The notes under the pieces: model-generated
Databases searched by the model: none
Told to the model about the DNA's origin: nothing
Seen by the model: only the letters and a program-made list of their open reading frames with translations
Translations under genes and position numbers: made by a program
Part shown: positions 1-64,000 of the stretch, in pieces
Layout of the letters: every line of letters starts with the position of its first letter
How positions within the stretch are numbered: the first letter of the stretch is position 1
Assembly: GCF_001425235.1 (NCBI RefSeq)
Contig: NZ_LMEA01000001.1
Coordinates: 471,855-535,854, forward strand
Reading direction: 5' to 3'
Origin: Devosia sp. Root413D1
Lineage (GTDB): Bacteria > Pseudomonadota > Alphaproteobacteria > Rhizobiales > Devosiaceae
Length of the DNA stretch: 64,000 bases

Positions 1-470
1 GGATCGATCTTCGCCAGCGCGATCTCGGGCAGCACGGTGTGGTTCGAAAAAGTCGAGCAGCCCATATAGTGGTAGATGGTCTCGCCCTTGTAGGAAAAGC
101 GCGAGGTGCCGTCCGGCATCAGCCCCTTGCCCTGGGTGGCGCGGATCGCCGTGCAGAGGTTGGTCTTGCGGCTCAGACAGCTCGGGCACTCCCGGCATTC
201 GGGCGTATAGAGCGGGATCACGTGGTCGCCCGGCTTGAGGCTGGTGACCCCGGCGCCGACCTCCAGCACCACGCCGGCCCCCTCATGGCCGAGGATCGAG
301 GGGAACAACCCCTCGGGATCGGCGCCCGACAACGTGAACGCATCGGTGTGGCAGATGCCGGTGGCCTTGATCTCGACCAGCACTTCGCCGGCCTTGGGGC
401 CCTCGAGATCGAGCTCGACGATTTCGAGCGGCTTGCCTGCCGCGAATGCCACTGCCGCCCGTGTCTTCAT
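1..470 (-). CDS. frmA: S-(hydroxymethyl)glutathione dehydrogenase / class III alcohol dehydrogenase (3' end outside window)
   Basis: The first 156 residues of a zinc-dependent medium-chain dehydrogenase that oxidises the glutathione adduct of formaldehyde in the cytoplasm. Visible features are the catalytic zinc ligands C40 (in TGICHTD) and H62 (GHEGAG) and the structural zinc cysteines C92, C95, C98 and C106 (ECRECPSC then NLC). The [15 protein letters not shown] stretch is typical of class III enzymes. The ATG lies at 468-470 on the - strand and the gene continues off the left edge, so the Rossmann domain is not seen. It is divergent from rimP. The family assignment is firm; physiological role in formaldehyde detoxification is from the family. 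Confidence 0.93.
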
Positions 471-663
471 CAGTCCTGCTCCAGCTCGAATCCTGTTGCG
501 CACCATAGCCGCTCGAGGCGGCAAGCACAGTCCGGACGCATCACCTTGCGTCGGAGGGCCATCGGCGCTATATGAGCGCCAACAACATCTCTGGCTCTAA
601 GCGAGAGTGGGGTGCCGACCGGGCCCCCGCTCTTTTTGTTTTCTTGGGACCCATCGCAACAGC
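471..663 (+). promoter_or_regulatory. Leader/promoter region of the rimP-nusA-infB operon
   Basis: The 193 bases between the divergent frmA and rimP starts carry no gene. They contain a perfect hairpin at 564-580 (arms ggcgct and agcgcc, loop atatg) followed by the terminator-like hairpin at 604-642. Short ctct runs at 589-592 and 595-598 could pair with the agag at 604-607 and so compete with the terminator stem. Promoter hexamers were not confidently located. Confidence 0.5.
604..642 (+). terminator. Terminator-like hairpin just upstream of rimP (probable attenuator)
   Basis: A 9-bp stem pairs 604-612 (agagtgggg) with 625-633 (ccccgctct, one G.U), with a 12-base loop, and is followed by a T-rich run at 633-642. 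It lies 22 bases upstream of the rimP ATG and no + strand gene ends before it in the window, so it looks like a premature terminator in the operon leader. NusA autoregulation of the corresponding operon is known in enterobacteria; its application here is inference. Confidence 0.7.
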
Positions 664-1338
664 ATGACCTTCGATCTCACCGAAAAGCGCTACATCAAGG
701 AGACCGGCCTCGAGCAGCGGATCGCCCGCATCGTCGAGCCGGTCGCCAATGATCTCGGCTACAGCCTCGTGCGTGTGAAGATGACGCAGGAGAACGGCCT
801 GACGCTGCAGATCATGGCCGAAGACGGTAATGGCCGCTTTGCCATCACCGACTGCGAGCGGCTGAGCAAGGACGTCTCGCCGGTGCTCGACGTCGAGGAT
901 CCGATCGACCGCGAGTATCACCTCGAAGTGTCGTCGCCCGGCATCGACCGGCCGCTGGTCCGCGCCCGCGATTTTGCCGCCTATATCGGCCACGAGGCCA
1001 AGGTCGAACTATCCGACCTGCTCGATGGCCGCCGCCGCTTCCGCGGGCTGATCAAGGCGGTCGATGGCGACCATGTCGTCATCACCCTGCCGGACGTCCC
1101 CAAGGGCACCGATCCGGATTTTCGGCTGCCGCTGACCATGCTGGCTGAAGCCAAGCTGGTGATGACCGACAAGCTGATGAACATGGCGCAGGTCGACCAG
1201 GCAGAATTCCCCATCGACGACGATGAAGACATCGAGACCGTCGAACTCTCGGACGATCCGGAGGCCGATACGGCCGAGGACGCCGACCAGTCAAAATCTG
1301 TATCTGAAAAAGACGCTTCCACTGAGGAGACAAACTAA
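664..1338 (+). CDS. rimP: Ribosome maturation factor RimP
   Basis: A 224-residue protein of the RimP/YhbC family, needed for 30S subunit maturation. The N-terminal alpha/beta domain contains DLGYSLVRVKM and ITDCERLSKDVSPVLD, and the motif YHLEVSSPGIDRPL is diagnostic. An SH3-like C-terminal domain follows (about residues 95-165), then an acidic low-complexity tail of about 50 residues, longer than in gammaproteobacteria but usual for alphaproteobacteria. The ATG at 664 is preferred over a GTG at 607, which would fall inside the terminator hairpin. The stop codon abuts the nusA ATG. Confidence 0.95.
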   Translation: MTFDLTEKRYIKETGLEQRIARIVEPVANDLGYSLVRVKMTQENGLTLQIMAEDGNGRFAITDCERLSKDVSPVLDVEDPIDREYHLEVSSPGIDRPLVRARDFAAYIGHEAKVELSDLLDGRRRFRGLIKAVDGDHVVITLPDVPKGTDPDFRLPLTMLAEAKLVMTDKLMNMAQVDQAEFPIDDDEDIETVELSDDPEADTAEDADQSKSVSEKDASTEETN

Positions 1339-2940
1339 ATGGCCGTTAGCGCGAACCGCCTGGAGCTGCTCCAGATCGCTGATGCCGTCGCCCGCGAGAA
1401 GTCGATCGATCGCATGATCGTCATCGAGTCGATGCAGGACGCGATCGAAAAGGCGGCCAAGACCCGCTACGGCGCCGAGACCAATGTCCGCGCCGAGATC
1501 AACCCCAAGACCGGCGAGCTGCGCCTGTGGCGGCTGCTCGAAGTGGTCGAGGCGGTGGAAGAGCCCGGGCGTCAGGTCGAGCTCAAATACGCCAAGACCA
1601 AGAACGATGCCGCCAAGCTCGGCGACTTCCTCACCGAGCCGCTGCCGCCGATCGAGTTCGGCCGCATCGCCGCCCAGTCGGCCAAGCAAGTGATCGTGCA
1701 GAAGGTGCGCGATGCCGAGCGTGACCGCATGTACGAAGAGTACATCAACCGCGTCGGCGAGATCGTCAACGGCACGGTCAAGCGCGTCGAGTACGGCAAT
1801 GTCATCGTCGATCTCGGCCGTGGCGAAGCCATCATCCGCCGCGACGAACTGATCCCGCGCGAGCTCTATCGCTACGGCGACCGCGTCCGCGCCTATATCT
1901 ATGATGTGCGCCGCGAGCAGCGTGGCCCGCAGATTTTCCTCTCCCGCACCCATCCGCAGTTCATGGCGAAGCTGTTCATGCAGGAAGTGCCGGAGATCTA
2001 CGATGGCATCATCGCCATCCGCTCGATCGCCCGCGATCCGGGCAGCCGTGCCAAGATCGCCGTGACCTCGTCGGATTCCTCGATCGACCCGGTCGGCGCC
2101 TGCGTCGGTATGCGCGGCTCGCGCGTCCAGGCGGTGGTCGCCGAACTGCAGGGCGAAAAGATCGACATCATCCCGTGGACCGAATCGATCGCCGACCTCG
2201 TCGTGTCGGCGCTGCAGCCGGCTGATGTGGCGAAGGTCGTGCTCGACGAGCAGGCCGAGCGCATCGAAGTCGTGGTGCCCGATGAGCAGCTCAGCCTCGC
2301 CATCGGCCGCCGTGGCCAGAACGTGCGCCTCGCCTCGCAGCTGATCGGCTGGGATATCGACATCCTCACCGAAGCCGAAGAGTCCGAGCGTCGCCAGAAG
2401 GAATTCACCGAGCGCTCTGCTTTGTTCATGCAGGCCCTTGATGTTGACGAGATGGTTGCCCAACTACTGGCTTCCGAAGGCTTCTCCTCGGTCGAGGAGC
2501 TCGCCTATATCGACGCTTCGGAAATCGCCTCGATCCAGGGTTTTGACGAAGAGACCGCGGCGGAAATCCAGCAGCGCGCTTCCGACTACCTGGCGGCGAT
2601 CGAGAAGGCCAATGACGACGAGCGCATCAAGCTCGGCGTCGAGGACGAGCTCTATGAGATCCCGGGCCTGAATGCGGCGATGCTCGTCGCGCTGGGCAAG
2701 GAAGAGATCAAGAACGTCGAGGACTTTGCCGGTTGCGCCGCCGACGACCTGGTGGGCTGGACCGAACGCAAGGACGGCGAGACCAAGCGGTTCGAGGGCA
2801 CCTTCAAGGATTTCCCGGTGAGCCGTGAGGAAGCCGAGGAAATGATCCTGCAGGCCCGTCTCAAGGCCGGCTGGATCACTGAAGCCGATCTCGCGGTGGC
2901 CGACGAGGCCACCGAGCTGGAAGAAGGGGCGCCCGCGTAA
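1339..2940 (+). CDS. nusA: Transcription termination/antitermination factor NusA
   Basis: A 533-residue NusA that binds RNA polymerase and nascent RNA to modulate pausing and termination. The order of domains is an N-terminal RNAP-binding region (about 1-125), an S1 domain ([20 protein letters not shown], about 135-200), two KH domains ([14 protein letters not shown] and [15 protein letters not shown]) and C-terminal helix-hairpin-helix-like repeats ([19 protein letters not shown]). It is directly adjacent to rimP with no gap and followed after 19 bases by the YlxR gene, so it is cotranscribed with both. Confidence 0.97.
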
Positions 2941-2959
2941 TCGGGAGGTCTCGAACCCG

Positions 2960-3577
2960 GTGCCGCGTCGCGAAGAAACCGAAAGGCAATGCGCCCTCAC
3001 CCGTGAGGTGAAGCCGATTGTCGAACTGATCCGCTTCGCCGTCTCACCCGACGGCGAGGTGGTGCCCGATACCGACGGCAAGGCCGAAGGGCGCGGCGTC
3101 TGGATTACCCTTGGCCTGAAGACCGTGGCCGAGGCGCAAAAGAAGAAGGCCTTCGCCAAAAGCCTCAAGGCCGAGGTGAAGGTGCCCGACGATCTCGCCG
3201 GTCTGACCCGGCGCCGGCTGGAGGAGCGACTGCTCAGTTCGCTCTCCCTGGCGCGCAAGGCGGGGCAGCTGGTGACCGGCTCGACCAAGGTCAAGGCGGC
3301 GATCGAGGCGGGTGAAGTGCAGGCTCTCCTCACCGCGACCGACGCGGCCGAGGACGGCAGGAACAAGCTCCTGGGTTCGCTCAAGGGCTACACGATGGCG
3401 GCGGAAGAGGCGGGTTTTGAGCCCGTCTTAACTCCGCATTTCGAATTGCTCGATTCGGGTCAAATGGGTTTGGCACTCGGGATCGAAAATGTGATACATG
3501 CTGCGCTCATCAAGGGGGGCGCGGCCCAGGCGGCGGTGCAACGAGCTGAAAGGCTGGCTCGTTACATCGCCAACTAG
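2960..3577 (+). CDS. RNA-binding protein: YlxR (DUF448) domain fused to an L7Ae-like domain
   Basis: A 205-residue protein. The N-terminal half is a YlxR/DUF448 domain (ERQCALTREVKP, GRGVWITL), and the C-terminal half from about residue 95 is an L7Ae/L30e-like RNA-binding fold (LSLARKAGQLVTGSTKV). This fusion between nusA and infB is typical of alphaproteobacteria; in other bacteria the two parts are separate small genes. The start is a GTG at 2960 with a ggagg about 12 bases upstream; no in-frame ATG fits. Its biochemical role is not established beyond nucleic-acid binding. Confidence 0.88.
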   Translation: MPRREETERQCALTREVKPIVELIRFAVSPDGEVVPDTDGKAEGRGVWITLGLKTVAEAQKKKAFAKSLKAEVKVPDDLAGLTRRRLEERLLSSLSLARKAGQLVTGSTKVKAAIEAGEVQALLTATDAAEDGRNKLLGSLKGYTMAAEEAGFEPVLTPHFELLDSGQMGLALGIENVIHAALIKGGAAQAAVQRAERLARYIAN

Positions 3578-3698
3578 ACGGGTTGTTTGAGCGGCGCAGC
3601 AGCGCTATGCCGCCCCCTGAGCCCTACAATCGGACTTGGTCAGAGAGCGCGAAGCCGCGCTTTCGTGGACAGGTTTCGTGAAGGAAGACGCGAGTTAC

Positions 3699-6395
<2,697 letters not shown>

Positions 6396-6398
6396 GCG

Positions 6399-6878
6399 AT
6401 GGTCGACAAGCAATCAAAGAGAGCGCCTGGTGGAAGCCCGGCGCTCTCTTTTCTTTTGGCGGGTGCGAAGGCATTGGTCGTCATCGCCGTTATCGTGACG
6501 TTGCCGATCGCTGGCTGGCTCGGGTGGCGGTGGTATCGGCCCGATCATTTCTTCAATCCTGTCGGCCGGCAAGTTCACCTGAGTTTCCTCGACTGCCGCG
6601 ACAGGGGCCGCTGCCCCGGAGAGGCAGAGCTATGGCAAACCTTGATGCCGGAGGTGTTCGTTACGGGCGAACCTCGCGACGAGGTGATGAAGCGCATCAG
6701 CGATGCGGGCTTCGAGAGGTGGGTGGTGGAGAACAACAGTGAGTACTATTCGTCATCCGGTACCGCATTCGATCCGTTTCCCTGCTCCCAACCGTACTAC
6801 GTCCGGGTCACCTTCGATGGGCAGGGCAAACTCGTCGACGCGGCCACGTCTTTCAGCGGCACTCCAAGCTGCTTGTGA
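6399..6878 (+). CDS. Hypothetical single-pass membrane-anchored protein
   Basis: A 159-residue protein I do not recognise. It has one hydrophobic segment (about residues 21-43, LLAGAKALVVIAVIVTLPIA) followed by GWRWYRP and a soluble C-terminal part with cysteines in DCRDRGRC and near FPCSQPYY, which would lie outside the membrane if the N-terminus is inside. The ATG at 6399 begins 3 bases after the infB stop, but the infB terminator lies in its first 20 codons; a TTG at 6474 or GTG at 6495 within the hydrophobic segment are possible but poor starts. Expression therefore needs read-through or an internal promoter. Confidence 0.5.
   Translation: MVDKQSKRAPGGSPALSFLLAGAKALVVIAVIVTLPIAGWLGWRWYRPDHFFNPVGRQVHLSFLDCRDRGRCPGEAELWQTLMPEVFVTGEPRDEVMKRISDAGFERWVVENNSEYYSSSGTAFDPFPCSQPYYVRVTFDGQGKLVDAATSFSGTPSCL
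6416..6457 (+). terminator. Rho-independent terminator after infB
   Basis: A perfect 12-bp stem pairs 6416-6427 (aaagagagcgcc) with 6440-6451 (ggcgctctcttt) around a 12-base loop and is followed by tcttttgg-type T-rich sequence. It starts 20 bases after the infB stop, so it should end the rimP-infB transcript, yet it lies inside the apparent 5' part of the next reading frame. Confidence 0.85.
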
Positions 6879-7001
6879 GAGGCGGCTGCTCCGCAGCATG
6901 CAGTCGCAAGCCCGAGCTGATGCGGAAGAGCAGTGGGCCTTTGTTGGGCTGGTCAATCGCCACGCCGACCGGACCTCGCTCCAGTGACCGAACCCCTCCT
7001 C

Positions 7002-7502
7002 ATGCTCACCTACACCCTGACCGCCGCCGACGCGCTGGCCTACGAGTCCCTGCCGCGCGAGCTGGTCGGTTGGCGCAAGTGGCTGTTGCTGGTCTGGCTC
7101 GCGGCCGCGGGCGGGCTGGTGGCGTTCCTGCCGGCCGACTGGGTCGGGCCGGAATGGGGCTGGCGCTTCTGGCTGGCGGCGCTCGTGCTGGTCGGCATCG
7201 CCTATGCGCTGGCCACCACCCTGATGACGCTGGCCACGCATCGTCGGGCCCGTCGCCGCATTCCCGCGCCCACGGTCGTAACGCTCGAGCAATGGGGTGA
7301 CCATCTCGCAGTGACAACGGCCGAGCGGCAGCTGTTCATCGCCTACGAGACCATCGCCGATGTCGCCATCGGCAAATCCCACGTCTTCATCACCGCGCCA
7401 CCCGAGGCGCTGATCGTGCCGCTTACGGCGTTTGCCGACCGGGACGAGATGACGGCGTTCGGCGAGGACATCGACCGGCTGTCGCATCAAGCCGTCCCCT
7501 GA
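7002..7502 (+). CDS. YcxB-like two-TM membrane protein
   Basis: A 166-residue protein with two adjacent hydrophobic segments (about residues 24-46, LLLVWLAAAGGLVAFLP, and 54-80, FWLAALVLVGIAYALATTLM) and a C-terminal domain of beta character (LEQWGDHLAVTTAERQLFIAYETIADV ... VFITAPPEALIVPLTAF split over about 60 residues). This layout matches YcxB-like proteins, whose function is unknown. The ATG at 7002 is chosen; an in-frame GTG at 6984 is possible. It is 123 bases after the preceding small gene and may be cotranscribed with it. Confidence 0.6.
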   Translation: MLTYTLTAADALAYESLPRELVGWRKWLLLVWLAAAGGLVAFLPADWVGPEWGWRFWLAALVLVGIAYALATTLMTLATHRRARRRIPAPTVVTLEQWGDHLAVTTAERQLFIAYETIADVAIGKSHVFITAPPEALIVPLTAFADRDEMTAFGEDIDRLSHQAVP

Positions 7503-7586
7503 CCGGCTCGCCTACCTGCCCGAATTGCTGGTTTCGCCGCGACGCGCTCCACCCTAGAGTTGTTCTCGATTTCAGGATGATTTTCG

Positions 7587-9491
7587 ATGCGTGGCGTTGG
7601 CGGTAGAGTCGGGGGCGGGGGACGTGGGGCGAACGGCCCGGACATCCCTGATGCCTTGCCCTTCGATAAGGGCGAGCGGCTCAAAACCTTCCGCCATCTC
7701 GGTCGGCTGTTCGCCCAGATGTGGCGCACCAGCCCCTGGCTGATGGGCATCAGCATCGTGCTCCGGCTGATCGTCGCCATCCAGCCGCCGCTGGTGCTGC
7801 TGCTGACCAAGCTGATCATCGACGAGGTGGTGCATCAAACCAGCCTCGGCGTGCCCGGCCCGGAACTGAGCGACTGGCTGCAGAGCGGCCGGCTCAGCTT
7901 CCTGATGGCGCTGCTGGCCGGCGAGTTCGTACTGGTCTTCGCCCGCGACGCCTTCAACCGCGCCATCAACGTGGTCGACAATATCCTCGGCGAAAGCCAC
8001 TCCAACGCCGTCAGCCTCGAGCTGATGGAGCATGCGGCCAAGCTCGATCTGAAGCACTTCGAGCAGTCGGAATACCAGGATCGGCTGGAGCGAGCCCGCC
8101 GGCAGGCCTCGAGCCGCTCGACCGTCATCTCGCAGGTGTTCGGCCAGGCGCAGGCGATGATCACTGCCGCGGCGCTGGCCGCCGGCCTCTTCCTCTACGC
8201 CCCACTGCTGATCGGGCTGCTGGCGCTGGCGCTGATCCCGGCGGTGTGGGGCGAGTTCCGCTTCAACCGCCTCGCCTACTGGATCTCGCATAACCGCTCG
8301 CCCGAACGGCGGCAGCTCGAATACCTGCGCCAGATCGGCGCCAGCGCCGACAGCGCCAAGGAGATCAAGCTGTTCGGGCTCGGCGAGTTCCTTTCCGGCC
8401 GCTTCAAGGGGCTGAGTGACCAGATCCTGATCGAGAACCGCAACCTCTCGATCAAGCGCGCCCTGCAGACCGGGCTGCTCGCCTCGATCTCGACCCTCAC
8501 CTACTACGCCGCCTACGCCTATATCGTCTGGCGCACCCTGCACGGCGAGTTCTCCATCGGCACGCTGGTGTTCCTGTCGGGCAGTTTCTCGCAGCTCAAC
8601 GGCTACCTGCAGCAGATTTTGATCGGCTTCACCCAGATCGCCGGGCAGTCGCTTTATCTCGACGACCTGTTCAGCTTCTTCGAGATCAAGCCGACCATCC
8701 TCGACCCCAAACACCCAAAACCCTTCCCGCTGCCGGTCAAGCAGGGGCTGGTGTTCGAAAATGTCGGTTTCCGCTATCCGGGCTCGGAAAACTGGGCGGT
8801 GCGCAACCTGAGTTTTGCCGTACCGGCCGGCGAGACGCTGGCGCTGGTGGGCGAGAACGGCGCCGGTAAGACCACCATCGTCAAGCTGATGACCCGGCTC
8901 TACGACCCCGACGAGGGCCGCATCACCCTCGATGGCATTGATCTGAAGGAGTTCGCCACGGCGGACCTCCGCACCCATATCGGCGTGATCTTTCAGGATT
9001 TCCTGCGCTACAGTTTTACTGCCTCGGACAATATAGGGGTCGGCCGCATCGAGGTGGCGGGCGACCGCGAGCGCATCGTCTCCGCCGCCGAGCAGAGCCT
9101 TGCCGACCCGGTGATCCGCAAACTCCCCGAGGGTTATGACCAGATGCTCGGCCGCACTTTTCTGAAGGGTCAGGATCTGTCAGGCGGCGAGTGGCAGAAG
9201 ATCGCCATCGCCCGCGCTTATATGCGCAACGCCGAGATCATCATCCTCGATGAGCCGACCGCGGCTCTCGATGCGCGCGCCGAGGCCGAAGTGTTCACCC
9301 GCTTCAAGAACCTCGCCGAGGGCACCACGGCAGTGCTCATCTCGCACCGCTTCTCCACCGTCCGCATGGCCGACCGCATCGTCGTTCTGGCCGACGGCAA
9401 GGTGGAAGAGCAGGGCACCCACAGCGAGCTGATGGCGAATGGCGGGCGCTACGCCGAACTGTTCGAGCTGCAGGCGCAGGGGTATCGGTGA
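7587..9491 (+). CDS. ABC exporter, fused permease and ATPase
   Basis: A 634-residue half-transporter. The membrane domain spans about residues 50-350 with several hydrophobic helices, and the nucleotide-binding domain about 385-625 has Walker A GENGAGKTT (422-430), Q-loop IFQDF, the signature LSGGEWQ (531-537, the W replacing the usual Q/R residue) and Walker B IIILDEPTAALD (551-562). The GEWQ signature is shared with some peptide/lantibiotic exporters, so a peptide or lipid substrate is possible; the real substrate is unknown. The first 20 residues are glycine-rich and the true start could be slightly downstream. Confidence 0.85.
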   Translation: MRGVGGRVGGGGRGANGPDIPDALPFDKGERLKTFRHLGRLFAQMWRTSPWLMGISIVLRLIVAIQPPLVLLLTKLIIDEVVHQTSLGVPGPELSDWLQSGRLSFLMALLAGEFVLVFARDAFNRAINVVDNILGESHSNAVSLELMEHAAKLDLKHFEQSEYQDRLERARRQASSRSTVISQVFGQAQAMITAAALAAGLFLYAPLLIGLLALALIPAVWGEFRFNRLAYWISHNRSPERRQLEYLRQIGASADSAKEIKLFGLGEFLSGRFKGLSDQILIENRNLSIKRALQTGLLASISTLTYYAAYAYIVWRTLHGEFSIGTLVFLSGSFSQLNGYLQQILIGFTQIAGQSLYLDDLFSFFEIKPTILDPKHPKPFPLPVKQGLVFENVGFRYPGSENWAVRNLSFAVPAGETLALVGENGAGKTTIVKLMTRLYDPDEGRITLDGIDLKEFATADLRTHIGVIFQDFLRYSFTASDNIGVGRIEVAGDRERIVSAAEQSLADPVIRKLPEGYDQMLGRTFLKGQDLSGGEWQKIAIARAYMRNAEIIILDEPTAALDARAEAEVFTRFKNLAEGTTAVLISHRFSTVRMADRIVVLADGKVEEQGTHSELMANGGRYAELFELQAQGYR

Positions 9492-9514
9492 AGTGCACCG
9501 TCGGTGGTCTCGCG

Positions 9515-9653
9515 TCCCCTCGCCCCTTTGGGGAGAGGGTCAGGGTGAGGGGCAGCCAAGCACACCGACCTCTGCTGCCTTGCTAAGCCAAATGCTCGAT
9601 GTCAGCGTGCTTGGCGCCCCTCACCCCAGCCCTCTCCCCAGAGGGGCGAGGGA
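9515..9653. repeat. Palindromic intergenic element A (family 1)
   Basis: Two inverted arms (about 9515-9569 and 9605-9653) that include cccctcgcccc / ggggcgaggg and an inner pair caagcac / gtgcttg, separated by about 35 bases. It lies between the convergent ABC exporter and clpP genes, where it could also act as a bidirectional 3' end. Confidence 0.75.
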
Positions 9654-9680
9654 GCGGTGTGGCGCCGCCAGGCGCAATTT

Positions 9681-10316
9681 CTACCGACCCATCGGCAGCT
9701 CCGGCACCGGCATCGCCAGTTCCGCCCGCTCGGTGAAGATCGAGTCGATCAGCCCCCAGTCGCGGGCCTCTTCCGGCGACATGTAGCGGTCGCGGTCGAG
9801 GGTGCGTTCGACTTCCTCGATGGTGCGGCCGCAGTGTTTGGCATAGATGCGGTTGATCCGCGCCTTCACCTTCTGGCTCTCCTCGGCATGGATCAAGACG
9901 TCGGTGACCTTGCCCTGGGCACCGCCCGAGGGTTGATGCACGAGGATCGAGGCATTGGGCAGCGCCATGCGCCGGCCCGGAGCGCCGCCGGCGAGGAGGA
10001 ACGAGCCCATCGAATAGGCGGTGCCCATGCAGAGCGTCGACACCGGCGATTTGATGAACTGCATGGTGTCGTAGATGGCGAGTCCCGCCGTCACCACCCC
10101 GCCGGGCGAGTTGATATAGAGCGAGATCTCCTTGCCCGGGTTCTCCGATTCAAGAAACAGCAGCTGGGCGCAGATCAGCGCCGCCATCTGATCCTCGACC
10201 TCGCCATTGACGAAAATGATCCGCTCGCGCAGCAGCCGCGAGAAGATATCGAACGACCGCTCCCCGCGGCTCGACTGTTCGATGACCATAGGGACGAGTT
10301 GCATCATGTCGCGCAT
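9681..10316 (-). CDS. clpP: ATP-dependent Clp protease proteolytic subunit ClpP
   Basis: A 211-residue serine peptidase that forms the tetradecameric Clp core. The triad is visible: S102 in YSMGS, H127 in LVHQP and D176 in LDRDRY, with the same spacing as E. coli ClpP (25 and 49 residues). The ATG at 10316 is chosen because a ggagg lies 6 bases upstream; a TTG two codons earlier would overlap that site. No clpX or clpA partner and no trigger factor gene is adjacent, which suggests this is a stand-alone paralogue and not the tig-clpP-clpX operon copy. Confidence 0.93.
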
Positions 10317-10359
10317 CGGCAACCTCCTTCAGAATAGCTTTGAGTGTGGAATGAACGGG

Positions 10360-10701
10360 CTAAGCGGCCCGCAGCATCGCGGTGTTGGTATTGGCGGGGA
10401 TCGGCACCCGCAGCGGCGTCGCCACCCGGTCGTGCACCAGCCGCAGCCAGGTGCCGCCATCGGGTGTCGCCTCGAGCGTGAAGGTCACGAGCTCTCCTTC
10501 GGCATCGCCCTCGCGCCAGCTGAGCCGCAGCCGATGGGGCGGCACCGCCTCTACGACTTCGGCAGTGAAGCGTTCGCCATCACCGTCGGGCAGCAGCCAG
10601 GCATCGCGATAGGCCGGGATCGACAGCGCCCGCCAGACCTTTTCCGGCGCGGCGTCGAGCCCACATTCGACCGTCACGCGCTCGGCTTCGGATTCGCTCA
10701 T
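10360..10701 (-). CDS. SRPBCC / AHSA1-type START-like protein
   Basis: A 113-residue protein with the Bet v1/AHSA1 ligand-binding fold: VTVECGLDAAPEKVWRAL at the N-terminus, YRDAWLLP, then FTLEATPDGGTWLRLVHD. The ligand is unknown. Its ATG overlaps the stop of the upstream ArsR gene (ATGA at 10698-10701), so the two are translationally coupled. ArsR-SRPBCC pairs are a common bacterial arrangement in which the regulator controls the SRPBCC gene. Confidence 0.82.
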   Translation of the reverse strand: MSESEAERVTVECGLDAAPEKVWRALSIPAYRDAWLLPDGDGERFTAEVVEAVPPHRLRLSWREGDAEGELVTFTLEATPDGGTWLRLVHDRVATPLRVPIPANTNTAMLRAA

Positions 10702-11009
10702 TGATCCATCTCCTTGAGGAAGTCCTTGAGGCGGCCGAGCCGCTCAGGCCAGAACGCCTGGTAGCGGCTCAGCCAGTCATGCAGCGGCGCCATGCCGTCG
10801 GGGTTCACTGCGTAGTGGACGCTGCGTCCCTCGCGCCGTTCGCGGATCAGCCCGGCGCCGCGCAGCACCGCGATGTGCTGCGACATCGCCGGCTGTGAAA
10901 TGGCAAAGCCCTCGCCCAGCGCCGAGCCGGTCAGCTCGCCGGAGGCCAGCCGCTCCAGCATGGCGCGGCGATTCGGGTCGGCCAGCGCCTTGAAGATATC
11001 TGCTTCCAT
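10698..11009 (-). CDS. ArsR-family winged-helix transcriptional regulator
   Basis: A 103-residue ArsR/SmtB-type repressor: ADIFKALADPNRRAMLERL leads into the helix-turn-helix (FAISQPAMSQHIAVLRGAGL) and the wing (IRERREGRSVHYAVNP). No cysteine metal-binding motif is visible, so the signal is probably not a metal. The ATG at 11009 gives the standard N-terminus; a longer start at 11027 would overlap the putative operator. It is upstream of and coupled to the SRPBCC gene. Confidence 0.88.
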   Translation of the reverse strand: MEADIFKALADPNRRAMLERLASGELTGSALGEGFAISQPAMSQHIAVLRGAGLIRERREGRSVHYAVNPDGMAPLHDWLSRYQAFWPERLGRLKDFLKEMDQ

Positions 11010-11017
11010 GCACAACA

Positions 11018-11035
11018 CATAAGCCAATACTTATG
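11018..11035. promoter_or_regulatory. Probable ArsR operator
   Basis: Inverted repeat cataag-N6-cttatg, 9 bases upstream of the arsR-type start codon and in the gap to the divergent secreted-protein gene. Position and symmetry suit autoregulation by the adjacent ArsR protein; binding is inferred. Confidence 0.5.
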
Positions 11036-11106
11036 AGTCGCGCAAGCCCGCTCGACTCCCGCGCTGCGCGCGCATAGGTTCCGCCCGCTTCGTCGGGAGG
11101 ATGTCG

Positions 11107-11754
11107 ATGCGCAGCCTGTTGCTTATCCTGGCCCTCATGGCCGCCTCGCCCACCCTGGCCGAGGAGGCGCCGACGCTCGGCCGCGCTGGCGTGAACCTCA
11201 GTTTCGAGGCTTTGGGCCATCGCTTCGTGCTGCCGACGCCGGATTGGCTGACCCCGGCCGAGCGGCTCTCACCCGATCTGCTGCCGCTGGTGCAATCGAA
11301 CACCTATGGCGATGCCACCCAGGCCTTCGTCGAGTTCTTCCCAAAGGGCGAGTCGGTCGACAACTGGACCACTACCTATGCGGCGCGGCTGACCCTGCAG
11401 CCCGGCCGCAGCCTCGACGATTACCGCCGCGCCACCATGTATGGCTACTCGCAGATCTGTAAGGACGAGGCCCTGGGCTTCTTCAATTTCGGCGAGGAGA
11501 CGGAGAGCTTCTTTCCCGCCCTCGGCATGGCCTGCGGCGCCTACAAGGACAATGGCAAGCTGCGCGGGCTGGGCGAGGTGATGGTGGCGGTGTTCCGCAA
11601 AACCGATACCGGCATCGCCATGGTCTACCAGGAATGGAAGGGCCGGGCGTTCGATCCGTCCAACCCCGAAACCTGGCCGGTGGATGCGAAGGCGTTCCAG
11701 GCGCGGGCGAAGGAATTGCAGGACGTGGTGCAACTGGAAAAGCTCCCCGACTGA
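11107..11754 (+). CDS. Hypothetical secreted protein
   Basis: A 215-residue protein with a clear Sec signal peptide (MRSLLLILALMAASPTLA, cleavage before EEAPT). The mature part has motifs HRFVLPTPDWL, VEFFPKGE and MYGYSQIC; two cysteines (SQIC and GMACGAYK) could form a disulphide in the periplasm. I do not recognise the family. The ATG at 11107 is preferred to that at 11101 because a gggagg ends at 11100, leaving 6 bases to the second ATG but none to the first. It is divergent from the ArsR gene. Confidence 0.75.
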   Translation: MRSLLLILALMAASPTLAEEAPTLGRAGVNLSFEALGHRFVLPTPDWLTPAERLSPDLLPLVQSNTYGDATQAFVEFFPKGESVDNWTTTYAARLTLQPGRSLDDYRRATMYGYSQICKDEALGFFNFGEETESFFPALGMACGAYKDNGKLRGLGEVMVAVFRKTDTGIAMVYQEWKGRAFDPSNPETWPVDAKAFQARAKELQDVVQLEKLPD

Positions 11755-11757
11755 TAG

Positions 11758-11882
11758 AGACGGCCCCCTCCCGACCTCCCCCATAAAGGGGGAGGTGAAG
11801 AGTCGAGGCTCTGTCTTCGATCGTGCCAAGCAACCGGCGGAGCACCTCCCCCTTCATGGGGGAGGATGGGAGGGGGCCGTCT
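11758..11882. repeat. Palindromic intergenic element B (family 1)
   Basis: A 125-bp element: arms 11758-11797 and about 11842-11882 are inverted (agacggccccctccc ... gggagggggccgtct), each containing its own small hairpin (cctccccc/gggggagg). It starts 3 bases after the secreted-protein stop. A near copy lies at 43846-43970, matching through the non-palindromic centre as well. Confidence 0.85.
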
Positions 11883-11904
11883 GCTTCAGTCGGCGCCTTC
11901 GAGC

Positions 11905-14148
11905 CTACCCCCGCGCCGCCAGCGCCACGCCCGTCAAGCTGCCCTTCGCCCCCCGCAAGCCCGTCGGTGTGCCCTCGAACACCACGCTGCCGCCGTCGTT
12001 GCCGGCGCCAGGCCCGAGGTCGATCACCCAGTCGGCCCGGCTGATCACGTCGAGATTGTGCTCGATGACGATCACCGTCGAGCCGGCATCGACCAGCCGG
12101 TCGAACAGTCCGATCAGCGTGTCGACGTCGTTCATGTGGAGCCCGGTGGTGGGTTCGTCCAGCACGTAGATATTGCCGGATTTGCCCAGCTCTGCCGCGA
12201 GCTTCAAGCGCTGGCGTTCACCGCCCGAGAGACTTGAGAGCGGCTGCCCCAGCGTCAGATAGCCGAGCCCGACATCGTCGAGCCCCCTCAAAATCTTGGC
12301 GATGGCAGGTTCGGTGAAGAACTCGGTCGCCTCGCCGACGCTCATCTCGTAGACGTCGCTGATCGCCTTGCCGCGCAGCTTGTGCTGCAGCACTTCCTCG
12401 GTGAAACGCTTGCCCTCGCAGGTCTCGCAGACGCTCGCCACCGGGTCCATGTGCGCGAGGTCGGTATAGGTGACCCCGAGGCCTTTGCAGTCGGGGCAGG
12501 CGCCCTTCGAGTTGGCCGAGAACAAAGCCGCGTCGACGCCGTTGGCCTTGGCGAAGGTCTTCCTGACCGTGTCGAGGATGCCGGTATAGGTGGCGGTGTT
12601 GGAGCGCGACGAGCCGCGGTTGAGGTTCTGGTCGATGATCACCGTGTCGGGGTAGGCGGCCGGCAGCGAGCCCTGGATCAGCGAACTCTTGCCGGCGCCG
12701 GCAACGCCGGTGACCACGGTGAGCACGCCCTCGGGGATCGACACTGATACGTCGCGCAGGTTGTTGGTCTTGGCGTGGGCGATCTTCAGCTGACCCTTGG
12801 CCTTGCGCCCATCGGCCTTGATCGCCTGGTACTTTTTCATGTGGTTGCCGGTGAGCGTGCCGGATTTGAGCAGCCCTTCGAAATCGCCCTCGTAGACGAT
12901 CTCGCCACCCTTTGAGCCGGCGAATGGGCCCATATCGACCACATGATCGGCAATGGCGATCATGTCGGGCTTGTGCTCGACGATCAGCACCGTGTTGCCC
13001 TTGTCGCGCAGCTGCTGCATCAGCCCGGCCAGCGGAGCGACATCGTGCGGATGGAGCCCAACGCTCGGCTCATCGAACACATAGGTGATGTCGGTCAAGG
13101 ACGAGCCGAGATGGCGCACCATCTTCACCCGCTGGCTTTCGCCGCCCGACAGCGTCGAGCTCTCGCGGTCGAGGCTCAGATAGCCAAGTCCGATGGTGAC
13201 GAGGTTCTCGAGCCGCGCTGCTAGCGCCGCGATCATCGGCTTGATCGAGGGCGCCTCGATCGAGCGGACGAACGGCGCGAGGTCTGAGACCTGCATCGCC
13301 GAACACTCGGCGATCGACTTGCCGTTGACCTTGCTCGCCAGTGCCGCGGCATTGAGCCGGGCGCCGCCGCAGGCCGGGCAGGTCGCGCGGGTGAAGATCT
13401 TGTCGTACTCGGCCCGGACATGCGGCTGCAGGTTCTCGGGATCCTTGCTCCCCAGCCCCTTCTTCAGCTTGGCGACCACGCCCTCGTAGGTGAGTCCGAT
13501 CTTGCCGACCTTGATCTTGCGGCCATCGTCGAGGTTGAACAGGTTCTCCCGCTCCTCGGCGCTGTACTTGCTGATCGGCTTATCCATGTCGAACAGCCCG
13601 GAATTGTTGAAGATCTCCCACCACCAGCTGTCGACGGCAAAATCCTTGGGCAACAGGGCGCCCTGGTTGAGCGATTTGCTCTCATCGACCACCGCGCTCA
13701 TGTCCATCGCCGCGACCTGGCCGATGCCTTCGCAGTCGGGGCACATGCCGCGCGGGTCGTTGTAGGAGTAGAGCCCGGGCGCGCCGAGTTTCGGTTCGGC
13801 AGCGCGCGAAAAGATCACCCGCAGCATCTGCGCCGCGTCGGTGACGGTGGCGACAGTGGAGCGGGAGTTGCCGCCCAGCCGCTGCTGGTCGACGATGATG
13901 GCGGCCGAGATATTCTCCAGCTCGTCGGCATCGGGCTGGCCGTAATGCGGCATGAACTGCTGCACGAACGCCGGGTAGGTTTCGTTGATCAGCCGCTGGC
14001 TTTCCGCCGCGATGGTGCCGAACACCAGCGAGGATTTGCCTGAGCCCGACACCCCGGTGAACACCGTGATCTTCCGCTTCGGGATATCGAGCGACACGTT
14101 CTTGAGATTGTTCTCCCGCGCCCCGCGGATCTTGATCGAACCGTACAT
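11905..14148 (-). CDS. UvrA-like excision nuclease subunit paralogue (short, DrrC/UvrA2 type)
   Basis: A 747-residue tandem ABC ATPase of the UvrA family. First ATPase: Walker [10 protein letters not shown] (32-40), signature LSGGESQ, Walker [11 protein letters not shown]; second: [25 protein letters not shown]. Zinc-finger cysteine pairs CPDC, CPAC and CPDC/CETC are present. Compared with housekeeping UvrA (about 940 residues) the UvrB-binding region after the first Walker A is missing ([11 protein letters not shown] runs straight into PRGMCPDC). Such short UvrAs are linked to resistance to DNA-binding drugs, as for DrrC of Streptomyces. It is the last gene of a TetR-controlled operon with an ABC drug exporter. 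Confidence 0.88.
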
Positions 14149-14208
14149 GCGAACCCTCTTTCGTACTTTACCAGTTAGTTAAATAGACTTTCGAACGTTG
14201 GCAACCCC

Positions 14209-14421
14209 TCACGGCAGCCGGTCGAGCACCGCGAACTCCTGGTGCACCCGGCGGCGCTCGCTGTCGGAGAGCGGCAGCGCCTGGAAGCGGCGATAGAGGT
14301 CCGTCGCGACCTGATGCTGACCCATGGCGATTGCCAGTTCGATCCGCGATGCGAGCGCGCGGGCGTCGCCGCCGCTGGGGATCGCACCGGTGAGGACGGG
14401 GATGGTGATTTCCTGGTTCAT
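14209..14421 (-). CDS. Hypothetical 70-residue protein between the ABC permease and UvrA-like genes
   Basis: A short charged, predominantly helical protein (MNQEITIPVLTGAIPSGG, then LASRIELAIAMGQHQ and YRRFQALPLSDSERRRVH). No family recognised. It sits 56 bases after the permease stop and 60 bases before the UvrA-like start, same strand, so is probably part of the operon. The start ATG at 14421 is the only good one in frame; the ribosome binding site is weak. Confidence 0.5.
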   Translation of the reverse strand: MNQEITIPVLTGAIPSGGDARALASRIELAIAMGQHQVATDLYRRFQALPLSDSERRRVHQEFAVLDRLP

Positions 14422-14477
14422 CACTATGGCCTCGGTTCTGGAAAGGAGGACCGGACGCCCGCAGGCGCCCGGAGATG

Positions 14478-15227
14478 TCAGAGGCTCGCCTTGCGGATCG
14501 CCCGCGCGCCGATGCTGAGCCCGACCACCGCGGTGCCGAGCGCCACCAGCACGCCCCAGAGCACGGTGCTGGTGAACAGCTCGCCGGCGAACAGCGCCCG
14601 TTCCGCCTCGATCAGGTAGGTCAACGGGTTGAAACGGCTGGCGATGTAGAGCCAGCCCGGGCCGTTCTCGATCGGCAGCAGCACCCCGCCCAATAGCATC
14701 AGCGGCAGCGCCACCGACTGGCTCACCATGTAGAACAGCGACGTGTTGTGCCGCGCCGCGATCGCCAGCGCGTAGGAGAGCGCCGCCACCCCGGCGCCGA
14801 ACAGGGCCAGCAGGGTGAGCCCGAACAGCATCTGGATCGGATGGAGCGCCAGCCCGAACGGCCAGGCGAGGAGAATCAGCGCTAATGCCTGCAGCGCCAA
14901 GGGGAACATCTCCTTGAGCGAGCGGCCGAAGATCAGCGCCGGCCGGCTCATCGGGGTGGAGAGGAAGCGCTCCAGCACCCCGCTCATCAGCTCCTCGGTG
15001 AGGCTCCAGCCGACCATCGCGGTGCCGAACAGCGTCAGCATCACGATCATCCCCGGCACGAACCATTGCAGCGCCTCGGCGGTCGAGCCGCCGACATTGA
15101 GCAGTGGCACGAAGAACGCCAGGTAGAGGATGGGCTGCACCAGCCCGAACGCCATCCAGGACGGGTCGGCGAGGGTGGGCTTCATCTCGCGGGTAAACGA
15201 GGTGGCGACGTCACGAAAGAAGGTCAT
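14478..15227 (-). CDS. ABC-2 type transporter permease (DrrB-like)
   Basis: A 249-residue integral membrane protein with six hydrophobic segments, including GLVQPILYLAFFVPLL, FVPGMIVMLTLFGTAMVG, ALQALALILLAWPFGLAL and VLWGVLVALGTAVVGLSI. The block ELMSGVLERFLSTPMSR is the conserved cytoplasmic loop of ABC-2 drug exporters. It pairs with the ATPase encoded upstream, though an unusual 262-base gap filled by a repeat element separates them. ATG at 15227 has a ggag about 10 bases upstream; a GTG at 15245 is an alternative. Confidence 0.88.
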   Translation of the reverse strand: MTFFRDVATSFTREMKPTLADPSWMAFGLVQPILYLAFFVPLLNVGGSTAEALQWFVPGMIVMLTLFGTAMVGWSLTEELMSGVLERFLSTPMSRPALIFGRSLKEMFPLALQALALILLAWPFGLALHPIQMLFGLTLLALFGAGVAALSYALAIAARHNTSLFYMVSQSVALPLMLLGGVLLPIENGPGWLYIASRFNPLTYLIEAERALFAGELFTSTVLWGVLVALGTAVVGLSIGARAIRKASL

Positions 15228-15260
15228 GGGTTTGCTCCAAGCCACAGGTGCTGGGTCTGC

Positions 15261-15439
15261 GTCCCTTCTCCCCTGAGGGGAGAAGGTGCCCCGTAGCGGA
15301 CGACGGCAAAGGCCGTCGCCGCGGGGGCGGATGAGGGGTTCAGCGGTTCAGCGAGCGCGCGATGAAAGGCTGCACCCCTCACCCCGCGAATGAGGCCGTT
15401 GGCCTCATTCGCCGCCCTCTCCCCTGAGGGGAGAGGGGA
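15261..15439. repeat. Palindromic intergenic element C (family 1), inside the ABC operon
   Basis: Outer arms gtcccttctcccctgaggggagaagg (in two pieces near 15261-15286) and the matching ccctctcccctgaggggagagggg near 15415-15438, each also a small palindrome. Inner palindromes include gacggcaaaggccgtc and gaatgaggccgttggcctcattc. It separates the ATPase and permease genes of one operon, so it will be transcribed and may change the ratio of the two mRNAs. Confidence 0.78.
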
Positions 15440-15489
15440 CACCTCGGCTGGTGCCCAGCGCCGCCCTCTTATCGGTGCAAATGGCCCTT

Positions 15490-16437
15490 TCATGCCGCGG
15501 TCTCCCTGAGCGAGCGGCCGGTCAATCCGAGGAACACATCGTCCAGCGTCGGTCGGCGCACATTGGCGGCAAGCACGCGTGCGCCGCGCTGATCCAGCGC
15601 CCGGATGAACTCCGGCAGCACAGCTTCGCCGCCCTTCACCGTCACCCCGACCCGGGCTCCGTCGCGGCTGATTTCGCGCGCCTCGGGCAGGTTTGCGGCG
15701 AGTTCGGCGGCAAGCACGGCATTGTCCGCGTCGATGGTGATGCGGTCGCCGGCGAGGTTGGCCTTCAGCCGCTCCGGCGTGTCGTTGGCGATGACCAGGC
15801 CATTGTCCATGATCATCACCCGCTCGGCCATCTGATCGGCCTCGTCGAGATAGTGGGTGGTGAGGAAGATCGTCATGCCGGTCGACTTCCTCAGTTTGAG
15901 GATGTGTTCCCAGAGGTTGGCGCGGCTATGCGGGTCGAGCCCGGTGGAGGGCTCATCCAGGAACAGCACCTTCGGGCTGTGCATCAGCCCGAGCGCGATA
16001 TCGACGCGCCGCTTCTGCCCGCCCGAGAGGCTCATCCCGGTCCGCTTTTCGAGCCCGGTGAGCTCCAGCATGCTGATCAGTTCGTCGGCGCGCCGTGCCG
16101 AGTCGGCCTTGCTCATGCGCTGCGCTGCGCCCTGCGTCAGCAACTCGTCGCGCAGCTTGTTGTAGCCGCCGGCGCCGGCGCCCTGGCCGACATAGCCGAT
16201 GCGGCGGCGCACCGCGTTGGCGTCGCGCAGCACGTCGTGGCCGGCGACGCTCGCCGCGCCCTCGGTCGGCGGCAACAGCGTCGTCAGCATGCGCACGCTG
16301 GTGGATTTGCCGGCGCCATTGGGGCCGAGGAACGCCACCAGCTCACCCTCCGCCACGTCGAGGTCGAGGCCGCGCACCGCCTCCACCACACCTTCCTTGG
16401 TCTTGAAGCTGCGCTTCAGTCCGCTGGCATGGATCAT
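15490..16437 (-). CDS. ABC transporter ATP-binding protein (DrrA-like, daunorubicin resistance family)
   Basis: A 315-residue ATPase: Walker A GPNGAGKST (about 38-46), signature SGGQKRRVDIALGLMHSP, Walker B LFLDEPSTGLDP and the H-loop LTTHYLDEADQMAE. The C-terminal 90 residues end in ANVRRPTLDDVFLGLTG, the C-terminal signature of DrrA/NatA-type drug exporters. It is first in the operon with the ABC-2 permease and UvrA-like gene and is divergent from a TetR regulator with a palindrome in the gap. Confidence 0.92.
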   Translation of the reverse strand: MIHASGLKRSFKTKEGVVEAVRGLDLDVAEGELVAFLGPNGAGKSTSVRMLTTLLPPTEGAASVAGHDVLRDANAVRRRIGYVGQGAGAGGYNKLRDELLTQGAAQRMSKADSARRADELISMLELTGLEKRTGMSLSGGQKRRVDIALGLMHSPKVLFLDEPSTGLDPHSRANLWEHILKLRKSTGMTIFLTTHYLDEADQMAERVMIMDNGLVIANDTPERLKANLAGDRITIDADNAVLAAELAANLPEAREISRDGARVGVTVKGGEAVLPEFIRALDQRGARVLAANVRRPTLDDVFLGLTGRSLRETAA

Positions 16438-16472
16438 TGCTTCACTCCTCAGTGCTTACATTGGACAAGCCT

Positions 16473-16510
16473 AACCAGCCCTGCTGACATGACGTGTCAG
16501 CAGACTGGTT
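16473..16510. promoter_or_regulatory. Long imperfect inverted repeat in the leader of the ABC/UvrA operon
   Basis: Arms ctgctgaca (16481-16489) and tgtcagcag (16495-16503) around a 5-base centre, extended by aaccag / ctggtt at 16473-16478 and 16505-16510. It lies 36-73 bases upstream of the ATPase start on the - strand. No T-run follows on either side, so an operator or a 5' mRNA hairpin is more likely than a terminator. Confidence 0.5.
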
Positions 16511-16577
16511 TTCGACACGCGCGGCGGATGTCCGAATGGATATCTCGACTTTCGCGGGGCGCGGATATAACGTTGTG

Positions 16578-16616
16578 CAGTGTACGGGGTTTGGATAGAC
16601 CTAATCCCGTACACTG
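16578..16616. promoter_or_regulatory. Probable TetR operator of the ABC/UvrA operon
   Basis: A perfect 11-bp inverted repeat, cagtgtacggg at 16578-16588 and cccgtacactg at 16606-16616, separated by 17 bases. It ends 25 bases upstream of the tetR start codon and lies in the shared divergent promoter region. Binding by the adjacent TetR protein is inferred from position. Confidence 0.65.
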
Positions 16617-16641
16617 TAAAGAGTTATTTTGTGGAGGCCGG

Positions 16642-17424
16642 ATGGCCGAGGAAATTGTCGGTCGGGGCGATCCGATCCGGACGCTGGAACTGATGTGGGG
16701 CAGGGCCCCGGCGCCCAGGCGCGGGCCCAAATCGCGCGTCAGCGTCGCCGAGCTGGTGGCTGCCGCCGTTGCCATCGCCGACGCCGAGGGCATCGATGCC
16801 GTCTCGACCCGCCGGGTTGCCGAAGCGGTCGGGATCTCGCCGATGAGCTTTTACACTCACATCCCGGATAAGGCGGTGCTGCTCGACCTGATGCTCGATG
16901 CCGTCGCCACCGGACAGGCCGGCGAGGTGACGCCGGAATTTCACCCGGCCAACTGGCGGGCCAACGTGACCCTGGTGGCGCGCAGCTTTCGCCGCTTTTA
17001 CCTCGCCCATCCCTGGGCGCTGCAGATCGGCACGCACCGGCCGGTGCTCGGCCCCAACACCATCCGCGCCTATGACAACTTCCTCAGCGTCTTCGACGGG
17101 CTCGGCCTCGGCGAAGTCGAGATGGATCTCTGTGTCATCCTCGTCGCCAACTATGTGCATGGCGCGGTCCGCGACGTGGTGCGCGCCAATATGGTCAAGG
17201 CGCAGACCGGCATGAGCGACGATGAGTGGTGGTACACCATCGAGCCGTTCCTCTCGACCATGGATTTCTCGCCCTATCCGGTGGCGAGCCGGGTCGGCGC
17301 GGTAGTCGGCGAACTCTATGGCCTCGGCGACCCCGATCTGGCCTTCGACTTCGGGCTGGAACGCATCCTCGACGGACTCGAGCGGCTGGTCGAGAGCAAG
17401 CGGGATAGTCCACCATTGCCATAG
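16642..17424 (+). CDS. TetR-family transcriptional regulator (TetR_C-like)
   Basis: A 260-residue repressor. After a 30-residue basic/Pro-rich N-terminus (PAPRRGPKSRVS) comes the helix-turn-helix, with DAVSTRRVAEAVGISPMS and FYTHIPDKAVLLDLML, then an all-helical ligand-binding domain (about 100-255). The extended N-terminus and length resemble regulators of drug efflux operons. It starts at the ATG at 16642, which has gtggagg just upstream; an open frame continues much further upstream but overlaps the divergent ABC gene and is not coding. It is expected to repress the divergent ABC/UvrA operon and itself. Confidence 0.88.
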   Translation: MAEEIVGRGDPIRTLELMWGRAPAPRRGPKSRVSVAELVAAAVAIADAEGIDAVSTRRVAEAVGISPMSFYTHIPDKAVLLDLMLDAVATGQAGEVTPEFHPANWRANVTLVARSFRRFYLAHPWALQIGTHRPVLGPNTIRAYDNFLSVFDGLGLGEVEMDLCVILVANYVHGAVRDVVRANMVKAQTGMSDDEWWYTIEPFLSTMDFSPYPVASRVGAVVGELYGLGDPDLAFDFGLERILDGLERLVESKRDSPPLP

Positions 17425-17452
17425 CGTGGCAGAAGTCTCCCAACCCACCGGC

Positions 17453-17531
17453 CGTCATCCCAGCGAAAGCTGGGATCCAATCATCCGCTTGTGCAGGCTG
17501 TGAGTTGAGTCCCAGCTTTCGCTGGGATGAC
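17453..17531. repeat. Family 2 repeat: paired inverted palindromes
   Basis: Two inverted copies of a palindromic unit (gtcatcccagcgaaagctgg and its complement near 17512-17531) separated by about 30 bases. The same composite occurs at 35388-35467. Short palindromes of this type are widespread in proteobacterial intergenic regions. Confidence 0.8.
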
Positions 17532-17618
17532 ACCGAGTGTGTGGCGAATGGCGTTCCTCAGCACCCCGGATAGGCCCCTACCGTTGACGGAAAGCCGCCA
17601 AGCGCCTAACTCAGCCCG

Positions 17619-18026
17619 ATGAAACGCGACACCCACAAGCCCACCGGTCCCAGCCAGCGCATGCTGCGCGTCGGCGAACTGGTGCGCCACGCCCTTTCCG
17701 GCGTCTTCGCCCGCGGCGAGATCGAGGATCCGCTGCTTGAAGGCAAGGTCATCACTGTGCCCGAAGTCCGCATGACCCCGGATTTGAAGCTCGCCAGCGC
17801 CTATATCATGCCGCTCGGCGGCGCGGGGGCGGAGGAGATCGTCGAGGCGCTCAACCGCCACCACCGCTTCATCCGCGGCCGCGTGGCGCCCGAGCTCGAC
17901 CTGAAATTCGCGCCGGATCTGCGCTTTTTCGTCGACAACACCTTTGACGAGTTCGGCAAGATCGACGCCCTGCTGCGTTCCGACCGCGTACAGCGCGATA
18001 TCCTGAAGGATGAGGACGAAGAGTAG
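17619..18026 (+). CDS. rbfA: Ribosome-binding factor A
   Basis: A 135-residue RbfA, a KH-fold protein that assists 16S rRNA 5' end processing and 30S maturation. Recognisable blocks are SQRMLRVGELVRHALS, VTVPEVRMTPDLKLASAYI in variant form (ITVPEVRMTPDLK) and LDLKFAPDLRFFVDNTFDE. In most relatives it directly follows infB; here more than 11 kb of accessory genes intervene, so it must have its own promoter in 17425-17618. truB follows after a repeat element. Confidence 0.96.
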   Translation: MKRDTHKPTGPSQRMLRVGELVRHALSGVFARGEIEDPLLEGKVITVPEVRMTPDLKLASAYIMPLGGAGAEEIVEALNRHHRFIRGRVAPELDLKFAPDLRFFVDNTFDEFGKIDALLRSDRVQRDILKDEDEE

Positions 18027-18057
18027 CGTCCTGCCGGAACAAGCCTGCGCTCGCAGT

Positions 18058-18182
18058 CGTCTCCCTCCCCATGATGGGGAGGGATAAAGGGTGGGGTGGA
18101 GCCCCACGCTCCGGCGCGAGTGGCCACCCCCACCCTCATTCCCTCCCCAGGGGACGCGGTAGCGCCCCGGGGGGAGGGAGGC
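18058..18182. repeat. Palindromic intergenic element D (family 1)
   Basis: Inverted arms cgtctccctcccc ... ggggagggaggcg (ends at 18058 and 18182) with inner pairs ggtggggtgg / ccacccccacc. It fills the gap between rbfA and truB and ends 17 bases before the truB start codon, so it is part of the transcript. Confidence 0.8.
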
Positions 18183-18199
18183 GAAAGAGGCCACGTCCA

Positions 18200-19096
18200 G
18201 TGTCCCAAACAAAATCCCTAAAGCGCGACGTCTCCGGTTGGTTGGTTCTCGACAAGCCCTATGACATGACCTCCACCCAGGCGGTGGGCAAGCTCCGCTG
18301 GCTGTTCGGCGCCAAGAAAGCCGGTCATGCCGGAACGCTCGACCCGCTGGCGACCGGTATCCTGCCGATCGCCCTGGGTGAGGCGACCAAGACCGTGCCC
18401 GCCGTGCAGGACGGCACCAAGGTCTACCGCTTCGCCATCAAATGGGGCGAGGAGACCACCACCGACGACACCGAGGGCGAGGTCAGCGCCCGCTCAGAGG
18501 TGCGGCCATCGGAGGCCGAAATCCTCGCTGCGCTCCCCGCTTTCACCGGCGAGATCATGCAGACCCCACCGGCCTTTTCGGCGATCAAGGTCGACGGCGA
18601 ACGCGCCTATGACCTGGCGCGCGCCGGCGAGGTGGTCGAGCTGGCGGCCCGCCCGGTCTACGTCGAAGCCCTCCGGCTCATTGAACATGCCGGCGAAATC
18701 AGCCGGCTGGAAATGACCTGCGAGAAGGGCACCTATGTGCGGGCCCTGGCCCGCGACCTGGCCCGCCAGCTTGGCACGTGCGGCCACGTGGTCGAGCTTC
18801 GTCGCACCGCCGTCGGTCCGTTCTCCGAGGCGCGGGCGGTGACGCTCGAAGCGCTGGAAGCCGCCGCGGATCGCGATGCGCTGCTGCTGCCGGTTTCCGC
18901 CGGGCTGTCGCTGCTGCCCGAAATCCGCCTCACCCCGGACCAGGTGAGCGCCGTCCGGCACGGCAACCCCGTGCTGCTCGGCGGCGCATCGGCGCCGATC
19001 GCGCTGGACAGCGCCTGGGCCAGCAGCGCCGGCGTCGCCGTGGCGCTGGGGCGGGTTGAAGCCGGCATGTTCAAGCCCCAGCGCGTTATCATCTAG
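18200..19096 (+). CDS. truB: tRNA pseudouridine(55) synthase TruB
   Basis: A 298-residue pseudouridine synthase that modifies U55 in the T-loop of tRNAs. Motif I VLDKPYDMTSTQAV and the catalytic motif AGHAGTLDPLATG, with nucleophile D48, are present, followed by YRFAIKWGEETTTDD and the C-terminal PUA-like part. The start is a GTG at 18200: upstream codons are translated repeat DNA. It is the usual partner of rbfA. Confidence 0.95.
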   Translation: MSQTKSLKRDVSGWLVLDKPYDMTSTQAVGKLRWLFGAKKAGHAGTLDPLATGILPIALGEATKTVPAVQDGTKVYRFAIKWGEETTTDDTEGEVSARSEVRPSEAEILAALPAFTGEIMQTPPAFSAIKVDGERAYDLARAGEVVELAARPVYVEALRLIEHAGEISRLEMTCEKGTYVRALARDLARQLGTCGHVVELRRTAVGPFSEARAVTLEALEAAADRDALLLPVSAGLSLLPEIRLTPDQVSAVRHGNPVLLGGASAPIALDSAWASSAGVAVALGRVEAGMFKPQRVII

Positions 19097-19186
19097 CGCT
19101 GGCTGCCATTGGAACCAATAGCCCAACCGGGCGTTCTCGTGCTCTAAGACAGCAGGGGTTTGGGTTGATTTTCGCCGGGGTGCGTT

Positions 19187-20911
19187 ATGGCTGACGGGCC
19201 GGGCCCGGCTGAGAGCAGTGCTATTGCGCGTCGGCGTGGCCCGACGGCGCGGCCTATTGCTGTCTACCTCTTCGTCCTGGCGCTGGTGGCCCTGGTCCCT
19301 GCATTCGTCTTCTCCGCCATCCTGCTGCAACGCAACAACGAGGCGCAGGAGCGCGTCGTCGAGACGCTGATCACCGGCAATGCCCGCTCGATCGTCCAGG
19401 CGGTGGATCGTGAGATCAACGCCAACATCACCACGTTGCGCGTCCTCGCCACCACGCCGCCGCTCAGCCCGGCCGCCTATCCTGAGTTTCACGCCCGGGT
19501 CAGCGTGGCGCTCGAGAACACTGCGTCCTACGTCTACCTCGTCCACCCCGACATGACCTCGGACTTGTCCACCCGGGTCCCGATATCCGAGCAGGTGGCC
19601 AATCCGATCGGCGATGTCGAAACCGCGCAACGGGCTTTCGACAGTCGCGATGTGGCGATCTCGGATGCGGTGTTCGGACGTGTCTCGCAGCAATGGGTGG
19701 TCAACATCCTGCAGCCGATCTTTCCGGCCAACCAGCAGCCGCTGATCCTCGGCTTCAGCCGCGCCGCCAGCCAGCTGTCGAACACATTGCTGGCGAGCCG
19801 CATGCCCGAGGGCTGGCATGTGGCGCTGGTCGACAGGAAAGGCGTGATCATCGCCGCCGCCGACCAGGGCGGCAACACCGGCGACGCCTTCAACCTGGCG
19901 CCGATCGACGAACTCGGCTCGACGGCCGGCTGGCGCAGCCTTGTCTCCGAGGGCAAGGACTACCTCGTTGTCGCGCAGCGCTCGACCCTCACCGGCTGGA
20001 CCCTGGTGGCCTGGGCTGATCGCGGCGTCGTAGCCAAGCCCTTGGCCGATGCGTTCTGGTCACTTCTCGCTGGCGGTGTGCTGCTGGCGGCGCTGGTGGT
20101 GCTGGTGGTCTATGGCGTGAGCCTGCAGATCGGCCGCTCGGTGCATGGCCTCGAGGCCGATGCCAAGCGGCTCGGCGCCGGCCAGCCGGTCGAGGCGCGG
20201 CCTTTCCCGATCGAAGAGATCGAAACCGTATCGAGCGCCTTGGGCGATGCCTCGCGCCGACGCCAGGCCGCTGAGACCGAGGTCCGCTTCCTGATGCGCG
20301 AGCTGGCGCACCGTTCGAAGAACCAGATGACGGTGATCGCGGCCATGGCCAAGCAGACGGCGCGCGGTGCCGATACGGTGCCCGAGTTCGTTTCGAACTT
20401 CGAGCGCCGCATCTTCGGGCTCGCCCGTTCCACCGATCTGCTGCTGGCGCATGGCGTCGCCGGCGTCGATCTCAAGGAGCTGCTGGTCAGCCAGATCGAT
20501 CCGTTCTGCCCGGTCGATGGCGAACGGGTGATCGTTGACGGCCCCGCGCTGCGGCTCAACGCCCAGGCGGCGCAGATCCTCGGCATGGCGGCGCACGAAC
20601 TGGCGACCAACGCGGTGAAATACGGCGCCTTCGCCAAGGATGGCGGCCGGCTCGAGCTGACCTGGAAACGGCTTGGCGATGCGGTGAGCTTCATCTGGCA
20701 CGAAAGCGGCAGCACCCCCGCCGAAACCTCCCCGCGCCGTGGCTTCGGCACCACCGTGCTCGAGAACATGGTCGGCCGTTCGCTCAATGGCGAGGTCGAG
20801 CGCGAGGTGCATGAGCTCGGCATCGAGTGGCGCTTCACTATTCCGCTGAGCTCGCTCGACCCCTCCGACAGTCTCAACGGCGCGGCCGAAACCCCGGCGA
20901 CCGACAAATAA
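19187..20911 (+). CDS. HWE-family sensor histidine kinase with periplasmic sensor domain
   Basis: A 574-residue membrane kinase. Two transmembrane segments (about 24-46 and 290-312) enclose a roughly 240-residue periplasmic domain of Cache-like type; a HAMP-like linker (about 313-362) follows. The phosphoacceptor is H375 in MRELAHRSKNQ and the ATPase domain has AHELATNAVKYGA (469-481) and RGFGTTVLENMV, all hallmarks of HWE/HisKA_2 kinases. No response regulator is adjacent. It sits between truB and rpsO, which are normally neighbours. Ligand and partner are unknown. Confidence 0.9.
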   Translation: MADGPGPAESSAIARRRGPTARPIAVYLFVLALVALVPAFVFSAILLQRNNEAQERVVETLITGNARSIVQAVDREINANITTLRVLATTPPLSPAAYPEFHARVSVALENTASYVYLVHPDMTSDLSTRVPISEQVANPIGDVETAQRAFDSRDVAISDAVFGRVSQQWVVNILQPIFPANQQPLILGFSRAASQLSNTLLASRMPEGWHVALVDRKGVIIAAADQGGNTGDAFNLAPIDELGSTAGWRSLVSEGKDYLVVAQRSTLTGWTLVAWADRGVVAKPLADAFWSLLAGGVLLAALVVLVVYGVSLQIGRSVHGLEADAKRLGAGQPVEARPFPIEEIETVSSALGDASRRRQAAETEVRFLMRELAHRSKNQMTVIAAMAKQTARGADTVPEFVSNFERRIFGLARSTDLLLAHGVAGVDLKELLVSQIDPFCPVDGERVIVDGPALRLNAQAAQILGMAAHELATNAVKYGAFAKDGGRLELTWKRLGDAVSFIWHESGSTPAETSPRRGFGTTVLENMVGRSLNGEVEREVHELGIEWRFTIPLSSLDPSDSLNGAAETPATDK

Positions 20912-21043
20912 CTGGCGTTCTCAGCCCCTTTCCCCTATAGAGCGCGCGAGTTCCGGCCCGGCCGGCGCTTATTCATGGCTCCACCTGGACGACATCCCGG
21001 GCGGCAGCGTCCCGATGATCCTCTGTTTGAAAGGACCTTTCCG

Positions 21044-21313
21044 ATGTCGATTACCGCAGAGCGGAAGACTGCGCTCATCAAGGATTACGCCACCAAGAAG
21101 GACGATACCGGTTCGCCGGAAGTCCAGGTCGCGATCCTCTCCGAACGCATCGCCAATCTCACCGAACACTTCAAGCTGCATGGCAAGGACAACCATTCCC
21201 GCCGTGGCCTCTTGAAGATGGTTTCGACGCGCCGTCGTCTCCTCGACTACGTCAAGAAGTCGGACGAAGCGCGCTACAAGGCGCTCATCGAGCGTCTGGG
21301 CCTGCGCCGTTAA
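21044..21313 (+). CDS. rpsO: 30S ribosomal protein S15
   Basis: An 89-residue S15 that binds the central domain of 16S rRNA. It contains the S15 signature region [16 protein letters not shown] and [13 protein letters not shown]. The ATG at 21044 has gaaagga upstream at proper spacing; a frame extending back to 20975 is not used. pnp follows after a 345-base structured gap, the usual rpsO-pnp order. Confidence 0.98.
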
Positions 21314-21658
21314 GGCTGGGTCGGTTACGACGACTACCCGGACCCACGAGGCACGCCTCGCGGGTCCACTCCGGCAGCTATGCCGGATACCAGCGTAGGC
21401 TGACGAACTACGCGGAGCATGGCGAGATCATCGGCCGCTCACGGCACCAGCGGGTGCCCTCTCCCGGAGACATGAGCGGCTCATCGTCTTGTCCATGTTC
21501 CGCCCCTCCTCGACCGGAGGGTGTCAGCGCGGAACCGTGCCGATTTTGGGCCGTAGTCGCACATGGGGTGCGGCGGGCGGCTGGCACACCGGAAGAGTTC
21601 GCGGGGTGGCTACGCCCCCGCGTTCCCGCTCTTTCCGGCAGAATGGAAAGACAATGCT
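21314..21658 (+). promoter_or_regulatory. Structured rpsO-pnp intergenic region (345 bases, no gene)
   Basis: No coding sequence is supported here. It contains three hairpins: 21340-21351 with 21356-21367 (12-bp stem, one mismatch, loop cacg), ccggca/tgccgg at 21371-21386, and ggcacc/ggtgcc at 21443-21458, the last capped within a closing stem 21434-21441 with 21473-21480. None is followed by a T-run. By analogy with the pnp leader of E. coli, which is processed by RNase III and controls PNPase synthesis, this may be a processing/autoregulatory leader; that role is inference. Confidence 0.5.
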
Positions 21659-23791
21659 ATGCCCATCAACTTCGACTACCACAAAGTTGAGCTGAACTGG
21701 GGCGGCCAGCCCCTCACCCTCGAGACCGGCAAGATCGCCCGCCAGGCCGACGGCGCCGTGCTCGCCACGCTCGGCGAGACCGTGCTGCTCGCCACCGTCG
21801 TTTCGGCGAAATCCGCCAAGCCCGGTCAGGACTTCTTCCCGCTGACGGTCAACTATCAGGAAAAGTACTTCGCCGCCGGCAAGATCCCGGGCGGCTACTT
21901 CAAGCGCGAAGGCCGTCCGACTGAAAACGAGACGCTGACCTCGCGCCTGATCGACCGTCCGATCCGCCCGCTCTTCCCCGATGGCTATAAGAACGAGACC
22001 CAGGTGGTCGTCACCGTTCTGCAGCACGACATGGAAAACAATCCGGACGTGCTCGCCATGGTCGCCGCCTCCGCGGCCCTGACCATCTCGGGCGTGCCCT
22101 TCATGGGCCCGATTGGCGCCGCCCGCGTCGGCTATATTGATGGCGAATACGTCCTCAACCTCGCCGTCGATCGTCGCGCCGAGTCCAAGCTCGATCTGGT
22201 CATGGCCGGCACCCAGGACGCCGTGCTGATGGTGGAATCGGAAGCCCAGGAGCTTTCCGAGGAGATCATGCTCGGCGCCGTGATGTTCGGTCACGAAGCC
22301 TCGCGCAAGGTCATCGACGCCATCATCAAGCTGGCCGAACTGGCCGCCAAAGAGCCGCGTGATTTCACTGCTCCGGATTACTCGGCGCTCGAAGCCGACG
22401 TGCTGAAGGTGGCCGAGGCCGACCTCCGCGCCGCCTACAAGATCACCGACAAGGCGCAGCGCTACGCTGCGGTCGATGCCGCCAACGCCAAGGTCAAGGC
22501 GCACTACGCGTCGCAGATCGAAGCCGGCACCGTCTCGGCCGAGGACCTGGGCGAAGTCGTCCATAACCTCCAGGCCAAGATCGTCCGCTGGAACATCCTC
22601 GACACCAAGTCGCGCATCGACGGCCGTGACCTGACCACCGTCCGCCCGATCGTCGCCGAAGTCGGCGTGCTGCCCCGCACCCATGGTTCGGCGCTGTTCA
22701 CCCGCGGTGAGACCCAGGCTCTCGTCGTTGCCACGCTCGGTACCGGCGACGACGAGCAGTTCGTCGATAGCCTCGAAGGCACCGGCAAGGTGAACTTCAT
22801 GCTGCACTACAACTTCCCGCCCTACTCGGTCGGTGAAGCTGGCCGCATGGGCTCGCCCGGCCGTCGCGAGATCGGCCACGGCAAGCTCGCCTGGCGCGCC
22901 ATCAACCCGATGCGTCCCAAGGCGGAAGAGTTCCCCTACACCATCCGCGTCGTCTCCGAGATCACCGAGTCGAACGGCTCCTCCTCGATGGCGACCGTCT
23001 GCGGCACTTCGCTGGCGCTGATGGATGCGGGCGTGCCGCTGAAGAAGCCGGTGGCCGGTATCGCCATGGGCCTGATCCTCGAAGGCGACCGCTTTGCGGT
23101 GCTCTCCGACATCCTGGGTGACGAAGATCACCTCGGCGACATGGACTTCAAGGTTGCGGGCACTGCCGATGGCATCACCTCGCTGCAGATGGACATCAAG
23201 ATCGCCGGCATCACCGAGGAGATCATGAAGGTCGCCCTCGGTCAGGCCAAGGGCGGTCGCGAGCACATCCTGGGCGAGATGGCCAAGGCGCTCGACACCT
23301 CGCGTGCCACCGTGGGCGAGTTCGCTCCGCGCATCGAGACCATCACTATCCCGACCGACAAGATCCGCGAAGTGATCGGTACCGGCGGCAAGGTGATCCG
23401 CGAGATCGTCGAGAAGACCGGCGCCAAGATCGACATCAACGATGACGGCACGGTGAAGGTCTCGTCCTCGGACGGCGCCTCGATCGATGCGGCCATCAAG
23501 TGGATCAAGTCGATCACCGATGAAGCCGAAGTCGGCGCCATCTACCAGGGCACCGTGGTCAAGACCGCCGATTTCGGCGCGTTCGTGAACTTCTTCGGCG
23601 CCAAGGATGGCCTCGTGCACATCTCCCAGCTCGCCGCCCAGCGCGTCGGCAAGACCACCGACGTCGTCAAGGAAGGCGACAAGGTGTGGGTCAAGCTGCT
23701 CGGCTTCGACGAGCGCGGCAAGGTCCGCCTTTCGATGAAGGTCGTCGACCAGGCGACCGGCAAGGAAATCGCCGAGGAAGCCGCCGAGTAA
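21659..23791 (+). CDS. pnp: Polyribonucleotide nucleotidyltransferase (PNPase)
   Basis: A 710-residue phosphorolytic 3'-5' exoribonuclease and degradosome component. Two RNase PH domains (about 10-230 and 315-545) are separated by a helical domain; the second has the [12 protein letters not shown] and [14 protein letters not shown] blocks. A KH domain ([15 protein letters not shown], about 565-615) and an S1 domain ([18 protein letters not shown], about 626-695) follow. The ATG at 21659 is chosen; 21654 is a second ATG out of frame. A strong terminator follows the stop. Confidence 0.98.
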
Positions 23792-23811
23792 TCGGCAGCA
23801 CTCTTCCAATG

Positions 23812-23850
23812 CAAAGAGGCCCGGGAGCGATCCCGGGCCTTCTTTGTTTG
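23812..23850 (+). terminator. Rho-independent terminator after pnp
   Basis: Stem gcccggga (23819-23826) / tcccgggc (23831-23838) with loop gcga, extended by aaagag / cttcttt pairing and ending in a T-rich run. It begins about 20 bases after the pnp stop. Confidence 0.85.
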
Positions 23851-23863
23851 CCCCCCTGGCACG

Positions 23864-23961
23864 GTCGCCTCCCTCCCCCACGGGCGCTACGCGTCCCCCA
23901 GGAGGGGAGGGGTTGGGGTGGGGGTCCATCGGTGATCACCGGACCACCCCCTCCCTCAATC
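23864..23961. repeat. Palindromic intergenic element E (family 1)
   Basis: C-rich arm cgcctccctccccca followed by ggaggggaggggttggggtgg and a second inverted pair around ccatcggtgatcaccgg. Shorter and less symmetrical than the other members. It lies between convergent pnp and the MFS gene. Confidence 0.6.
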
Positions 23962-23993
23962 CCAGGCGACGGGGCGAGCGCGCTGGTCCTATT

Positions 23994-25514
23994 CTACGCC
24001 GTCGCCGGTCGCATGCCGCGGAACATCGCGATGGTGGTCACCGCCGCGATGAAGACGATCGCAGCGCCCAAGAGCGAGGTCACCAGCATGGCGTCGGCAT
24101 AGGCGACGCGGGCCGCTTCCAAGAGCGCCGCGCCGCCCTCCGGCAGAGTCTCCGCGGCGCTGTGGGCGCCACCGATGCCACGCAGCGCCATCGCCACCGC
24201 TTCACCCGACAGGCCATGCGGCAGGGTCTCACCGAGCCCGCCGCGATACAGCACCGTGAGGATGCTGCCGAGCAGCGCAATGCCAAACGCCCCGCCGAAC
24301 TCCGAGCTCGTTTCGTTGAGCCCGGACGCAGCGCCGGCCCGCTCCGGCGGCGCCGAGCTCATCACCAGGTCCGCCGCGATCGTCGCCACCGGGGCGAGCC
24401 CGAGCGACAGCAAGGTGTCGGCTGATATCAGCGTGATCAGGTCGCGCGACGGGGCGGTGAGCCCGATGACCAGCAGCGCTAGGGCCGCGACGGTCAGCCC
24501 CAGCGCCAGCACATAGGCCGGGCGCATCCGGCTCAGCAGCAGCGGGGTGAGCAACGAGCCGGCAACGAAGCCGAGGCCGACCGGCAGGCTCCAGATGCCC
24601 GCTTCGAACGGAGTCAGCCCCAGCACCAGCTGCATGTACTGCGCCACCACGAGGAACATGCCGAACAGCGCAAAGAAGCCGAAGACGTTGATGCTGAGCG
24701 CCGCACTGAACGCCGGGCGGGCGAACAGGCTCAAGTCGAGCAGCGGGTGGGTGAGGCGCAATTGCCGCCAGGCAAAAACGATGCCGACCGCCAGCCCCAG
24801 CGCGATGGCGCCGAGGCTGATCGCCAGCTCGCCGCCTTCGGCCAGCGACTTGATGCCGTAGATGATCGACAGCACCGCGGCCATCGACAGGGCGGCGCTG
24901 AGGATATCCAGCCGGCCGGCCCGCGGGTCCTTGTACTCGGGCAACAGCCGCGGTGCGACGAGCAGCAGCACCACCATGATCGGCACCGCGATCAGGAACA
25001 CCGAGCCCCACCAGAAATAGTTGAGCAGTATGCCGCCCACTACCGGTCCGATCGCCCCGCCGGTCGAAAAACTCGCGACCCAGACGCTGATGGCGATGGT
25101 CCGCTCGCGGTCGTCGCGGAACATGTTGGTGATCAGCGACAGCGTCGAGGGCGCCAGCGTCGCGCCGGCAATGCCGAGCAGCGCCCGGGCAAAGATCAGC
25201 GTCTCCGCCGTCGGGGCGAAGGCGGCGAGGATCGAGGCTGCGCCGAAGGCGACGGCGCCGATCAGCAACAGCTTCCGCCGCCCGATCCGGTCGCCCAGCG
25301 TCCCCATGGTCAGCAGCGAGCCGGCGACGAAGAAGCCGTAGATATCGACGATCCATAACAGCTGCGCCGCCGTGGGATTAAGCGAAGCCGTCAGCGACGG
25401 CACCGCCAGGTTGAGGACCGTCAGGTCCATGGCATAGAGGATGCAGGGCAGGGCAATGACCGCGAGACCAATCCACTCGCGGCGTGTTGCGCGCATTGGC
25501 GTCGTGCCTGACAT
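23994..25514 (-). CDS. MFS drug exporter, DHA2 (14-TM) family
   Basis: A 506-residue major facilitator with about 14 hydrophobic segments. Motif A is LGDRIGRRKLLLIGA (about residues 72-86), and the N-terminus matches EmrB/QacA-type proteins (LPCILYAMDLTVLNLAVPSL). Substrates are probably hydrophobic drugs exported by proton antiport; specificity unknown. ATG at 25512-25514 has aaagga about 8 bases upstream. It is divergent from a small conserved hypothetical gene and no regulator is directly attached. Confidence 0.9.
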   Translation of the reverse strand: MSGTTPMRATRREWIGLAVIALPCILYAMDLTVLNLAVPSLTASLNPTAAQLLWIVDIYGFFVAGSLLTMGTLGDRIGRRKLLLIGAVAFGAASILAAFAPTAETLIFARALLGIAGATLAPSTLSLITNMFRDDRERTIAISVWVASFSTGGAIGPVVGGILLNYFWWGSVFLIAVPIMVVLLLVAPRLLPEYKDPRAGRLDILSAALSMAAVLSIIYGIKSLAEGGELAISLGAIALGLAVGIVFAWRQLRLTHPLLDLSLFARPAFSAALSINVFGFFALFGMFLVVAQYMQLVLGLTPFEAGIWSLPVGLGFVAGSLLTPLLLSRMRPAYVLALGLTVAALALLVIGLTAPSRDLITLISADTLLSLGLAPVATIAADLVMSSAPPERAGAASGLNETSSEFGGAFGIALLGSILTVLYRGGLGETLPHGLSGEAVAMALRGIGGAHSAAETLPEGGAALLEAARVAYADAMLVTSLLGAAIVFIAAVTTIAMFRGMRPATA

Positions 25515-25672
25515 GCGGCGTTCCTTTCAACTCGTCCATCGTTGGGCAGGATGGTACGACGGTAAGGCTGCCAGCTGCTGTCAGGCTATACCGCCATGGC
25601 CTGGTCACCAATACTGGCACCTCGTGGCCTATGGGAATTGGCGAGTGCGCCGGGCGACCCCATATCAGGGGC

Positions 25673-25957
25673 ATGACGATTTCCCTGGATGTTTCGCCGG
25701 TCGCGGTCTGGACGATCCTGACATCGTGGCCGCGCGGCTACTTCACGGCCCGTTATCAGGGCCGGCGCTACGGCGTGACCAACACGGCGCACGCCAATGG
25801 CAAGAGCTTCAAGCTCTATGCCGAGGAGCTGGGTGGCAGCGACCGCATCAGCCTGAATATCTACCGCCCGCCCAGCAGCATGGAGCCGGCACTGAAACCC
25901 TGCGAGATGCCGGTCGACAAGGTGACGGCGTTCGTTGCCGGAGCCGCGGTCGAGTAG
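25673..25957 (+). CDS. Small conserved hypothetical protein (94 residues)
   Basis: A basic, soluble 94-residue protein with the segments SWPRGYFTARYQGRRYGVT, GKSFKLYAEELGGSDRISLN and LKPCEMPVDKVTAFV. I recall similar short proteins, with the same tail LKPCEMP..KV..FV, in other alphaproteobacteria, but no function is known. The ATG at 25673 is chosen as the first that leaves the preceding divergent promoter region free; an open frame back to 25484 overlaps the MFS gene. It ends 36 bases before the convergent TetR gene. Confidence 0.65.
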   Translation: MTISLDVSPVAVWTILTSWPRGYFTARYQGRRYGVTNTAHANGKSFKLYAEELGGSDRISLNIYRPPSSMEPALKPCEMPVDKVTAFVAGAAVE

Positions 25958-25993
25958 TTCGCCCGCAACGAAATCAAAGACCGGCGGCCGCCG

Positions 25994-26599
25994 TCAGTGG
26001 CGGAGCGGCGCGTTGCGCAGCAACCCTTCGACGAGGCGCCGGTAGCCAGCGGTGGCGCGGTGGGAAATGGCCACCGGGTCGTCGGCATTGGCGATCCACT
26101 GCGCCGCATAACAGGAGGCGCCGCTAATCATCCGGGCGGTGGCCTCGGGATCGACATCGGCGATCACCCCGGCCTCGAGCAGACCCTCGAGGCTATGCCG
26201 CATCGCGGTGATGCAGCCATTGGCGCTGGGCCATGAGGAAGGGTCGCCGAGCACCGCCGGACCGTCGCGCAGCATGATGCGCTGGATCTCGGGCTCGAGC
26301 GCCATCTCGATATAGCCGATGCCCTCCTCGACAAAACTCTCCCAGGCGTTCGGCGCCTTGGCAGCACGCGCCTTGAGCCGCACCGTCATCTCGCTGTCGA
26401 TCTCGGTGACCACGGCTTCGAACAGCCCGCGCTTGTCGCCGAAATGGTGGTACAGCGCGCCGCGCGTCAGCCCCACATCGGAGGTGAAGTGATCCATCGA
26501 GGCTTCGGCATAGCCGACTTCGGCAAAGGCCTTGCGACCCGCCGCCATCAGCTTGGCGCGGGTTTCGACGATCATTTCACTGCGGGTTCTCTGGGCCAT
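25994..26599 (-). CDS. TetR-family repressor controlling the adjacent MFS gene
   Basis: A 201-residue TetR-type repressor. The DNA-binding domain is at the N-terminus (about 7-60) with FAEVGYAEASMDHFTSDVG and LTRGALYHHFGDKRGLFEAV, followed by an all-helical ligand domain. It is divergent from an MFS transporter with three palindromic operators between them, so autorepression and repression of the transporter are very likely; the inducer is unknown. Confidence 0.92.
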   Translation of the reverse strand: MAQRTRSEMIVETRAKLMAAGRKAFAEVGYAEASMDHFTSDVGLTRGALYHHFGDKRGLFEAVVTEIDSEMTVRLKARAAKAPNAWESFVEEGIGYIEMALEPEIQRIMLRDGPAVLGDPSSWPSANGCITAMRHSLEGLLEAGVIADVDPEATARMISGASCYAAQWIANADDPVAISHRATAGYRRLVEGLLRNAPLRH

Positions 26600-26613
26600 G
26601 CTCTGCCTATCTT

Positions 26614-26683
26614 ACATACGTCACGTATGCTAATTGACATACGCTACGTATGTAACTGGATGTCTCACATACGCCGCGTATGT
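26614..26683. promoter_or_regulatory. Three TetR operators with divergent promoters
   Basis: Three copies of the 17-bp palindrome acatacg-N3-cgtatgt lie at 26614-26630 (last base c), 26637-26653 and 26667-26683. A consensus -35 ttgaca on the + strand is at 26634-26639, overlapping the second copy, and one on the - strand at 26681-26686 overlaps the third; matching -10 hexamers are not clear. Repressor binding would block both promoters. Confidence 0.85.
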
Positions 26684-26725
26684 CAATCATGTAATCCGCG
26701 GCTTCCGAAATGTCGAGGGATCGTC

Positions 26726-27943
26726 ATGCCGAATCCATATCTGGAGATCTTCCGGGCGCCCGGCGCCAAGGGCTTTGCCGCCGCCGGTTTCGTCGCCCGC
26801 ATGCCCATGGCGATGGCGCCGATCGGCATCGTCGCCATGCTGTCGCAGACGCATGGCGAGTTCTGGCTCGCCGGTGCGGTGTCCGCCACCTACGCGCTTG
26901 CCAATGCACTATTCGCCCCGCAGATCTCACGGGTCGTCGACCGGCTGGGCCAGTCACGCGTGCTGATCCCGACGACGCTCATCGCTCTGGCCGCCTTCAT
27001 CGTCCTGATGCTGGCGGCCTATCAGGATTGGCCGATCTGGACGCTGTTCGCCGCGGCGCTTGCCGCCGCGCTGATGCCGAGCTTTCCGGCGATGATTCGG
27101 GCGCGCTGGAGCGAACTGTTCCGCGATCGGCCCGAACTCAACACCGCCTTCGCCTTTGAATCCTCGGCCGATGAGCTGGTCTATATTGCCGGCGCATCAC
27201 TGTCGGTGGGTCTCGCGGTGGCGCTGTTCCCCGAGGCGGGCCTGCTCGCCAGCACGCTGTTCCTGGGGCTGGGCGGGCTGGCCTTCATCGCCCAGCGTCG
27301 CACCGAGCCCAAGCCCAGCGGCGCCATGGCGGGCGGCGGGCAGTCCGCCATCCGGCAGCGGCCGGTGCAGATCATCACCCTTGCCTTGATCTTCGTCGGC
27401 GCGATCTTCGCCACGGCCGAAGTGAGCGCGGTGGCGATCACCGAAAAGCTGGGCGAGCCCGGCGCGGCCAGCCTCGTCATCGGCGTCTATGCCGTCGGCT
27501 CGTTCGTCGTCGGCCTGATCGTCGGGGCGCTCAACCTCAGGCTGGCGCTCGAAAAGCAACTGGCGATCGCACTGGCCGTCATCGCCGTCACCGCCTGGCC
27601 GCTGCTGTTCGTCGACAGTGTGCCGATGCTGGCGCTCGCCGTGTTCGCGAGCGGCGTCGCCATCTCGCCCACCTTCATCACGGCTTTCGGCCTGATCGAG
27701 CGCCGGGTGCCGGCGGCGATGCTGACTGAAGGCATCACCTGGGTGATGACCGGCATCGGCATCGGTATGGCGCTGGGCTCGTTCGTCACCGGCTGGGTGG
27801 TGGATAGCTATGGCGCCAGCAACGGCTTCGTCGTCTCGGTGGTGTCGGGCGCCCTGGCGCTGCTCACCGTGCTGCTGGGGCAACGCACCCTCGCCGGTCG
27901 CAGTCGCCTCCCGGCAGAGGCAGAACCGCAGCCGGCCGAATAA
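26726..27943 (+). CDS. MFS transporter (12-TM)
   Basis: A 405-residue membrane protein with about 12 hydrophobic segments; motif-A-like sequence ISRVVDRLGQSRVLIPTT is present between TM2 and TM3. It resembles putative sugar/drug efflux MFS proteins of actinobacteria and alphaproteobacteria. The substrate is unknown. The ATG at 26726 lies 43 bases after the last of three operators for the divergent TetR protein, consistent with tight, inducible control. A longer frame overlapping the tetR gene is not coding. Confidence 0.88.
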   Translation: MPNPYLEIFRAPGAKGFAAAGFVARMPMAMAPIGIVAMLSQTHGEFWLAGAVSATYALANALFAPQISRVVDRLGQSRVLIPTTLIALAAFIVLMLAAYQDWPIWTLFAAALAAALMPSFPAMIRARWSELFRDRPELNTAFAFESSADELVYIAGASLSVGLAVALFPEAGLLASTLFLGLGGLAFIAQRRTEPKPSGAMAGGGQSAIRQRPVQIITLALIFVGAIFATAEVSAVAITEKLGEPGAASLVIGVYAVGSFVVGLIVGALNLRLALEKQLAIALAVIAVTAWPLLFVDSVPMLALAVFASGVAISPTFITAFGLIERRVPAAMLTEGITWVMTGIGIGMALGSFVTGWVVDSYGASNGFVVSVVSGALALLTVLLGQRTLAGRSRLPAEAEPQPAE

Positions 27944-27973
27944 GCCGCAGGGCTGAGCCCCTAACCGAAACGC

Positions 27974-28119
27974 CGGTGCGGGCGGACCCCCACCCCTGTC
28001 CCCTCCCCGCAAGGGGGAGGGAGACGCTCACACCAGTATCTCAGTTTGCGTCTCCCTCCCCTCGGGGCGCTACCGCGTCCCCCTTGCGGGGAGGGATCAA
28101 GGGTGGGGCGGCCCGCGCC
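27974..28119. repeat. Palindromic intergenic element F (family 1)
   Basis: Outer arms ggtgcgggc (27974) and gcccgcgcc (28111-28119) enclose inverted C-rich and G-rich arms, each with a hairpin of type ctccccgcaagggggag. It shares a stretch of about 31 bases, ending ...gggagacg, with the elements beside the DUF559 gene. It lies between two convergent genes. Confidence 0.82.
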
Positions 28120-28156
28120 AGCCTATGGGGCTTGCTCAACAACATACCCGGGTGGC

Positions 28157-28834
28157 CTAGGGCTTCTCCCAGGTCAGCGCTTCCGCCGCCGCCCCGAGCC
28201 CGCCCAGCGCCGCCTTGAGGTCGGCAACCATCGGATCCGGACCGCAGAGGTAAAAGTTCTGGCTGATGTCGTGCACGTGGCGCTTGAGGAAGGCCTCGTC
28301 GATCCGCGCGTGCAGGACCCCCGTAGCATTTGGCTCGTCGGTGACCGTCCAGGTGACCTCGAGCCCCGCCATCGCTTCGAACTCGTCGCGCAGGATAATA
28401 TCTTCGGCCTTGCGGTTGGACGCGATCAGCCGATGGCCGGCGAGCTTACCGTCCTGGTGGAGCTGACGCAGGATGGCGATGAATGGCGTCACCCCGGCGC
28501 CGCCGGCAATAAAGGTGCCCGGCCCCTTGTAGGTGATGGTGCCCCACGGGTCGCGCAGCACCAGCTTCTGGCCGGGGCCGTAACCGAACAGCCGCTCGGT
28601 CATGCCGTCGCCGCCGGTGTTGAAGTAGCTCTTGATGGTGAACTCGAGATCGTCCCAGTCGTTGAGCGCGGTGAAGGTGAAGGGGTGCTTCTTGTCGCGC
28701 CAACCCTCCTCATCGAGCGACAGCTCGGTGGCCTGACCCGGTTCGAACCGGTAGCCGGCGGGCTTTTCCAGCACGTAGCGGCGCACATTATGCGTCACCT
28801 GCTGAATATTTAGGATTCTCACGGTGTGGTGCAC
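28157..28834 (-). CDS. FAD-binding oxidoreductase of the ferredoxin reductase family
   Basis: A 225-residue NAD(P)H/flavin reductase lacking a ferredoxin domain. An FAD-binding barrel comes first (HPFTFTALNDWDD in place of the RxYS/T motif, about residues 50-62), then the nucleotide-binding domain with GGAGVTPFIAIL (about 112-123) and LCGPDPMVADLKAAL near the C-terminus. An electron-transfer role, for example for a cytochrome or flavodoxin, is likely but the partner is not in the window. The start is a GTG at 28834 with aaggag 7 bases upstream. Confidence 0.85.
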   Translation of the reverse strand: MHHTVRILNIQQVTHNVRRYVLEKPAGYRFEPGQATELSLDEEGWRDKKHPFTFTALNDWDDLEFTIKSYFNTGGDGMTERLFGYGPGQKLVLRDPWGTITYKGPGTFIAGGAGVTPFIAILRQLHQDGKLAGHRLIASNRKAEDIILRDEFEAMAGLEVTWTVTDEPNATGVLHARIDEAFLKRHVHDISQNFYLCGPDPMVADLKAALGGLGAAAEALTWEKP

Positions 28835-29127
28835 GACACGTCTCCTTGTCGCTCTGAGACGCTGAAAATGCGCCGCCGGTTCCCATCAAACCATGGTCAA
28901 TCGGCGCGCAAAATCATCCTCAAAGCCAGCTTCCACCAATGGTTTCCTTTAGGCAACCAACCCCCCTCGAGGGAGGTGGGTTTCTCACAAGATGGTGGCA
29001 TTCCCTGGTGTAACCCTCTGCACGCATTATCGAATTTCAAGGGCCATGAGTGCAGATTTAGTGCCTTGCGAGTTGGCCGGTGGAGTCCGATCTCCCTGTT
29101 GTCCAGAAAACGAAAGGGACATGAAAA
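28835..29127. other. 293-base gap between divergent genes
   Basis: No gene is supported. There is a hairpin at 28959-28982 (aaccc...gggtt with inner C/G pairing) followed by ttctc, which is too weak to call a terminator. The rest presumably holds the promoters of the flanking divergent genes. Base composition is less GC-rich than the surroundings near 28865-29060. Confidence 0.4.
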
Positions 29128-29478
29128 ATGAAGACTTCTGCTCTTGGCCTTGCCGCTCTGCTCGTCGTCGGCGGTCTCTCGGTTCCCGCCTTTGCGGCGT
29201 CTGAGGATTCCAGCTTCGACAGCGACTTCCTGGTGACCCAGCTCAACCAGAAGGGCATTGCAGCCACCGACGTGTACGAGAACACCGACAACGTCATCCG
29301 CGCCGTGGTCAAGCAGGCCGACGGTTCCTCGACCTTCGAGTACTTCTACAAGGATACGCTGACCCCGGTGAAGGCTTCGGTGGGCGGTAACACCCGCGTG
29401 CTGAGCAAGGTTGACACTGGCGCCCGCAAGGCTCCGGTCAACGAGGGCTCGCTCCTCGTCGATAACTTCTTCGACTGA
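29128..29478 (+). CDS. Hypothetical small secreted protein
   Basis: A 116-residue protein with a signal peptide (MKTSALGLAALLVVGGLS, cleavage after AFA at about residue 23). The mature 93 residues are acidic near the start (SEDSSFDSDFLVTQLNQKG) and contain VYENTDNVIRAVVKQADG and FEYFYKDTLTPV, a layout reminiscent of PepSY-like or DUF-type periplasmic proteins but without a firm match. A ribosome binding site aaaggga lies just upstream. The codon use (frequent GTC, AAG, GAC) suggests good expression. Confidence 0.75.
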   Translation: MKTSALGLAALLVVGGLSVPAFAASEDSSFDSDFLVTQLNQKGIAATDVYENTDNVIRAVVKQADGSSTFEYFYKDTLTPVKASVGGNTRVLSKVDTGARKAPVNEGSLLVDNFFD

Positions 29479-29489
29479 TGACGACCCCC

Positions 29490-29520
29490 CGAGCCGGCGG
29501 GCTACGTGCCTGCCGGCTCG
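29490..29520 (+). terminator. GC-rich hairpin after the small secreted protein gene
   Basis: Stem cgagccggc (29490-29498) / gccggctcg (29512-29520), starting 12 bases after the stop codon. No T-run follows, so it may stabilise the 3' end and not terminate by itself. Confidence 0.45.
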
Positions 29521-29543
29521 CTGATCCCGGGCAAACTGCCGTC

Positions 29544-29590
29544 GAGCGCTTTCAGGAAAAGTTGTGAGACTTTCTACCTTGAAAGCGTGA
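29544..29590. repeat. Family 3 repeat, partial copy
   Basis: Contains gagcgctttcaggaaaagtt, shared exactly with the copy at 46988, followed by a gaaagcg complement of its start. It lies between convergent genes. Confidence 0.6.
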
Positions 29591-29610
29591 CAGAGGCTAA
29601 GACCCGGGGA

Positions 29611-30018
29611 TCAACGGCCGGTGCTGATCCGCAGCACCGGAGGCTCGAGCTGATCGGCGTCACGGGCGTCGAACAGCTGCCGCGCCTCCAGCACCCGATG
29701 CCAGTGGCGCGCCGCAAAAGCCTCGAAGGCCTCGAAAGCTTTCAGCGCCTCGGCACCGAGCTCGGTGAGCGCATAATCGACCCGCGGCGGTATCGTCGCA
29801 TAGCTGGTGCGGCTGACGAAGCCATCGCGTTCCAGCGCCCTGAGACTTGATGTCAGGGCTTTCTGCGAAATGCTGCCGATCTCACGCTGCAGCTCGGAAA
29901 ACCGCAGTGTGTCATGCCTGAGATGCAGCACAACGGTCAGCGTCCACTTGCTGTTTCGAGTGGTCAAGAGTTCCTCGATCACGGCTTGGTTGACGGGCGA
30001 ACGGTTCTGCTGACGCAT
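29611..30018 (-). CDS. HxlR-family winged-helix transcriptional regulator
   Basis: A 135-residue regulator of the HxlR/MarR-like group: NSKWTLTVVLHLRHDTLRFSELQ and SISQKALTSSLRALERDGFV form the helix-turn-helix, and PRVDYALTELGAEALKA the typical C-terminal block. There is no conserved redox cysteine visible. ATG at 30018 gives the standard length; upstream in-frame codons to 30075 are not needed. No obvious target gene is divergent from it: the upstream neighbour is a repeat element and trmB. Confidence 0.85.
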   Translation of the reverse strand: MRQQNRSPVNQAVIEELLTTRNSKWTLTVVLHLRHDTLRFSELQREIGSISQKALTSSLRALERDGFVSRTSYATIPPRVDYALTELGAEALKAFEAFEAFAARHWHRVLEARQLFDARDADQLEPPVLRISTGR

Positions 30019-30189
30019 ACGCCAACTCCACGCACAATGGTGGCCAGCCGTTACCGGATGGCGCGAGATCCCCATCGTCGCATATCGTTCACGAGGCGCC
30101 GTTTACCAGAGGCAGCGGCCAGATTTCAGTGCTCGGTTGCCTGAACGTTCTATTAACGCTCGGCAGGTGAGGGCGGGCCTGCAGCGTTC

Positions 30190-30297
30190 TAGAGCATGTC
30201 TCCCGAAAGCGGGCGCCGGTTTCGGGACAAAGACATGCGTGAAAACAAAGAGCTAAAGCGCACAGAGCGAATCCTGGAGATCGCGACGCGCTTTAGC
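30190..30297. repeat. Family 3 repeat, long copy overlapping the trmB stop
   Basis: Contains agagcatgtct and its complement agacatgc around a cccgaaagcggg / ggtttcggg core, then an A-rich part and gctaaagcg / cgctttagc inverted ends near 30252 and 30290. The trmB stop codon (30293-30295) is inside the right end. Confidence 0.65.
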
Positions 30298-31003
30298 GGC
30301 GTCGGAAGCTCAGATAGAAGCTGGTGGTCCGGCCGGCAGCGCGGGCCTTTTCTTCGTATCGCGTCGGCTCCCAGCCAGCATAAGGCTCGTGCCAGACTCG
30401 CGGTCGCTCCGGCGCGAAAATGAAGTCGGGCGCGCGCAAAATATGCGCCAGCGTCCAGTTCGCGTAGTCCTCGATATCGGTGGCGAAGCGAAACGGTGCG
30501 CCGGGCTTCAGGGTCCGCCCGAGTTGCGCGAGCGTCAGAGGCGAGATGAAGCGCCGCTTGTGGTGGCGGGTCTTCGGCCACGGATCGGGATAGAGCAAAA
30601 AGGCGCCATCGAGGCTGGCGTCGGGCAGCTTCTGCAACAGCTTCAGCGCGTCGTCGGTGTAGAGCCGGATATTGCCGAGCTCCTCCTCGTCGATCTGCTG
30701 CAGCAGTTTGGCGATGCCGCCGGAGAACACCTCGCAGCCGATATAGCCGGTATCCCGATGGCGGCTGGCTTCGAGCGACAGGTGTTCGCCTCCGCCATAG
30801 CCGATCTCGATCTCGCGCCGTCTCGCCTCGGGGAACAGCGCCGTGGGATCGAGCACCTCATCGCCGAGCGCGATCTCCAGTTCAGGCAGCAACTCCTTGA
30901 ACAGCTGGTCCTGCCCCTTGTGCAGGCGCTTGCCCGAGCGCCGGCCGAAAAAGGCTCGCGGCTCGCCATCGACGTTGAGGGGATGGTGGGGTTTGGAGGT
31001 CAT
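30293..31003 (-). CDS. trmB: tRNA (guanine-N7-)-methyltransferase TrmB
   Basis: A 236-residue SAM-dependent methyltransferase that forms m7G46 in tRNA variable loops. Signatures are IEIGYGGGEHL (SAM-binding motif I variant), GCEVFSGGIAKLLQ and FLLYPDPWPKTRHHKRR. The ATG at 31003 is preferred over a frame starting at 31018. It is downstream of metK, which makes its cofactor; a terminator-like hairpin stands between them. The last codon and stop come from an inserted repeat element. Confidence 0.95.
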   Translation of the reverse strand: MTSKPHHPLNVDGEPRAFFGRRSGKRLHKGQDQLFKELLPELEIALGDEVLDPTALFPEARRREIEIGYGGGEHLSLEASRHRDTGYIGCEVFSGGIAKLLQQIDEEELGNIRLYTDDALKLLQKLPDASLDGAFLLYPDPWPKTRHHKRRFISPLTLAQLGRTLKPGAPFRFATDIEDYANWTLAHILRAPDFIFAPERPRVWHEPYAGWEPTRYEEKARAAGRTTSFYLSFRRR

Positions 31004-31039
31004 GGGGTCCACTAGCACGGCGTTCCGGCCCCGGCTGCC

Positions 31040-31069
31040 AAAAACAGCAATCCCCGCTTTCGCGGGGAT
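31040..31069 (-). terminator. Terminator-like hairpin after metK
   Basis: Read on the - strand, stem atccccgc (31069-31062) and its complement (31057-31050) with a 4-base loop is followed after 5 bases by five T's (31044-31040). It is between metK and trmB and resembles one half of the family 2 repeat. Confidence 0.6.
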
Positions 31070-31109
31070 GGCCTGGTTGATTGGAGGAGTCTGCGTAGCG
31101 CCGAAGTCG

Positions 31110-32375
<1,266 letters not shown>

Positions 32376-32398
32376 GGCGAAACCCCCGAAAATTGGTC

Positions 32399-32418
32399 AA
32401 AAAGTGCGAAATTCGCAC
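32399..32418 (-). terminator. Small hairpin with T-run between lnt and metK
   Basis: The palindrome gtgcgaaattcgcac (32404-32418) on the - strand is followed by five T's (32403-32399). The stem is only about 5 bp with a workable loop, so it could be a weak terminator after lnt or a metK leader element. Confidence 0.35.
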
Positions 32419-32507
32419 AGTTGAGCGGTGTTTTGCCACTCGGGCATCGCGCGGTCAAGTCATATAAAGGAAGCTTTATGTCCCCCAGGGGCGCTGTTGC
32501 AGAAAAT

Positions 32508-34121
32508 TCATGCGATGCGACGCGGGCGCCGCGCCGCAACCAGCGAGCCGAGGATGCCGAGAACCACCGCTACCCAGAACGGCAAGTCGCCGATCCGGTT
32601 GAACAGCGTGCCGCCGGGCAGCGGCTCGGACGGCACCACGTCGAGCACCCCGACCTGCTCCTCGGCCAGTTGCGCGACGACGCGGCCGAGTGGATCGACG
32701 CTCAGCGTCACCCCGGTATTGGCGGCGCGCAGCATCGGCAGCCCGGTCTCGACGGCCCGCATCCGGGCATGGTGGGCGTGCTGGGCCGGGCCGATCGAAC
32801 CCATGAACCAGGCATCGTTGGTGACGTTGAGGATGAATTGCGCCTGCGCGGGGTCGCCGATATCGCCGGGGAACACCGCCTCGTAGCAGACCAGCGCCAG
32901 GAATGGCGGCGTGCCAGGCGGCGTCATCAGCCGGCGGCCGTCGCCGGCGGCCCAGCCATTGGTGCCCGGCACGAACTGGTTGATGCCGAACAGCCGCCAG
33001 AAACTCTGGAACGGCAGATATTCGCCGAACGGCACCAGGTGCGATTTGTCGTAGCTCGCCACCACCTCGCCACTGCTGTCGATGGCGAGGATGGAGTTGT
33101 AGCCCGGGTTGTCGGGGATCGGCAGGCCGTCGTCGCCGATCGGTTCGCGCGGCGCGCCGGTGAGCAGCAGCGTGGTGTCGGGCAGCATGCGGGCGATGCG
33201 GGCGATGCCATCGGGGTAGTTGGTAAGGAAGAACGGAAACACCGATTCCGGCCACACCAGGTGGGTGATGCCGCTGAGACCCGGATCGGCGGGGGTCAGC
33301 TTGCTTTCGGAGAGGCCGATCAGCTGGTTGATGATCGCATCGGGATCGGCCACCGACCAGTCGGCGTGCTCGAGCACCATCGGCTGCACCATGCGCACCT
33401 TCATATCGGTGCGCGCCGTGAGGGTGGTGCTGGTGAGCCGCCAGTTGCCATAGGCGACCTGCGCCGCGATCAGCGCGATGGCGAGAAAGATCGGGATCAG
33501 CCGGCGCACCAGCCCGCGCTGGTCGGCCGGCCAGATCAGCGCCGGCGTCATGGCGATCAGTGCGGCGATGAAGGTGAGCCCATAGCTGCCGACCACCGAA
33601 GCGAGCTGCAGCATCTCGTCATTGGCGGTCAGCGCGTAGCCGATGAGATCGAACGGAAAGCCCGAGAACAGGTGCCCGCGCCCCCATTCGGCCAGCGCCA
33701 GGAAGCTGGCCAGGGTGACGATACGAAAGGCGCCGCCCGACCAGACGAGGTGCGCCAGTGCGCTGCCCAACCCCCAGAAGATGGCGAGAATTGCTGCCAG
33801 CCCGACGATGGCGAACGGCATCAGGATGAGGAAGACGCCGCCTTCCTGGAGGAACGCCGCGCCCAGCCAGTGCAGCGCCACCGTGAAATAGCCGAGCCCG
33901 AAGCCAAAGCCGATCTGGAATGCCGGGCCGACCAGCCGGCGCCATTGCCGCCGATGTTCCGCGCCATCGAGCGCCCAGACCCAGACGGGAAGGGCAAGGA
34001 ACAGCGCCGGCAGGAGGAAGAACGGAGGCACCGAAGCCGCCGCGATCGCCCCGGCCACGACGACGATGAGGAAGCGTCGCCAGCCATGGCTCAGCATCAC
34101 GGTCTCGGCCAGCCAGGTCAT
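32508..34121 (-). CDS. lnt: Apolipoprotein N-acyltransferase
   Basis: A 537-residue inner-membrane enzyme adding the third acyl chain to lipoproteins. About eight N-terminal hydrophobic segments (residues 15-225) precede a nitrilase-like periplasmic domain in which the Glu-Lys-Cys triad is visible: E292 in LVWPESVFP, K359 in YDKSHLVPFGEY and C412 in LVCYEAVFP. A final hydrophobic segment (LPFWVAVVLGILGSLVAA) anchors the C-terminus. It belongs to the miaB-trmB gene series; a divergent serine hydrolase separates it from corC. Confidence 0.96.
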   Translation of the reverse strand: MTWLAETVMLSHGWRRFLIVVVAGAIAAASVPPFFLLPALFLALPVWVWALDGAEHRRQWRRLVGPAFQIGFGFGLGYFTVALHWLGAAFLQEGGVFLILMPFAIVGLAAILAIFWGLGSALAHLVWSGGAFRIVTLASFLALAEWGRGHLFSGFPFDLIGYALTANDEMLQLASVVGSYGLTFIAALIAMTPALIWPADQRGLVRRLIPIFLAIALIAAQVAYGNWRLTSTTLTARTDMKVRMVQPMVLEHADWSVADPDAIINQLIGLSESKLTPADPGLSGITHLVWPESVFPFFLTNYPDGIARIARMLPDTTLLLTGAPREPIGDDGLPIPDNPGYNSILAIDSSGEVVASYDKSHLVPFGEYLPFQSFWRLFGINQFVPGTNGWAAGDGRRLMTPPGTPPFLALVCYEAVFPGDIGDPAQAQFILNVTNDAWFMGSIGPAQHAHHARMRAVETGLPMLRAANTGVTLSVDPLGRVVAQLAEEQVGVLDVVPSEPLPGGTLFNRIGDLPFWVAVVLGILGSLVAARRPRRIA

Positions 34122-34275
34122 GCGGCGCTCGAATCACAGGGCATGTGGCAAGGTCGCGAGGTGGGCGCGCCGGGTCAAGTCGGCAGCGCCCCAGTGGCCA
34201 GCGCTAGCGCAACCGTGATCAAGCGACGAGCCCGGCCGTGCCCCAGCATCGGTTGACAGAACAAGGGAGACGACG

Positions 34276-35325
34276 GTGACGAACTGGGAACGGGCAACGC
34301 CCGAAGCGGCGGGCTTTGCCGCCAACCTCGAGCGGAAGCTGGCGGCGGGCTTCGAATCGGGGCTCCTGCTGCCCATTCACGCCCTGCTGGTGAGCCGCGC
34401 CGGCAAGCTGGTGCTCGAGCAGTATTTCGAAGGCGAAGACGAAAGCTGGGGTGATTCGTTGGGCCGCGTGCAGTTCGGGCCGGAGGTGCTGCACGACCTC
34501 CGCTCGGTGACCAAGAGCATTGTCGGGCTGCTCTATGGCATCGCGCTCGAGCGCGGCCTCGTGCCGGCGCTCGATGCGCCGGTGATCGACGGCTTCCCCG
34601 AATATCCCGATCTCGTCGCCGATCCCGAGCGGCGCAAGGTGACGGTGGCGCATACCCTCAACATGACCATGGGCATGGAGTGGGACGAGAACAAACCCTA
34701 TACCGACCCGACCAATTCCGAGATCGCCATGGAAATGGCGCCGGATCGCTACCGCTTCATTCTCGATCGGCCGATCACCGGCGCACCGGGTGAGAAATGG
34801 GTCTATTCCGGCGGCGCCGTGGCGCTGATCGGTGCGCTGATCGAACGCGGCTCCGGCCAGAAGCTCCCCGACTTCGCGCGTGAAGCGCTGTTCGCGCCGC
34901 TCGGCATCACCGGTTTCTACTGGATGGCGGGAAGCGACGGCGTGGTGTCGCCGGCCTCCGGCCTCCGCCTCACCGCACCGGACCTGTTGCGGATCGGCGC
35001 CATGCTGATCGATGGCGGGCGCCACGAAGGCCGGCAGGTGGTGCCGGCGGCGTGGATCGAAGCCTCATGGACGCCCGCCATCCAGACCTGGGACGGGCTG
35101 GGCTATGGCCGGCTCTGGTACATCCACGAAGCGCCGGCGCCCGGCTACGACAAGCCGCTGCGCTGGGTCGGCGCCTTCGGCAATGGCGGCCAGCGGCTCT
35201 GGCTGGCCCCCGAAGCCGGCATCGCCTGCGTCATCAATGCGGGCGACTACAACAAGTTCGATCGCTGGGTAACGCCGGTGCGGATCTGGCGCGAGATCGT
35301 GGTGGGGAATCTGGAGCGGGCCTGA
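34276..35325 (+). CDS. Serine hydrolase of the beta-lactamase class C / EstB-like family
   Basis: A 349-residue cytoplasmic protein (no signal peptide). The SxxK catalytic motif is S77-V-T-K80 in LRSVTKSIVGLLYG and the second motif is Y177-S-G in KWVYSGGAVALIG; a GNGGQRLWL segment replaces the KTG motif. Such proteins are usually esterases or D-aminopeptidases; beta-lactam hydrolysis is unlikely without export. Start is GTG at 34276 with ggaga upstream. It is on the opposite strand from the conserved series and splits corC from lnt, so it looks inserted. Confidence 0.85.
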   Translation: MTNWERATPEAAGFAANLERKLAAGFESGLLLPIHALLVSRAGKLVLEQYFEGEDESWGDSLGRVQFGPEVLHDLRSVTKSIVGLLYGIALERGLVPALDAPVIDGFPEYPDLVADPERRKVTVAHTLNMTMGMEWDENKPYTDPTNSEIAMEMAPDRYRFILDRPITGAPGEKWVYSGGAVALIGALIERGSGQKLPDFAREALFAPLGITGFYWMAGSDGVVSPASGLRLTAPDLLRIGAMLIDGGRHEGRQVVPAAWIEASWTPAIQTWDGLGYGRLWYIHEAPAPGYDKPLRWVGAFGNGGQRLWLAPEAGIACVINAGDYNKFDRWVTPVRIWREIVVGNLERA

Positions 35326-35387
35326 GGGGTAGGACGGCCGGATCGCTTCACGAGGGTGGGGGGCTCGGCCGTTGACCCACCCACCGG

Positions 35388-35467
35388 ATGTCATCCCAGC
35401 GAAAGCTGGGACCCATTTTACAGCCCGCGCCAGAGGAGAGTTGGGTCCCAGCTTTCGCTGGGATGAC
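35388..35467. repeat. Family 2 repeat: paired inverted palindromes
   Basis: gtcatcccagcgaaagctgg at 35388-35408 and its inverted copy at about 35447-35467, with about 35 bases between; the same composite as 17453-17531. It lies between convergent genes. Confidence 0.8.
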
Positions 35468-35543
35468 AACCGTGGTTGGGGATAGCACTGTGGTCTCTAA
35501 TCCACCGTCGCTAGCCGTCAGCCCCGCGGCCTCCGGGTGACGC

Positions 35544-36593
35544 CTACTCCGCCGCCGGCGCCGGCGTATCCTCCGGCGCCTTCGCCACCGGCGGCTTGGG
35601 CGGCCGCGGTTTCGGTTGCTTCAGCCGCTTGATCTTGACGCGTTTGACCTGCCGGCTGTCGGCCTGCAGGATTTCGAACTCGAACCCCTTGATGCCGTTG
35701 ACGTGCTCGCCCTTGGCCGGGACGTGGCCGGCCAGTTCGAACACCAGGCCGCCCAGCGTATCGACTTCGTCGGCATGGCTGCCGGGGTCGAAATCCGGGC
35801 CGATCACCTCCCGCACTTCCTCGAGTTCGGCGCGGGCCGAAGCGATGAAGACGTTGGAGTTGACCTTGCGCACCAGCGCCACGTCGTCGTCGTGCTCGTC
35901 CTCGATCTCGCCGACCACCGCTTCGAGCAGGTCCTCGATGGTGACGAGGCCGTCGGTGCCGCCATACTCGTCGATGACCACGGCCATGTGCACGCGTTTG
36001 AGCTGCATCTGCTGCAACAGGTCGCCCACCGGCATCAGCGGCGGCACGAACAGCACCTGGCGCACCAGGTCGAGCTTTTCGAGCCTACTGCGCAGCGGCG
36101 TCGAAACCAGCTTTACCGGCACCGTCGCTTCGGGGTCGGTCGCCGGCTCGGTGATCCGGCGCAACGCGTCCTTGACGTGGATGAAGCCGGTAATGTTGTC
36201 GAGGCTGTCGGAATAGACCGGCATGCGCGAGTGGCCGACCTGCCGGAAGCGGGTGACCAGCACGCCGAGCGTCTCGGAAGTCTCGATCGCCTCGATATCG
36301 GCGCGCGGGATCATCACGTCCTCGACCCGCTTCTCGGCGAGATCGAGCACGTTCTTCAAAATCGTGCGTTCGGACTGGGTGAAATCGGCGGTGCCGCCAT
36401 TGTTCTCGCTCTCGAGCGCCACCTCGAGGTCATCGCGCAGCGACACGGTGCGCATGGCGATGAGGCCGCGCAGGCGATTCCAGATCTTTTGCCCCCACGT
36501 GACCGCGGGGGCGGGACTAGAAGGAGGCTCGTTGTTGGACTTGGTTTGCGCCGGCTTTTTGGGCGGCGCGGACGGACTGTCGGAGTCGTTCAT
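35544..36593 (-). CDS. CBS-domain/CorC_HlyC transporter-associated protein (TlyC-like)
   Basis: A 349-residue cytoplasmic protein. Two CBS domains (about 95-220: EDVMIPRADIEAIE, GHSRMPVYSDSLDNITGFIHVKD in two pieces, VIDEYGGTDGLVTIEDLLEAVVG) are followed by a CorC_HlyC domain (about 240-315) and a Lys/Pro-rich tail (KPRPPKPPVAKAPED). It lacks the DUF21 membrane domain, as CorC/YbeX does. In many proteobacteria it sits with ybeY, phoH and lnt, as here, and has been linked to ribosome maturation and magnesium/cobalt homeostasis; exact activity uncertain. Confidence 0.9.
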   Translation of the reverse strand: MNDSDSPSAPPKKPAQTKSNNEPPSSPAPAVTWGQKIWNRLRGLIAMRTVSLRDDLEVALESENNGGTADFTQSERTILKNVLDLAEKRVEDVMIPRADIEAIETSETLGVLVTRFRQVGHSRMPVYSDSLDNITGFIHVKDALRRITEPATDPEATVPVKLVSTPLRSRLEKLDLVRQVLFVPPLMPVGDLLQQMQLKRVHMAVVIDEYGGTDGLVTIEDLLEAVVGEIEDEHDDDVALVRKVNSNVFIASARAELEEVREVIGPDFDPGSHADEVDTLGGLVFELAGHVPAKGEHVNGIKGFEFEILQADSRQVKRVKIKRLKQPKPRPPKPPVAKAPEDTPAPAAE

Positions 36594-36637
36594 CGGGTAT
36601 GGCCGCGTGCGGCCTTCAATTCATCGGAGGGTGTAAT

Positions 36638-37111
36638 TTAGCTATCGGCGTAGGGATCGGCAATGCCGAGGCTCGCGAGGATCTCGGTTTCGAGCCCCTC
36701 CATCTCCTCGGCGTCCTCTTCCTCGATATGGTCGTAGCCCAACAGGTGCAGGAAACCGTGCACCACCAAGTGGGTGAAATGCGCTTCAAAGGAAATGCCC
36801 ATCTCCTCGGCCTCCTTCTCCACCGTCTCGCGCGCCAGCGTGATGTCGCCGAGCAGCCCTGAAACCGGCGCGAACGGCTCGATCTGCGGGAAGCTCAAGA
36901 CGTTGGTGGATTTGTCGAAGCCGCGCCACTGCCGGTTGAGCTCGCGCTGCTCGGCATCGTCGGTCAAGACCACCGAGACCTCGGTAACGCCGATGACCTC
37001 GGCTTCCGATTGCTTCAGCGCGGCGCGAATGGCGGTTTCGGCCACGGCCTCAAGGCTCTCGGGCCAGCCCTCCGCGTTGACCGCGAAGGCGATTGATAAT
37101 GGGGCTTGCAT
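36638..37111 (-). CDS. ybeY: Endoribonuclease YbeY (rRNA maturation)
   Basis: A 157-residue UPF0054 metalloprotein. The zinc motif HGFLHLLGYDH has ligands H118, H122 and H128; NVLSFP and GDITLA are also conserved. It takes part in 16S rRNA 3' end maturation and ribosome quality control. The ATG overlaps the phoH stop by one base (TGATG), so translation is coupled to phoH. Confidence 0.96.
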   Translation of the reverse strand: MQAPLSIAFAVNAEGWPESLEAVAETAIRAALKQSEAEVIGVTEVSVVLTDDAEQRELNRQWRGFDKSTNVLSFPQIEPFAPVSGLLGDITLARETVEKEAEEMGISFEAHFTHLVVHGFLHLLGYDHIEEEDAEEMEGLETEILASLGIADPYADS

Positions 37112-38145
37112 CAGGCCTTCGTGTTGTTCTCGGCCAGCCGGCGCGCCGTATCGGCTTCGTAGGCGCGGACGATCCGGCCCACCAGCGCGTGACGGACCAC
37201 GTCCTTATCGTTGAAGCGCGAGATATGCACGCCCTCGACGCCATCGAGCAGGTGCACCGCCTCGATCAGCCCGGATTTCTCGCCGCGCGGCAGGTCGACC
37301 TGGGTCGGATCGCCGGTGACGATCATCTTACTGTTCTCGCCCAGGCGGGTCAGGAACATCTTCATCTGCATCGAGGTGGTGTTCTGCGCTTCGTCGAGGA
37401 TCACCACGGCATTGGCGAGGGTGCGGCCGCGCATGAAGGCCAGCGGCGCCACTTCGATGATGCCCGAGGTGATGCAGCGCTCCACATGTTCGGGGCGCAT
37501 CATGTCATAGAGCGCGTCATAGAGCGGGCGGAGGTACGGATCGACCTTGTCCTTCATGTCGCCGGGCAGGAACCCGAGACGCTCGCCGGCTTCGACAGCC
37601 GGACGGGAAAGGATGATCCGGTTGATATCGCCGCGCTCCAGCAGCGTCGCGGCGTGGGCGACGGCGAGATAGGTCTTGCCGGTACCGGCCGGGCCGACGC
37701 CGAACACCAGTTCGCTCCGGTCCATGGCGCGCATATAGGCGTCCTGCGCCGGAGTGCGCGCGACGATGGTGGCCTTGCGGGTCGCGATCTGCGCCATGCG
37801 CACCCTGCCCTTCTTCTCGAGCGTGGGCAGGCTCAGCTGGCTGTCCTCGGTCTCGATCATGCGGATGACGCCGTCGACGGTCGACACCTCGATCTGCTGG
37901 CCCTCTTCGAGCTGCTCATAGAGCGACTCGAGGACGCGCCGCGCCTGGTCGACGGAAGTGGCGCCGCCTTTCAGCATCACGTGGTTGCCGCGCGGCGTCG
38001 CCTGTACGGACAATCGCTGTTCGATCAAAGCCAGGTGCTGGTCGAAATCGCCGTAGAGTTGCGCGGCGAGCTTGTTGTCTTCGAAGGCGAGTTCAAGCTG
38101 GGAGGACGGGCCGTGGTCGGTAGACGGGGGCAAATGCCTGCTCAA
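37111..38145 (-). CDS. phoH: PhoH-like ATPase
   Basis: A 344-residue PhoH/YbeZ protein. An N-terminal KH-like region (about 15-90, VQATPRGNHVMLKGG) precedes the P-loop domain with GPAGTGKT (151-158), VILDEAQNTT (Walker B) and VTGDPTQVDLP. YbeZ-type proteins are thought to act as an RNA helicase/ATPase with YbeY in ribosome metabolism. It is 27 bases downstream of miaB and coupled to ybeY. Confidence 0.95.
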   Translation of the reverse strand: MSRHLPPSTDHGPSSQLELAFEDNKLAAQLYGDFDQHLALIEQRLSVQATPRGNHVMLKGGATSVDQARRVLESLYEQLEEGQQIEVSTVDGVIRMIETEDSQLSLPTLEKKGRVRMAQIATRKATIVARTPAQDAYMRAMDRSELVFGVGPAGTGKTYLAVAHAATLLERGDINRIILSRPAVEAGERLGFLPGDMKDKVDPYLRPLYDALYDMMRPEHVERCITSGIIEVAPLAFMRGRTLANAVVILDEAQNTTSMQMKMFLTRLGENSKMIVTGDPTQVDLPRGEKSGLIEAVHLLDGVEGVHISRFNDKDVVRHALVGRIVRAYEADTARRLAENNTKA

Positions 38146-38172
38146 ATCTCTGGGGCTCCTAAGGGCGGCCTC

Positions 38173-39585
38173 TCAGATATGGGCCGCGATGGCTTGAGAC
38201 TCAATAACGCTAGCAGGATTCGGTTCCGCGACTGTGACAATCTTGCCGATGAGGGAATTATTCCGGGCTTCAACGATCTCGACCGGAATGATCTGGCCGA
38301 TCAACCGGGTCGGGCCATCCATATGCACGGCCTGCAGATAGGGCGAGCGGCCACCGATCTGGCCGGGCTGCCGGCCGGCCTTCTCGATCAGCACCGGCAG
38401 GGTGCGGCCGACCACCGAGCGATGGAAGGCATGCATCTGGTCGTTGATCTGGTCGTTGAGCCGCTGCAGGCGCTCGGTCTTTTTCGCTTCGGCAACCTGG
38501 TCGTCCATCGAAGCACCGGGCGTGCCGGGGCGGATCGAGTACTTGAAGGTATAGGCCGAGGCATAGCCGACATCCTTGACCACCTGCATTGTCTCCTCGA
38601 AATCGGCATCGGTTTCGCCGGGGAAGCCGACGATGAAATCGCCTGACAGCGCCATGTCCGGCCGGGCCGCCATGATGCGCTCGATCACCCGCATGTAGTC
38701 GGCGCGGGTGTGGCGGCGGTTCATCGCCTTGAGGATGCGGTCGGAGCCAGCCTGAACAGGCAGATGCAGATAGGGCATCAGCGCCTCGAGATCGCGATGC
38801 GCCTCAAGCAACTCGTCGGTCATGTCGAGCGGGTGCGAGGTGGTGTAGCGGATGCGGGCAATGCCGGGGATCTCGGCCAGCCGATGGCAGAGTTCGCCGA
38901 GCCCGACGCTACGGCCGCGCGCATCAAGGCCGTGATAGGCGTTGACGTTCTGGCCCAGCAGGGTGAGCTCGCGCACCCCGGCTTCGGCAAGGTTCTGCGC
39001 CTCGCGCAGCACCTGCTCGAGGGGGCGCGACACTTCGCTGCCACGGGTATAGGGCACGACGCAGAACGAACAGAACTTGTCGCAGCCTTCCTGCACGGTG
39101 AGGAAGGCGGTAAGGCCGCGGGCGAGGGTGACTTCCTTTTTCGCCGCCGGCAGGTGTTCGAACTTGTCTTCCTCGGGGAAGTCGGTGTCGACGACCTTGG
39201 CGCCATTATGGGCGCGGGCGATCAGCTCGGGCAGGCGGTGGTAGGATTGCGGGCCGAACACCAGGTCCACGGCCGGCGCCCGGCGGACGATCTCGTCGCC
39301 TTCGGCCTGCGCCACGCAGCCGGCGACGCCGATCATCAGGTCCTGGCCATTGGCCCGGCGCTCTTCGCGCAGGTCACGCAGCCGCCCGAGCTCGGAGAAC
39401 ACCTTCTCGGAGGCCTTTTCGCGGATGTGGCAGGTGTTGAGCACGACCAGATCGGCATCTTCCATCACCTGCACCGGCTCATAGCCGTGCGGCGCCAGGG
39501 CATCCGCCATGCGGTCGGAATCGTAGACGTTCATCTGGCACCCGTAGGTCTTGATGAACAGCTTCTTGGGCGTGTGCTCGGTCAT
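38173..39585 (-). CDS. miaB: tRNA-2-methylthio-N6-dimethylallyladenosine synthase MiaB
   Basis: A 470-residue radical-SAM methylthiotransferase acting on A37 of tRNAs. The N-terminal cluster cysteines are C16 (TYGCQMN), C52 (LNTCHIRE) and C90 (VAGCVAQ); the radical-SAM triad is C168, C172 and C175 ([10 protein letters not shown]). A TRAM domain ends the protein ([33 protein letters not shown]). Start at ATG 39585; an upstream in-frame extension is translated repeat DNA and is excluded. First gene of the miaB-phoH-ybeY-corC group. Confidence 0.97.
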
Positions 39586-39642
39586 GGGCGGGTGAATACA
39601 CCGAAGTGGGGTGGAGTGCAAAAGCACTGGGCTGGTGCGCCT

Positions 39643-39778
39643 GGCCACCCCCACCCTTGATCCCTCCCCACAAGGGGGAGGGAGACGACTGAAGCTTCGG
39701 TTCTCGCATCCTCCCTCCCCCTTGTGGGGAGGGTAGCGCAGCTCGGCGAAGCCATAGCGAAGCTGGGTGGGGGTGGCC
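39643..39778. repeat. Palindromic intergenic element G (family 1)
   Basis: Outer arms ggccacccccacccttgatc and gggtgggggtggcc enclose inner inverted arms ctccccacaagggggaggg and cctcccccttgtggggaggg. It lies in the divergent gap between miaB and the metC-like gene. The right arm carries an extra stem gctcggcgaagcc / agcgaagctggg. Confidence 0.83.
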
Positions 39779-39823
39779 CCACGCGCCGGATTGAGGCACG
39801 TTCCCTGCTCGGAGAAAACCACC

Positions 39824-41011
39824 ATGACCAACCACCTCAATACTCTGGCCCTGCATGGCGGCGATGGCGCCCGCGTCGTCGGCGAACCACTGGCGCCGGC
39901 GCCGGTGCTGTCGACCACCTATTTCACCCACCCCGATGCGGTGGGCTTTTCTGCTTCGGACCTCGAGGCCGATGCGCCGCATTTTTACACCCGCTGGAGC
40001 AACCCGACGCTCGAGCTCCTGGAAAAGCGCCTGGCGCTGCTCGAGGGTGGCGAGGCGGCATTGAGCTTCGGCTCGGGCATGGCGGCAATCACCGGACTGT
40101 TTGCTGGCCTGCTCAAGGCCGGCGATCACCTGGTGCTCTCCGACGTCTGCTATGCCGGCGTCGCAGAATATGCCCGGCATGCCCTGCCGCGGCAGGGGAT
40201 CGAAGTGTCGTTCGCCGACAGCTCCAACCCCGACAATGTCGCGGCCGCGCTGCGCCCCAACACCCGGCTGGTGCATATCGAGACCCCGGCCAACCCGATC
40301 CTCAAGCTCACCGACATCGCCGCGGTCGCCGCCATCGCTCATGCCGGCGGGGCCGAATTGTCGGTGGATTCGACCATCGCCACGCCGGTCGGTACCAACC
40401 CGATCGCGCTGGGCGCCGACTATGTCTGCCACTCGCTGACCAAATATCTTTGCGGCCACGGCGACGCACTGGGCGGGGCGGTGATCGGCCGCGCCGTGCC
40501 GATCGCCGCGCTGCGCAAGGAGGTGCTGATCCACCACGGCGCGGTGCTGTCGCCATTTTCCGCCTACCTGATCCTCCGCGGTATCGAGACGCTGGGCCTT
40601 AGGATGGATAAGCATCAAGCCAATGCCCTGATGGTGGCGGAATGGCTGGAGCGGCACCCGAAAGTGCGGCGCGTGCTGTGGCCAGGGCTCGCCAGCCACG
40701 AGCAGGCGGAGCTGGCGCGGCGGCAGATGCGCAATTTCTCCGGGCTGCTGAGCTTTTCGGTCAACTCCGACAGCGCCGGCATGGCGCGGCAGCTGGCCGA
40801 ACGGCTGAAGCTCGTGAGCTACGCCGTGTCGCTGGGCAAGACCAAGTCGCTCTGCTTTTACATCCCGACCGAGGATATCCTGCGCTCCTCCTTCGCCCTT
40901 GCCGACGAGCGGAACTATCGCGACTGGGCCGGCGAGGGAGTGTTCCGCGTTTCGGTCGGTATCGAAGACGCCGACGCGATCATCGCCGATTTCGATGAGG
41001 CGCTGAAATGA
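39824..41011 (+). CDS. Cys/Met metabolism PLP-dependent enzyme (cystathionine lyase/synthase type)
   Basis: A 395-residue aspartate-aminotransferase-fold enzyme of the trans-sulfuration family. Visible are [21 protein letters not shown] (split), the cofactor region [10 protein letters not shown] and the PLP lysine in [18 protein letters not shown]. Substrate (cystathionine, O-acyl-homoserine or methionine) cannot be decided from sequence. ATG at 39824 follows ggagaaaacc. It overlaps the VOC gene by 4 bases (ATGA), and the pair sits between plsC and miaB on the opposite strand, an insertion into the conserved series. Confidence 0.87.
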
Positions 41012-41379
41012 GCGGTACGCTGAAGGAGATCGTCTTCGATTGCACCCGGGCCGCGCCGCTGGCCCGATTCTGGACAGAGGTGATCCAGGGCTATGCGGTG
41101 CGCCCCTATGACGACGAGGAGATCGCCCGGCTCGCCGCGCTCGGCCTCACCCCCGAAACCGATCCGGTGGTAATGGTCGATGGCCCCGGTCCGACGCTCT
41201 GCTTCCACGAGATCGAACGCGGCCGGGTGCAGGGCCGCATCCATCTCGATGTGCAAGTGGCGGATCGGCCGGCCGAGCGCACCCGGCTGATCGGCCTCGG
41301 CGCCGCCGTGCTGCGCGAAGCCGACGGCTACACCGTCATGGCTGACCCCGAAGGCAACCACTTCTGCCTCGTCGACTAG
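41008..41379 (+). CDS. VOC-family (glyoxalase/dioxygenase-like) protein
   Basis: A 123-residue protein with the VOC fold: FDCTRAAPLARFWTEVIQGY at the start, then GRIHLDVQVADR and VMADPEGNHFCLVD. The metal ligand pattern includes H in RIHLDV and E in DPEGNHF. Its activity is unknown; translational coupling to the PLP enzyme suggests a linked substrate or detoxification role. Confidence 0.8.
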   Translation: MSGTLKEIVFDCTRAAPLARFWTEVIQGYAVRPYDDEEIARLAALGLTPETDPVVMVDGPGPTLCFHEIERGRVQGRIHLDVQVADRPAERTRLIGLGAAVLREADGYTVMADPEGNHFCLVD

Positions 41380-41393
41380 CCTTGGGCTGAAGC

Positions 41394-42194
41394 CTATTCC
41401 GCCGCGACCGGCAGCGGCGTGCCGCGGTTGAGCGCCACCAGCATGCGGCGGACCTCGTTCTCGGTCTGCTTGGCCAGTTCCTTGCGGTTGGTGCCGGAAC
41501 TGAGCGGGCGCGGCGTGCCGAAGGCGAGAGTCACCTCGCGGGTGCCGCCGGTGAGGATTTCCTTGATGTTCTGCTTCACCGACTTGGATTTGATCCAGGC
41601 GATGAACGAACGGTCGGTGCGGCCGACCGGCAGGCCCTGCAGCTTGGTATAGGCGATGGTCAGCGGCTGGATCATCACCTCGCCGGCGCCGGCTTCCTCC
41701 ATCGCGTGCTGGGCGGCGCCGATCAGCGCCGAGCGGAACGGCAGCACGTGCGTGCCGAGGTCGGACTGGCCCTCGGCGAACAGCAGCACCGCGCCGCCTG
41801 AGGCCATGCGCTTGCCCATCTCCTCGCTGACCCGCTTGGCGTCGCTGCGCTTCTTGCGATCGACATAGAGCGTGCGCTGCAACGAGGCCATGAAGCCGAC
41901 GAAGAACCATTTCTGGATCTCCGATTTGGCGACGAAGGTGACGTCGGCCTTGGAGCCGATGGCGATGATGTCGGTCCACGAGATGTGGTTGGAAACGATC
42001 AGCGTCGCCCGGTCGGTGGAGGGCGTGCCGATGACGTTCACCTTCATGCCGAGGAAGGTGCAGCCGAACCAGTGAAACCAGCGCGGGATCTGGTTGTTGA
42101 ACCATGGGCTGCGCGAAACGAGGAACTGCAGCGGCACGAACACGATGAGGAACGGCACGTAGCAGAAGACGAAGAACAGCACGCGCAGGATCAT
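41394..42194 (-). CDS. plsC: 1-acyl-sn-glycerol-3-phosphate acyltransferase
   Basis: A 266-residue membrane-associated acyltransferase of phospholipid or ornithine-lipid synthesis. An N-terminal hydrophobic segment (LFFVFCYVPFLIVFVPL) is followed by the HX4D motif N69-H70-ISWTD75 and motif II FAEGQSD (139-145), where the usual EGTR is EGQS. The gene overlaps the end of fur by 4 bases (ATGA), indicating coupling. It is followed by miaB in relatives. Confidence 0.9.
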   Translation of the reverse strand: MILRVLFFVFCYVPFLIVFVPLQFLVSRSPWFNNQIPRWFHWFGCTFLGMKVNVIGTPSTDRATLIVSNHISWTDIIAIGSKADVTFVAKSEIQKWFFVGFMASLQRTLYVDRKKRSDAKRVSEEMGKRMASGGAVLLFAEGQSDLGTHVLPFRSALIGAAQHAMEEAGAGEVMIQPLTIAYTKLQGLPVGRTDRSFIAWIKSKSVKQNIKEILTGGTREVTLAFGTPRPLSSGTNRKELAKQTENEVRRMLVALNRGTPLPVAAE

Positions 42195-42628
42195 TTTTTG
42201 TTCTCGTCCGACTTGAGCGGCACAGCATAGAGCTCCAGCCGATGGTCGACCAGCCGGTAACCCAGGCGCTTGGCGATCACCTCCTGGATGGCTTCGATCT
42301 CTTCGTTGCGGAACTCGATCACCTTGCCCGAGCGGATATCGATCAGGTGATCGTGGTGCTCATCCGGGATCAGCTCGAAGCGCGCCCGGCCATCCTTGAA
42401 GTCGTGCTTGGTGACGAGCCCCGCTTCCTCGAACAGGTTGAGCGTGCGGTAGACGGTGGAGAGCGAAATGCGCGCGTCGATGGCCGAGGCGCGGCGATAC
42501 AGCTCCTCGACGTCGGGGTGGTCGACCGCCTGCTCGATCACCTGCGCGATGACCCGACGCTGGTCGGTCATCCGCATGCCCTTCTGGGCGCACTGCTCTT
42601 CGAGAGTTTGAATGCCGGGTTTGCTCAT
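42191..42628 (-). CDS. fur: Fur-family metal-dependent regulator (Fur/Mur)
   Basis: A 145-residue Fur-fold repressor: winged helix with RISLSTVYRTLNLFEEAGLV (about 53-72), then the metal site region with H91-H-D-H94 in PDEHHDHLIDI. It has no CxxC structural zinc cysteines in the C-terminus. In rhizobia the Fur homologue in this gene neighbourhood acts as a manganese regulator (Mur), so manganese as corepressor is plausible but not shown. ATG at 42628 gives the usual N-terminus. Confidence 0.92.
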   Translation of the reverse strand: MSKPGIQTLEEQCAQKGMRMTDQRRVIAQVIEQAVDHPDVEELYRRASAIDARISLSTVYRTLNLFEEAGLVTKHDFKDGRARFELIPDEHHDHLIDIRSGKVIEFRNEEIEAIQEVIAKRLGYRLVDHRLELYAVPLKSDENKK

Positions 42629-42715
42629 CGGGCGTCCCCCGTTACGAAATTTGCCTGGTCGCGCTCTGGAGGTGGAAAAGTCTGCCACTCTTCCTGATCA
42701 CGCTCCACATCCCGG

Positions 42716-43192
42716 TTAGCCAAGATCGCTCGCCATGACAATAGCGGTGGCCGGCGTGCCGTCAGGACGCGGATAATAGCCCTTGCGCTCGCCGACGGTG
42801 GTAAAGCCGAACTTGCCGTAGAGCTTCAGCGCCCCGGTATTGTCGGCGGCCACTTCGAGCAGCATGCGCTTGGCCGGGCTCATCCGCGCCGCCTCGAACA
42901 GCGCCCGCATCAGCAGCGCGCCGACGCCCTTGTTCCGCCATTTGCGATCGACCGCGATGCTGATCAGCTCGACCTCTTCGCCCAGGTGCCGCAGCATGGC
43001 GAAGCCGGCAATGCGCCGGCGGCTGTCGCAGGCGACGTAGACCGGCGTATCTATGCCGGCGACATAGGCGGCGAACTCTTCACGCGTCCAGCCGCGATAG
43101 AACCCCTCGGCGTGGAGCCGCGCGATGGTCTCGGTGTCGGCGCCGCGCGCCGGCTCGACATGCAGCGTATTCGGCGACAGCCAGAAGTTCAT
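42716..43192 (-). CDS. rimI: Ribosomal protein S18-alanine N-acetyltransferase (RimI-like GNAT)
   Basis: A 158-residue GNAT acetyltransferase: ELISIAVDRKWRNKGVGALLM contains the acetyl-CoA loop (RNKGVG), and LLEVAADNTGALKLYGKFGFTTVGERKGYY the RimI-type C-terminal motif, given here in parts. Its ATG overlaps the tsaB stop (ATGA at 43189-43192). The tsaB-rimI pair is common in bacteria. Confidence 0.9.
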   Translation of the reverse strand: MNFWLSPNTLHVEPARGADTETIARLHAEGFYRGWTREEFAAYVAGIDTPVYVACDSRRRIAGFAMLRHLGEEVELISIAVDRKWRNKGVGALLMRALFEAARMSPAKRMLLEVAADNTGALKLYGKFGFTTVGERKGYYPRPDGTPATAIVMASDLG

Positions 43193-43794
43193 TGTCCGAC
43201 CCTCGCGACGCGGAACTTTTCCTGCGGCTTGGCATCGGCATCGCGGATATAGGCCGCCTCGGGCGGGTAGCCCTTGGGGTCTGCTGTGGCCGCAAACCGC
43301 GCCAGCGCCGCGATATCGACCAGCGGCGAGGTGATCAGCCCGGCGCCGGCGGGCACACGGCGGCGCGCCTCGTCCATCGGCAGCACCTGCGGTTCGCCGA
43401 TCGGAAGCGCCGGGCCGCTGAACAGCTGGAAATACGCCTCCTCGCGCCGCGCATCGAGCAGCACCGCGGTGGCCTCGCATCGGGTCGCGAGCGACAGCGC
43501 CAGCAGCGACGGCACGCCGACCACCGGGATACCGAGCGCCAGGCCGAGCCCGCGCGCCGCGCTCAGCCCGATGCGGAGCCCGGTGAACGAGCCGGGGCCG
43601 GTGGTGACAGCGATGCGGGTCAGGTCCTTGTAGGCGACGCCGTTGCGCCCCAGCAGCTCGTCGATCGCGGGAAAGATCCGTTCGGCCTGGCCCTGCGCCA
43701 TCTCCTCGACCAGCGTGTCGGCATGATCGTCCACCAGCAGCGCCAGTTGCAGGCGCGGCGCGGCGGTATCGATGGCGAGAAGGACGCTGGACAT
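43189..43794 (-). CDS. tsaB: tRNA threonylcarbamoyladenosine biosynthesis protein TsaB
   Basis: A 201-residue ASKHA-fold protein that works with TsaD and TsaE to make t6A37 in tRNA. LLAIDTAAPRLQLALL at the start and VTTGPGSFTGLRIGLSAARGL (in parts) are diagnostic. Start at ATG 43794; longer frames read into the upstream repeat. It is coupled to rimI. Confidence 0.93.
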   Translation of the reverse strand: MSSVLLAIDTAAPRLQLALLVDDHADTLVEEMAQGQAERIFPAIDELLGRNGVAYKDLTRIAVTTGPGSFTGLRIGLSAARGLGLALGIPVVGVPSLLALSLATRCEATAVLLDARREEAYFQLFSGPALPIGEPQVLPMDEARRRVPAGAGLITSPLVDIAALARFAATADPKGYPPEAAYIRDADAKPQEKFRVARVGQ

Positions 43795-43845
43795 GTGGGA
43801 GAGATAGGGGTTCGGCGGTGGGTTGTCACGGGGGATGACTGAAGC

Positions 43846-43970
43846 AGACGGCCCCCTCCCGGCCTCCCCCATTATGGGGGAGGTGAAGAGTCGAGGCTCT
43901 TTCTTCGATCGTGCCAAACGCACCGGCGGGGCACCTCCCCCTTCATGGGGGAGGATGGGAGGGGCCGTCT
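43846..43970. repeat. Palindromic intergenic element B' (family 1)
   Basis: A 125-bp near copy of the element at 11758-11882 (about nine differences by eye), with inverted outer arms agacggccccctccc ... gggaggggccgtct and an unpaired centre that is also conserved. It lies between nfuA and tsaB. Confidence 0.88.
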
Positions 43971-43992
43971 CTCTCAGTGAGTCCCAAAAACA

Positions 43993-44019
43993 AATCGCCC
44001 GGCACAGGGCCGGGCGATT
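43993..44019 (-). terminator. Rho-independent terminator after nfuA
   Basis: On the - strand the stem gives an 11-bp perfect pairing (44019-44009 with 44003-43993) with a 5-base loop and is followed by tttgttttt. It lies 20 bases after the nfuA stop and separates nfuA from tsaB. Confidence 0.88.
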
Positions 44020-44039
44020 CGAAACTCAATTCGCAGCGT

Positions 44040-44597
44040 TCAGACCTGCTGCACGGCCTCGACGCCCGGCACGAAATGCCGGAGCAGGTTCTCGATGCCG
44101 CTCTTCAGCGTCGCGGTCGAGGACGGGCAGCCTGAGCAGGCGCCCTGCATGTGAAGGAACACCGTGCCCTCCTTGAAACCCTTGAAGGTGATGTCGCCGC
44201 CATCCATGGCGACGGCCGGACGCACGCGGGTGGCGAGCAGTTCCTTGATCACTTCGACGGTCTCGGCGTCGGACTCTTCGAAGAACTCTTCGCCGGTCAC
44301 CACTTCCGCGGTGCCGTCAGCGAGCACCGGCTTGCCGGAGAGGAAGTGCTCCATGATCACGCCGAGGATCGCCGGCTTGATGTGGCTCCACTCGGCCGTG
44401 TCCTTGGTGACCGAAATGAAATCCGAGCCGAGGAACACGCCTTCGACGCCGGGAACGTCGAACAGCGCCGCGGCCAGCGGCGAGATGGCGGCCGATTCGG
44501 CCTGCCGGAAATCGCGCGGTTCACCCACCAGCACATCGCGGCCGGGCAGGAATTTCAGGGTCGCCGGGTTCGGCGTCGCTTCGGTCTGGATGAACAT
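44040..44597 (-). CDS. NifU-family Fe-S cluster scaffold/carrier protein (NfuA type)
   Basis: A 185-residue protein with an N-terminal Nfu_N domain (MFIQTEATPNPATLKFLPG, about 1-90) and a C-terminal NifU domain carrying the cluster-binding pair C154 and C157 (GACSGCPSSTATLKSG). It delivers Fe-S clusters to client proteins such as MiaB-type enzymes. It follows the stress-protein gene on the same strand and ends in a terminator. Confidence 0.94.
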   Translation of the reverse strand: MFIQTEATPNPATLKFLPGRDVLVGEPRDFRQAESAAISPLAAALFDVPGVEGVFLGSDFISVTKDTAEWSHIKPAILGVIMEHFLSGKPVLADGTAEVVTGEEFFEESDAETVEVIKELLATRVRPAVAMDGGDITFKGFKEGTVFLHMQGACSGCPSSTATLKSGIENLLRHFVPGVEAVQQV

Positions 44598-44676
44598 CTG
44601 AAGGTTCGGACTCGTGTTAGAACAATTCCAAACTAGTGTTTTGGAGCCCGAAATGCAAGGGTCCGGCCACGTGCCA

Positions 44677-45204
44677 TCAGGTCACGGCGACGATCTGCTC
44701 GTCGGTCATGGTGCCCGGGATGATGGTGACGATCACCGGCAGCGCCGCCTGGCCGGCGCGGGTGGCGAAGCTGCTGACCAGCGGGCCCGGGCCTTCCTTG
44801 CCGCCGGCGGCGGCGATCACCAGGATAGCGATGCCGGCGTCCTCGGCCACCAGCCGCTCGATCTCGCTCACCAGGTCACCCTCGCGGATCACTGTCTCGG
44901 TGCGGATGCCCTCGCCGATCTGGCCGATGCGGGCGCGCTTGGTATCGAGTAGCCGCTCGGCTTCCTCGCGCGCCTCGGCGCGCATCACTTCCTCGACGCC
45001 GAGAAACTGCGTGAAATCCTGGCTGTCGATCACCGAGAGCAGGACCACCGTGCCGCCGGTCCGCTTCACCCGGTTGGCGGCGAAGGTGATGGCGCGATCG
45101 GCTTCCTTGCTCTCGTCGATGACAACGAGAAACTTGCGTTTGTATTCGTCGGTAGAAATCACGGGCCGCCGCGCCAGAGTTTGAACAAGGCCATATTCTC
45201 CCAT
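44677..45204 (-). CDS. Universal stress protein (UspA family)
   Basis: A 175-residue single Usp domain: RKFLVVIDESKEADRAITFA at the start of the fold, VREGDLVSEIERLVAE-like region (IREGDLVSEI) and VIVTIIPGTMTDEQI at the end. The start is uncertain: the ATG at 45204 has no ribosome binding site; a GTG at 45162 gives the more usual length, and is overlapped (GTGA) by the end of an 11-codon reading frame beginning at 45194 after gggag. Located upstream of nfuA. Confidence 0.87.
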   Translation of the reverse strand: MGEYGLVQTLARRPVISTDEYKRKFLVVIDESKEADRAITFAANRVKRTGGTVVLLSVIDSQDFTQFLGVEEVMRAEAREEAERLLDTKRARIGQIGEGIRTETVIREGDLVSEIERLVAEDAGIAILVIAAAGGKEGPGPLVSSFATRAGQAALPVIVTIIPGTMTDEQIVAVT

Positions 45205-45225
45205 TGGGCAGCGGGGCTGGCAAGC

Positions 45226-46188
45226 TCAGCCGCGCCGGGCGAACTCGCGGCGGTATTGTGCCGGTGTCGTCGCCAGTTGGCTGGTGAAATGCTGCCGCAG
45301 CGAGGTGGCCGTACCGAAGCCGGCCAGCATCGAAACCTCTTCGATCGAGGCGGTGGTGGTTTCGAGCAGTTCCTGGGCCCGCGCCACGCGCTGGGCGGCG
45401 AGCCAATGGGAGAAGCTGAGACCGGTGCGCTTCGAGAAATGCCGGGTGAAAGTCCGGCGCGTAAGGTTGGCCGCGGCGGCAACCGAATCGAGATCGTGGT
45501 TCGCCGCAAGATCGGCGAGCACGCCGTCGAGCGCACGGGATAGTCCGTCGACGCGCGGGGCGGGAGGCTCGGGGTGCTCGATGAACTGGGCCTGGCTGCC
45601 CTGCCGGTGGGGCGACAGGACGATCCGCCGGGCCAGCCGCTGCGCGACGTCGGCGCCGTAGCGGCGGCGCACGACATAGAGGCAGCAATCGAGCGCCGCG
45701 GCGACGCCGGCGGAGGTGATGACGTCGCCGGTATCGACATAGAGCACATCGGGCCGGAGGCGGATGGCGGGATAGAGTTCGGCGAGCCGCCCGGCCGAGG
45801 CCCAATGGGTGGTCGCCTCGCGACCATCGAGAAGCCCTGCGGCGGCGAGGACGAAGGCCCCGAGGCAGAGGCCGACGACCAGCGCGCCGCTGGCGTGGGC
45901 GGTGCGCATGGCAGCGCTCAGGGCCGTGGGCACCGGCTCGTCGATGTCGCGCCAGCTGGGCACGATGACGATGTCGGCGCCGTCGAGCCCCTCGAGGCCG
46001 TGGGGGGCGACAAGGCCGAGGCCGGATTGCGTCGCCAGCGTCGTGCCCCGCTCGAGGGCGCAGACGCGGAACTCGAACGCCGGCAGCCCCTGCGCCGTGC
46101 GGTCTTCACCGAACACCAGGCAGGGCACCGACAGGTGAAATGGACTGATGCCATCGAAAGCGATGGCGGCGACGACCGGCTTGTGCAT
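45226..46188 (-). CDS. GlxA-family AraC-type transcriptional regulator
   Basis: A 320-residue regulator with an N-terminal DJ-1/PfpI (GATase1-like) domain (about 1-180; VGLCLGAFVLAAAG holds the nucleophile-elbow cysteine) and a C-terminal AraC double helix-turn-helix (about 220-315; LTRRTFTRHFSKRTGLSFSH and SMLAGFGTATSLRQHF). It is divergent from an isochorismatase-family gene, which it probably activates. ATG at 46188 preferred to a TTG at 46203. Confidence 0.9.
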   Translation of the reverse strand: MHKPVVAAIAFDGISPFHLSVPCLVFGEDRTAQGLPAFEFRVCALERGTTLATQSGLGLVAPHGLEGLDGADIVIVPSWRDIDEPVPTALSAAMRTAHASGALVVGLCLGAFVLAAAGLLDGREATTHWASAGRLAELYPAIRLRPDVLYVDTGDVITSAGVAAALDCCLYVVRRRYGADVAQRLARRIVLSPHRQGSQAQFIEHPEPPAPRVDGLSRALDGVLADLAANHDLDSVAAAANLTRRTFTRHFSKRTGLSFSHWLAAQRVARAQELLETTTASIEEVSMLAGFGTATSLRQHFTSQLATTPAQYRREFARRG

Positions 46189-46289
46189 GCCGGTTTGTCC
46201 CAATTGTTTCGACCAATGTCAATCGGGCCACTGGTTGCGAAACCGATCGCGGCGCAGAACTGCCGCCTGAAGCCAGCAAGGAGAGTGAC

Positions 46290-46937
46290 ATGGCCAGCAC
46301 AGACAATGCCCGGCGGGCGCTGATCGTTATCGACGTGCAGAACGACTACGACCACCGCGGCAATCTCGAGATCGAGTACCCGCCGTTCGCCGAGACGCTG
46401 CCGAATGTCGCCCGCGCGATGGACGAGGCGCAGGCGAACGGCGTCAAGGTGATCGTCATCAGGATGCTGGGAATGGCGACCGGGAACGTGTTCCGGCCGG
46501 GCACGCACGGGGCGGAACTGCATCCCGAGGTCGCGCGCCGCCACCGCGACCACCTGATCGAAAAGACCCTGCCCAGCGCCTTTACCGGCACCGATCTCGA
46601 ATACTGGCTGCGCAGCCGCGGCATCGAGACCGTGACCATCGCCGGCTACATGAGCCACAACTGCGACATGTCAACGGTGGTGCACGCGCTGCACATGGGG
46701 TTCGGTGTCGAGTTCCTCGCCGATGCGTCCGGATCGCTCGCCTATGCCAACCGGGCCGGTGCAGTGACCGCCGAGGAGATCCATCGCGTGATGAGCGTGG
46801 TGTTCCAGTCGCGCTTCGCGGCGGTGCTGAGCACGGCAGAATGGGCCGGCCACCTCAGGGCCGGAACGGCGCCCGAGCGCGACACGCCCTATGCCTCGTG
46901 GCAGCGGGCGGTCGCAGATCGGCAAGCGGCTGCCTAG
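46290..46937 (+). CDS. Isochorismatase-family cysteine hydrolase
   Basis: A 215-residue alpha/beta hydrolase with the D-K-C triad: D15 (VIDVQND), K92 (LIEKTLPSAF) and C125 (GYMSHNCDMST). Such enzymes hydrolyse amides (for example nicotinamidase-like or N-carbamoyl substrates); the substrate here is unknown. aaggagag precedes the ATG. It forms a divergent regulator-hydrolase pair with the GlxA-type gene, inserted between usp and trpS. Confidence 0.88.
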   Translation: MASTDNARRALIVIDVQNDYDHRGNLEIEYPPFAETLPNVARAMDEAQANGVKVIVIRMLGMATGNVFRPGTHGAELHPEVARRHRDHLIEKTLPSAFTGTDLEYWLRSRGIETVTIAGYMSHNCDMSTVVHALHMGFGVEFLADASGSLAYANRAGAVTAEEIHRVMSVVFQSRFAAVLSTAEWAGHLRAGTAPERDTPYASWQRAVADRQAAA

Positions 46938-46987
46938 CGTGCCTTCACGGGCATCTCACCGTTTCAACGGAACGGTGAGATGTTCTG

Positions 46988-47064
46988 GAGCGCTTTCAGG
47001 AAAAGTTGCAGACTTTTCCTCCTCGGACTTGATCCGGGGATCGAAAGCGCGACCAAATCAAAGA
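46988..47064. repeat. Family 3 repeat
   Basis: gagcgctttcaggaaaagtt (as at 29544) with a complementary tcgaaagcgc end near 47040-47050. It fills the gap between the convergent isochorismatase gene and trpS. Confidence 0.65.
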
Positions 47065-47066
47065 CT

Positions 47067-48110
47067 CTAGCGGACGAAGCCGACGATCTTGCGCACGTCG
47101 TCCATCACCGGCACGGCGATGGCGCGGGCCCGGTCGGCGTTGCGGCGGAGGATCTGGTCCATTTCGCCCGTGTCGGCGACGAGCCGCTTCATCTCGGTGG
47201 CGATCGGCGACAGCACGGTCACGGCGAGCTCCGCCAGCGCCGGCTTGAACTTGCCCCAGCCGCTCCCGCCGAACTCGGCCAGCACGCCATCGACCGAGGT
47301 GTCGGAGAGCGCCGCGTAGATGGCGACGAGGTTTTCCGCCTCGGCCCGCCCGGCGAGACCCGCGGCCTCGGTCGGCAGCGCATCGGCGTCCGTGGTGGCG
47401 CGCTTGATCTTCTTGGCGATCGTATCGGCGTCATCCATCATGTAGATGGTCGACATGTCGGAAGCGTCGGATTTCGACATCTTCTTCTTGCCGTCCTTCA
47501 GCGACATCACCCGCATTGCCGGGCCGGTCGACAGCGTCTCGGTCAGCGGGAAGAAGTCGTCCTTCACCCCCAGGCCTTTGATCTGCTTCTTGAAATCGTG
47601 GTTGAACTTCTTGGCGATATCGCGCGTCAGCTCGAGATGCTGGCGCTGGTCGTCTCCGACCGGCACGCCCGTCGCCTTGTAGAGCAGGATGTCGGCCGCC
47701 ATCAGCGAGGGGTAGGCGAACAGCCCCAGCGACACCGCCTCGGAGTTTTCGCCACCTTCGGCCCCGGCCTTGTCCTTGAACTGGGTCATGCGCGTCATCC
47801 AGCCGACGCGCGCCACGCAGTTGAAGATCCAGGCGAGCTCGGCGTGCTCGACCACCTGGCTCTGGTTGAAGATGATCGACTTGTTGGGGTCGAGCCCGGC
47901 GGCGATGTAGGCCGCAGCGATCTCGTAGGTCCAGCGCCGTAGATCCTCGGGGTCCTGCCACACCGTGATCGCGTGCATATCGACGACGCAGTAGATCGTC
48001 TCGTGCGTTTGCTGCAGCGGCACAAAGCGCCGGATGGCGCCCAGGTAGTTGCCGAGATGCAGGTCGCCGGACGGCTTGATGCCGGAAAAGACGCGCGGGG
48101 TGAAAGCCAT
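47067..48110 (-). CDS. trpS: Tryptophanyl-tRNA synthetase
   Basis: A 347-residue class I aminoacyl-tRNA synthetase. The HIGH-like motif is in [18 protein letters not shown] (HLGN at 18-21) and KMSKS at 210-214. It normally follows murJ in this series; here kbl-tdh and an XRE regulator lie between. A repeat element precedes it. Confidence 0.97.
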
Positions 48111-48144
48111 GAGGGGAGTCCCTATAGATCAGGGGTTTGCCTCT

Positions 48145-48262
48145 ACCCCCCTCCCAACCTCCCCCGCAAGGGGGGAGGTGCCGTTTCGTGCCTGTGGCTT
48201 GATCGTGCCAGGCACACCGGCGGACACCCTCCCCCTCGCGCGGAGGGTTGGGGAGGGGGGTG
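48145..48262. repeat. Palindromic intergenic element L (family 1)
   Basis: Inverted arms accccccctcccaacctccc (48145 on) and gggttggggaggggggt (to 48262). The centre, with gatcgtgcca and accggcgg, resembles the centre of elements B and B'. Between tdh and trpS. Confidence 0.8.
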
Positions 48263-48277
48263 CCAAGCGCACAGATC

Positions 48278-49300
48278 TCACCACTCCAAAACGATCTTGC
48301 CCTTCTCGCCCCCGGCCGCCAGCTTGAACGCCTCGGCATAGTCGTCGGCCGACATGCGGCGGGTGATGACCTTCCTGACGTCGAGCCCCGACTCCAGCAT
48401 TGCCAGCATCTTGTGCCAGGTCTCGAACATCTCGCGCCCATAGATGCCGCGCAGCGTGATCATCCGGAACACGATCTTGCCGAGGTCGAAGATGAACGGC
48501 CGGGCCGGCACGCCGAGCAGCGCAATGCGGCCGCCCATCACCATGTGGTCGATCATCTGGTCGAGCGCCGCCGGCGCGCCGCTCATCTCGAGGCCGACAT
48601 CAAAACCTTCCTTCATGCCGAGCTTGTTCATCACGGCGCGGAGGTCCTCGGTCGCGACATTGACCGGCACCACGTCGGCGACTTCGGTGGCGAGCCGGAG
48701 CCGCTCGGGGTTCACGTCGGTGATCACCACATGGCGCGCCCCGACATGCCGGGCGACCGCCGCGCCCATGATGCCGATCGGCCCGGCGCCGGTGACCAGC
48801 ACGTCCTCGCCGACAATGTCGAAGGCGAGCGCCGTGTGCACGGCATTGCCGAGCGGATCGAGGATAGCGCCCAGTTCGTCGTCGATCGCGTCGGGCAGCG
48901 GGATGATGTTGAAGGCAGGGATTTTGACGAACTCGGCGAAGGCGCCAGGGAGGTTTACCCCGATCCCCTTGGTGTCGGGGTCGAGGTGGAACTTGCCGGC
49001 CCGCGAGGCCCGGCTCCTCATGCCGACGACATGGCCTTCGCCCGAGACGCGCTGGCCGACCTTGAGGTTCCGGACCTCGGCGCCGACGGCGGCGATCTCG
49101 CCCGAATACTCGTGGCCGGTGACCAGCGGCACCGGCACGGTTTTCTTGGCCCAGTCGTCCCAGTTGTAGATGTGGATATCGGTGCCGCAGATGCCGGTCT
49201 TGTGCACCTTGACCAGTACGTCCTCGGGGCCGATCTCGGGGATCGGTCGCTCTTCCATCCAGATGCCGGGCTCGGATTTGGCTTTGACCAGGGCGCGCAT
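48278..49300 (-). CDS. tdh: L-threonine 3-dehydrogenase
   Basis: A 340-residue medium-chain dehydrogenase that oxidises threonine to 2-amino-3-ketobutyrate with NAD. The catalytic zinc region is ICGTDIHIYNWD (C38) and GHEYSG (H63, E64). The structural zinc cysteines found in E. coli at 93, 96, 99 and 107 are replaced by G, S, S and D (GMRSRASRAGKFHLD), as I recall for other rhizobial Tdh proteins. The ATG overlaps the kbl stop by one base, and aggag lies 7 bases upstream, so kbl and tdh are coupled. Confidence 0.93.
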   Translation of the reverse strand: MRALVKAKSEPGIWMEERPIPEIGPEDVLVKVHKTGICGTDIHIYNWDDWAKKTVPVPLVTGHEYSGEIAAVGAEVRNLKVGQRVSGEGHVVGMRSRASRAGKFHLDPDTKGIGVNLPGAFAEFVKIPAFNIIPLPDAIDDELGAILDPLGNAVHTALAFDIVGEDVLVTGAGPIGIMGAAVARHVGARHVVITDVNPERLRLATEVADVVPVNVATEDLRAVMNKLGMKEGFDVGLEMSGAPAALDQMIDHMVMGGRIALLGVPARPFIFDLGKIVFRMITLRGIYGREMFETWHKMLAMLESGLDVRKVITRRMSADDYAEAFKLAAGGEKGKIVLEW

Positions 49301-50484
49301 CAGATCACTCCTACTTCCTTGCCGGCCTCGGCAAAGGCGCCGATGGCGAAGTCGATATCAGCGGCCGACAGGGCGGCCGACATCTGCGTGCGGATGCGGG
49401 CCTTGCCCTTGGGCACCACCGGAAAAAAGAACCCGGCGACATAGACACCGCGCCTGTCGAGGGCAGCAGCGAGGTCCTGCGCCAGCGTTGCTTCGCCCAG
49501 CATCACCGGAATGATCGGGGTCTCGCCGGGGAGGAGATCGAAGCCGAGTTCACCCATGCGCTGGCGGAAGCTCCGGGTATTGTCCCTGAGCTTCTGCCGC
49601 AGGTCGTCCGCCCCTCGGGCGATTTCGATCGCCTTGAGCGAGCCGGCCGTCACCGCCGGGGCGAGGGCGTTGGAAAACAGGTAGGGCCGCGCCCGCTGGC
49701 GCAGCAGGTCGATCACCGCCTGCGGGCCGGTGATGAAGCCGCCCATCGCGCCGCCAAGCGTCTTGCCGAAAGTGCCGGTGATGATGTCGGGCTCGGCGCC
49801 CGTAAGCGCGCCGGTGCCGCGCCCCTCGGGGCCGAGATGCCCGGTGGCGTGGCAATCGTCGACCGCAATTATGGCGCCATACTTCTCCGCCAGCGCGCGG
49901 ATCTCCGGTAGTTTGGCGATATAGCCATCCATCGAGAACACCCCGTCGGTGACGATCAGCCGGAAGCGGGCCTTGTCGGTGATCGCCTGCTTGAGCTGGG
50001 TCTCGAGATCGTCCATGTCCGAGGTCTGGAAGCGATAGCGCTTGGCTTTGCTCAGCCGCACCCCGTCGATGATCGAGGCGTGGTTGAGGCTGTCGGAGAT
50101 GATCGCGTCGTCTTCGGTCAGCAGCGTCTCGAACAGCGCGCCATTGGCGTCGAAACAGGCGGCAAAGAGGATCGCGTCGTCCTTTTGGAGATAACGCGCT
50201 ATGGCGGTCTCGAGCTCGCGGTGCAGGTCGAGCGTGCCGCAGATGAAACGGACCGAAGCCATGCCGAAGCCATACTGCTCGAGCGCCGCGGCGGCGGCGT
50301 CGGCGATCGCCGGATGGTCGGCGAGGCCGAGATAATTGTTGGCGCAGAGGTTGACCATCTGTCGCCCTGCCACGGTCACCTGGCCGCCCTGCGGCGAGGT
50401 GATCTGGCGCTCGCGCTTCATCAGGCCCTGCGCCTCGATGTCATCAAGCACGGTCCTGAGGTGATCGAGATATCCGGTCTGCAT
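49300..50484 (-). CDS. kbl: Glycine C-acetyltransferase (2-amino-3-ketobutyrate CoA ligase)
   Basis: A 394-residue PLP enzyme that splits the Tdh product into glycine and acetyl-CoA. VNLCANNYLGLADHP at the N-terminus, DDCHATGHLGPEGRG and the PLP lysine K241 in GTFGKTLGGAMGG are present. The ATG at 50484 is preferred to the one at 50490 because ggagg at 50491-50496 would leave only one base before the latter. With tdh it makes the two-step threonine degradation operon, controlled probably by the divergent XRE-cupin protein. Confidence 0.94.
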   Translation of the reverse strand: MQTGYLDHLRTVLDDIEAQGLMKRERQITSPQGGQVTVAGRQMVNLCANNYLGLADHPAIADAAAAALEQYGFGMASVRFICGTLDLHRELETAIARYLQKDDAILFAACFDANGALFETLLTEDDAIISDSLNHASIIDGVRLSKAKRYRFQTSDMDDLETQLKQAITDKARFRLIVTDGVFSMDGYIAKLPEIRALAEKYGAIIAVDDCHATGHLGPEGRGTGALTGAEPDIITGTFGKTLGGAMGGFITGPQAVIDLLRQRARPYLFSNALAPAVTAGSLKAIEIARGADDLRQKLRDNTRSFRQRMGELGFDLLPGETPIIPVMLGEATLAQDLAAALDRRGVYVAGFFFPVVPKGKARIRTQMSAALSAADIDFAIGAFAEAGKEVGVI

Positions 50485-50502
50485 GGTCATTCCTCCGATA
50501 TG

Positions 50503-50554
50503 GAGGAAATTCCGCTATAACGGACAGATAGTCAAGTGATCGCGGAATTTCCGC
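50503..50554. promoter_or_regulatory. Two copies of a palindromic operator between kbl and the XRE-cupin gene
   Basis: gcggaatttccgc at 50542-50554 is a perfect 13-base palindrome and gaggaaattccgc at 50503-50515 differs from the palindrome at one position; centres are 39 bases apart. Both are in the divergent gap and flank its middle, as expected for the operator of the adjacent HTH protein. Confidence 0.65.
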
Positions 50555-50589
50555 TTGGCAGCCAGAGCCTACTTGGCGATAAAGGCAGC

Positions 50590-51159
50590 ATGGCAAGCAC
50601 CGAAGCCCCCGATATCGGCCCGATCATCCAGCGTGAGCGCAAGGCCCGGCACCTGACGCTGGAGCGGCTGGCAGCGCTCTCGGGTGTGTCGCGCTCGATG
50701 CTGAGCCAGATCGAGCGCGGCGAATCCAACCCGACCTTTGCGGTGCTCTGGGGGCTGACCCAGGCGCTGAAGATCGACCTCGCCGACCTGATCGCCGGCG
50801 GCGTGGCGCATCGGCGCGCGGCGCCGGTCGATGTGGTGACGGTGCCGCTGACGCCCGAGATCAACAGCCCCGAGGGGCACTGGCGGCTGCGCATCCTGAG
50901 CCCCACCTCGATGGCGGGCCGCGTCGAGTGGTACGAGGTCGAGATTGCCCCGGGCAGCCGGTTGCACAGCGCCCCGCATGCCGTCGGCACCTACGAGCAC
51001 CTGACGGCGCAGACCGACGGGCTGCGGGTCAAGACGGCTTTGGGCGAACAACTGCTGGGCGCCGGCGAAACAGCCCGCTACCGGGCTGATGTCGAGCATG
51101 AGATCGCCAATGACGGTAAGCTGCCGGCCCGGGCGCTGATGGTCGTGGTGTACGAGTAG
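50590..51159 (+). CDS. XRE-family regulator with C-terminal cupin domain
   Basis: A 189-residue regulator. The N-terminal helix-turn-helix (about 12-66) contains LTLERLAALSGVSRSMLSQI and RGESNPTFAVLWGLTQAL; the C-terminal cupin (about 110-185) has VEIAPGSRLHSAPHAVGTYEH. This family often senses amino acids or their breakdown products. Divergence from kbl-tdh with palindromic operators between them points to control of threonine catabolism. ATG at 50590; a GTG at 50536 would start inside the operator. Confidence 0.87.
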   Translation: MASTEAPDIGPIIQRERKARHLTLERLAALSGVSRSMLSQIERGESNPTFAVLWGLTQALKIDLADLIAGGVAHRRAAPVDVVTVPLTPEINSPEGHWRLRILSPTSMAGRVEWYEVEIAPGSRLHSAPHAVGTYEHLTAQTDGLRVKTALGEQLLGAGETARYRADVEHEIANDGKLPARALMVVVYE

Positions 51160-51179
51160 CCGCACACCTTGAGCGTGTG

Positions 51180-51346
51180 CCCACCCCCACCCTTGATCCC
51201 TCCCCACAAGGGGGAGGGAGACGCCTGAACCGAGATCGTGCAGCCATCGCCCTCCCTCCCCCCGGGGCGACCTCTTGTCGTCCACTTGTGGGAGGGCAGC
51301 AAAGCTTGCGAGCGAGGCGAGCTAGCGTCGCTGGGTGGGGGTGGCC
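51180..51346. repeat. Palindromic intergenic element H (family 1)
   Basis: Outer arms cccacccccacccttgatcc (51180 on) and gggtgggggtggcc (to 51346); inner arms ctccccacaagggggaggg and ccactTGTGGGAGGG-type complement; an extra stem gcttgcgagc near 51304. Same layout as element G. Between the convergent XRE gene and murJ. Confidence 0.8.
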
Positions 51347-51361
51347 AGATGCAACGGCCGT

Positions 51362-52924
51362 TCAGCCCTTCCGCCGCCGCAACCGGCGCAGCAGTCCACC
51401 CAGCCGCTGCACCCCGGTGAGGTGCGCCAGCGCGAAGTAGAGCCCCGCCCCGAACACGCAGAGCGCCAAGAGCGCCAGTGCCTGTACCGGGAAGAAGTAC
51501 CCTGGGTCGAACACCGGCCCGAGCAGTAGCACGAGGCCGTAGAGCGCGCCGGACATCACCAGCGTCAGCAGCACGATCATGCCCTCCTGCCGCCACTCCG
51601 CACCGCTGATGGTGAAATGGCCGCGACGGGCGAGGAAAATGGCCAGAAGCACGACGTTGGCCCAGGCGGCGATCGAGGTGGCGAGCGCGATGCCGACATG
51701 CTTCAGGGTCGGGAACAGCGCCAGTGACAACACGATATTGATGATCAGCGAGACGAAGGCGAACCAGGTCGGCGTCTTGGTGTCCTTGCGCGAGAAGAAC
51801 CCCGGCTGCAGCACGCGGATCAACACGAAGGCAGGGAGGCCCACCGCGAAGGCGATCAGCGCATGCGAGACGTTGACGCTGTCGGTCGGCCCGAAGGCGC
51901 CGCGTTCGAACAGCACCCGCACCACCGGCAGGGAGAGCGCGATCAGCGCTCCGGCGGCCGGCATCGACAGCAGCATCGAGAGGAACAGCGACTGGCTCTG
52001 GCTCTGCCGCGCCTCGAGCTCGCGCCCGGCGCTGAGGTGGCGGCTCAGTTCGGGCAGCAGCACCGTGCCGATGGCGATGCCGATAATGCCGAGCGGCAGC
52101 TGGTACAGCCGGTCGGCATTGTAGATGATCGACATGACCTCGTCGGCGCCCGAGGCGATGATGGTGCCGACGAAGATGTTGATCTGCGTGATACCGCCCG
52201 CGATGATCGCCGGCACTGCGAGGATCCAGAACCGCCTGACCTCGCTATCGAAGCGCGGCCACCGCAGTTTCGGCACGAAGCCGGCGCGGCGGATCGCCCA
52301 GTAAACCAGCGCCAGCTGCGCGATGCCGCCGAGCATGGTGGCGATCGCCACCCAGAACGCCGTGTCCGGCGCCTCGAGCGTCAGGATCGCCAGGGGGATC
52401 AGCGCCCCGATATTGACGATGTTGAGCACGATCGGCGCGAAGGCAGCAGCAAAGAACCGCCCGAGGCTGTTGAGGATCGCCGCATAGGCCGCCATCAGCG
52501 ACATGCAGGCGAGATAGGGGAACATGATCCGGGTGAGAAACACCGTCAGGTCGAACTTCGCCTGATCGCCGACAAAGCCGGGAACGAACAGCACCATGAT
52601 CTGCGGCGTGAAAATCTCGACGAGGATGGTAACGACGAGGATCGCCGCCACCAGCCAGCTCATGATCCGGCCGGCCAGCTCCTTCGCCCCCTCATTGCCC
52701 TCGGTTTCGAGCGCAGTCGAGAACATCGGCACGAAGGCGGTGTTGAAGGCGCCTTCGGCGAACAGCCGCCGGAACAGGTTGGGAAAGCGGAACGCCGCGT
52801 TGAAGGCGTCGGACACCGGCGAGATGCCAAGCACCGCCGCCATCAGCGCATCGCGGGCAAAGCCGAAGATGCGCGAAACGAGAGTGAGCCCGCCGACCGA
52901 GAGGAAGTTGCGGTAGAGGCTCAA
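51362..52924 (-). CDS. murJ: Lipid II flippase MurJ (MviN)
   Basis: A 520-residue inner-membrane protein with about 14 hydrophobic segments that flips lipid II across the membrane. The start MSLYRNFLSVGGLTLVSR and FGFARDALMAAVLG are typical. The start codon is TTG at 52924, and it overlaps the stop of the DUF559 frame (TTGA), so murJ translation may depend on the upstream frame. Normally adjacent to glnD in relatives. Confidence 0.95.
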   Translation of the reverse strand: MSLYRNFLSVGGLTLVSRIFGFARDALMAAVLGISPVSDAFNAAFRFPNLFRRLFAEGAFNTAFVPMFSTALETEGNEGAKELAGRIMSWLVAAILVVTILVEIFTPQIMVLFVPGFVGDQAKFDLTVFLTRIMFPYLACMSLMAAYAAILNSLGRFFAAAFAPIVLNIVNIGALIPLAILTLEAPDTAFWVAIATMLGGIAQLALVYWAIRRAGFVPKLRWPRFDSEVRRFWILAVPAIIAGGITQINIFVGTIIASGADEVMSIIYNADRLYQLPLGIIGIAIGTVLLPELSRHLSAGRELEARQSQSQSLFLSMLLSMPAAGALIALSLPVVRVLFERGAFGPTDSVNVSHALIAFAVGLPAFVLIRVLQPGFFSRKDTKTPTWFAFVSLIINIVLSLALFPTLKHVGIALATSIAAWANVVLLAIFLARRGHFTISGAEWRQEGMIVLLTLVMSGALYGLVLLLGPVFDPGYFFPVQALALLALCVFGAGLYFALAHLTGVQRLGGLLRRLRRRKG

Positions 52925-53580
52925 CGGCTTTCCCCGTCGGGAGGGATCTGTGCGGGAAGAGTACCCCCTCCCCTGTCCCCTCCCCGCAAGGGGGAGGGAG
53001 ACGCCAACACTTCGCTCGGTGGTGCGGAGGCGCTCGCAGGTAGGGAGGGTCTCCTCCCCCCTTGCGGGGGAGGGACAGGGTGGGGGGTATTTGAGACCTT
53101 GGATATTGCCCCGAGCACCCCGGCGACCACCTCGTACACACCGCTCTCGTTTGTCAGTACGTCATCGTTGGTAAAGCGGAGGACGTGGATGCCTCTACCG
53201 CGCATATACTCGTCGCGAGCAGCATCGCGTTCGGGGCTTACATGGGTCTCGCCATCGACCGCGATGACGAGTTTGGCATGCATGCAGGCGAAGTCGGCGT
53301 AGTAGGGCCCGATCGGCTGCTGCCGGCGAAAGTGCCAACCATCTTCACGAAACTGCCATAGCAGGCGCCACAGGGCGCGCTCCGGACCGGTCTGGTTGTG
53401 GCGAAGGGATTTGGCCCGGGCGATGCTCAAAGAGACCCCCTGGGGGGGGGAGGGGACCAGGGCACGCAAGTCTTCGTTAGCCACTGACGGCAGTGTTGGC
53501 GTCTCCCTCCCCCTTGCGGGGAGGGGACAGGGGAGGGGGTATCTGCCTGCGCGGATCTCTCCGCGCGAAAGGCTACCCAT
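52921..53580 (-). CDS. DUF559 (Vsr-like PD-(D/E)xK) endonuclease-domain protein between glnD and murJ
   Basis: A 219-residue frame whose core (about residues 55-155, 53418-53116) is a DUF559 domain: ARAKSLRHNQTGPERALW, RRQQPIGPYYADF (D96), VIAVDGETH (D109-H113) and GIHVLRFTNDDVL. This domain is related to very-short-patch repair nucleases; substrate unknown. The residues before 55 and after about 160 are translated palindromic repeats J and I. Start is uncertain: ATG 53580 overlaps the glnD stop (ATGGGTAG), GTG 53484 is an alternative giving 187 residues. The stop overlaps the murJ start. It has no place in the conserved glnD-murJ pair, so it looks inserted. Confidence 0.75.
   Translation of the reverse strand: MGSLSRGEIRAGRYPLPCPLPARGRETPTLPSVANEDLRALVPSPPQGVSLSIARAKSLRHNQTGPERALWRLLWQFREDGWHFRRQQPIGPYYADFACMHAKLVIAVDGETHVSPERDAARDEYMRGRGIHVLRFTNDDVLTNESGVYEVVAGVLGAISKVSNTPHPVPPPQGGRRPSLPASASAPPSEVLASPSPLRGGDRGGGTLPAQIPPDGESR
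52962..53089. repeat. Palindromic element I (family 1), right of the DUF559 core
   Basis: Inverted arms taccccctcccctgtcccct (52962 on) and agggacagggtggggggta (to 53089). Positions 52962-53010 are perfectly repeated, inverted, at 53493-53541. It encodes the C-terminal tail of the DUF559 frame without a stop. Confidence 0.88.
53433..53541. repeat. Palindromic element J (family 1), left of the DUF559 core
   Basis: Arm 53493-53541 is the perfect 49-base inverted match of 52962-53010. The other arm (about 53433-53462, with a run of nine or ten G's) is more diverged. It lies between the glnD stop and the nuclease core. Confidence 0.85.
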
Positions 53581-56374
53581 TCGCCACCTTGGCCGCCTTT
53601 TCGTCCCCGCCCTGGAACACCGCCAGCAGCGCGTCGTGGATCTTTTTCTGGCGCGATTTCGACTCGATCTTATGGCCGGTGAGGTCGGTGACGTAAAAGA
53701 CGTCGACGGCCTTTTCGCCATAGGTGCCGATATGGGCCGAGCCGATGGTGAGGTTGAGGTCGGAGATCTGCCGCGTCAGCTGATGCAAGAGGCCGGTGCG
53801 GTCGAGCCCCATCACCTCGATGACGGTGAACTTCTCCGAGATGGTGTTCGACACCGCCACCTGTGCCGGCAGGGTGAAGGGTTTGAGCCGCTTGTTGTGG
53901 CGGCTTTCCTTGCCGAGGTCGATCAGCACCTGGCGCTTGCCCTGCAGCAGCTGTTTCACCGTATCGATGATGCGGGTGGCGCGGACCTTTTCGTCCTCGT
54001 CCGAAGTGAAGGAGCGGCGCAGCCGGAAGGTGTCGACGGCGCGGCCGTCGCGAGTGCCGAAAATCTGCGCCCCGATGATCGAGGCGTCGGCCATGGTGCA
54101 GGCGCCGGCGATCAGCGACAAGAGCCGTGGGTGGTCCGGGGTGTAGAAGCTGACCTCGGTGATCGACTCGAAGGATTTGACCCGGATCGAGCCGGCGAAC
54201 ATCTGCCCGGCCTGGTCGGCGGCGCGGATCATCCGGGCATGCTCGACCTGCAGTTCCGGCTCGGCGCGCAGCCAGTAATGGTCGTAGTGGCGGCCGACAT
54301 AGGTATCGACTTCCGGCGCCGGCCAGGCGGCGAGCGCACGGCGCAATACGGTCTTTGCCGCCTCGATGCGGTCACGTTGCGTCACCTGGCTGTGGCCGCC
54401 CGAGAGCAGCGGCTCAGTGGCGTAGTAGAGGGCGCGCAGCAGTGAGCCTTTCCAGCCGGTCCATACTCCGGGGCCGACCGCCCGGATATCGCAGGCGGTG
54501 AGGATCATCAGCAGCGCCAGCCGCTGCGGCGATTGCACCACATCGGCGAAGGAGCGTGCGGTTTCCGGATCCTGGATATCGCGGCTCTGGGCGATCTCGC
54601 TCATCAACAGGTGATGTTCGACCAGCCATGAGACGGTGTCGGTCTCGGCCGGATCGAGCCCGAGGCGCGGGCAGAAGCGGCGGGCGACGCGCGCCCCGGC
54701 GATCGAGTGATCCTCGGGCCGGCCCTTGGCGATATCGTGGAGGAACAGCGCCACGTAGAGCAGCCGCGTATCGTTGAGATGCGGCAGCAGTTCATGCGTC
54801 AGCGGCAGCTGTTCACGCAGGCCCCCATTGGCGATGTCGGCCATCACCCCGACAGCGCGGATCAGGTGCTCGTCCACCGTATAGTGGTGGTACATGTTGA
54901 ACTGCATCAGCGCGACGATCTTGCCGAATTCCGGCACGAAGCGGCCGAGCACGCCGGCTTCATTCATCTGGCGCAGGATGCGCTCGACATAGGTCGGCGC
55001 CGTCAGGATCTCGAGGAACCAGGCATTGGCCTGCTTGTCGTTCCTCAGGTCATGGCCGATCAACTTGAACGAGCGGCGGATCAGCTTGATGGCGTCGGGG
55101 TGGAGGTGCGCATCGTGCCGCCCCGCCAGCATAAAACCCTTGATCAGGTTGCGCGGGTCCTTCTGGAACACCTCTGGCCCGGCGACATTCAGCCGACCGC
55201 CTTCGATGACGAAATCGGTCTCGCCCTTGATCGGCACCTTGCCGCGCTTGAACGGCGCCAGTACCCGCCCGACCATGTCGAGGGGCTTGGCGTGGTCGAA
55301 TTCGAGCGAAGTGCAGAAGATGCGGGTCAGGTCGCCGACATCCTTGGCGACGAGGAAATAGCGCTTCATGAAGCGCTCGACCCCGAGCATGCCGGCACGG
55401 TCATTGTAACCGAGGCGTTGGGCAAGGTCGGGCTGCACGTCGAAGGTCAGCTTTTCGTCGGCCCGGCCGGTCAGGAAGTGGAGGTTACAGCGGATCGCCC
55501 AGAGGAAATCCTCGGCCCGCTGGAACAGCCGGTATTCCTCGGCGCTCAAGACGCCCTTGCCCACCAGTTCGGCGCTGGATTTGACCCGGTAGAAATACTT
55601 GCCGATCCAGAACAGCGCGTGGAGGTCGCGCAGGCCCCCCTTGCCGTCCTTGATATTGGGCTCGACCACATAGCGGGTGTTGCCCATCTGCCGGTGCCGT
55701 TCGTCGCGCTCTGCCATCTTGGCGGCGATGAACTCGGGGCCCGTCTTGGGCATGATTTCGCTTTCGAACCGGCGCACCAGCTCGTCGAACAGCTTCCGGT
55801 CGCCGGTGAGGTAGCGTGCCTCGAGCGTCGCCGTGCGCACCGTCATGTCGGAGCGGGCCATGCGGATGCAGTCGTCGACCGAGCGCACGGCGTGCCCGAC
55901 CTTCTGGCCGAGGTCCCACAGCATGTAGAGGATGTATTCGGTGATCTGCTCGCCCCAGGGCGTCTGCTTGTAGGGCAGGATGAATAAGAGATCGATGTCG
56001 GAGCCCGGGGCCAGCGTGCCGCGGCCATAGCCGCCGACCGCGGCAATCGAGATCATCTCGGCGCCGGAGGGGTTGTCGACCGGATAGACGTCGCGCACCG
56101 CGAAATGGTGCACTGCGCGAATGATCTCGTCTTCGGCGGCGCTGAGGTTCATCGCGCAGCGCGTGCCCTTGCCGGTCGCCATCAGCTCGGCCTCGGCGCC
56201 CGTGCGGGCGTCGGCGAGCACCGAGCGGACATGCTGGAGCACGATGCCGCGGCTGGCAGCGGACTTGGGGTCCTGACCAGCGACGAGCCGCCGGATGTCG
56301 CCGAGAATGGTCTCGGCCGAAGTCAACTGGAAGGCCGGTTTTCGCGGTCGGGCGTCAATTTCGGCGAGCTGCAT
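53573..56374 (-). CDS. glnD: Protein-PII uridylyltransferase / uridylyl-removing enzyme
   Basis: A 933-residue bifunctional nitrogen sensor that modifies PII proteins. Nucleotidyltransferase motif [18 protein letters not shown] (114-131, D126 and D128), GlnD helical region, HD hydrolase domain ([14 protein letters not shown], about 595-610) and two C-terminal ACT domains ([20 protein letters not shown] and [19 protein letters not shown]). The ATG at 56374 lies inside the last codons of mutS (20-base overlap), so the two are coupled. A small hairpin gcgcgga-loop-tccgcgc follows its stop at 53548-53565. Confidence 0.96.
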
Positions 56375-59030
56375 CGCGGATTTTCTTAAGCTCGTAGATC
56401 AGGTCGATGGCCGCGCGGGGCGTAAGGTCGTCGGGGCGCACCTGATCGAGCATGTCATGGATGGGATTAACGGCCGCCTTCGGGGTGGGCGGTTGATGCG
56501 CAAAGAGCGGCAGATCGTCTAGCACGACGGCTTTTCCGCCGGAAGAGCGCTGTTCGAGCACGCCCAGCACCTGGCGGGCCCGGGCAAGCACGGATTCGGG
56601 CAGGCCGGCGAGCTTGGCCACCTGGATGCCGTAGCTGCGATCGGCGGCGCCGTCGGCCACTTCGTGCAGGAACACCACTTCCCCCTCCCACTCGCGCACC
56701 TTCATGGTGTGGTTGGAAACGCGCTTGAGGGTCTTCGAAAGCGCCGTCATCTCATGGAAGTGCGTCGCGAACAGGGCGCGACAGCCGGTCTGGTCGTGCA
56801 GCGCTTCGACCGCCGCCCAGGCGATGGAGAGTCCATCGAAGGTGGCGGTGCCGCGGCCGATCTCGTCGAGGATCACCAGCGAGCGCTGCGTGGCGCGGTT
56901 GAGGATGGCGGCGGTTTCGACCATTTCGACCATGAAGGTCGAGCGCCCGCCGCCGATATCGTCGGAGGCGCCGACGCGCGAGAACACCCGATCGACCACG
57001 CCGATATGTGCCGCCGAGGCCGGCACATAGCTGCCCATCTGCGCGAGGATGGCGATCAGCGCGTTCTGGCGCAGGAAGGTGGATTTACCGCCCATGTTCG
57101 GGCCGGTGACCAGCCACAGCGCCCCACCGGTCAGATCGCAGCCATTCTCGACGAATACCTCGTGCTGCGCCCGCACATTGGTTTCGACCACCGGATGCCG
57201 GCCGCCTTCGATGTAGAAGGCGAGGCTGTCGTCGATGGTGGGGCGGCAGAAATTGCGGGTCATCGCCAGCTGCGCCAATGCGGCGGCGACATCGAGCTCG
57301 GCGAGCGCATCGGCGATGGCCCGGAGCCGGGTGTTCTCGCCGGCGACGGCGTCGGCGAGGCGGGTGAAGATCGTTGCTTCGATGGCGAGCGAGGCATCGT
57401 GCGCCTTGGCGATGCGGCCCTCGAGCTCGGCCAGTTCCGCCGTAGTGAAGCGCATGGCATTGGCCATGGTCTGGCGGTGGATGAACGTCTCGCGGTGCGG
57501 AGTTTCGAGGAGCTTGCCGCCATGCCCGGCCGGCACTTCGACGAAATAGCCGAGCACGCCGTTATGGCGGATCTTCAGCGACCGGACGTCGGTCTCCTCG
57601 ATCAGCCGGGCCTGCAGCGCCGCCACTACGCCGCGGGTTTCAGTGGCCAGCGCCCGTTCGGCATCGAGCCCCGCATCATAGCCGCGTTGGACGAAGCCAC
57701 CGTCGCGCGCCAGCAGCGGCGGCTCGTCATCGATGGCCCCGCCCAGTTCGGCGGCGAGTGCCGCCGGCGCATCGGCGAGGCGGGCAGCGATGGCTTTGAG
57801 CTCGGCCGGCGGCCGGTCGAGGGTGGCGAGGCGCTCGGCCAGCGCGATGGCGGCGGCAATGGCGCCGCCAGTGGCGCGGAGGTCACGCGGACCGCCACGG
57901 CCCAGCGCCAGCCGGGTCAGCGCCCGGGTGAGATCGGGCACCGACTTGAGATCGCTGCGCAGCCGCTGGTTGAGGAGGCCATCGCCGACCAGGCACTCGA
58001 CCGCATCGAGCCGGGCGTTAATCTGGTTGGCGTCGCAGAGCGGTGCCGCCAGCCGCCGGGCGAGGAGGCGCGAGCCGGGCGGGGTGACCGCCAGGTCGAT
58101 CTCGTGGCGGAGCGAGCCCTTCTCCTGGCCACGCTGCGTTTCCAGCAGTTCGAGCGAGACGCGGGTCGCGGCATCGATCGCCATATGGGCGCTCAGACGC
58201 TCGGCAGCCGGCGGGCGGAGCGCAACGGGCACGCCCTTCTGGCTGTCGCTGATGTAGTCGAGCAGCGCGCCAAGCGCGGCGCGGCCGGCGCGGGAATAGG
58301 CGGTGGGGTCGACCTCGCCGCCAGGAAAGGCGGCGGCAATGCGCTTGCTCGCCAGCTCGCTGTCGAACTGGGCCCCCTCGAGACTGACCAGCGCTGCGTC
58401 GGGCAGCGGGATTTTCGACTCGGCGAGGGCAATGCGGGTCGCATCCGTGAGCAACAGTTCGGCCGGAGCAATACGGGCCAGCTCGTCGGCGAGCGCCAGC
58501 GCCGAGACGTCCAGCACCGCGGTCTCGCCGGTCGACACGTCCGCCCAGGCGAGGGCGAAATCGGTCTCGCCGTGCCGCACCATGCTGAGCGAGGCGAGGT
58601 ACGCCGAGCCGCGGGTCGGCAGCAGGTCGTCTTCGGTGATGGTGCCGCGGGTCACCAGGCGCACCACGTCGCGCTTCACCGGCGATTTCGAGCCACGCTT
58701 CTTGGCTTCGGCCGGATCTTCCACCTGCTCGCAGATGGCGACGCGATGGCCGAGGCCAATGAGCTTTTTGAGGTAATCCTGCGCCGCGTGGATCGGCACC
58801 CCGCACATCGGGATATCCGCCCCCTGGTGCTTGCCGCGCTTGGTGAGGACGATGCCGAGTGCCTGGCTGGCGATCTCGGCGTCCTCGAAGAACATCTCGT
58901 AGAAATCGCCCATCCGGTAGAACAGCAGGTACCCCGGATTGACCGCCTTGATTTCGAGGAACTGCGACATCATCGGCGTGATGGGCGCGCTCTCTAGGGC
59001 ATTAGGGGCAGAATAGGGCGCTTGGTCCAT
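56355..59030 (-). CDS. mutS: DNA mismatch repair protein MutS
   Basis: An 891-residue mismatch recognition ATPase. The mismatch-binding Phe-x-Glu is in [13 protein letters not shown] near the N-terminus; the ATPase has Walker [10 protein letters not shown] (about 640), then GRSTFMVEM and [16 protein letters not shown] (Walker B). C-terminal helix-turn-helix and dimerisation region follow. Upstream of and overlapping glnD. No mutL in the window. Confidence 0.97.
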
Positions 59031-59135
59031 CGGCTCGGCAGCAAAGACAGGGAGGCCGGGACGTTAGGGGGTTTGGGGAGAGCGGGCAACTGAGTCGGGG
59101 TCGCGCTCCACAATGACACAATAGGAGCCGGTGCG

Positions 59136-59272
59136 AGCTGACCCCCACCCCTGTCCCCTCCCCCTAAGAATGGGGAGGGAGACCAAAACACTGGCGTTCG
59201 TGGGGAGCGTCTCCCTCCCCATGTTTAGGGGGAGGGATCAAGGGTGGGGGTCAGCCCCGCACCAGCCCCTCA
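59136..59272. repeat. Palindromic intergenic element K (family 1)
   Basis: Outer arms ggtgcgagctgacccccacc and ggtgggggtcagccccgcacc (inverted); inner arms cctccccctaagaatgggga and tccccatgtttagggggagg. It separates mutS from the xylose operon and touches the stop of the xylosidase gene. Confidence 0.83.
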
Positions 59273-60898
59273 ATACCGATCGCTCGGATCCCGCACCGGC
59301 CGGTAGACGAAGTCCGAAAACACCGCCGGCTTCGCCGTCCCGTTCAGGTCGCTTGCCGCCATGCCGACAAAGGCGCCGGTAAAGCTGCCGTGCTCGGCAT
59401 GCCCGCCGCATTCATCCGAGAGGATCGAAGCGTCGAGCGTGCCGCCGACCGGCTGCCAGTTGCCGGCCGCCCTGGCGTCGCCCGCGGCGTAGAAGAACTG
59501 CAGCTTCGGGCCACGGATCTCAATCTTCAGACGCACCGGCCCATCCTGCGGCAGCGGCACCGGGGCCGCTGGGTAGCTGAGCTTGCCGTCCGGGTGGCTG
59601 GCGAGCGAGCTCATGATCAAGAGCTCGCGCTTGCCGTCCGAATGGGCGGTGACGGTGAGATAGTGGAAATTGTAGCGGCCGTAATAACCCGTTATGCCCG
59701 CAAACTGGCGCTCATCCACCGGCGCGAAATCGAGCGTCACTTCGGCATCGTAGGAGAAATGCGTCTGCCGCCGGGCGACCAGCGCCTGCTCGAACCAGCT
59801 GCCGATCGACTCGCGACCGAACAAGGTCAGCTGGTTATCGCCCACCGAGAAAATGCGCTCGGTTTCCGGCGTCCGGAGCCACTGGAAATCCGGGTGCAAA
59901 CTATCGAACTGGTAGCGCTGCTCGGCCCAGTAGCTGCTGTCGTCGCGGGCTCCCGGGATTTCCACCTCGAGCGAGGGGACCGGGCCGTTCTTCACCCACA
60001 GCCAGTCATCGGCGCCCCAATAGGCTTCCTGGATGCCGGTCTCGCGGCCGAGCACGCAGCGGCGCTTCTGGGTGGTCGGGCGACCCATCAGGTGGACGAG
60101 AAAGGTCTTGCCGTCAGCCGTCTCGACGATATCGCCATGGCCGGCCCGCTGCACCGGGTTGAGCGGCGCATCCTTGGCGGTGAGGATGTGCTTCTGCGGA
60201 TGGGTCTCGTACGGCCCGTCGATCTGGCGCGAACGGGCAAGGGTGACGGCGTGCTCGTAGCCCGTGCCGCCCTCGGCAGTGAGCAGGTAATACCAGGGCC
60301 GCCCGTCCTTGCCGTTGCGCTTATAGAGATGTGGGCCTTCGACCAGCTTCAGGTCGGTGCCCTGGTAGATATTCTTGATCGGCCCGACGAGCTTGCGCTG
60401 CCCATGGTCATATTCCTGCAGCGCAATGCCGGCGAACAGCAGCGGCCGGGTCCTATGGTCCCATAGCATGTTGACGAACCACTTCTTGCCGTCGTCGTCA
60501 TGGAACAGCGACGGGTCGAACCCCGAGGAGTTCATATAGACCGGGTCGGACCATGGCCCCTCGATGGTGGGCGCGGTGACGAGGTAATTATGCGCGTCCT
60601 TGAACGAGCCGTCCTTGCGCTTCACGTCGGTGTAGATGAGGAAGAACTGTTCGCCGTCATGGCTGAGACAGGGCGCCCACACCCCGCACGAATCTGGATC
60701 GCCCCGCATGTCGAGCTGCGATTTGCGGCTCAGCGGCCGGGTCACCAGCTCCCAGTTGGCGAGATCCTTCGAGTGATGGATCTGCACGCCCGGGTACCAC
60801 TCGAAGGTGGAGGTGGCGATGTAATAGTCGTCGCCGACCCTGAGGATCGAGGGATCGGGATTGAAGCCGGGGAGGATGGGATTGCGGATGGTGGGCAT
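59270..60898 (-). CDS. Glycoside hydrolase family 43 beta-xylosidase
   Basis: A 542-residue enzyme without signal peptide, hence cytoplasmic: it splits xylo-oligosaccharides to xylose. The five-bladed GH43 domain starts with NPILPGFNPDPSILRVGDDY (general base D in the NPDPS segment) and includes DPSLFHDDDGKKWF and the acid region KLVEGPHLYKR; a C-terminal beta-sandwich typical of GH43/XynB proteins follows (about 330-540). ATG at 60898. Last gene of the xylose operon. Confidence 0.92.
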   Translation of the reverse strand: MPTIRNPILPGFNPDPSILRVGDDYYIATSTFEWYPGVQIHHSKDLANWELVTRPLSRKSQLDMRGDPDSCGVWAPCLSHDGEQFFLIYTDVKRKDGSFKDAHNYLVTAPTIEGPWSDPVYMNSSGFDPSLFHDDDGKKWFVNMLWDHRTRPLLFAGIALQEYDHGQRKLVGPIKNIYQGTDLKLVEGPHLYKRNGKDGRPWYYLLTAEGGTGYEHAVTLARSRQIDGPYETHPQKHILTAKDAPLNPVQRAGHGDIVETADGKTFLVHLMGRPTTQKRRCVLGRETGIQEAYWGADDWLWVKNGPVPSLEVEIPGARDDSSYWAEQRYQFDSLHPDFQWLRTPETERIFSVGDNQLTLFGRESIGSWFEQALVARRQTHFSYDAEVTLDFAPVDERQFAGITGYYGRYNFHYLTVTAHSDGKRELLIMSSLASHPDGKLSYPAAPVPLPQDGPVRLKIEIRGPKLQFFYAAGDARAAGNWQPVGGTLDASILSDECGGHAEHGSFTGAFVGMAASDLNGTAKPAVFSDFVYRPVRDPSDRY

Positions 60899-60911
60899 GC
60901 TGAATGGAACT

Positions 60912-61217
60912 CTAGAAGGTGGATAGTTCGCCCGCACCCGGGCAGTACGTTTCGCAAAGGGCATCGAAGTCTGACGCGGCCATCTGGTCCTCGGTGCCAG
61001 CCCCACCCGGCGCGGCCATGAAACGCACCGATCGGTGCGTTCCATCCTTGCCTGCGATTGCCACGATGCCGCTGAAGCCATAGCCACTGCCGAGGCCAGG
61101 TATGGTCCAGCTATGCATCCGGACCGCTGAGAACTGCAACTCGGCTTGCTTGCCAAGAGACTTCAGCAAGGCTTGCCTTGCGAGCTTGCGACTAAACTCC
61201 TCAGCTGACTCGGCCAT
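60912..61217 (-). CDS. Small hypothetical protein in the xylose operon (101 residues)
   Basis: A 101-residue protein I do not recognise: MAESAEEFSRKLARQALLKS at the start, then AELQFSAVRMHSWTIPGLG and DFDALCETYCPGAGEL with two cysteines. Its ATG is 4 bases after the xylA stop and the stop 13 bases before the xylosidase start, so it fits the operon without overlap. It may be coding by spacing and composition; function unknown. Confidence 0.6.
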   Translation of the reverse strand: MAESAEEFSRKLARQALLKSLGKQAELQFSAVRMHSWTIPGLGSGYGFSGIVAIAGKDGTHRSVRFMAAPGGAGTEDQMAASDFDALCETYCPGAGELSTF

Positions 61218-61221
61218 CGGC

Positions 61222-62529
61222 TCACACGAACCGGTTGACCAGGTTCTCGAGATATTCCTGCTGGCCGGAGCGGGGTTCGGGGTTGATGTTGTCGGCTTCG
61301 ACCCACTGGGCGATCTCAGCGAGCGTGCGTTCGCCTTTCAGCATCGCGGCGGCCCCCTTCTCGTTCCAGCCGGCGTAGCGGACGTCCTGTGCCTTGTCGA
61401 ACGTGCCGTCCTCGATCATCGCGGCGGCGGCCTTGAGGCCGCGGGCCAGCACGTCGAGGGCGCCGACATGGCCATAGAGCAGGTCGGCCGGTTCGATCGA
61501 CTGGCGCCGCACCTTGGCGTCGAAGTTGAAGCCGCCCTTGCCGAGGCCGCCGGCCTTGAGGATCTGGTAGAAGGCGAGCGCCATCTCGCCGGGGTTGTTG
61601 GGGAACTGGTCGGTGTCCCAGCCCGACTGCAGGTCGTTGCGGTTGGCATCGACCGAGCCGAGGATGCCGAGCCCGCCGGCAACCGCCAGCTCGTGCTCGA
61701 AGCTGTGGCCGGCGAGGAAGGCGTGGCCGACTTCGATGTTGACCTTGACCTCTTTCTCGAGGCCGTAGGTTTTGAGGAAGCCGTAGACCGTCGCGACGTC
61801 GTAGTCATACTGGTGCTTGGTCGGCTCCTGCGGCTTGGGCTCGATCAGCAGCTGCCCCTTGAAGCCGATCTTCTTGGCGTGGTCGATGACCAGCGACAGG
61901 AAGCGGGCGGCCTGGTCCTGCTCCTGCTTGATGCGGGTGTTGAGCAGCGTCTCGTAGCCCTCGCGACCGCCCCACAGCACATAATTGGAGCCACCCAGTT
62001 CATGGGTGATCTCCAGCATCTCCTTCACCTGTCCGGCCGCATAGGCGAAGACGTAGGGGTCGGGGTTGGTGGCGGCGCCCGCCATGTAGCGGCGGTTGGA
62101 GAACAGGTTCGCCGTGCCCCAGAGCAGCCTGGTGCGCGAGCTCTGCATCTTCTTGGCGAAGATGTCGGTGATGGTCCTGAGGTTCTTGTTGCTCTCCTTG
62201 AGCGTCGCGCCCTCGGGGGCGACGTCGGCGTCGTGGAAGCAGAAGAACGGTGCATCGAGCAGGTCGAACAACTCGAAGGCGACGTCGGCCTTGATCTTGG
62301 CGCCCTCGAGGCCCTTGTCATACCACGGACGGTCAAAGGTGCGGCCGCCGAACGGGTCGCCGCCTTCCCAGGCGAAGGTGTGCCAGTAGGCGATGGCCGG
62401 CCGGATGTGATCTTCCATCCGCTTGCCCATCACCAGTTCGTCCTTGTTGTAGAACCGGTAGGCGAGCGGGTTTGCGGATGTGGGTCCTTCGAACTTTACG
62501 GGCTTCAGTCCCTTGAAGAAATCAGTCAC
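61222..62529 (-). CDS. xylA: Xylose isomerase
   Basis: A 435-residue class II xylose isomerase, which converts D-xylose to D-xylulose using divalent metal. Catalytic H99 and D102 in [12 protein letters not shown]; metal region [18 protein letters not shown]; second site [17 protein letters not shown]. The ATG overlaps the xylB stop by 4 bases (ATGA), so expression is coupled to xylB. Confidence 0.97.
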
Positions 62530-63989
62530 TTACGGGCCTCCTCGATGGCGGGGTAGAGAGCGCGGTAGCGCGCATATTGATCGGCATAGGCAGTCTTCAA
62601 GCCGGCGTCGGGTGTGATCACCCGTTTGATCGCCGGCATGGTCATGATCTCCGTGGGGTCGGCGCCTTCGGCGGCGCAGAGGCCGAGCCGCGCGACGCCC
62701 AGCGCCCCGCCGAAATCGCCGTCCTCGGGCAGCGCGATCTCGGCATCGAGGTTGGTGGCGATGAGCTTCAGCCACAGTTCGGATTTCGAACCGCCGCCGA
62801 CGGCGAGCAGCCGGCCCATCTCGGTGCCGGCGTCCTTGAGCACGCGCTGGCAATCGCGGAAGGCAAAGGCGACGCCTTCCATCACCGCCTGGGCCAGCAA
62901 GGCCGGATCGGTGGAATGGCTGAGGCCGGTAAAGCTGCCGCGCGCCGCGGCATTGTTGTGCGGCGTCCGTTCGCCCGAGAGATAAGGCAGGAAGATTTCC
63001 TCGCCCGGGCCCTTGAACCCGGCCTCGGCGGCGCCGGCAAGCTTCGCCGGATCCTGGCCGGTGATCTTGGCCAGCCAGTTGAGGCTGTCGGTGGCCGAGA
63101 GGATCACCCCCATCTGGTGCCAGGTGTCGGGGATGGCGTGACAGAAGGCGTGCACCGCGCCCTTGGTGTTGGGGCGGAAGCGATCGTTCGAGACGAACAG
63201 CACGCCCGAAGTGCCGAGCGACACGAAGCCTTCGCCCGGCTGGATGGCGCCGATACCGCAGGCCGCTGCCGCATTGTCACCGGCGCCGCCGGCGACCACG
63301 ACGTCATCAGCCATGCCCCAGCGGCTGGCGAATTCGCGCTTCAGCCTGGCGGAGGGCGCAGACCCTTCGACCAGCCGCGGCATGTGCGAGCGGTTGAGCC
63401 CGGTGAGCGCCAGCAGTTCGTCCGACCAGTCGCGCTTGCCCACATCGAGCCACAGTGTGCCCGAGGCATCCGACATTTCCTCGATATGCTCGCCGGTCAA
63501 CAGCAGCCGGATATAAGCCTTAGGCAGCAGCACCTTGGCGATCTTGGCGTAAATCTCCGGTTCGTGCTTCCTGACCCAGGCAATCTTCGGTGCGGTGAAG
63601 CCGGGCATGGCGATGTTGCCGGCGATGTCGCGCAGCGCCGGCAGCGCCGCTTCCATCTCGGCGCATTCGGCAGCCGAGCGGCCATCGTTCCACAGGATGC
63701 AAGGGCGGAGCACCTGGTCATTCTTGTCGATGAGCGTGGCGCCATGCATGTGGCCCGAAAGCCCGATGCCCCGGACCTTGGCCAGTTCCGATGGATGCGC
63801 CTTCGACAGCTTGTCGATCGCTTCGAACGTGGCGTTCCACCAGTCGGCCGGGTTCTGTTCGGACCAGCCGGGGTGCGGCCGGGTGGGTTCGACCGCCTTT
63901 GCCGTGGCCTCGCCGAGCGGCTGGCCGGCCCGGTCGATGAGCAGCGCCTTGACGCCGGAAGTGCCGATATCAATGCCGAGATAGGTCAT
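62526..63989 (-). CDS. xylB: Xylulokinase
   Basis: A 487-residue FGGY-family kinase phosphorylating D-xylulose. N-terminal phosphate motif [17 protein letters not shown], the substrate region [20 protein letters not shown] and C-terminal [14 protein letters not shown] are present. It is the first gene of the operon inside the window; the promoter and any regulator or transporter lie beyond the right edge. Confidence 0.96.
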
Positions 63990-64000
63990 GAGGCACGTAC

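Follow-up and report, generated by a model that had tools for sequence, protein, structure and literature searches.

A DUF559 nuclease gene within matched inverted palindromes in Devosia: a probable REPtron-like mobile element with a homing-type nuclease

Background

The closest described systems are the REPtrons, in which the gene of a RAYT (TnpA-REP) enzyme is flanked by REP/REPIN palindromic repeats that belong to enzyme-specific families and of which many further copies lie bare, often as inverted pairs (PMC3733652, PMC8266576, in the available parts of both papers). For the GTAG class of repeats, the RAYT is given as the cognate enzyme, and for the CGTC class none is given, the CGTC REPs being described in the available text as without a dedicated transposase (PMC3733652). 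No word starting with GIY or DUF occurs in the main text of that paper, by Di Nocera et al. (PMC3733652). Nuclease genes have been connected with mobility in other settings. I-Bth0305I is described, in the text available, as a homing endonuclease of the EDxHD type (PMC3943268), and in an evolution study of Legionella the accessible part of the text names two kinds of recombination hotspot, regions next to GIY-YIG genes and segments that carry a transposase together with DUF559 (PMC12308824). A literature search, in which few subscription papers were included and bioRxiv was not covered, returned no paper that in its available text links DUF559 or GIY-YIG genes to palindromic repeats in the way described here.

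Results

The window, by which we mean the whole 64,000-nucleotide stretch of Devosia sp. Root413D1 DNA that was analysed, contains a gene for a DUF559 (Vsr-like) nuclease at 52921-53430 on the minus strand, flanked by murJ (51362-52924, minus strand; PF03023, E = 6.6e-119) and glnD (53573-56374, minus strand; PF08335, E = 2.4e-46). The DUF559 protein matches PF04480 with 98.3 bits against a curated cut-off of 20.6 (E = 3.1e-28), and the Pfam matches to all three genes confirm the placement of a DUF559 nuclease between glnD and murJ that a sequence-only reading had proposed. The coordinates are those of a plausible short reading, based on start, stop, motif and alignment, from an inferred TTG start at 53430 to a stop at 52921-52923, with the domain core at about 53116-53427. 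On the murJ side, an outer palindrome, with its head at 52978-52998 and its tail facing away from the gene, occupies 52962-53002 and an inner one 53049-53093 (head 53053-53073, tail towards the gene), the latter of the same subtype as that beside related genes in G009 and G014. On the glnD side lie an outer palindrome at 53501-53545, its head at 53505-53525 and its tail likewise facing away from the gene, and, at about 53433-53463, a degenerate GC-rich palindrome that matches the repeat weakly (scores of 10.5 and 10.0 for the two orientations), possibly, though doubtfully, the remnant of an inner glnD-side palindrome. All window palindromes around the gene are of one family (family 1), and the layout with a palindrome pair on either side is also found elsewhere, for example at G011:C39 and G014:C279.

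The two outer palindromes form a 49-nt inverted repeat (left arm 52962-53010, right arm 53493-53541), which was perfect on recheck, as the sequence-only reading had it, and in which the match continues one base further inward; a repeat search of the window recovered the same inverted repeat as 61 nt at 93%. The palindromes had also been placed within about 30 bases on each side. This stands for the murJ side, where the palindrome at 53049-53093 stops 22 nt short of the core (53116), and not for the glnD side, where the nearest intact palindrome (53501-53545) is about 70 nt from the TTG and only the degenerate, weakly matching one lies less than 30 nt from the gene. The count of about a dozen repeats in the window agrees with the 15 C-rich heads found by the pattern detector. 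Between 52921 and 53115, the DUF559 open frame crosses two palindromes and stops within the repeat region, and the last ~ 60 residues of the protein are repeat-encoded; such C-terminal residues are probably common among annotated DUF559 proteins.

Foldseek matched the predicted structure of the DUF559 enzyme (mean pLDDT 84) to a DUF559 structure from Neisseria (E = 1.9e-6), to the I-Bth0305I catalytic domain (E = 3.6e-5) and to Vsr (E = 0.016), and a profile comparison of DUF559 with I-Bth0305I gave E = 0.012. The Foldseek matches of this model also included proteins of the mitochondrial ribosome from Toxoplasma gondii (best E = 1.8e-4) and from Tetrahymena (E = 0.046). At a position that is Glu in 64 of the 65 genus proteins fitting the motif, and by eye also in 9 genus proteins outside the motif pattern, the window protein has Ala (IAVDG), and because this Glu is near-invariant, the window copy is probably a relic, judged from its residues. 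On the DUF559 tree, the window gene groups with the G009 gene at the same site (78/99 residues identical) and also with genes of G014 and G004 that occupy another site, and these G014 and G004 relatives carry the inner repeat subtype of the window nearly letter for letter.

Bracketing was scored by matching the 200 nt to the left of a locus to the reverse complement of the 200 nt to its right, with a threshold of 18. The window locus scored 56.5; of the six DUF559 loci in its own genome, five scored 20 to 56.5 and the sixth 11.5. Across the 19 genomes of the genus, which hold up to 11 DUF559 loci each, a matched inverted palindrome pair was present at 56 of the 72 scorable loci and 16 fell below threshold, with 76 hits in the sample, from which two fragments in long frames and two contig-end loci with one flank missing were left out. 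Among the named loci, 16 of 22 reached the threshold and 6 did not, two of the 16 being the same loci as genus rows (L007 and L008 duplicate two G014 rows). Control windows taken elsewhere in the same loci never reached a score of 18 (0/1748). At class level 18 of the 30 best-scoring DUF559 hits were bracketed and at phylum level 12 of the best-scoring 28 (6/16 outside the class), both being non-random samples from within one phylum; loci L248-L252 were left out of the analysis. Matched palindrome brackets are, thus, far commoner at the DUF559 genes of relatives than in control windows, the outcome of the comparison in relatives that the sequence-only reading had proposed.

A gene-blind bracket scan covered 61 pieces (1.25 Mb, masked N excluded, interiors of 300-1600 nt), 21 of which are the window itself or stretches that were fetched for a DUF559 gene or have one nearby. 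It returned 25 brackets. The 17 with less than 500 nt inside were, by coordinates, 16 DUF559 genes and one GIY-YIG gene, and the 8 larger ones surrounded other genes, with a single orthologous region accounting for 7. The 40 tiles (800 kb) that had been retrieved for other reasons than a DUF559 gene of their own contained two brackets, the GIY-YIG gene and one with 1346 nt inside. A larger sliding control was discarded: 251 of its 39877 windows passed, and 58 of the 60 listed fall in L080, where scores of 200 would reflect masked-N runs matching each other.

The two flanks of one DUF559 locus match each other and the repeat family differs between loci, so the proposed link to a single repeat family has to be corrected to many families, each with its own DUF559 clade. 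On a DUF559 tree of 60 cores, five repeat families required 4 changes, the minimum, compared to an average of 21.2 (lowest value 16) in 500 shuffles of 38 rows, and of 8.5 (lowest value 5) when one row was kept per site and family (20 rows). For this parsimony test 8 of the 46 bracketed rows ("other"), including the row of the window, were dropped, and the family rules were set after repeats and tree had been seen; the trees used 107 columns and 27 of 57 inner branches were starred. In a Mantel test, for which the repeat distances were computed before the tree, protein and repeat distance were correlated over 923 DUF559 pairs at different sites (rho 0.38, 0/2000 permutations). Fifteen tree rows were added later, one of them a corrected re-reading: by eye, 11 fall with their own repeat type, 2 are unbracketed, 1 is unplaced and 1 has a repeat unlike those of its neighbours. 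At site S03, the DUF559 gene of G015 is of a different clade and has different repeats compared to those of G000, G004 and G007, and since the cassettes of two clades at this site each have their own repeats, gene and repeats seem to arrive together. With the bracketing of relatives and the tracking of clade by family across sites, the idea that the nuclease is carried by the repeats is well supported.

Clade-specific predictions set in advance gave p = 0.0012 for family D, with a pattern that as run differs from the one noted beforehand, and a marginal p = 0.041 for family A (both one-sided). Four genomes that lack a clade A gene still carry repeats of family A (G002, 14; G006, 13; G010, 16; G011, 11), G013 has a clade A gene and by pattern no family A repeats, and G000 has 20 family D repeats and no clade D gene.

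The glnD-murJ gap was readable in 16 of the 18 genomes with a murJ match, one being at a contig edge and one lacking a found glnD end. In four genomes it measures 10-44 nt. G000 and G009 have a DUF559 cassette there; G004, G010 and G015 have a bare pair of family 1; and in G003, G007 and G012 the bare pairs are C-type but of a different or mixed family. The gap of the remaining four (G006, G008, G011, G013) is filled by other sequence, which in three of them includes, by eye, CGTC/TTCGA-like pairs. The gap of G008 (L108) has 373 nt with no evident palindrome pair and possibly codes for a small protein. Across species (L097-L114), the gap resembles a hotspot for different palindromic elements. 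Both gene and repeats vary here, and the gap comparison, to which the sequence-only reading had looked for insertion ends, would not by itself have settled the question. Of the sites occupied by a cassette in G004, S17 and S11 are free of repeats in G007 and are taken up in G000 by bare pairs from other families, and S08 has bare pairs in both; by eye, no target duplication was obvious at these three sites, the flanks of which differ between species.

Sixteen bare family A elements, chosen as close opposite pattern hits, were read. By eye, the tails of the 14 in G004 and G000 point inward, as in the cassettes, and a few tens of nt stand in place of the gene; 9 of these 14 share their head sequence with the S05 cassettes. 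The two in G001 have tails outward. By eye, and for family A only, the bare elements L293-L306 share their ends with the gene-bearing S05 cassettes. Among 35 close pairs in the tiles and the window, the tails point outward in 23 and inward in 6, with 6 unresolved, compared to inward tails in 24 of 35 cassettes; this difference between outward bare pairs and inward cassettes is not explained by the model discussed below. At site S00 (L058, L062, L065, L077), two DUF559 genes lie ~ 1.7-1.9 kb apart in G004, G006, G011 and G015, with different repeat subtypes around each. In the first ~ 4 kb of L083, L090 and L094, from three species, successive CACCTCCCCC-type repeats enclose ordinary genes of 0.9-1.2 kb.

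By simple patterns, the genome of the window contains 639 C-type and 441 CGTC-type heads. C-type heads number 7 and 1 in the two genus members without DUF559 and 41-721 in the 17 with it. In the class (190 genomes, the own genome among them but set aside for this comparison), the 46 genomes with strong DUF559 hits (at least 60 bits, compiled by hand) included 39 that have at least 5 C-type heads, compared to 11 among the 143 others, to which 17 genomes with weaker hits were assigned (Fisher p = 2.7e-23). The same counts with the C-type pattern read backwards were 3 and 2, respectively. Where a family offered one genome with DUF559 and one without, 11 of 12 discordant pairs ran in the same direction (p = 0.006).

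GIY-YIG genes, the only other gene family used as a control, were dropped as an unrelated negative control, as they too proved to be bracketed, by other repeats. In the genus, 13 of 21 short GIY-YIG loci were bracketed compared to 1 of 9 in longer frames, and at class level 16 of the 29 scorable best hits were bracketed. Their brackets (L173-L202, L203-L232; L274 8080-8620) are of a CGTC kind (GTCATCCC.., TTCCCGC..GCGGGAA) and a TTCGA kind. With repeat-type expressions written after the repeats had been seen, a C-type head was present at 84 of 90 bracketed DUF559 loci (at most 88 distinct) and the CGTC/TTCGA type alone at none of the 90, whereas bracketed GIY-YIG loci had the CGTC/TTCGA type in 26 of 29 and a C-type head in none. 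Protein and repeat distance were correlated here as well (Mantel rho 0.375, 0/2000, uncorrected for shared sites). Rank correlations in the genus were 0.64 (C heads) and 0.48 (CGTC heads) for the DUF559 count and 0.61 and 0.59, respectively, for the GIY-YIG count; since all four are positive, counts within the genus do not separate the two systems, and it is the locus types that do. There appears to be a parallel system of short GIY-YIG nucleases tied to CGTC/TTCGA repeats, and the short GIY-YIG protein is a candidate for the enzyme behind repeats that are described as having no transposase.

Discussion

The results strongly support DUF559 genes and their matching palindromes as co-inherited, moving units. 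The cassette is probably a REPtron-like mobile element, in which a Vsr-like nuclease gene sits within matched inverted palindromes and a homing-type nuclease takes the place of the RAYT. The best explanation of the sequence patterns is that the nuclease cuts and spreads the palindromes, and we infer that it acts on the repeats. Co-segregation shows that every DUF559 lineage is accompanied by a palindrome family of its own, and the bare pairs of the same families would be non-autonomous relatives of the cassette, which the data support. The nuclease would recognise its own palindromes and, judging from fold and conserved motif, nick or cut DNA at or beside them, and host repair or replication would copy the cassette or bare pair into the break. 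The process would amount to homing by a free-standing endonuclease, with palindromes in place of an intron.

A different role, which we consider unlikely, is that of a host Vsr-type repair nuclease policing palindromes or methylated sites, for which the nearby repeats would be substrates, terminators or insulators and would not be spread. The predicted Vsr-like fold would suit such an enzyme, as would the Caulobacter DUF559 protein VsrA, which the available text ties functionally to a cytosine methyltransferase (PMC12907096), and at site S01 (L063, L067, L078, L088) the DUF559 gene is kept in seven genomes, in five of them without bracketing repeats, possibly as a domesticated copy. A policing enzyme need not, however, sit bracketed by its own substrate, and up to 11 loci per genome at changing sites, in clades with their own repeats, argue against this role. 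Composite units of cargo between two elements are common for insertion sequences, and the DUF559 gene could likewise be cargo between two repeats that another enzyme, such as a RAYT, moves in trans. We rate this somewhat lower again, as neither one gene family nearly every time nor a split into clades by repeat family is expected of cargo, and the two genus members without DUF559 are nearly without repeats. The Legionella segments with DUF559 genes do also hold a transposase, according to the available text (PMC12308824); by analogy, the hotspots there would fit mobility of the nuclease genes, though with that transposase present. Finally, it is very improbable that palindromes entered tolerant gaps where DUF559 genes lie by chance, with brackets as independent insertions of common repeats: repeats are indeed abundant (639 C-type heads in the own genome) and the same gaps carry different families in different species, but the null, put forward in the sequence-only reading as two independent insertions of one common repeat, fails on the tracking of DUF559 clade by family across sites, with both sides of a locus matching, and is rejected by the control windows (0/1748), the 800 kb of DUF559-independent tiles with two brackets, one of them GIY-YIG, in the gene-blind scan, the genome-level counts, and the Mantel and parsimony tests.

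Beyond the REPtron-like cassette itself, DUF559 and GIY-YIG, two unrelated homing-endonuclease folds, may each drive their own palindromic repeat superfamily as nuclease-only elements, with CGTC repeats belonging to GIY-YIG and C-rich CCCTC repeats to DUF559, a generalisation we offer tentatively and would not yet bet on. Two nuclease families inside palindromic repeats, matched by lineage, make the spread of these repeats directly testable and offer a concrete candidate function for numerous genes of the DUF559 and short GIY-YIG kinds. A mobile element may explain the spread of some very common bacterial repeats, and if this is true, a genome could acquire hundreds of palindromes without any transposase chemistry.

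Comparison with known systems

The bare family A elements resemble a cassette minus its gene, as MITEs resemble insertion sequences, but the cassette is without a classical transposase and no target duplication was seen by eye. With the Vsr and VsrA mismatch endonucleases the enzyme shares its fold, VsrA of Caulobacter being itself a DUF559 protein in the available text (PMC12907096), and differs in having bracketing palindromes and several clades per genome. Free-standing homing endonucleases (EDxHD, as I-Bth0305I, and GIY-YIG) have the same catalytic fold and, as proposed here, the same principle of selfish spread by cutting; they act at one allelic site, whereas here dozens to hundreds are scattered, with palindromes at the ends and no intron. 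The CGTC REPs of Alphaproteobacteria are likewise inverted palindrome pairs in the same genomes and appear here to bracket GIY-YIG genes, whereas the DUF559 repeats are C-rich (CCTCYCC..GGRGAGG), without the CGTC-type tag and TCC-rich stem. From the REPtrons, the cassette differs in its enzyme, a Vsr-like nuclease compared to the HUH tyrosine transposase of RAYTs, and the GTAG tag of REP-RAYT repeats was not seen by eye in the C-rich heads of the printed DUF559 repeats. It resembles them in that the gene is flanked by its associated palindromes and in that the repeat families are specific to the enzyme lineage.
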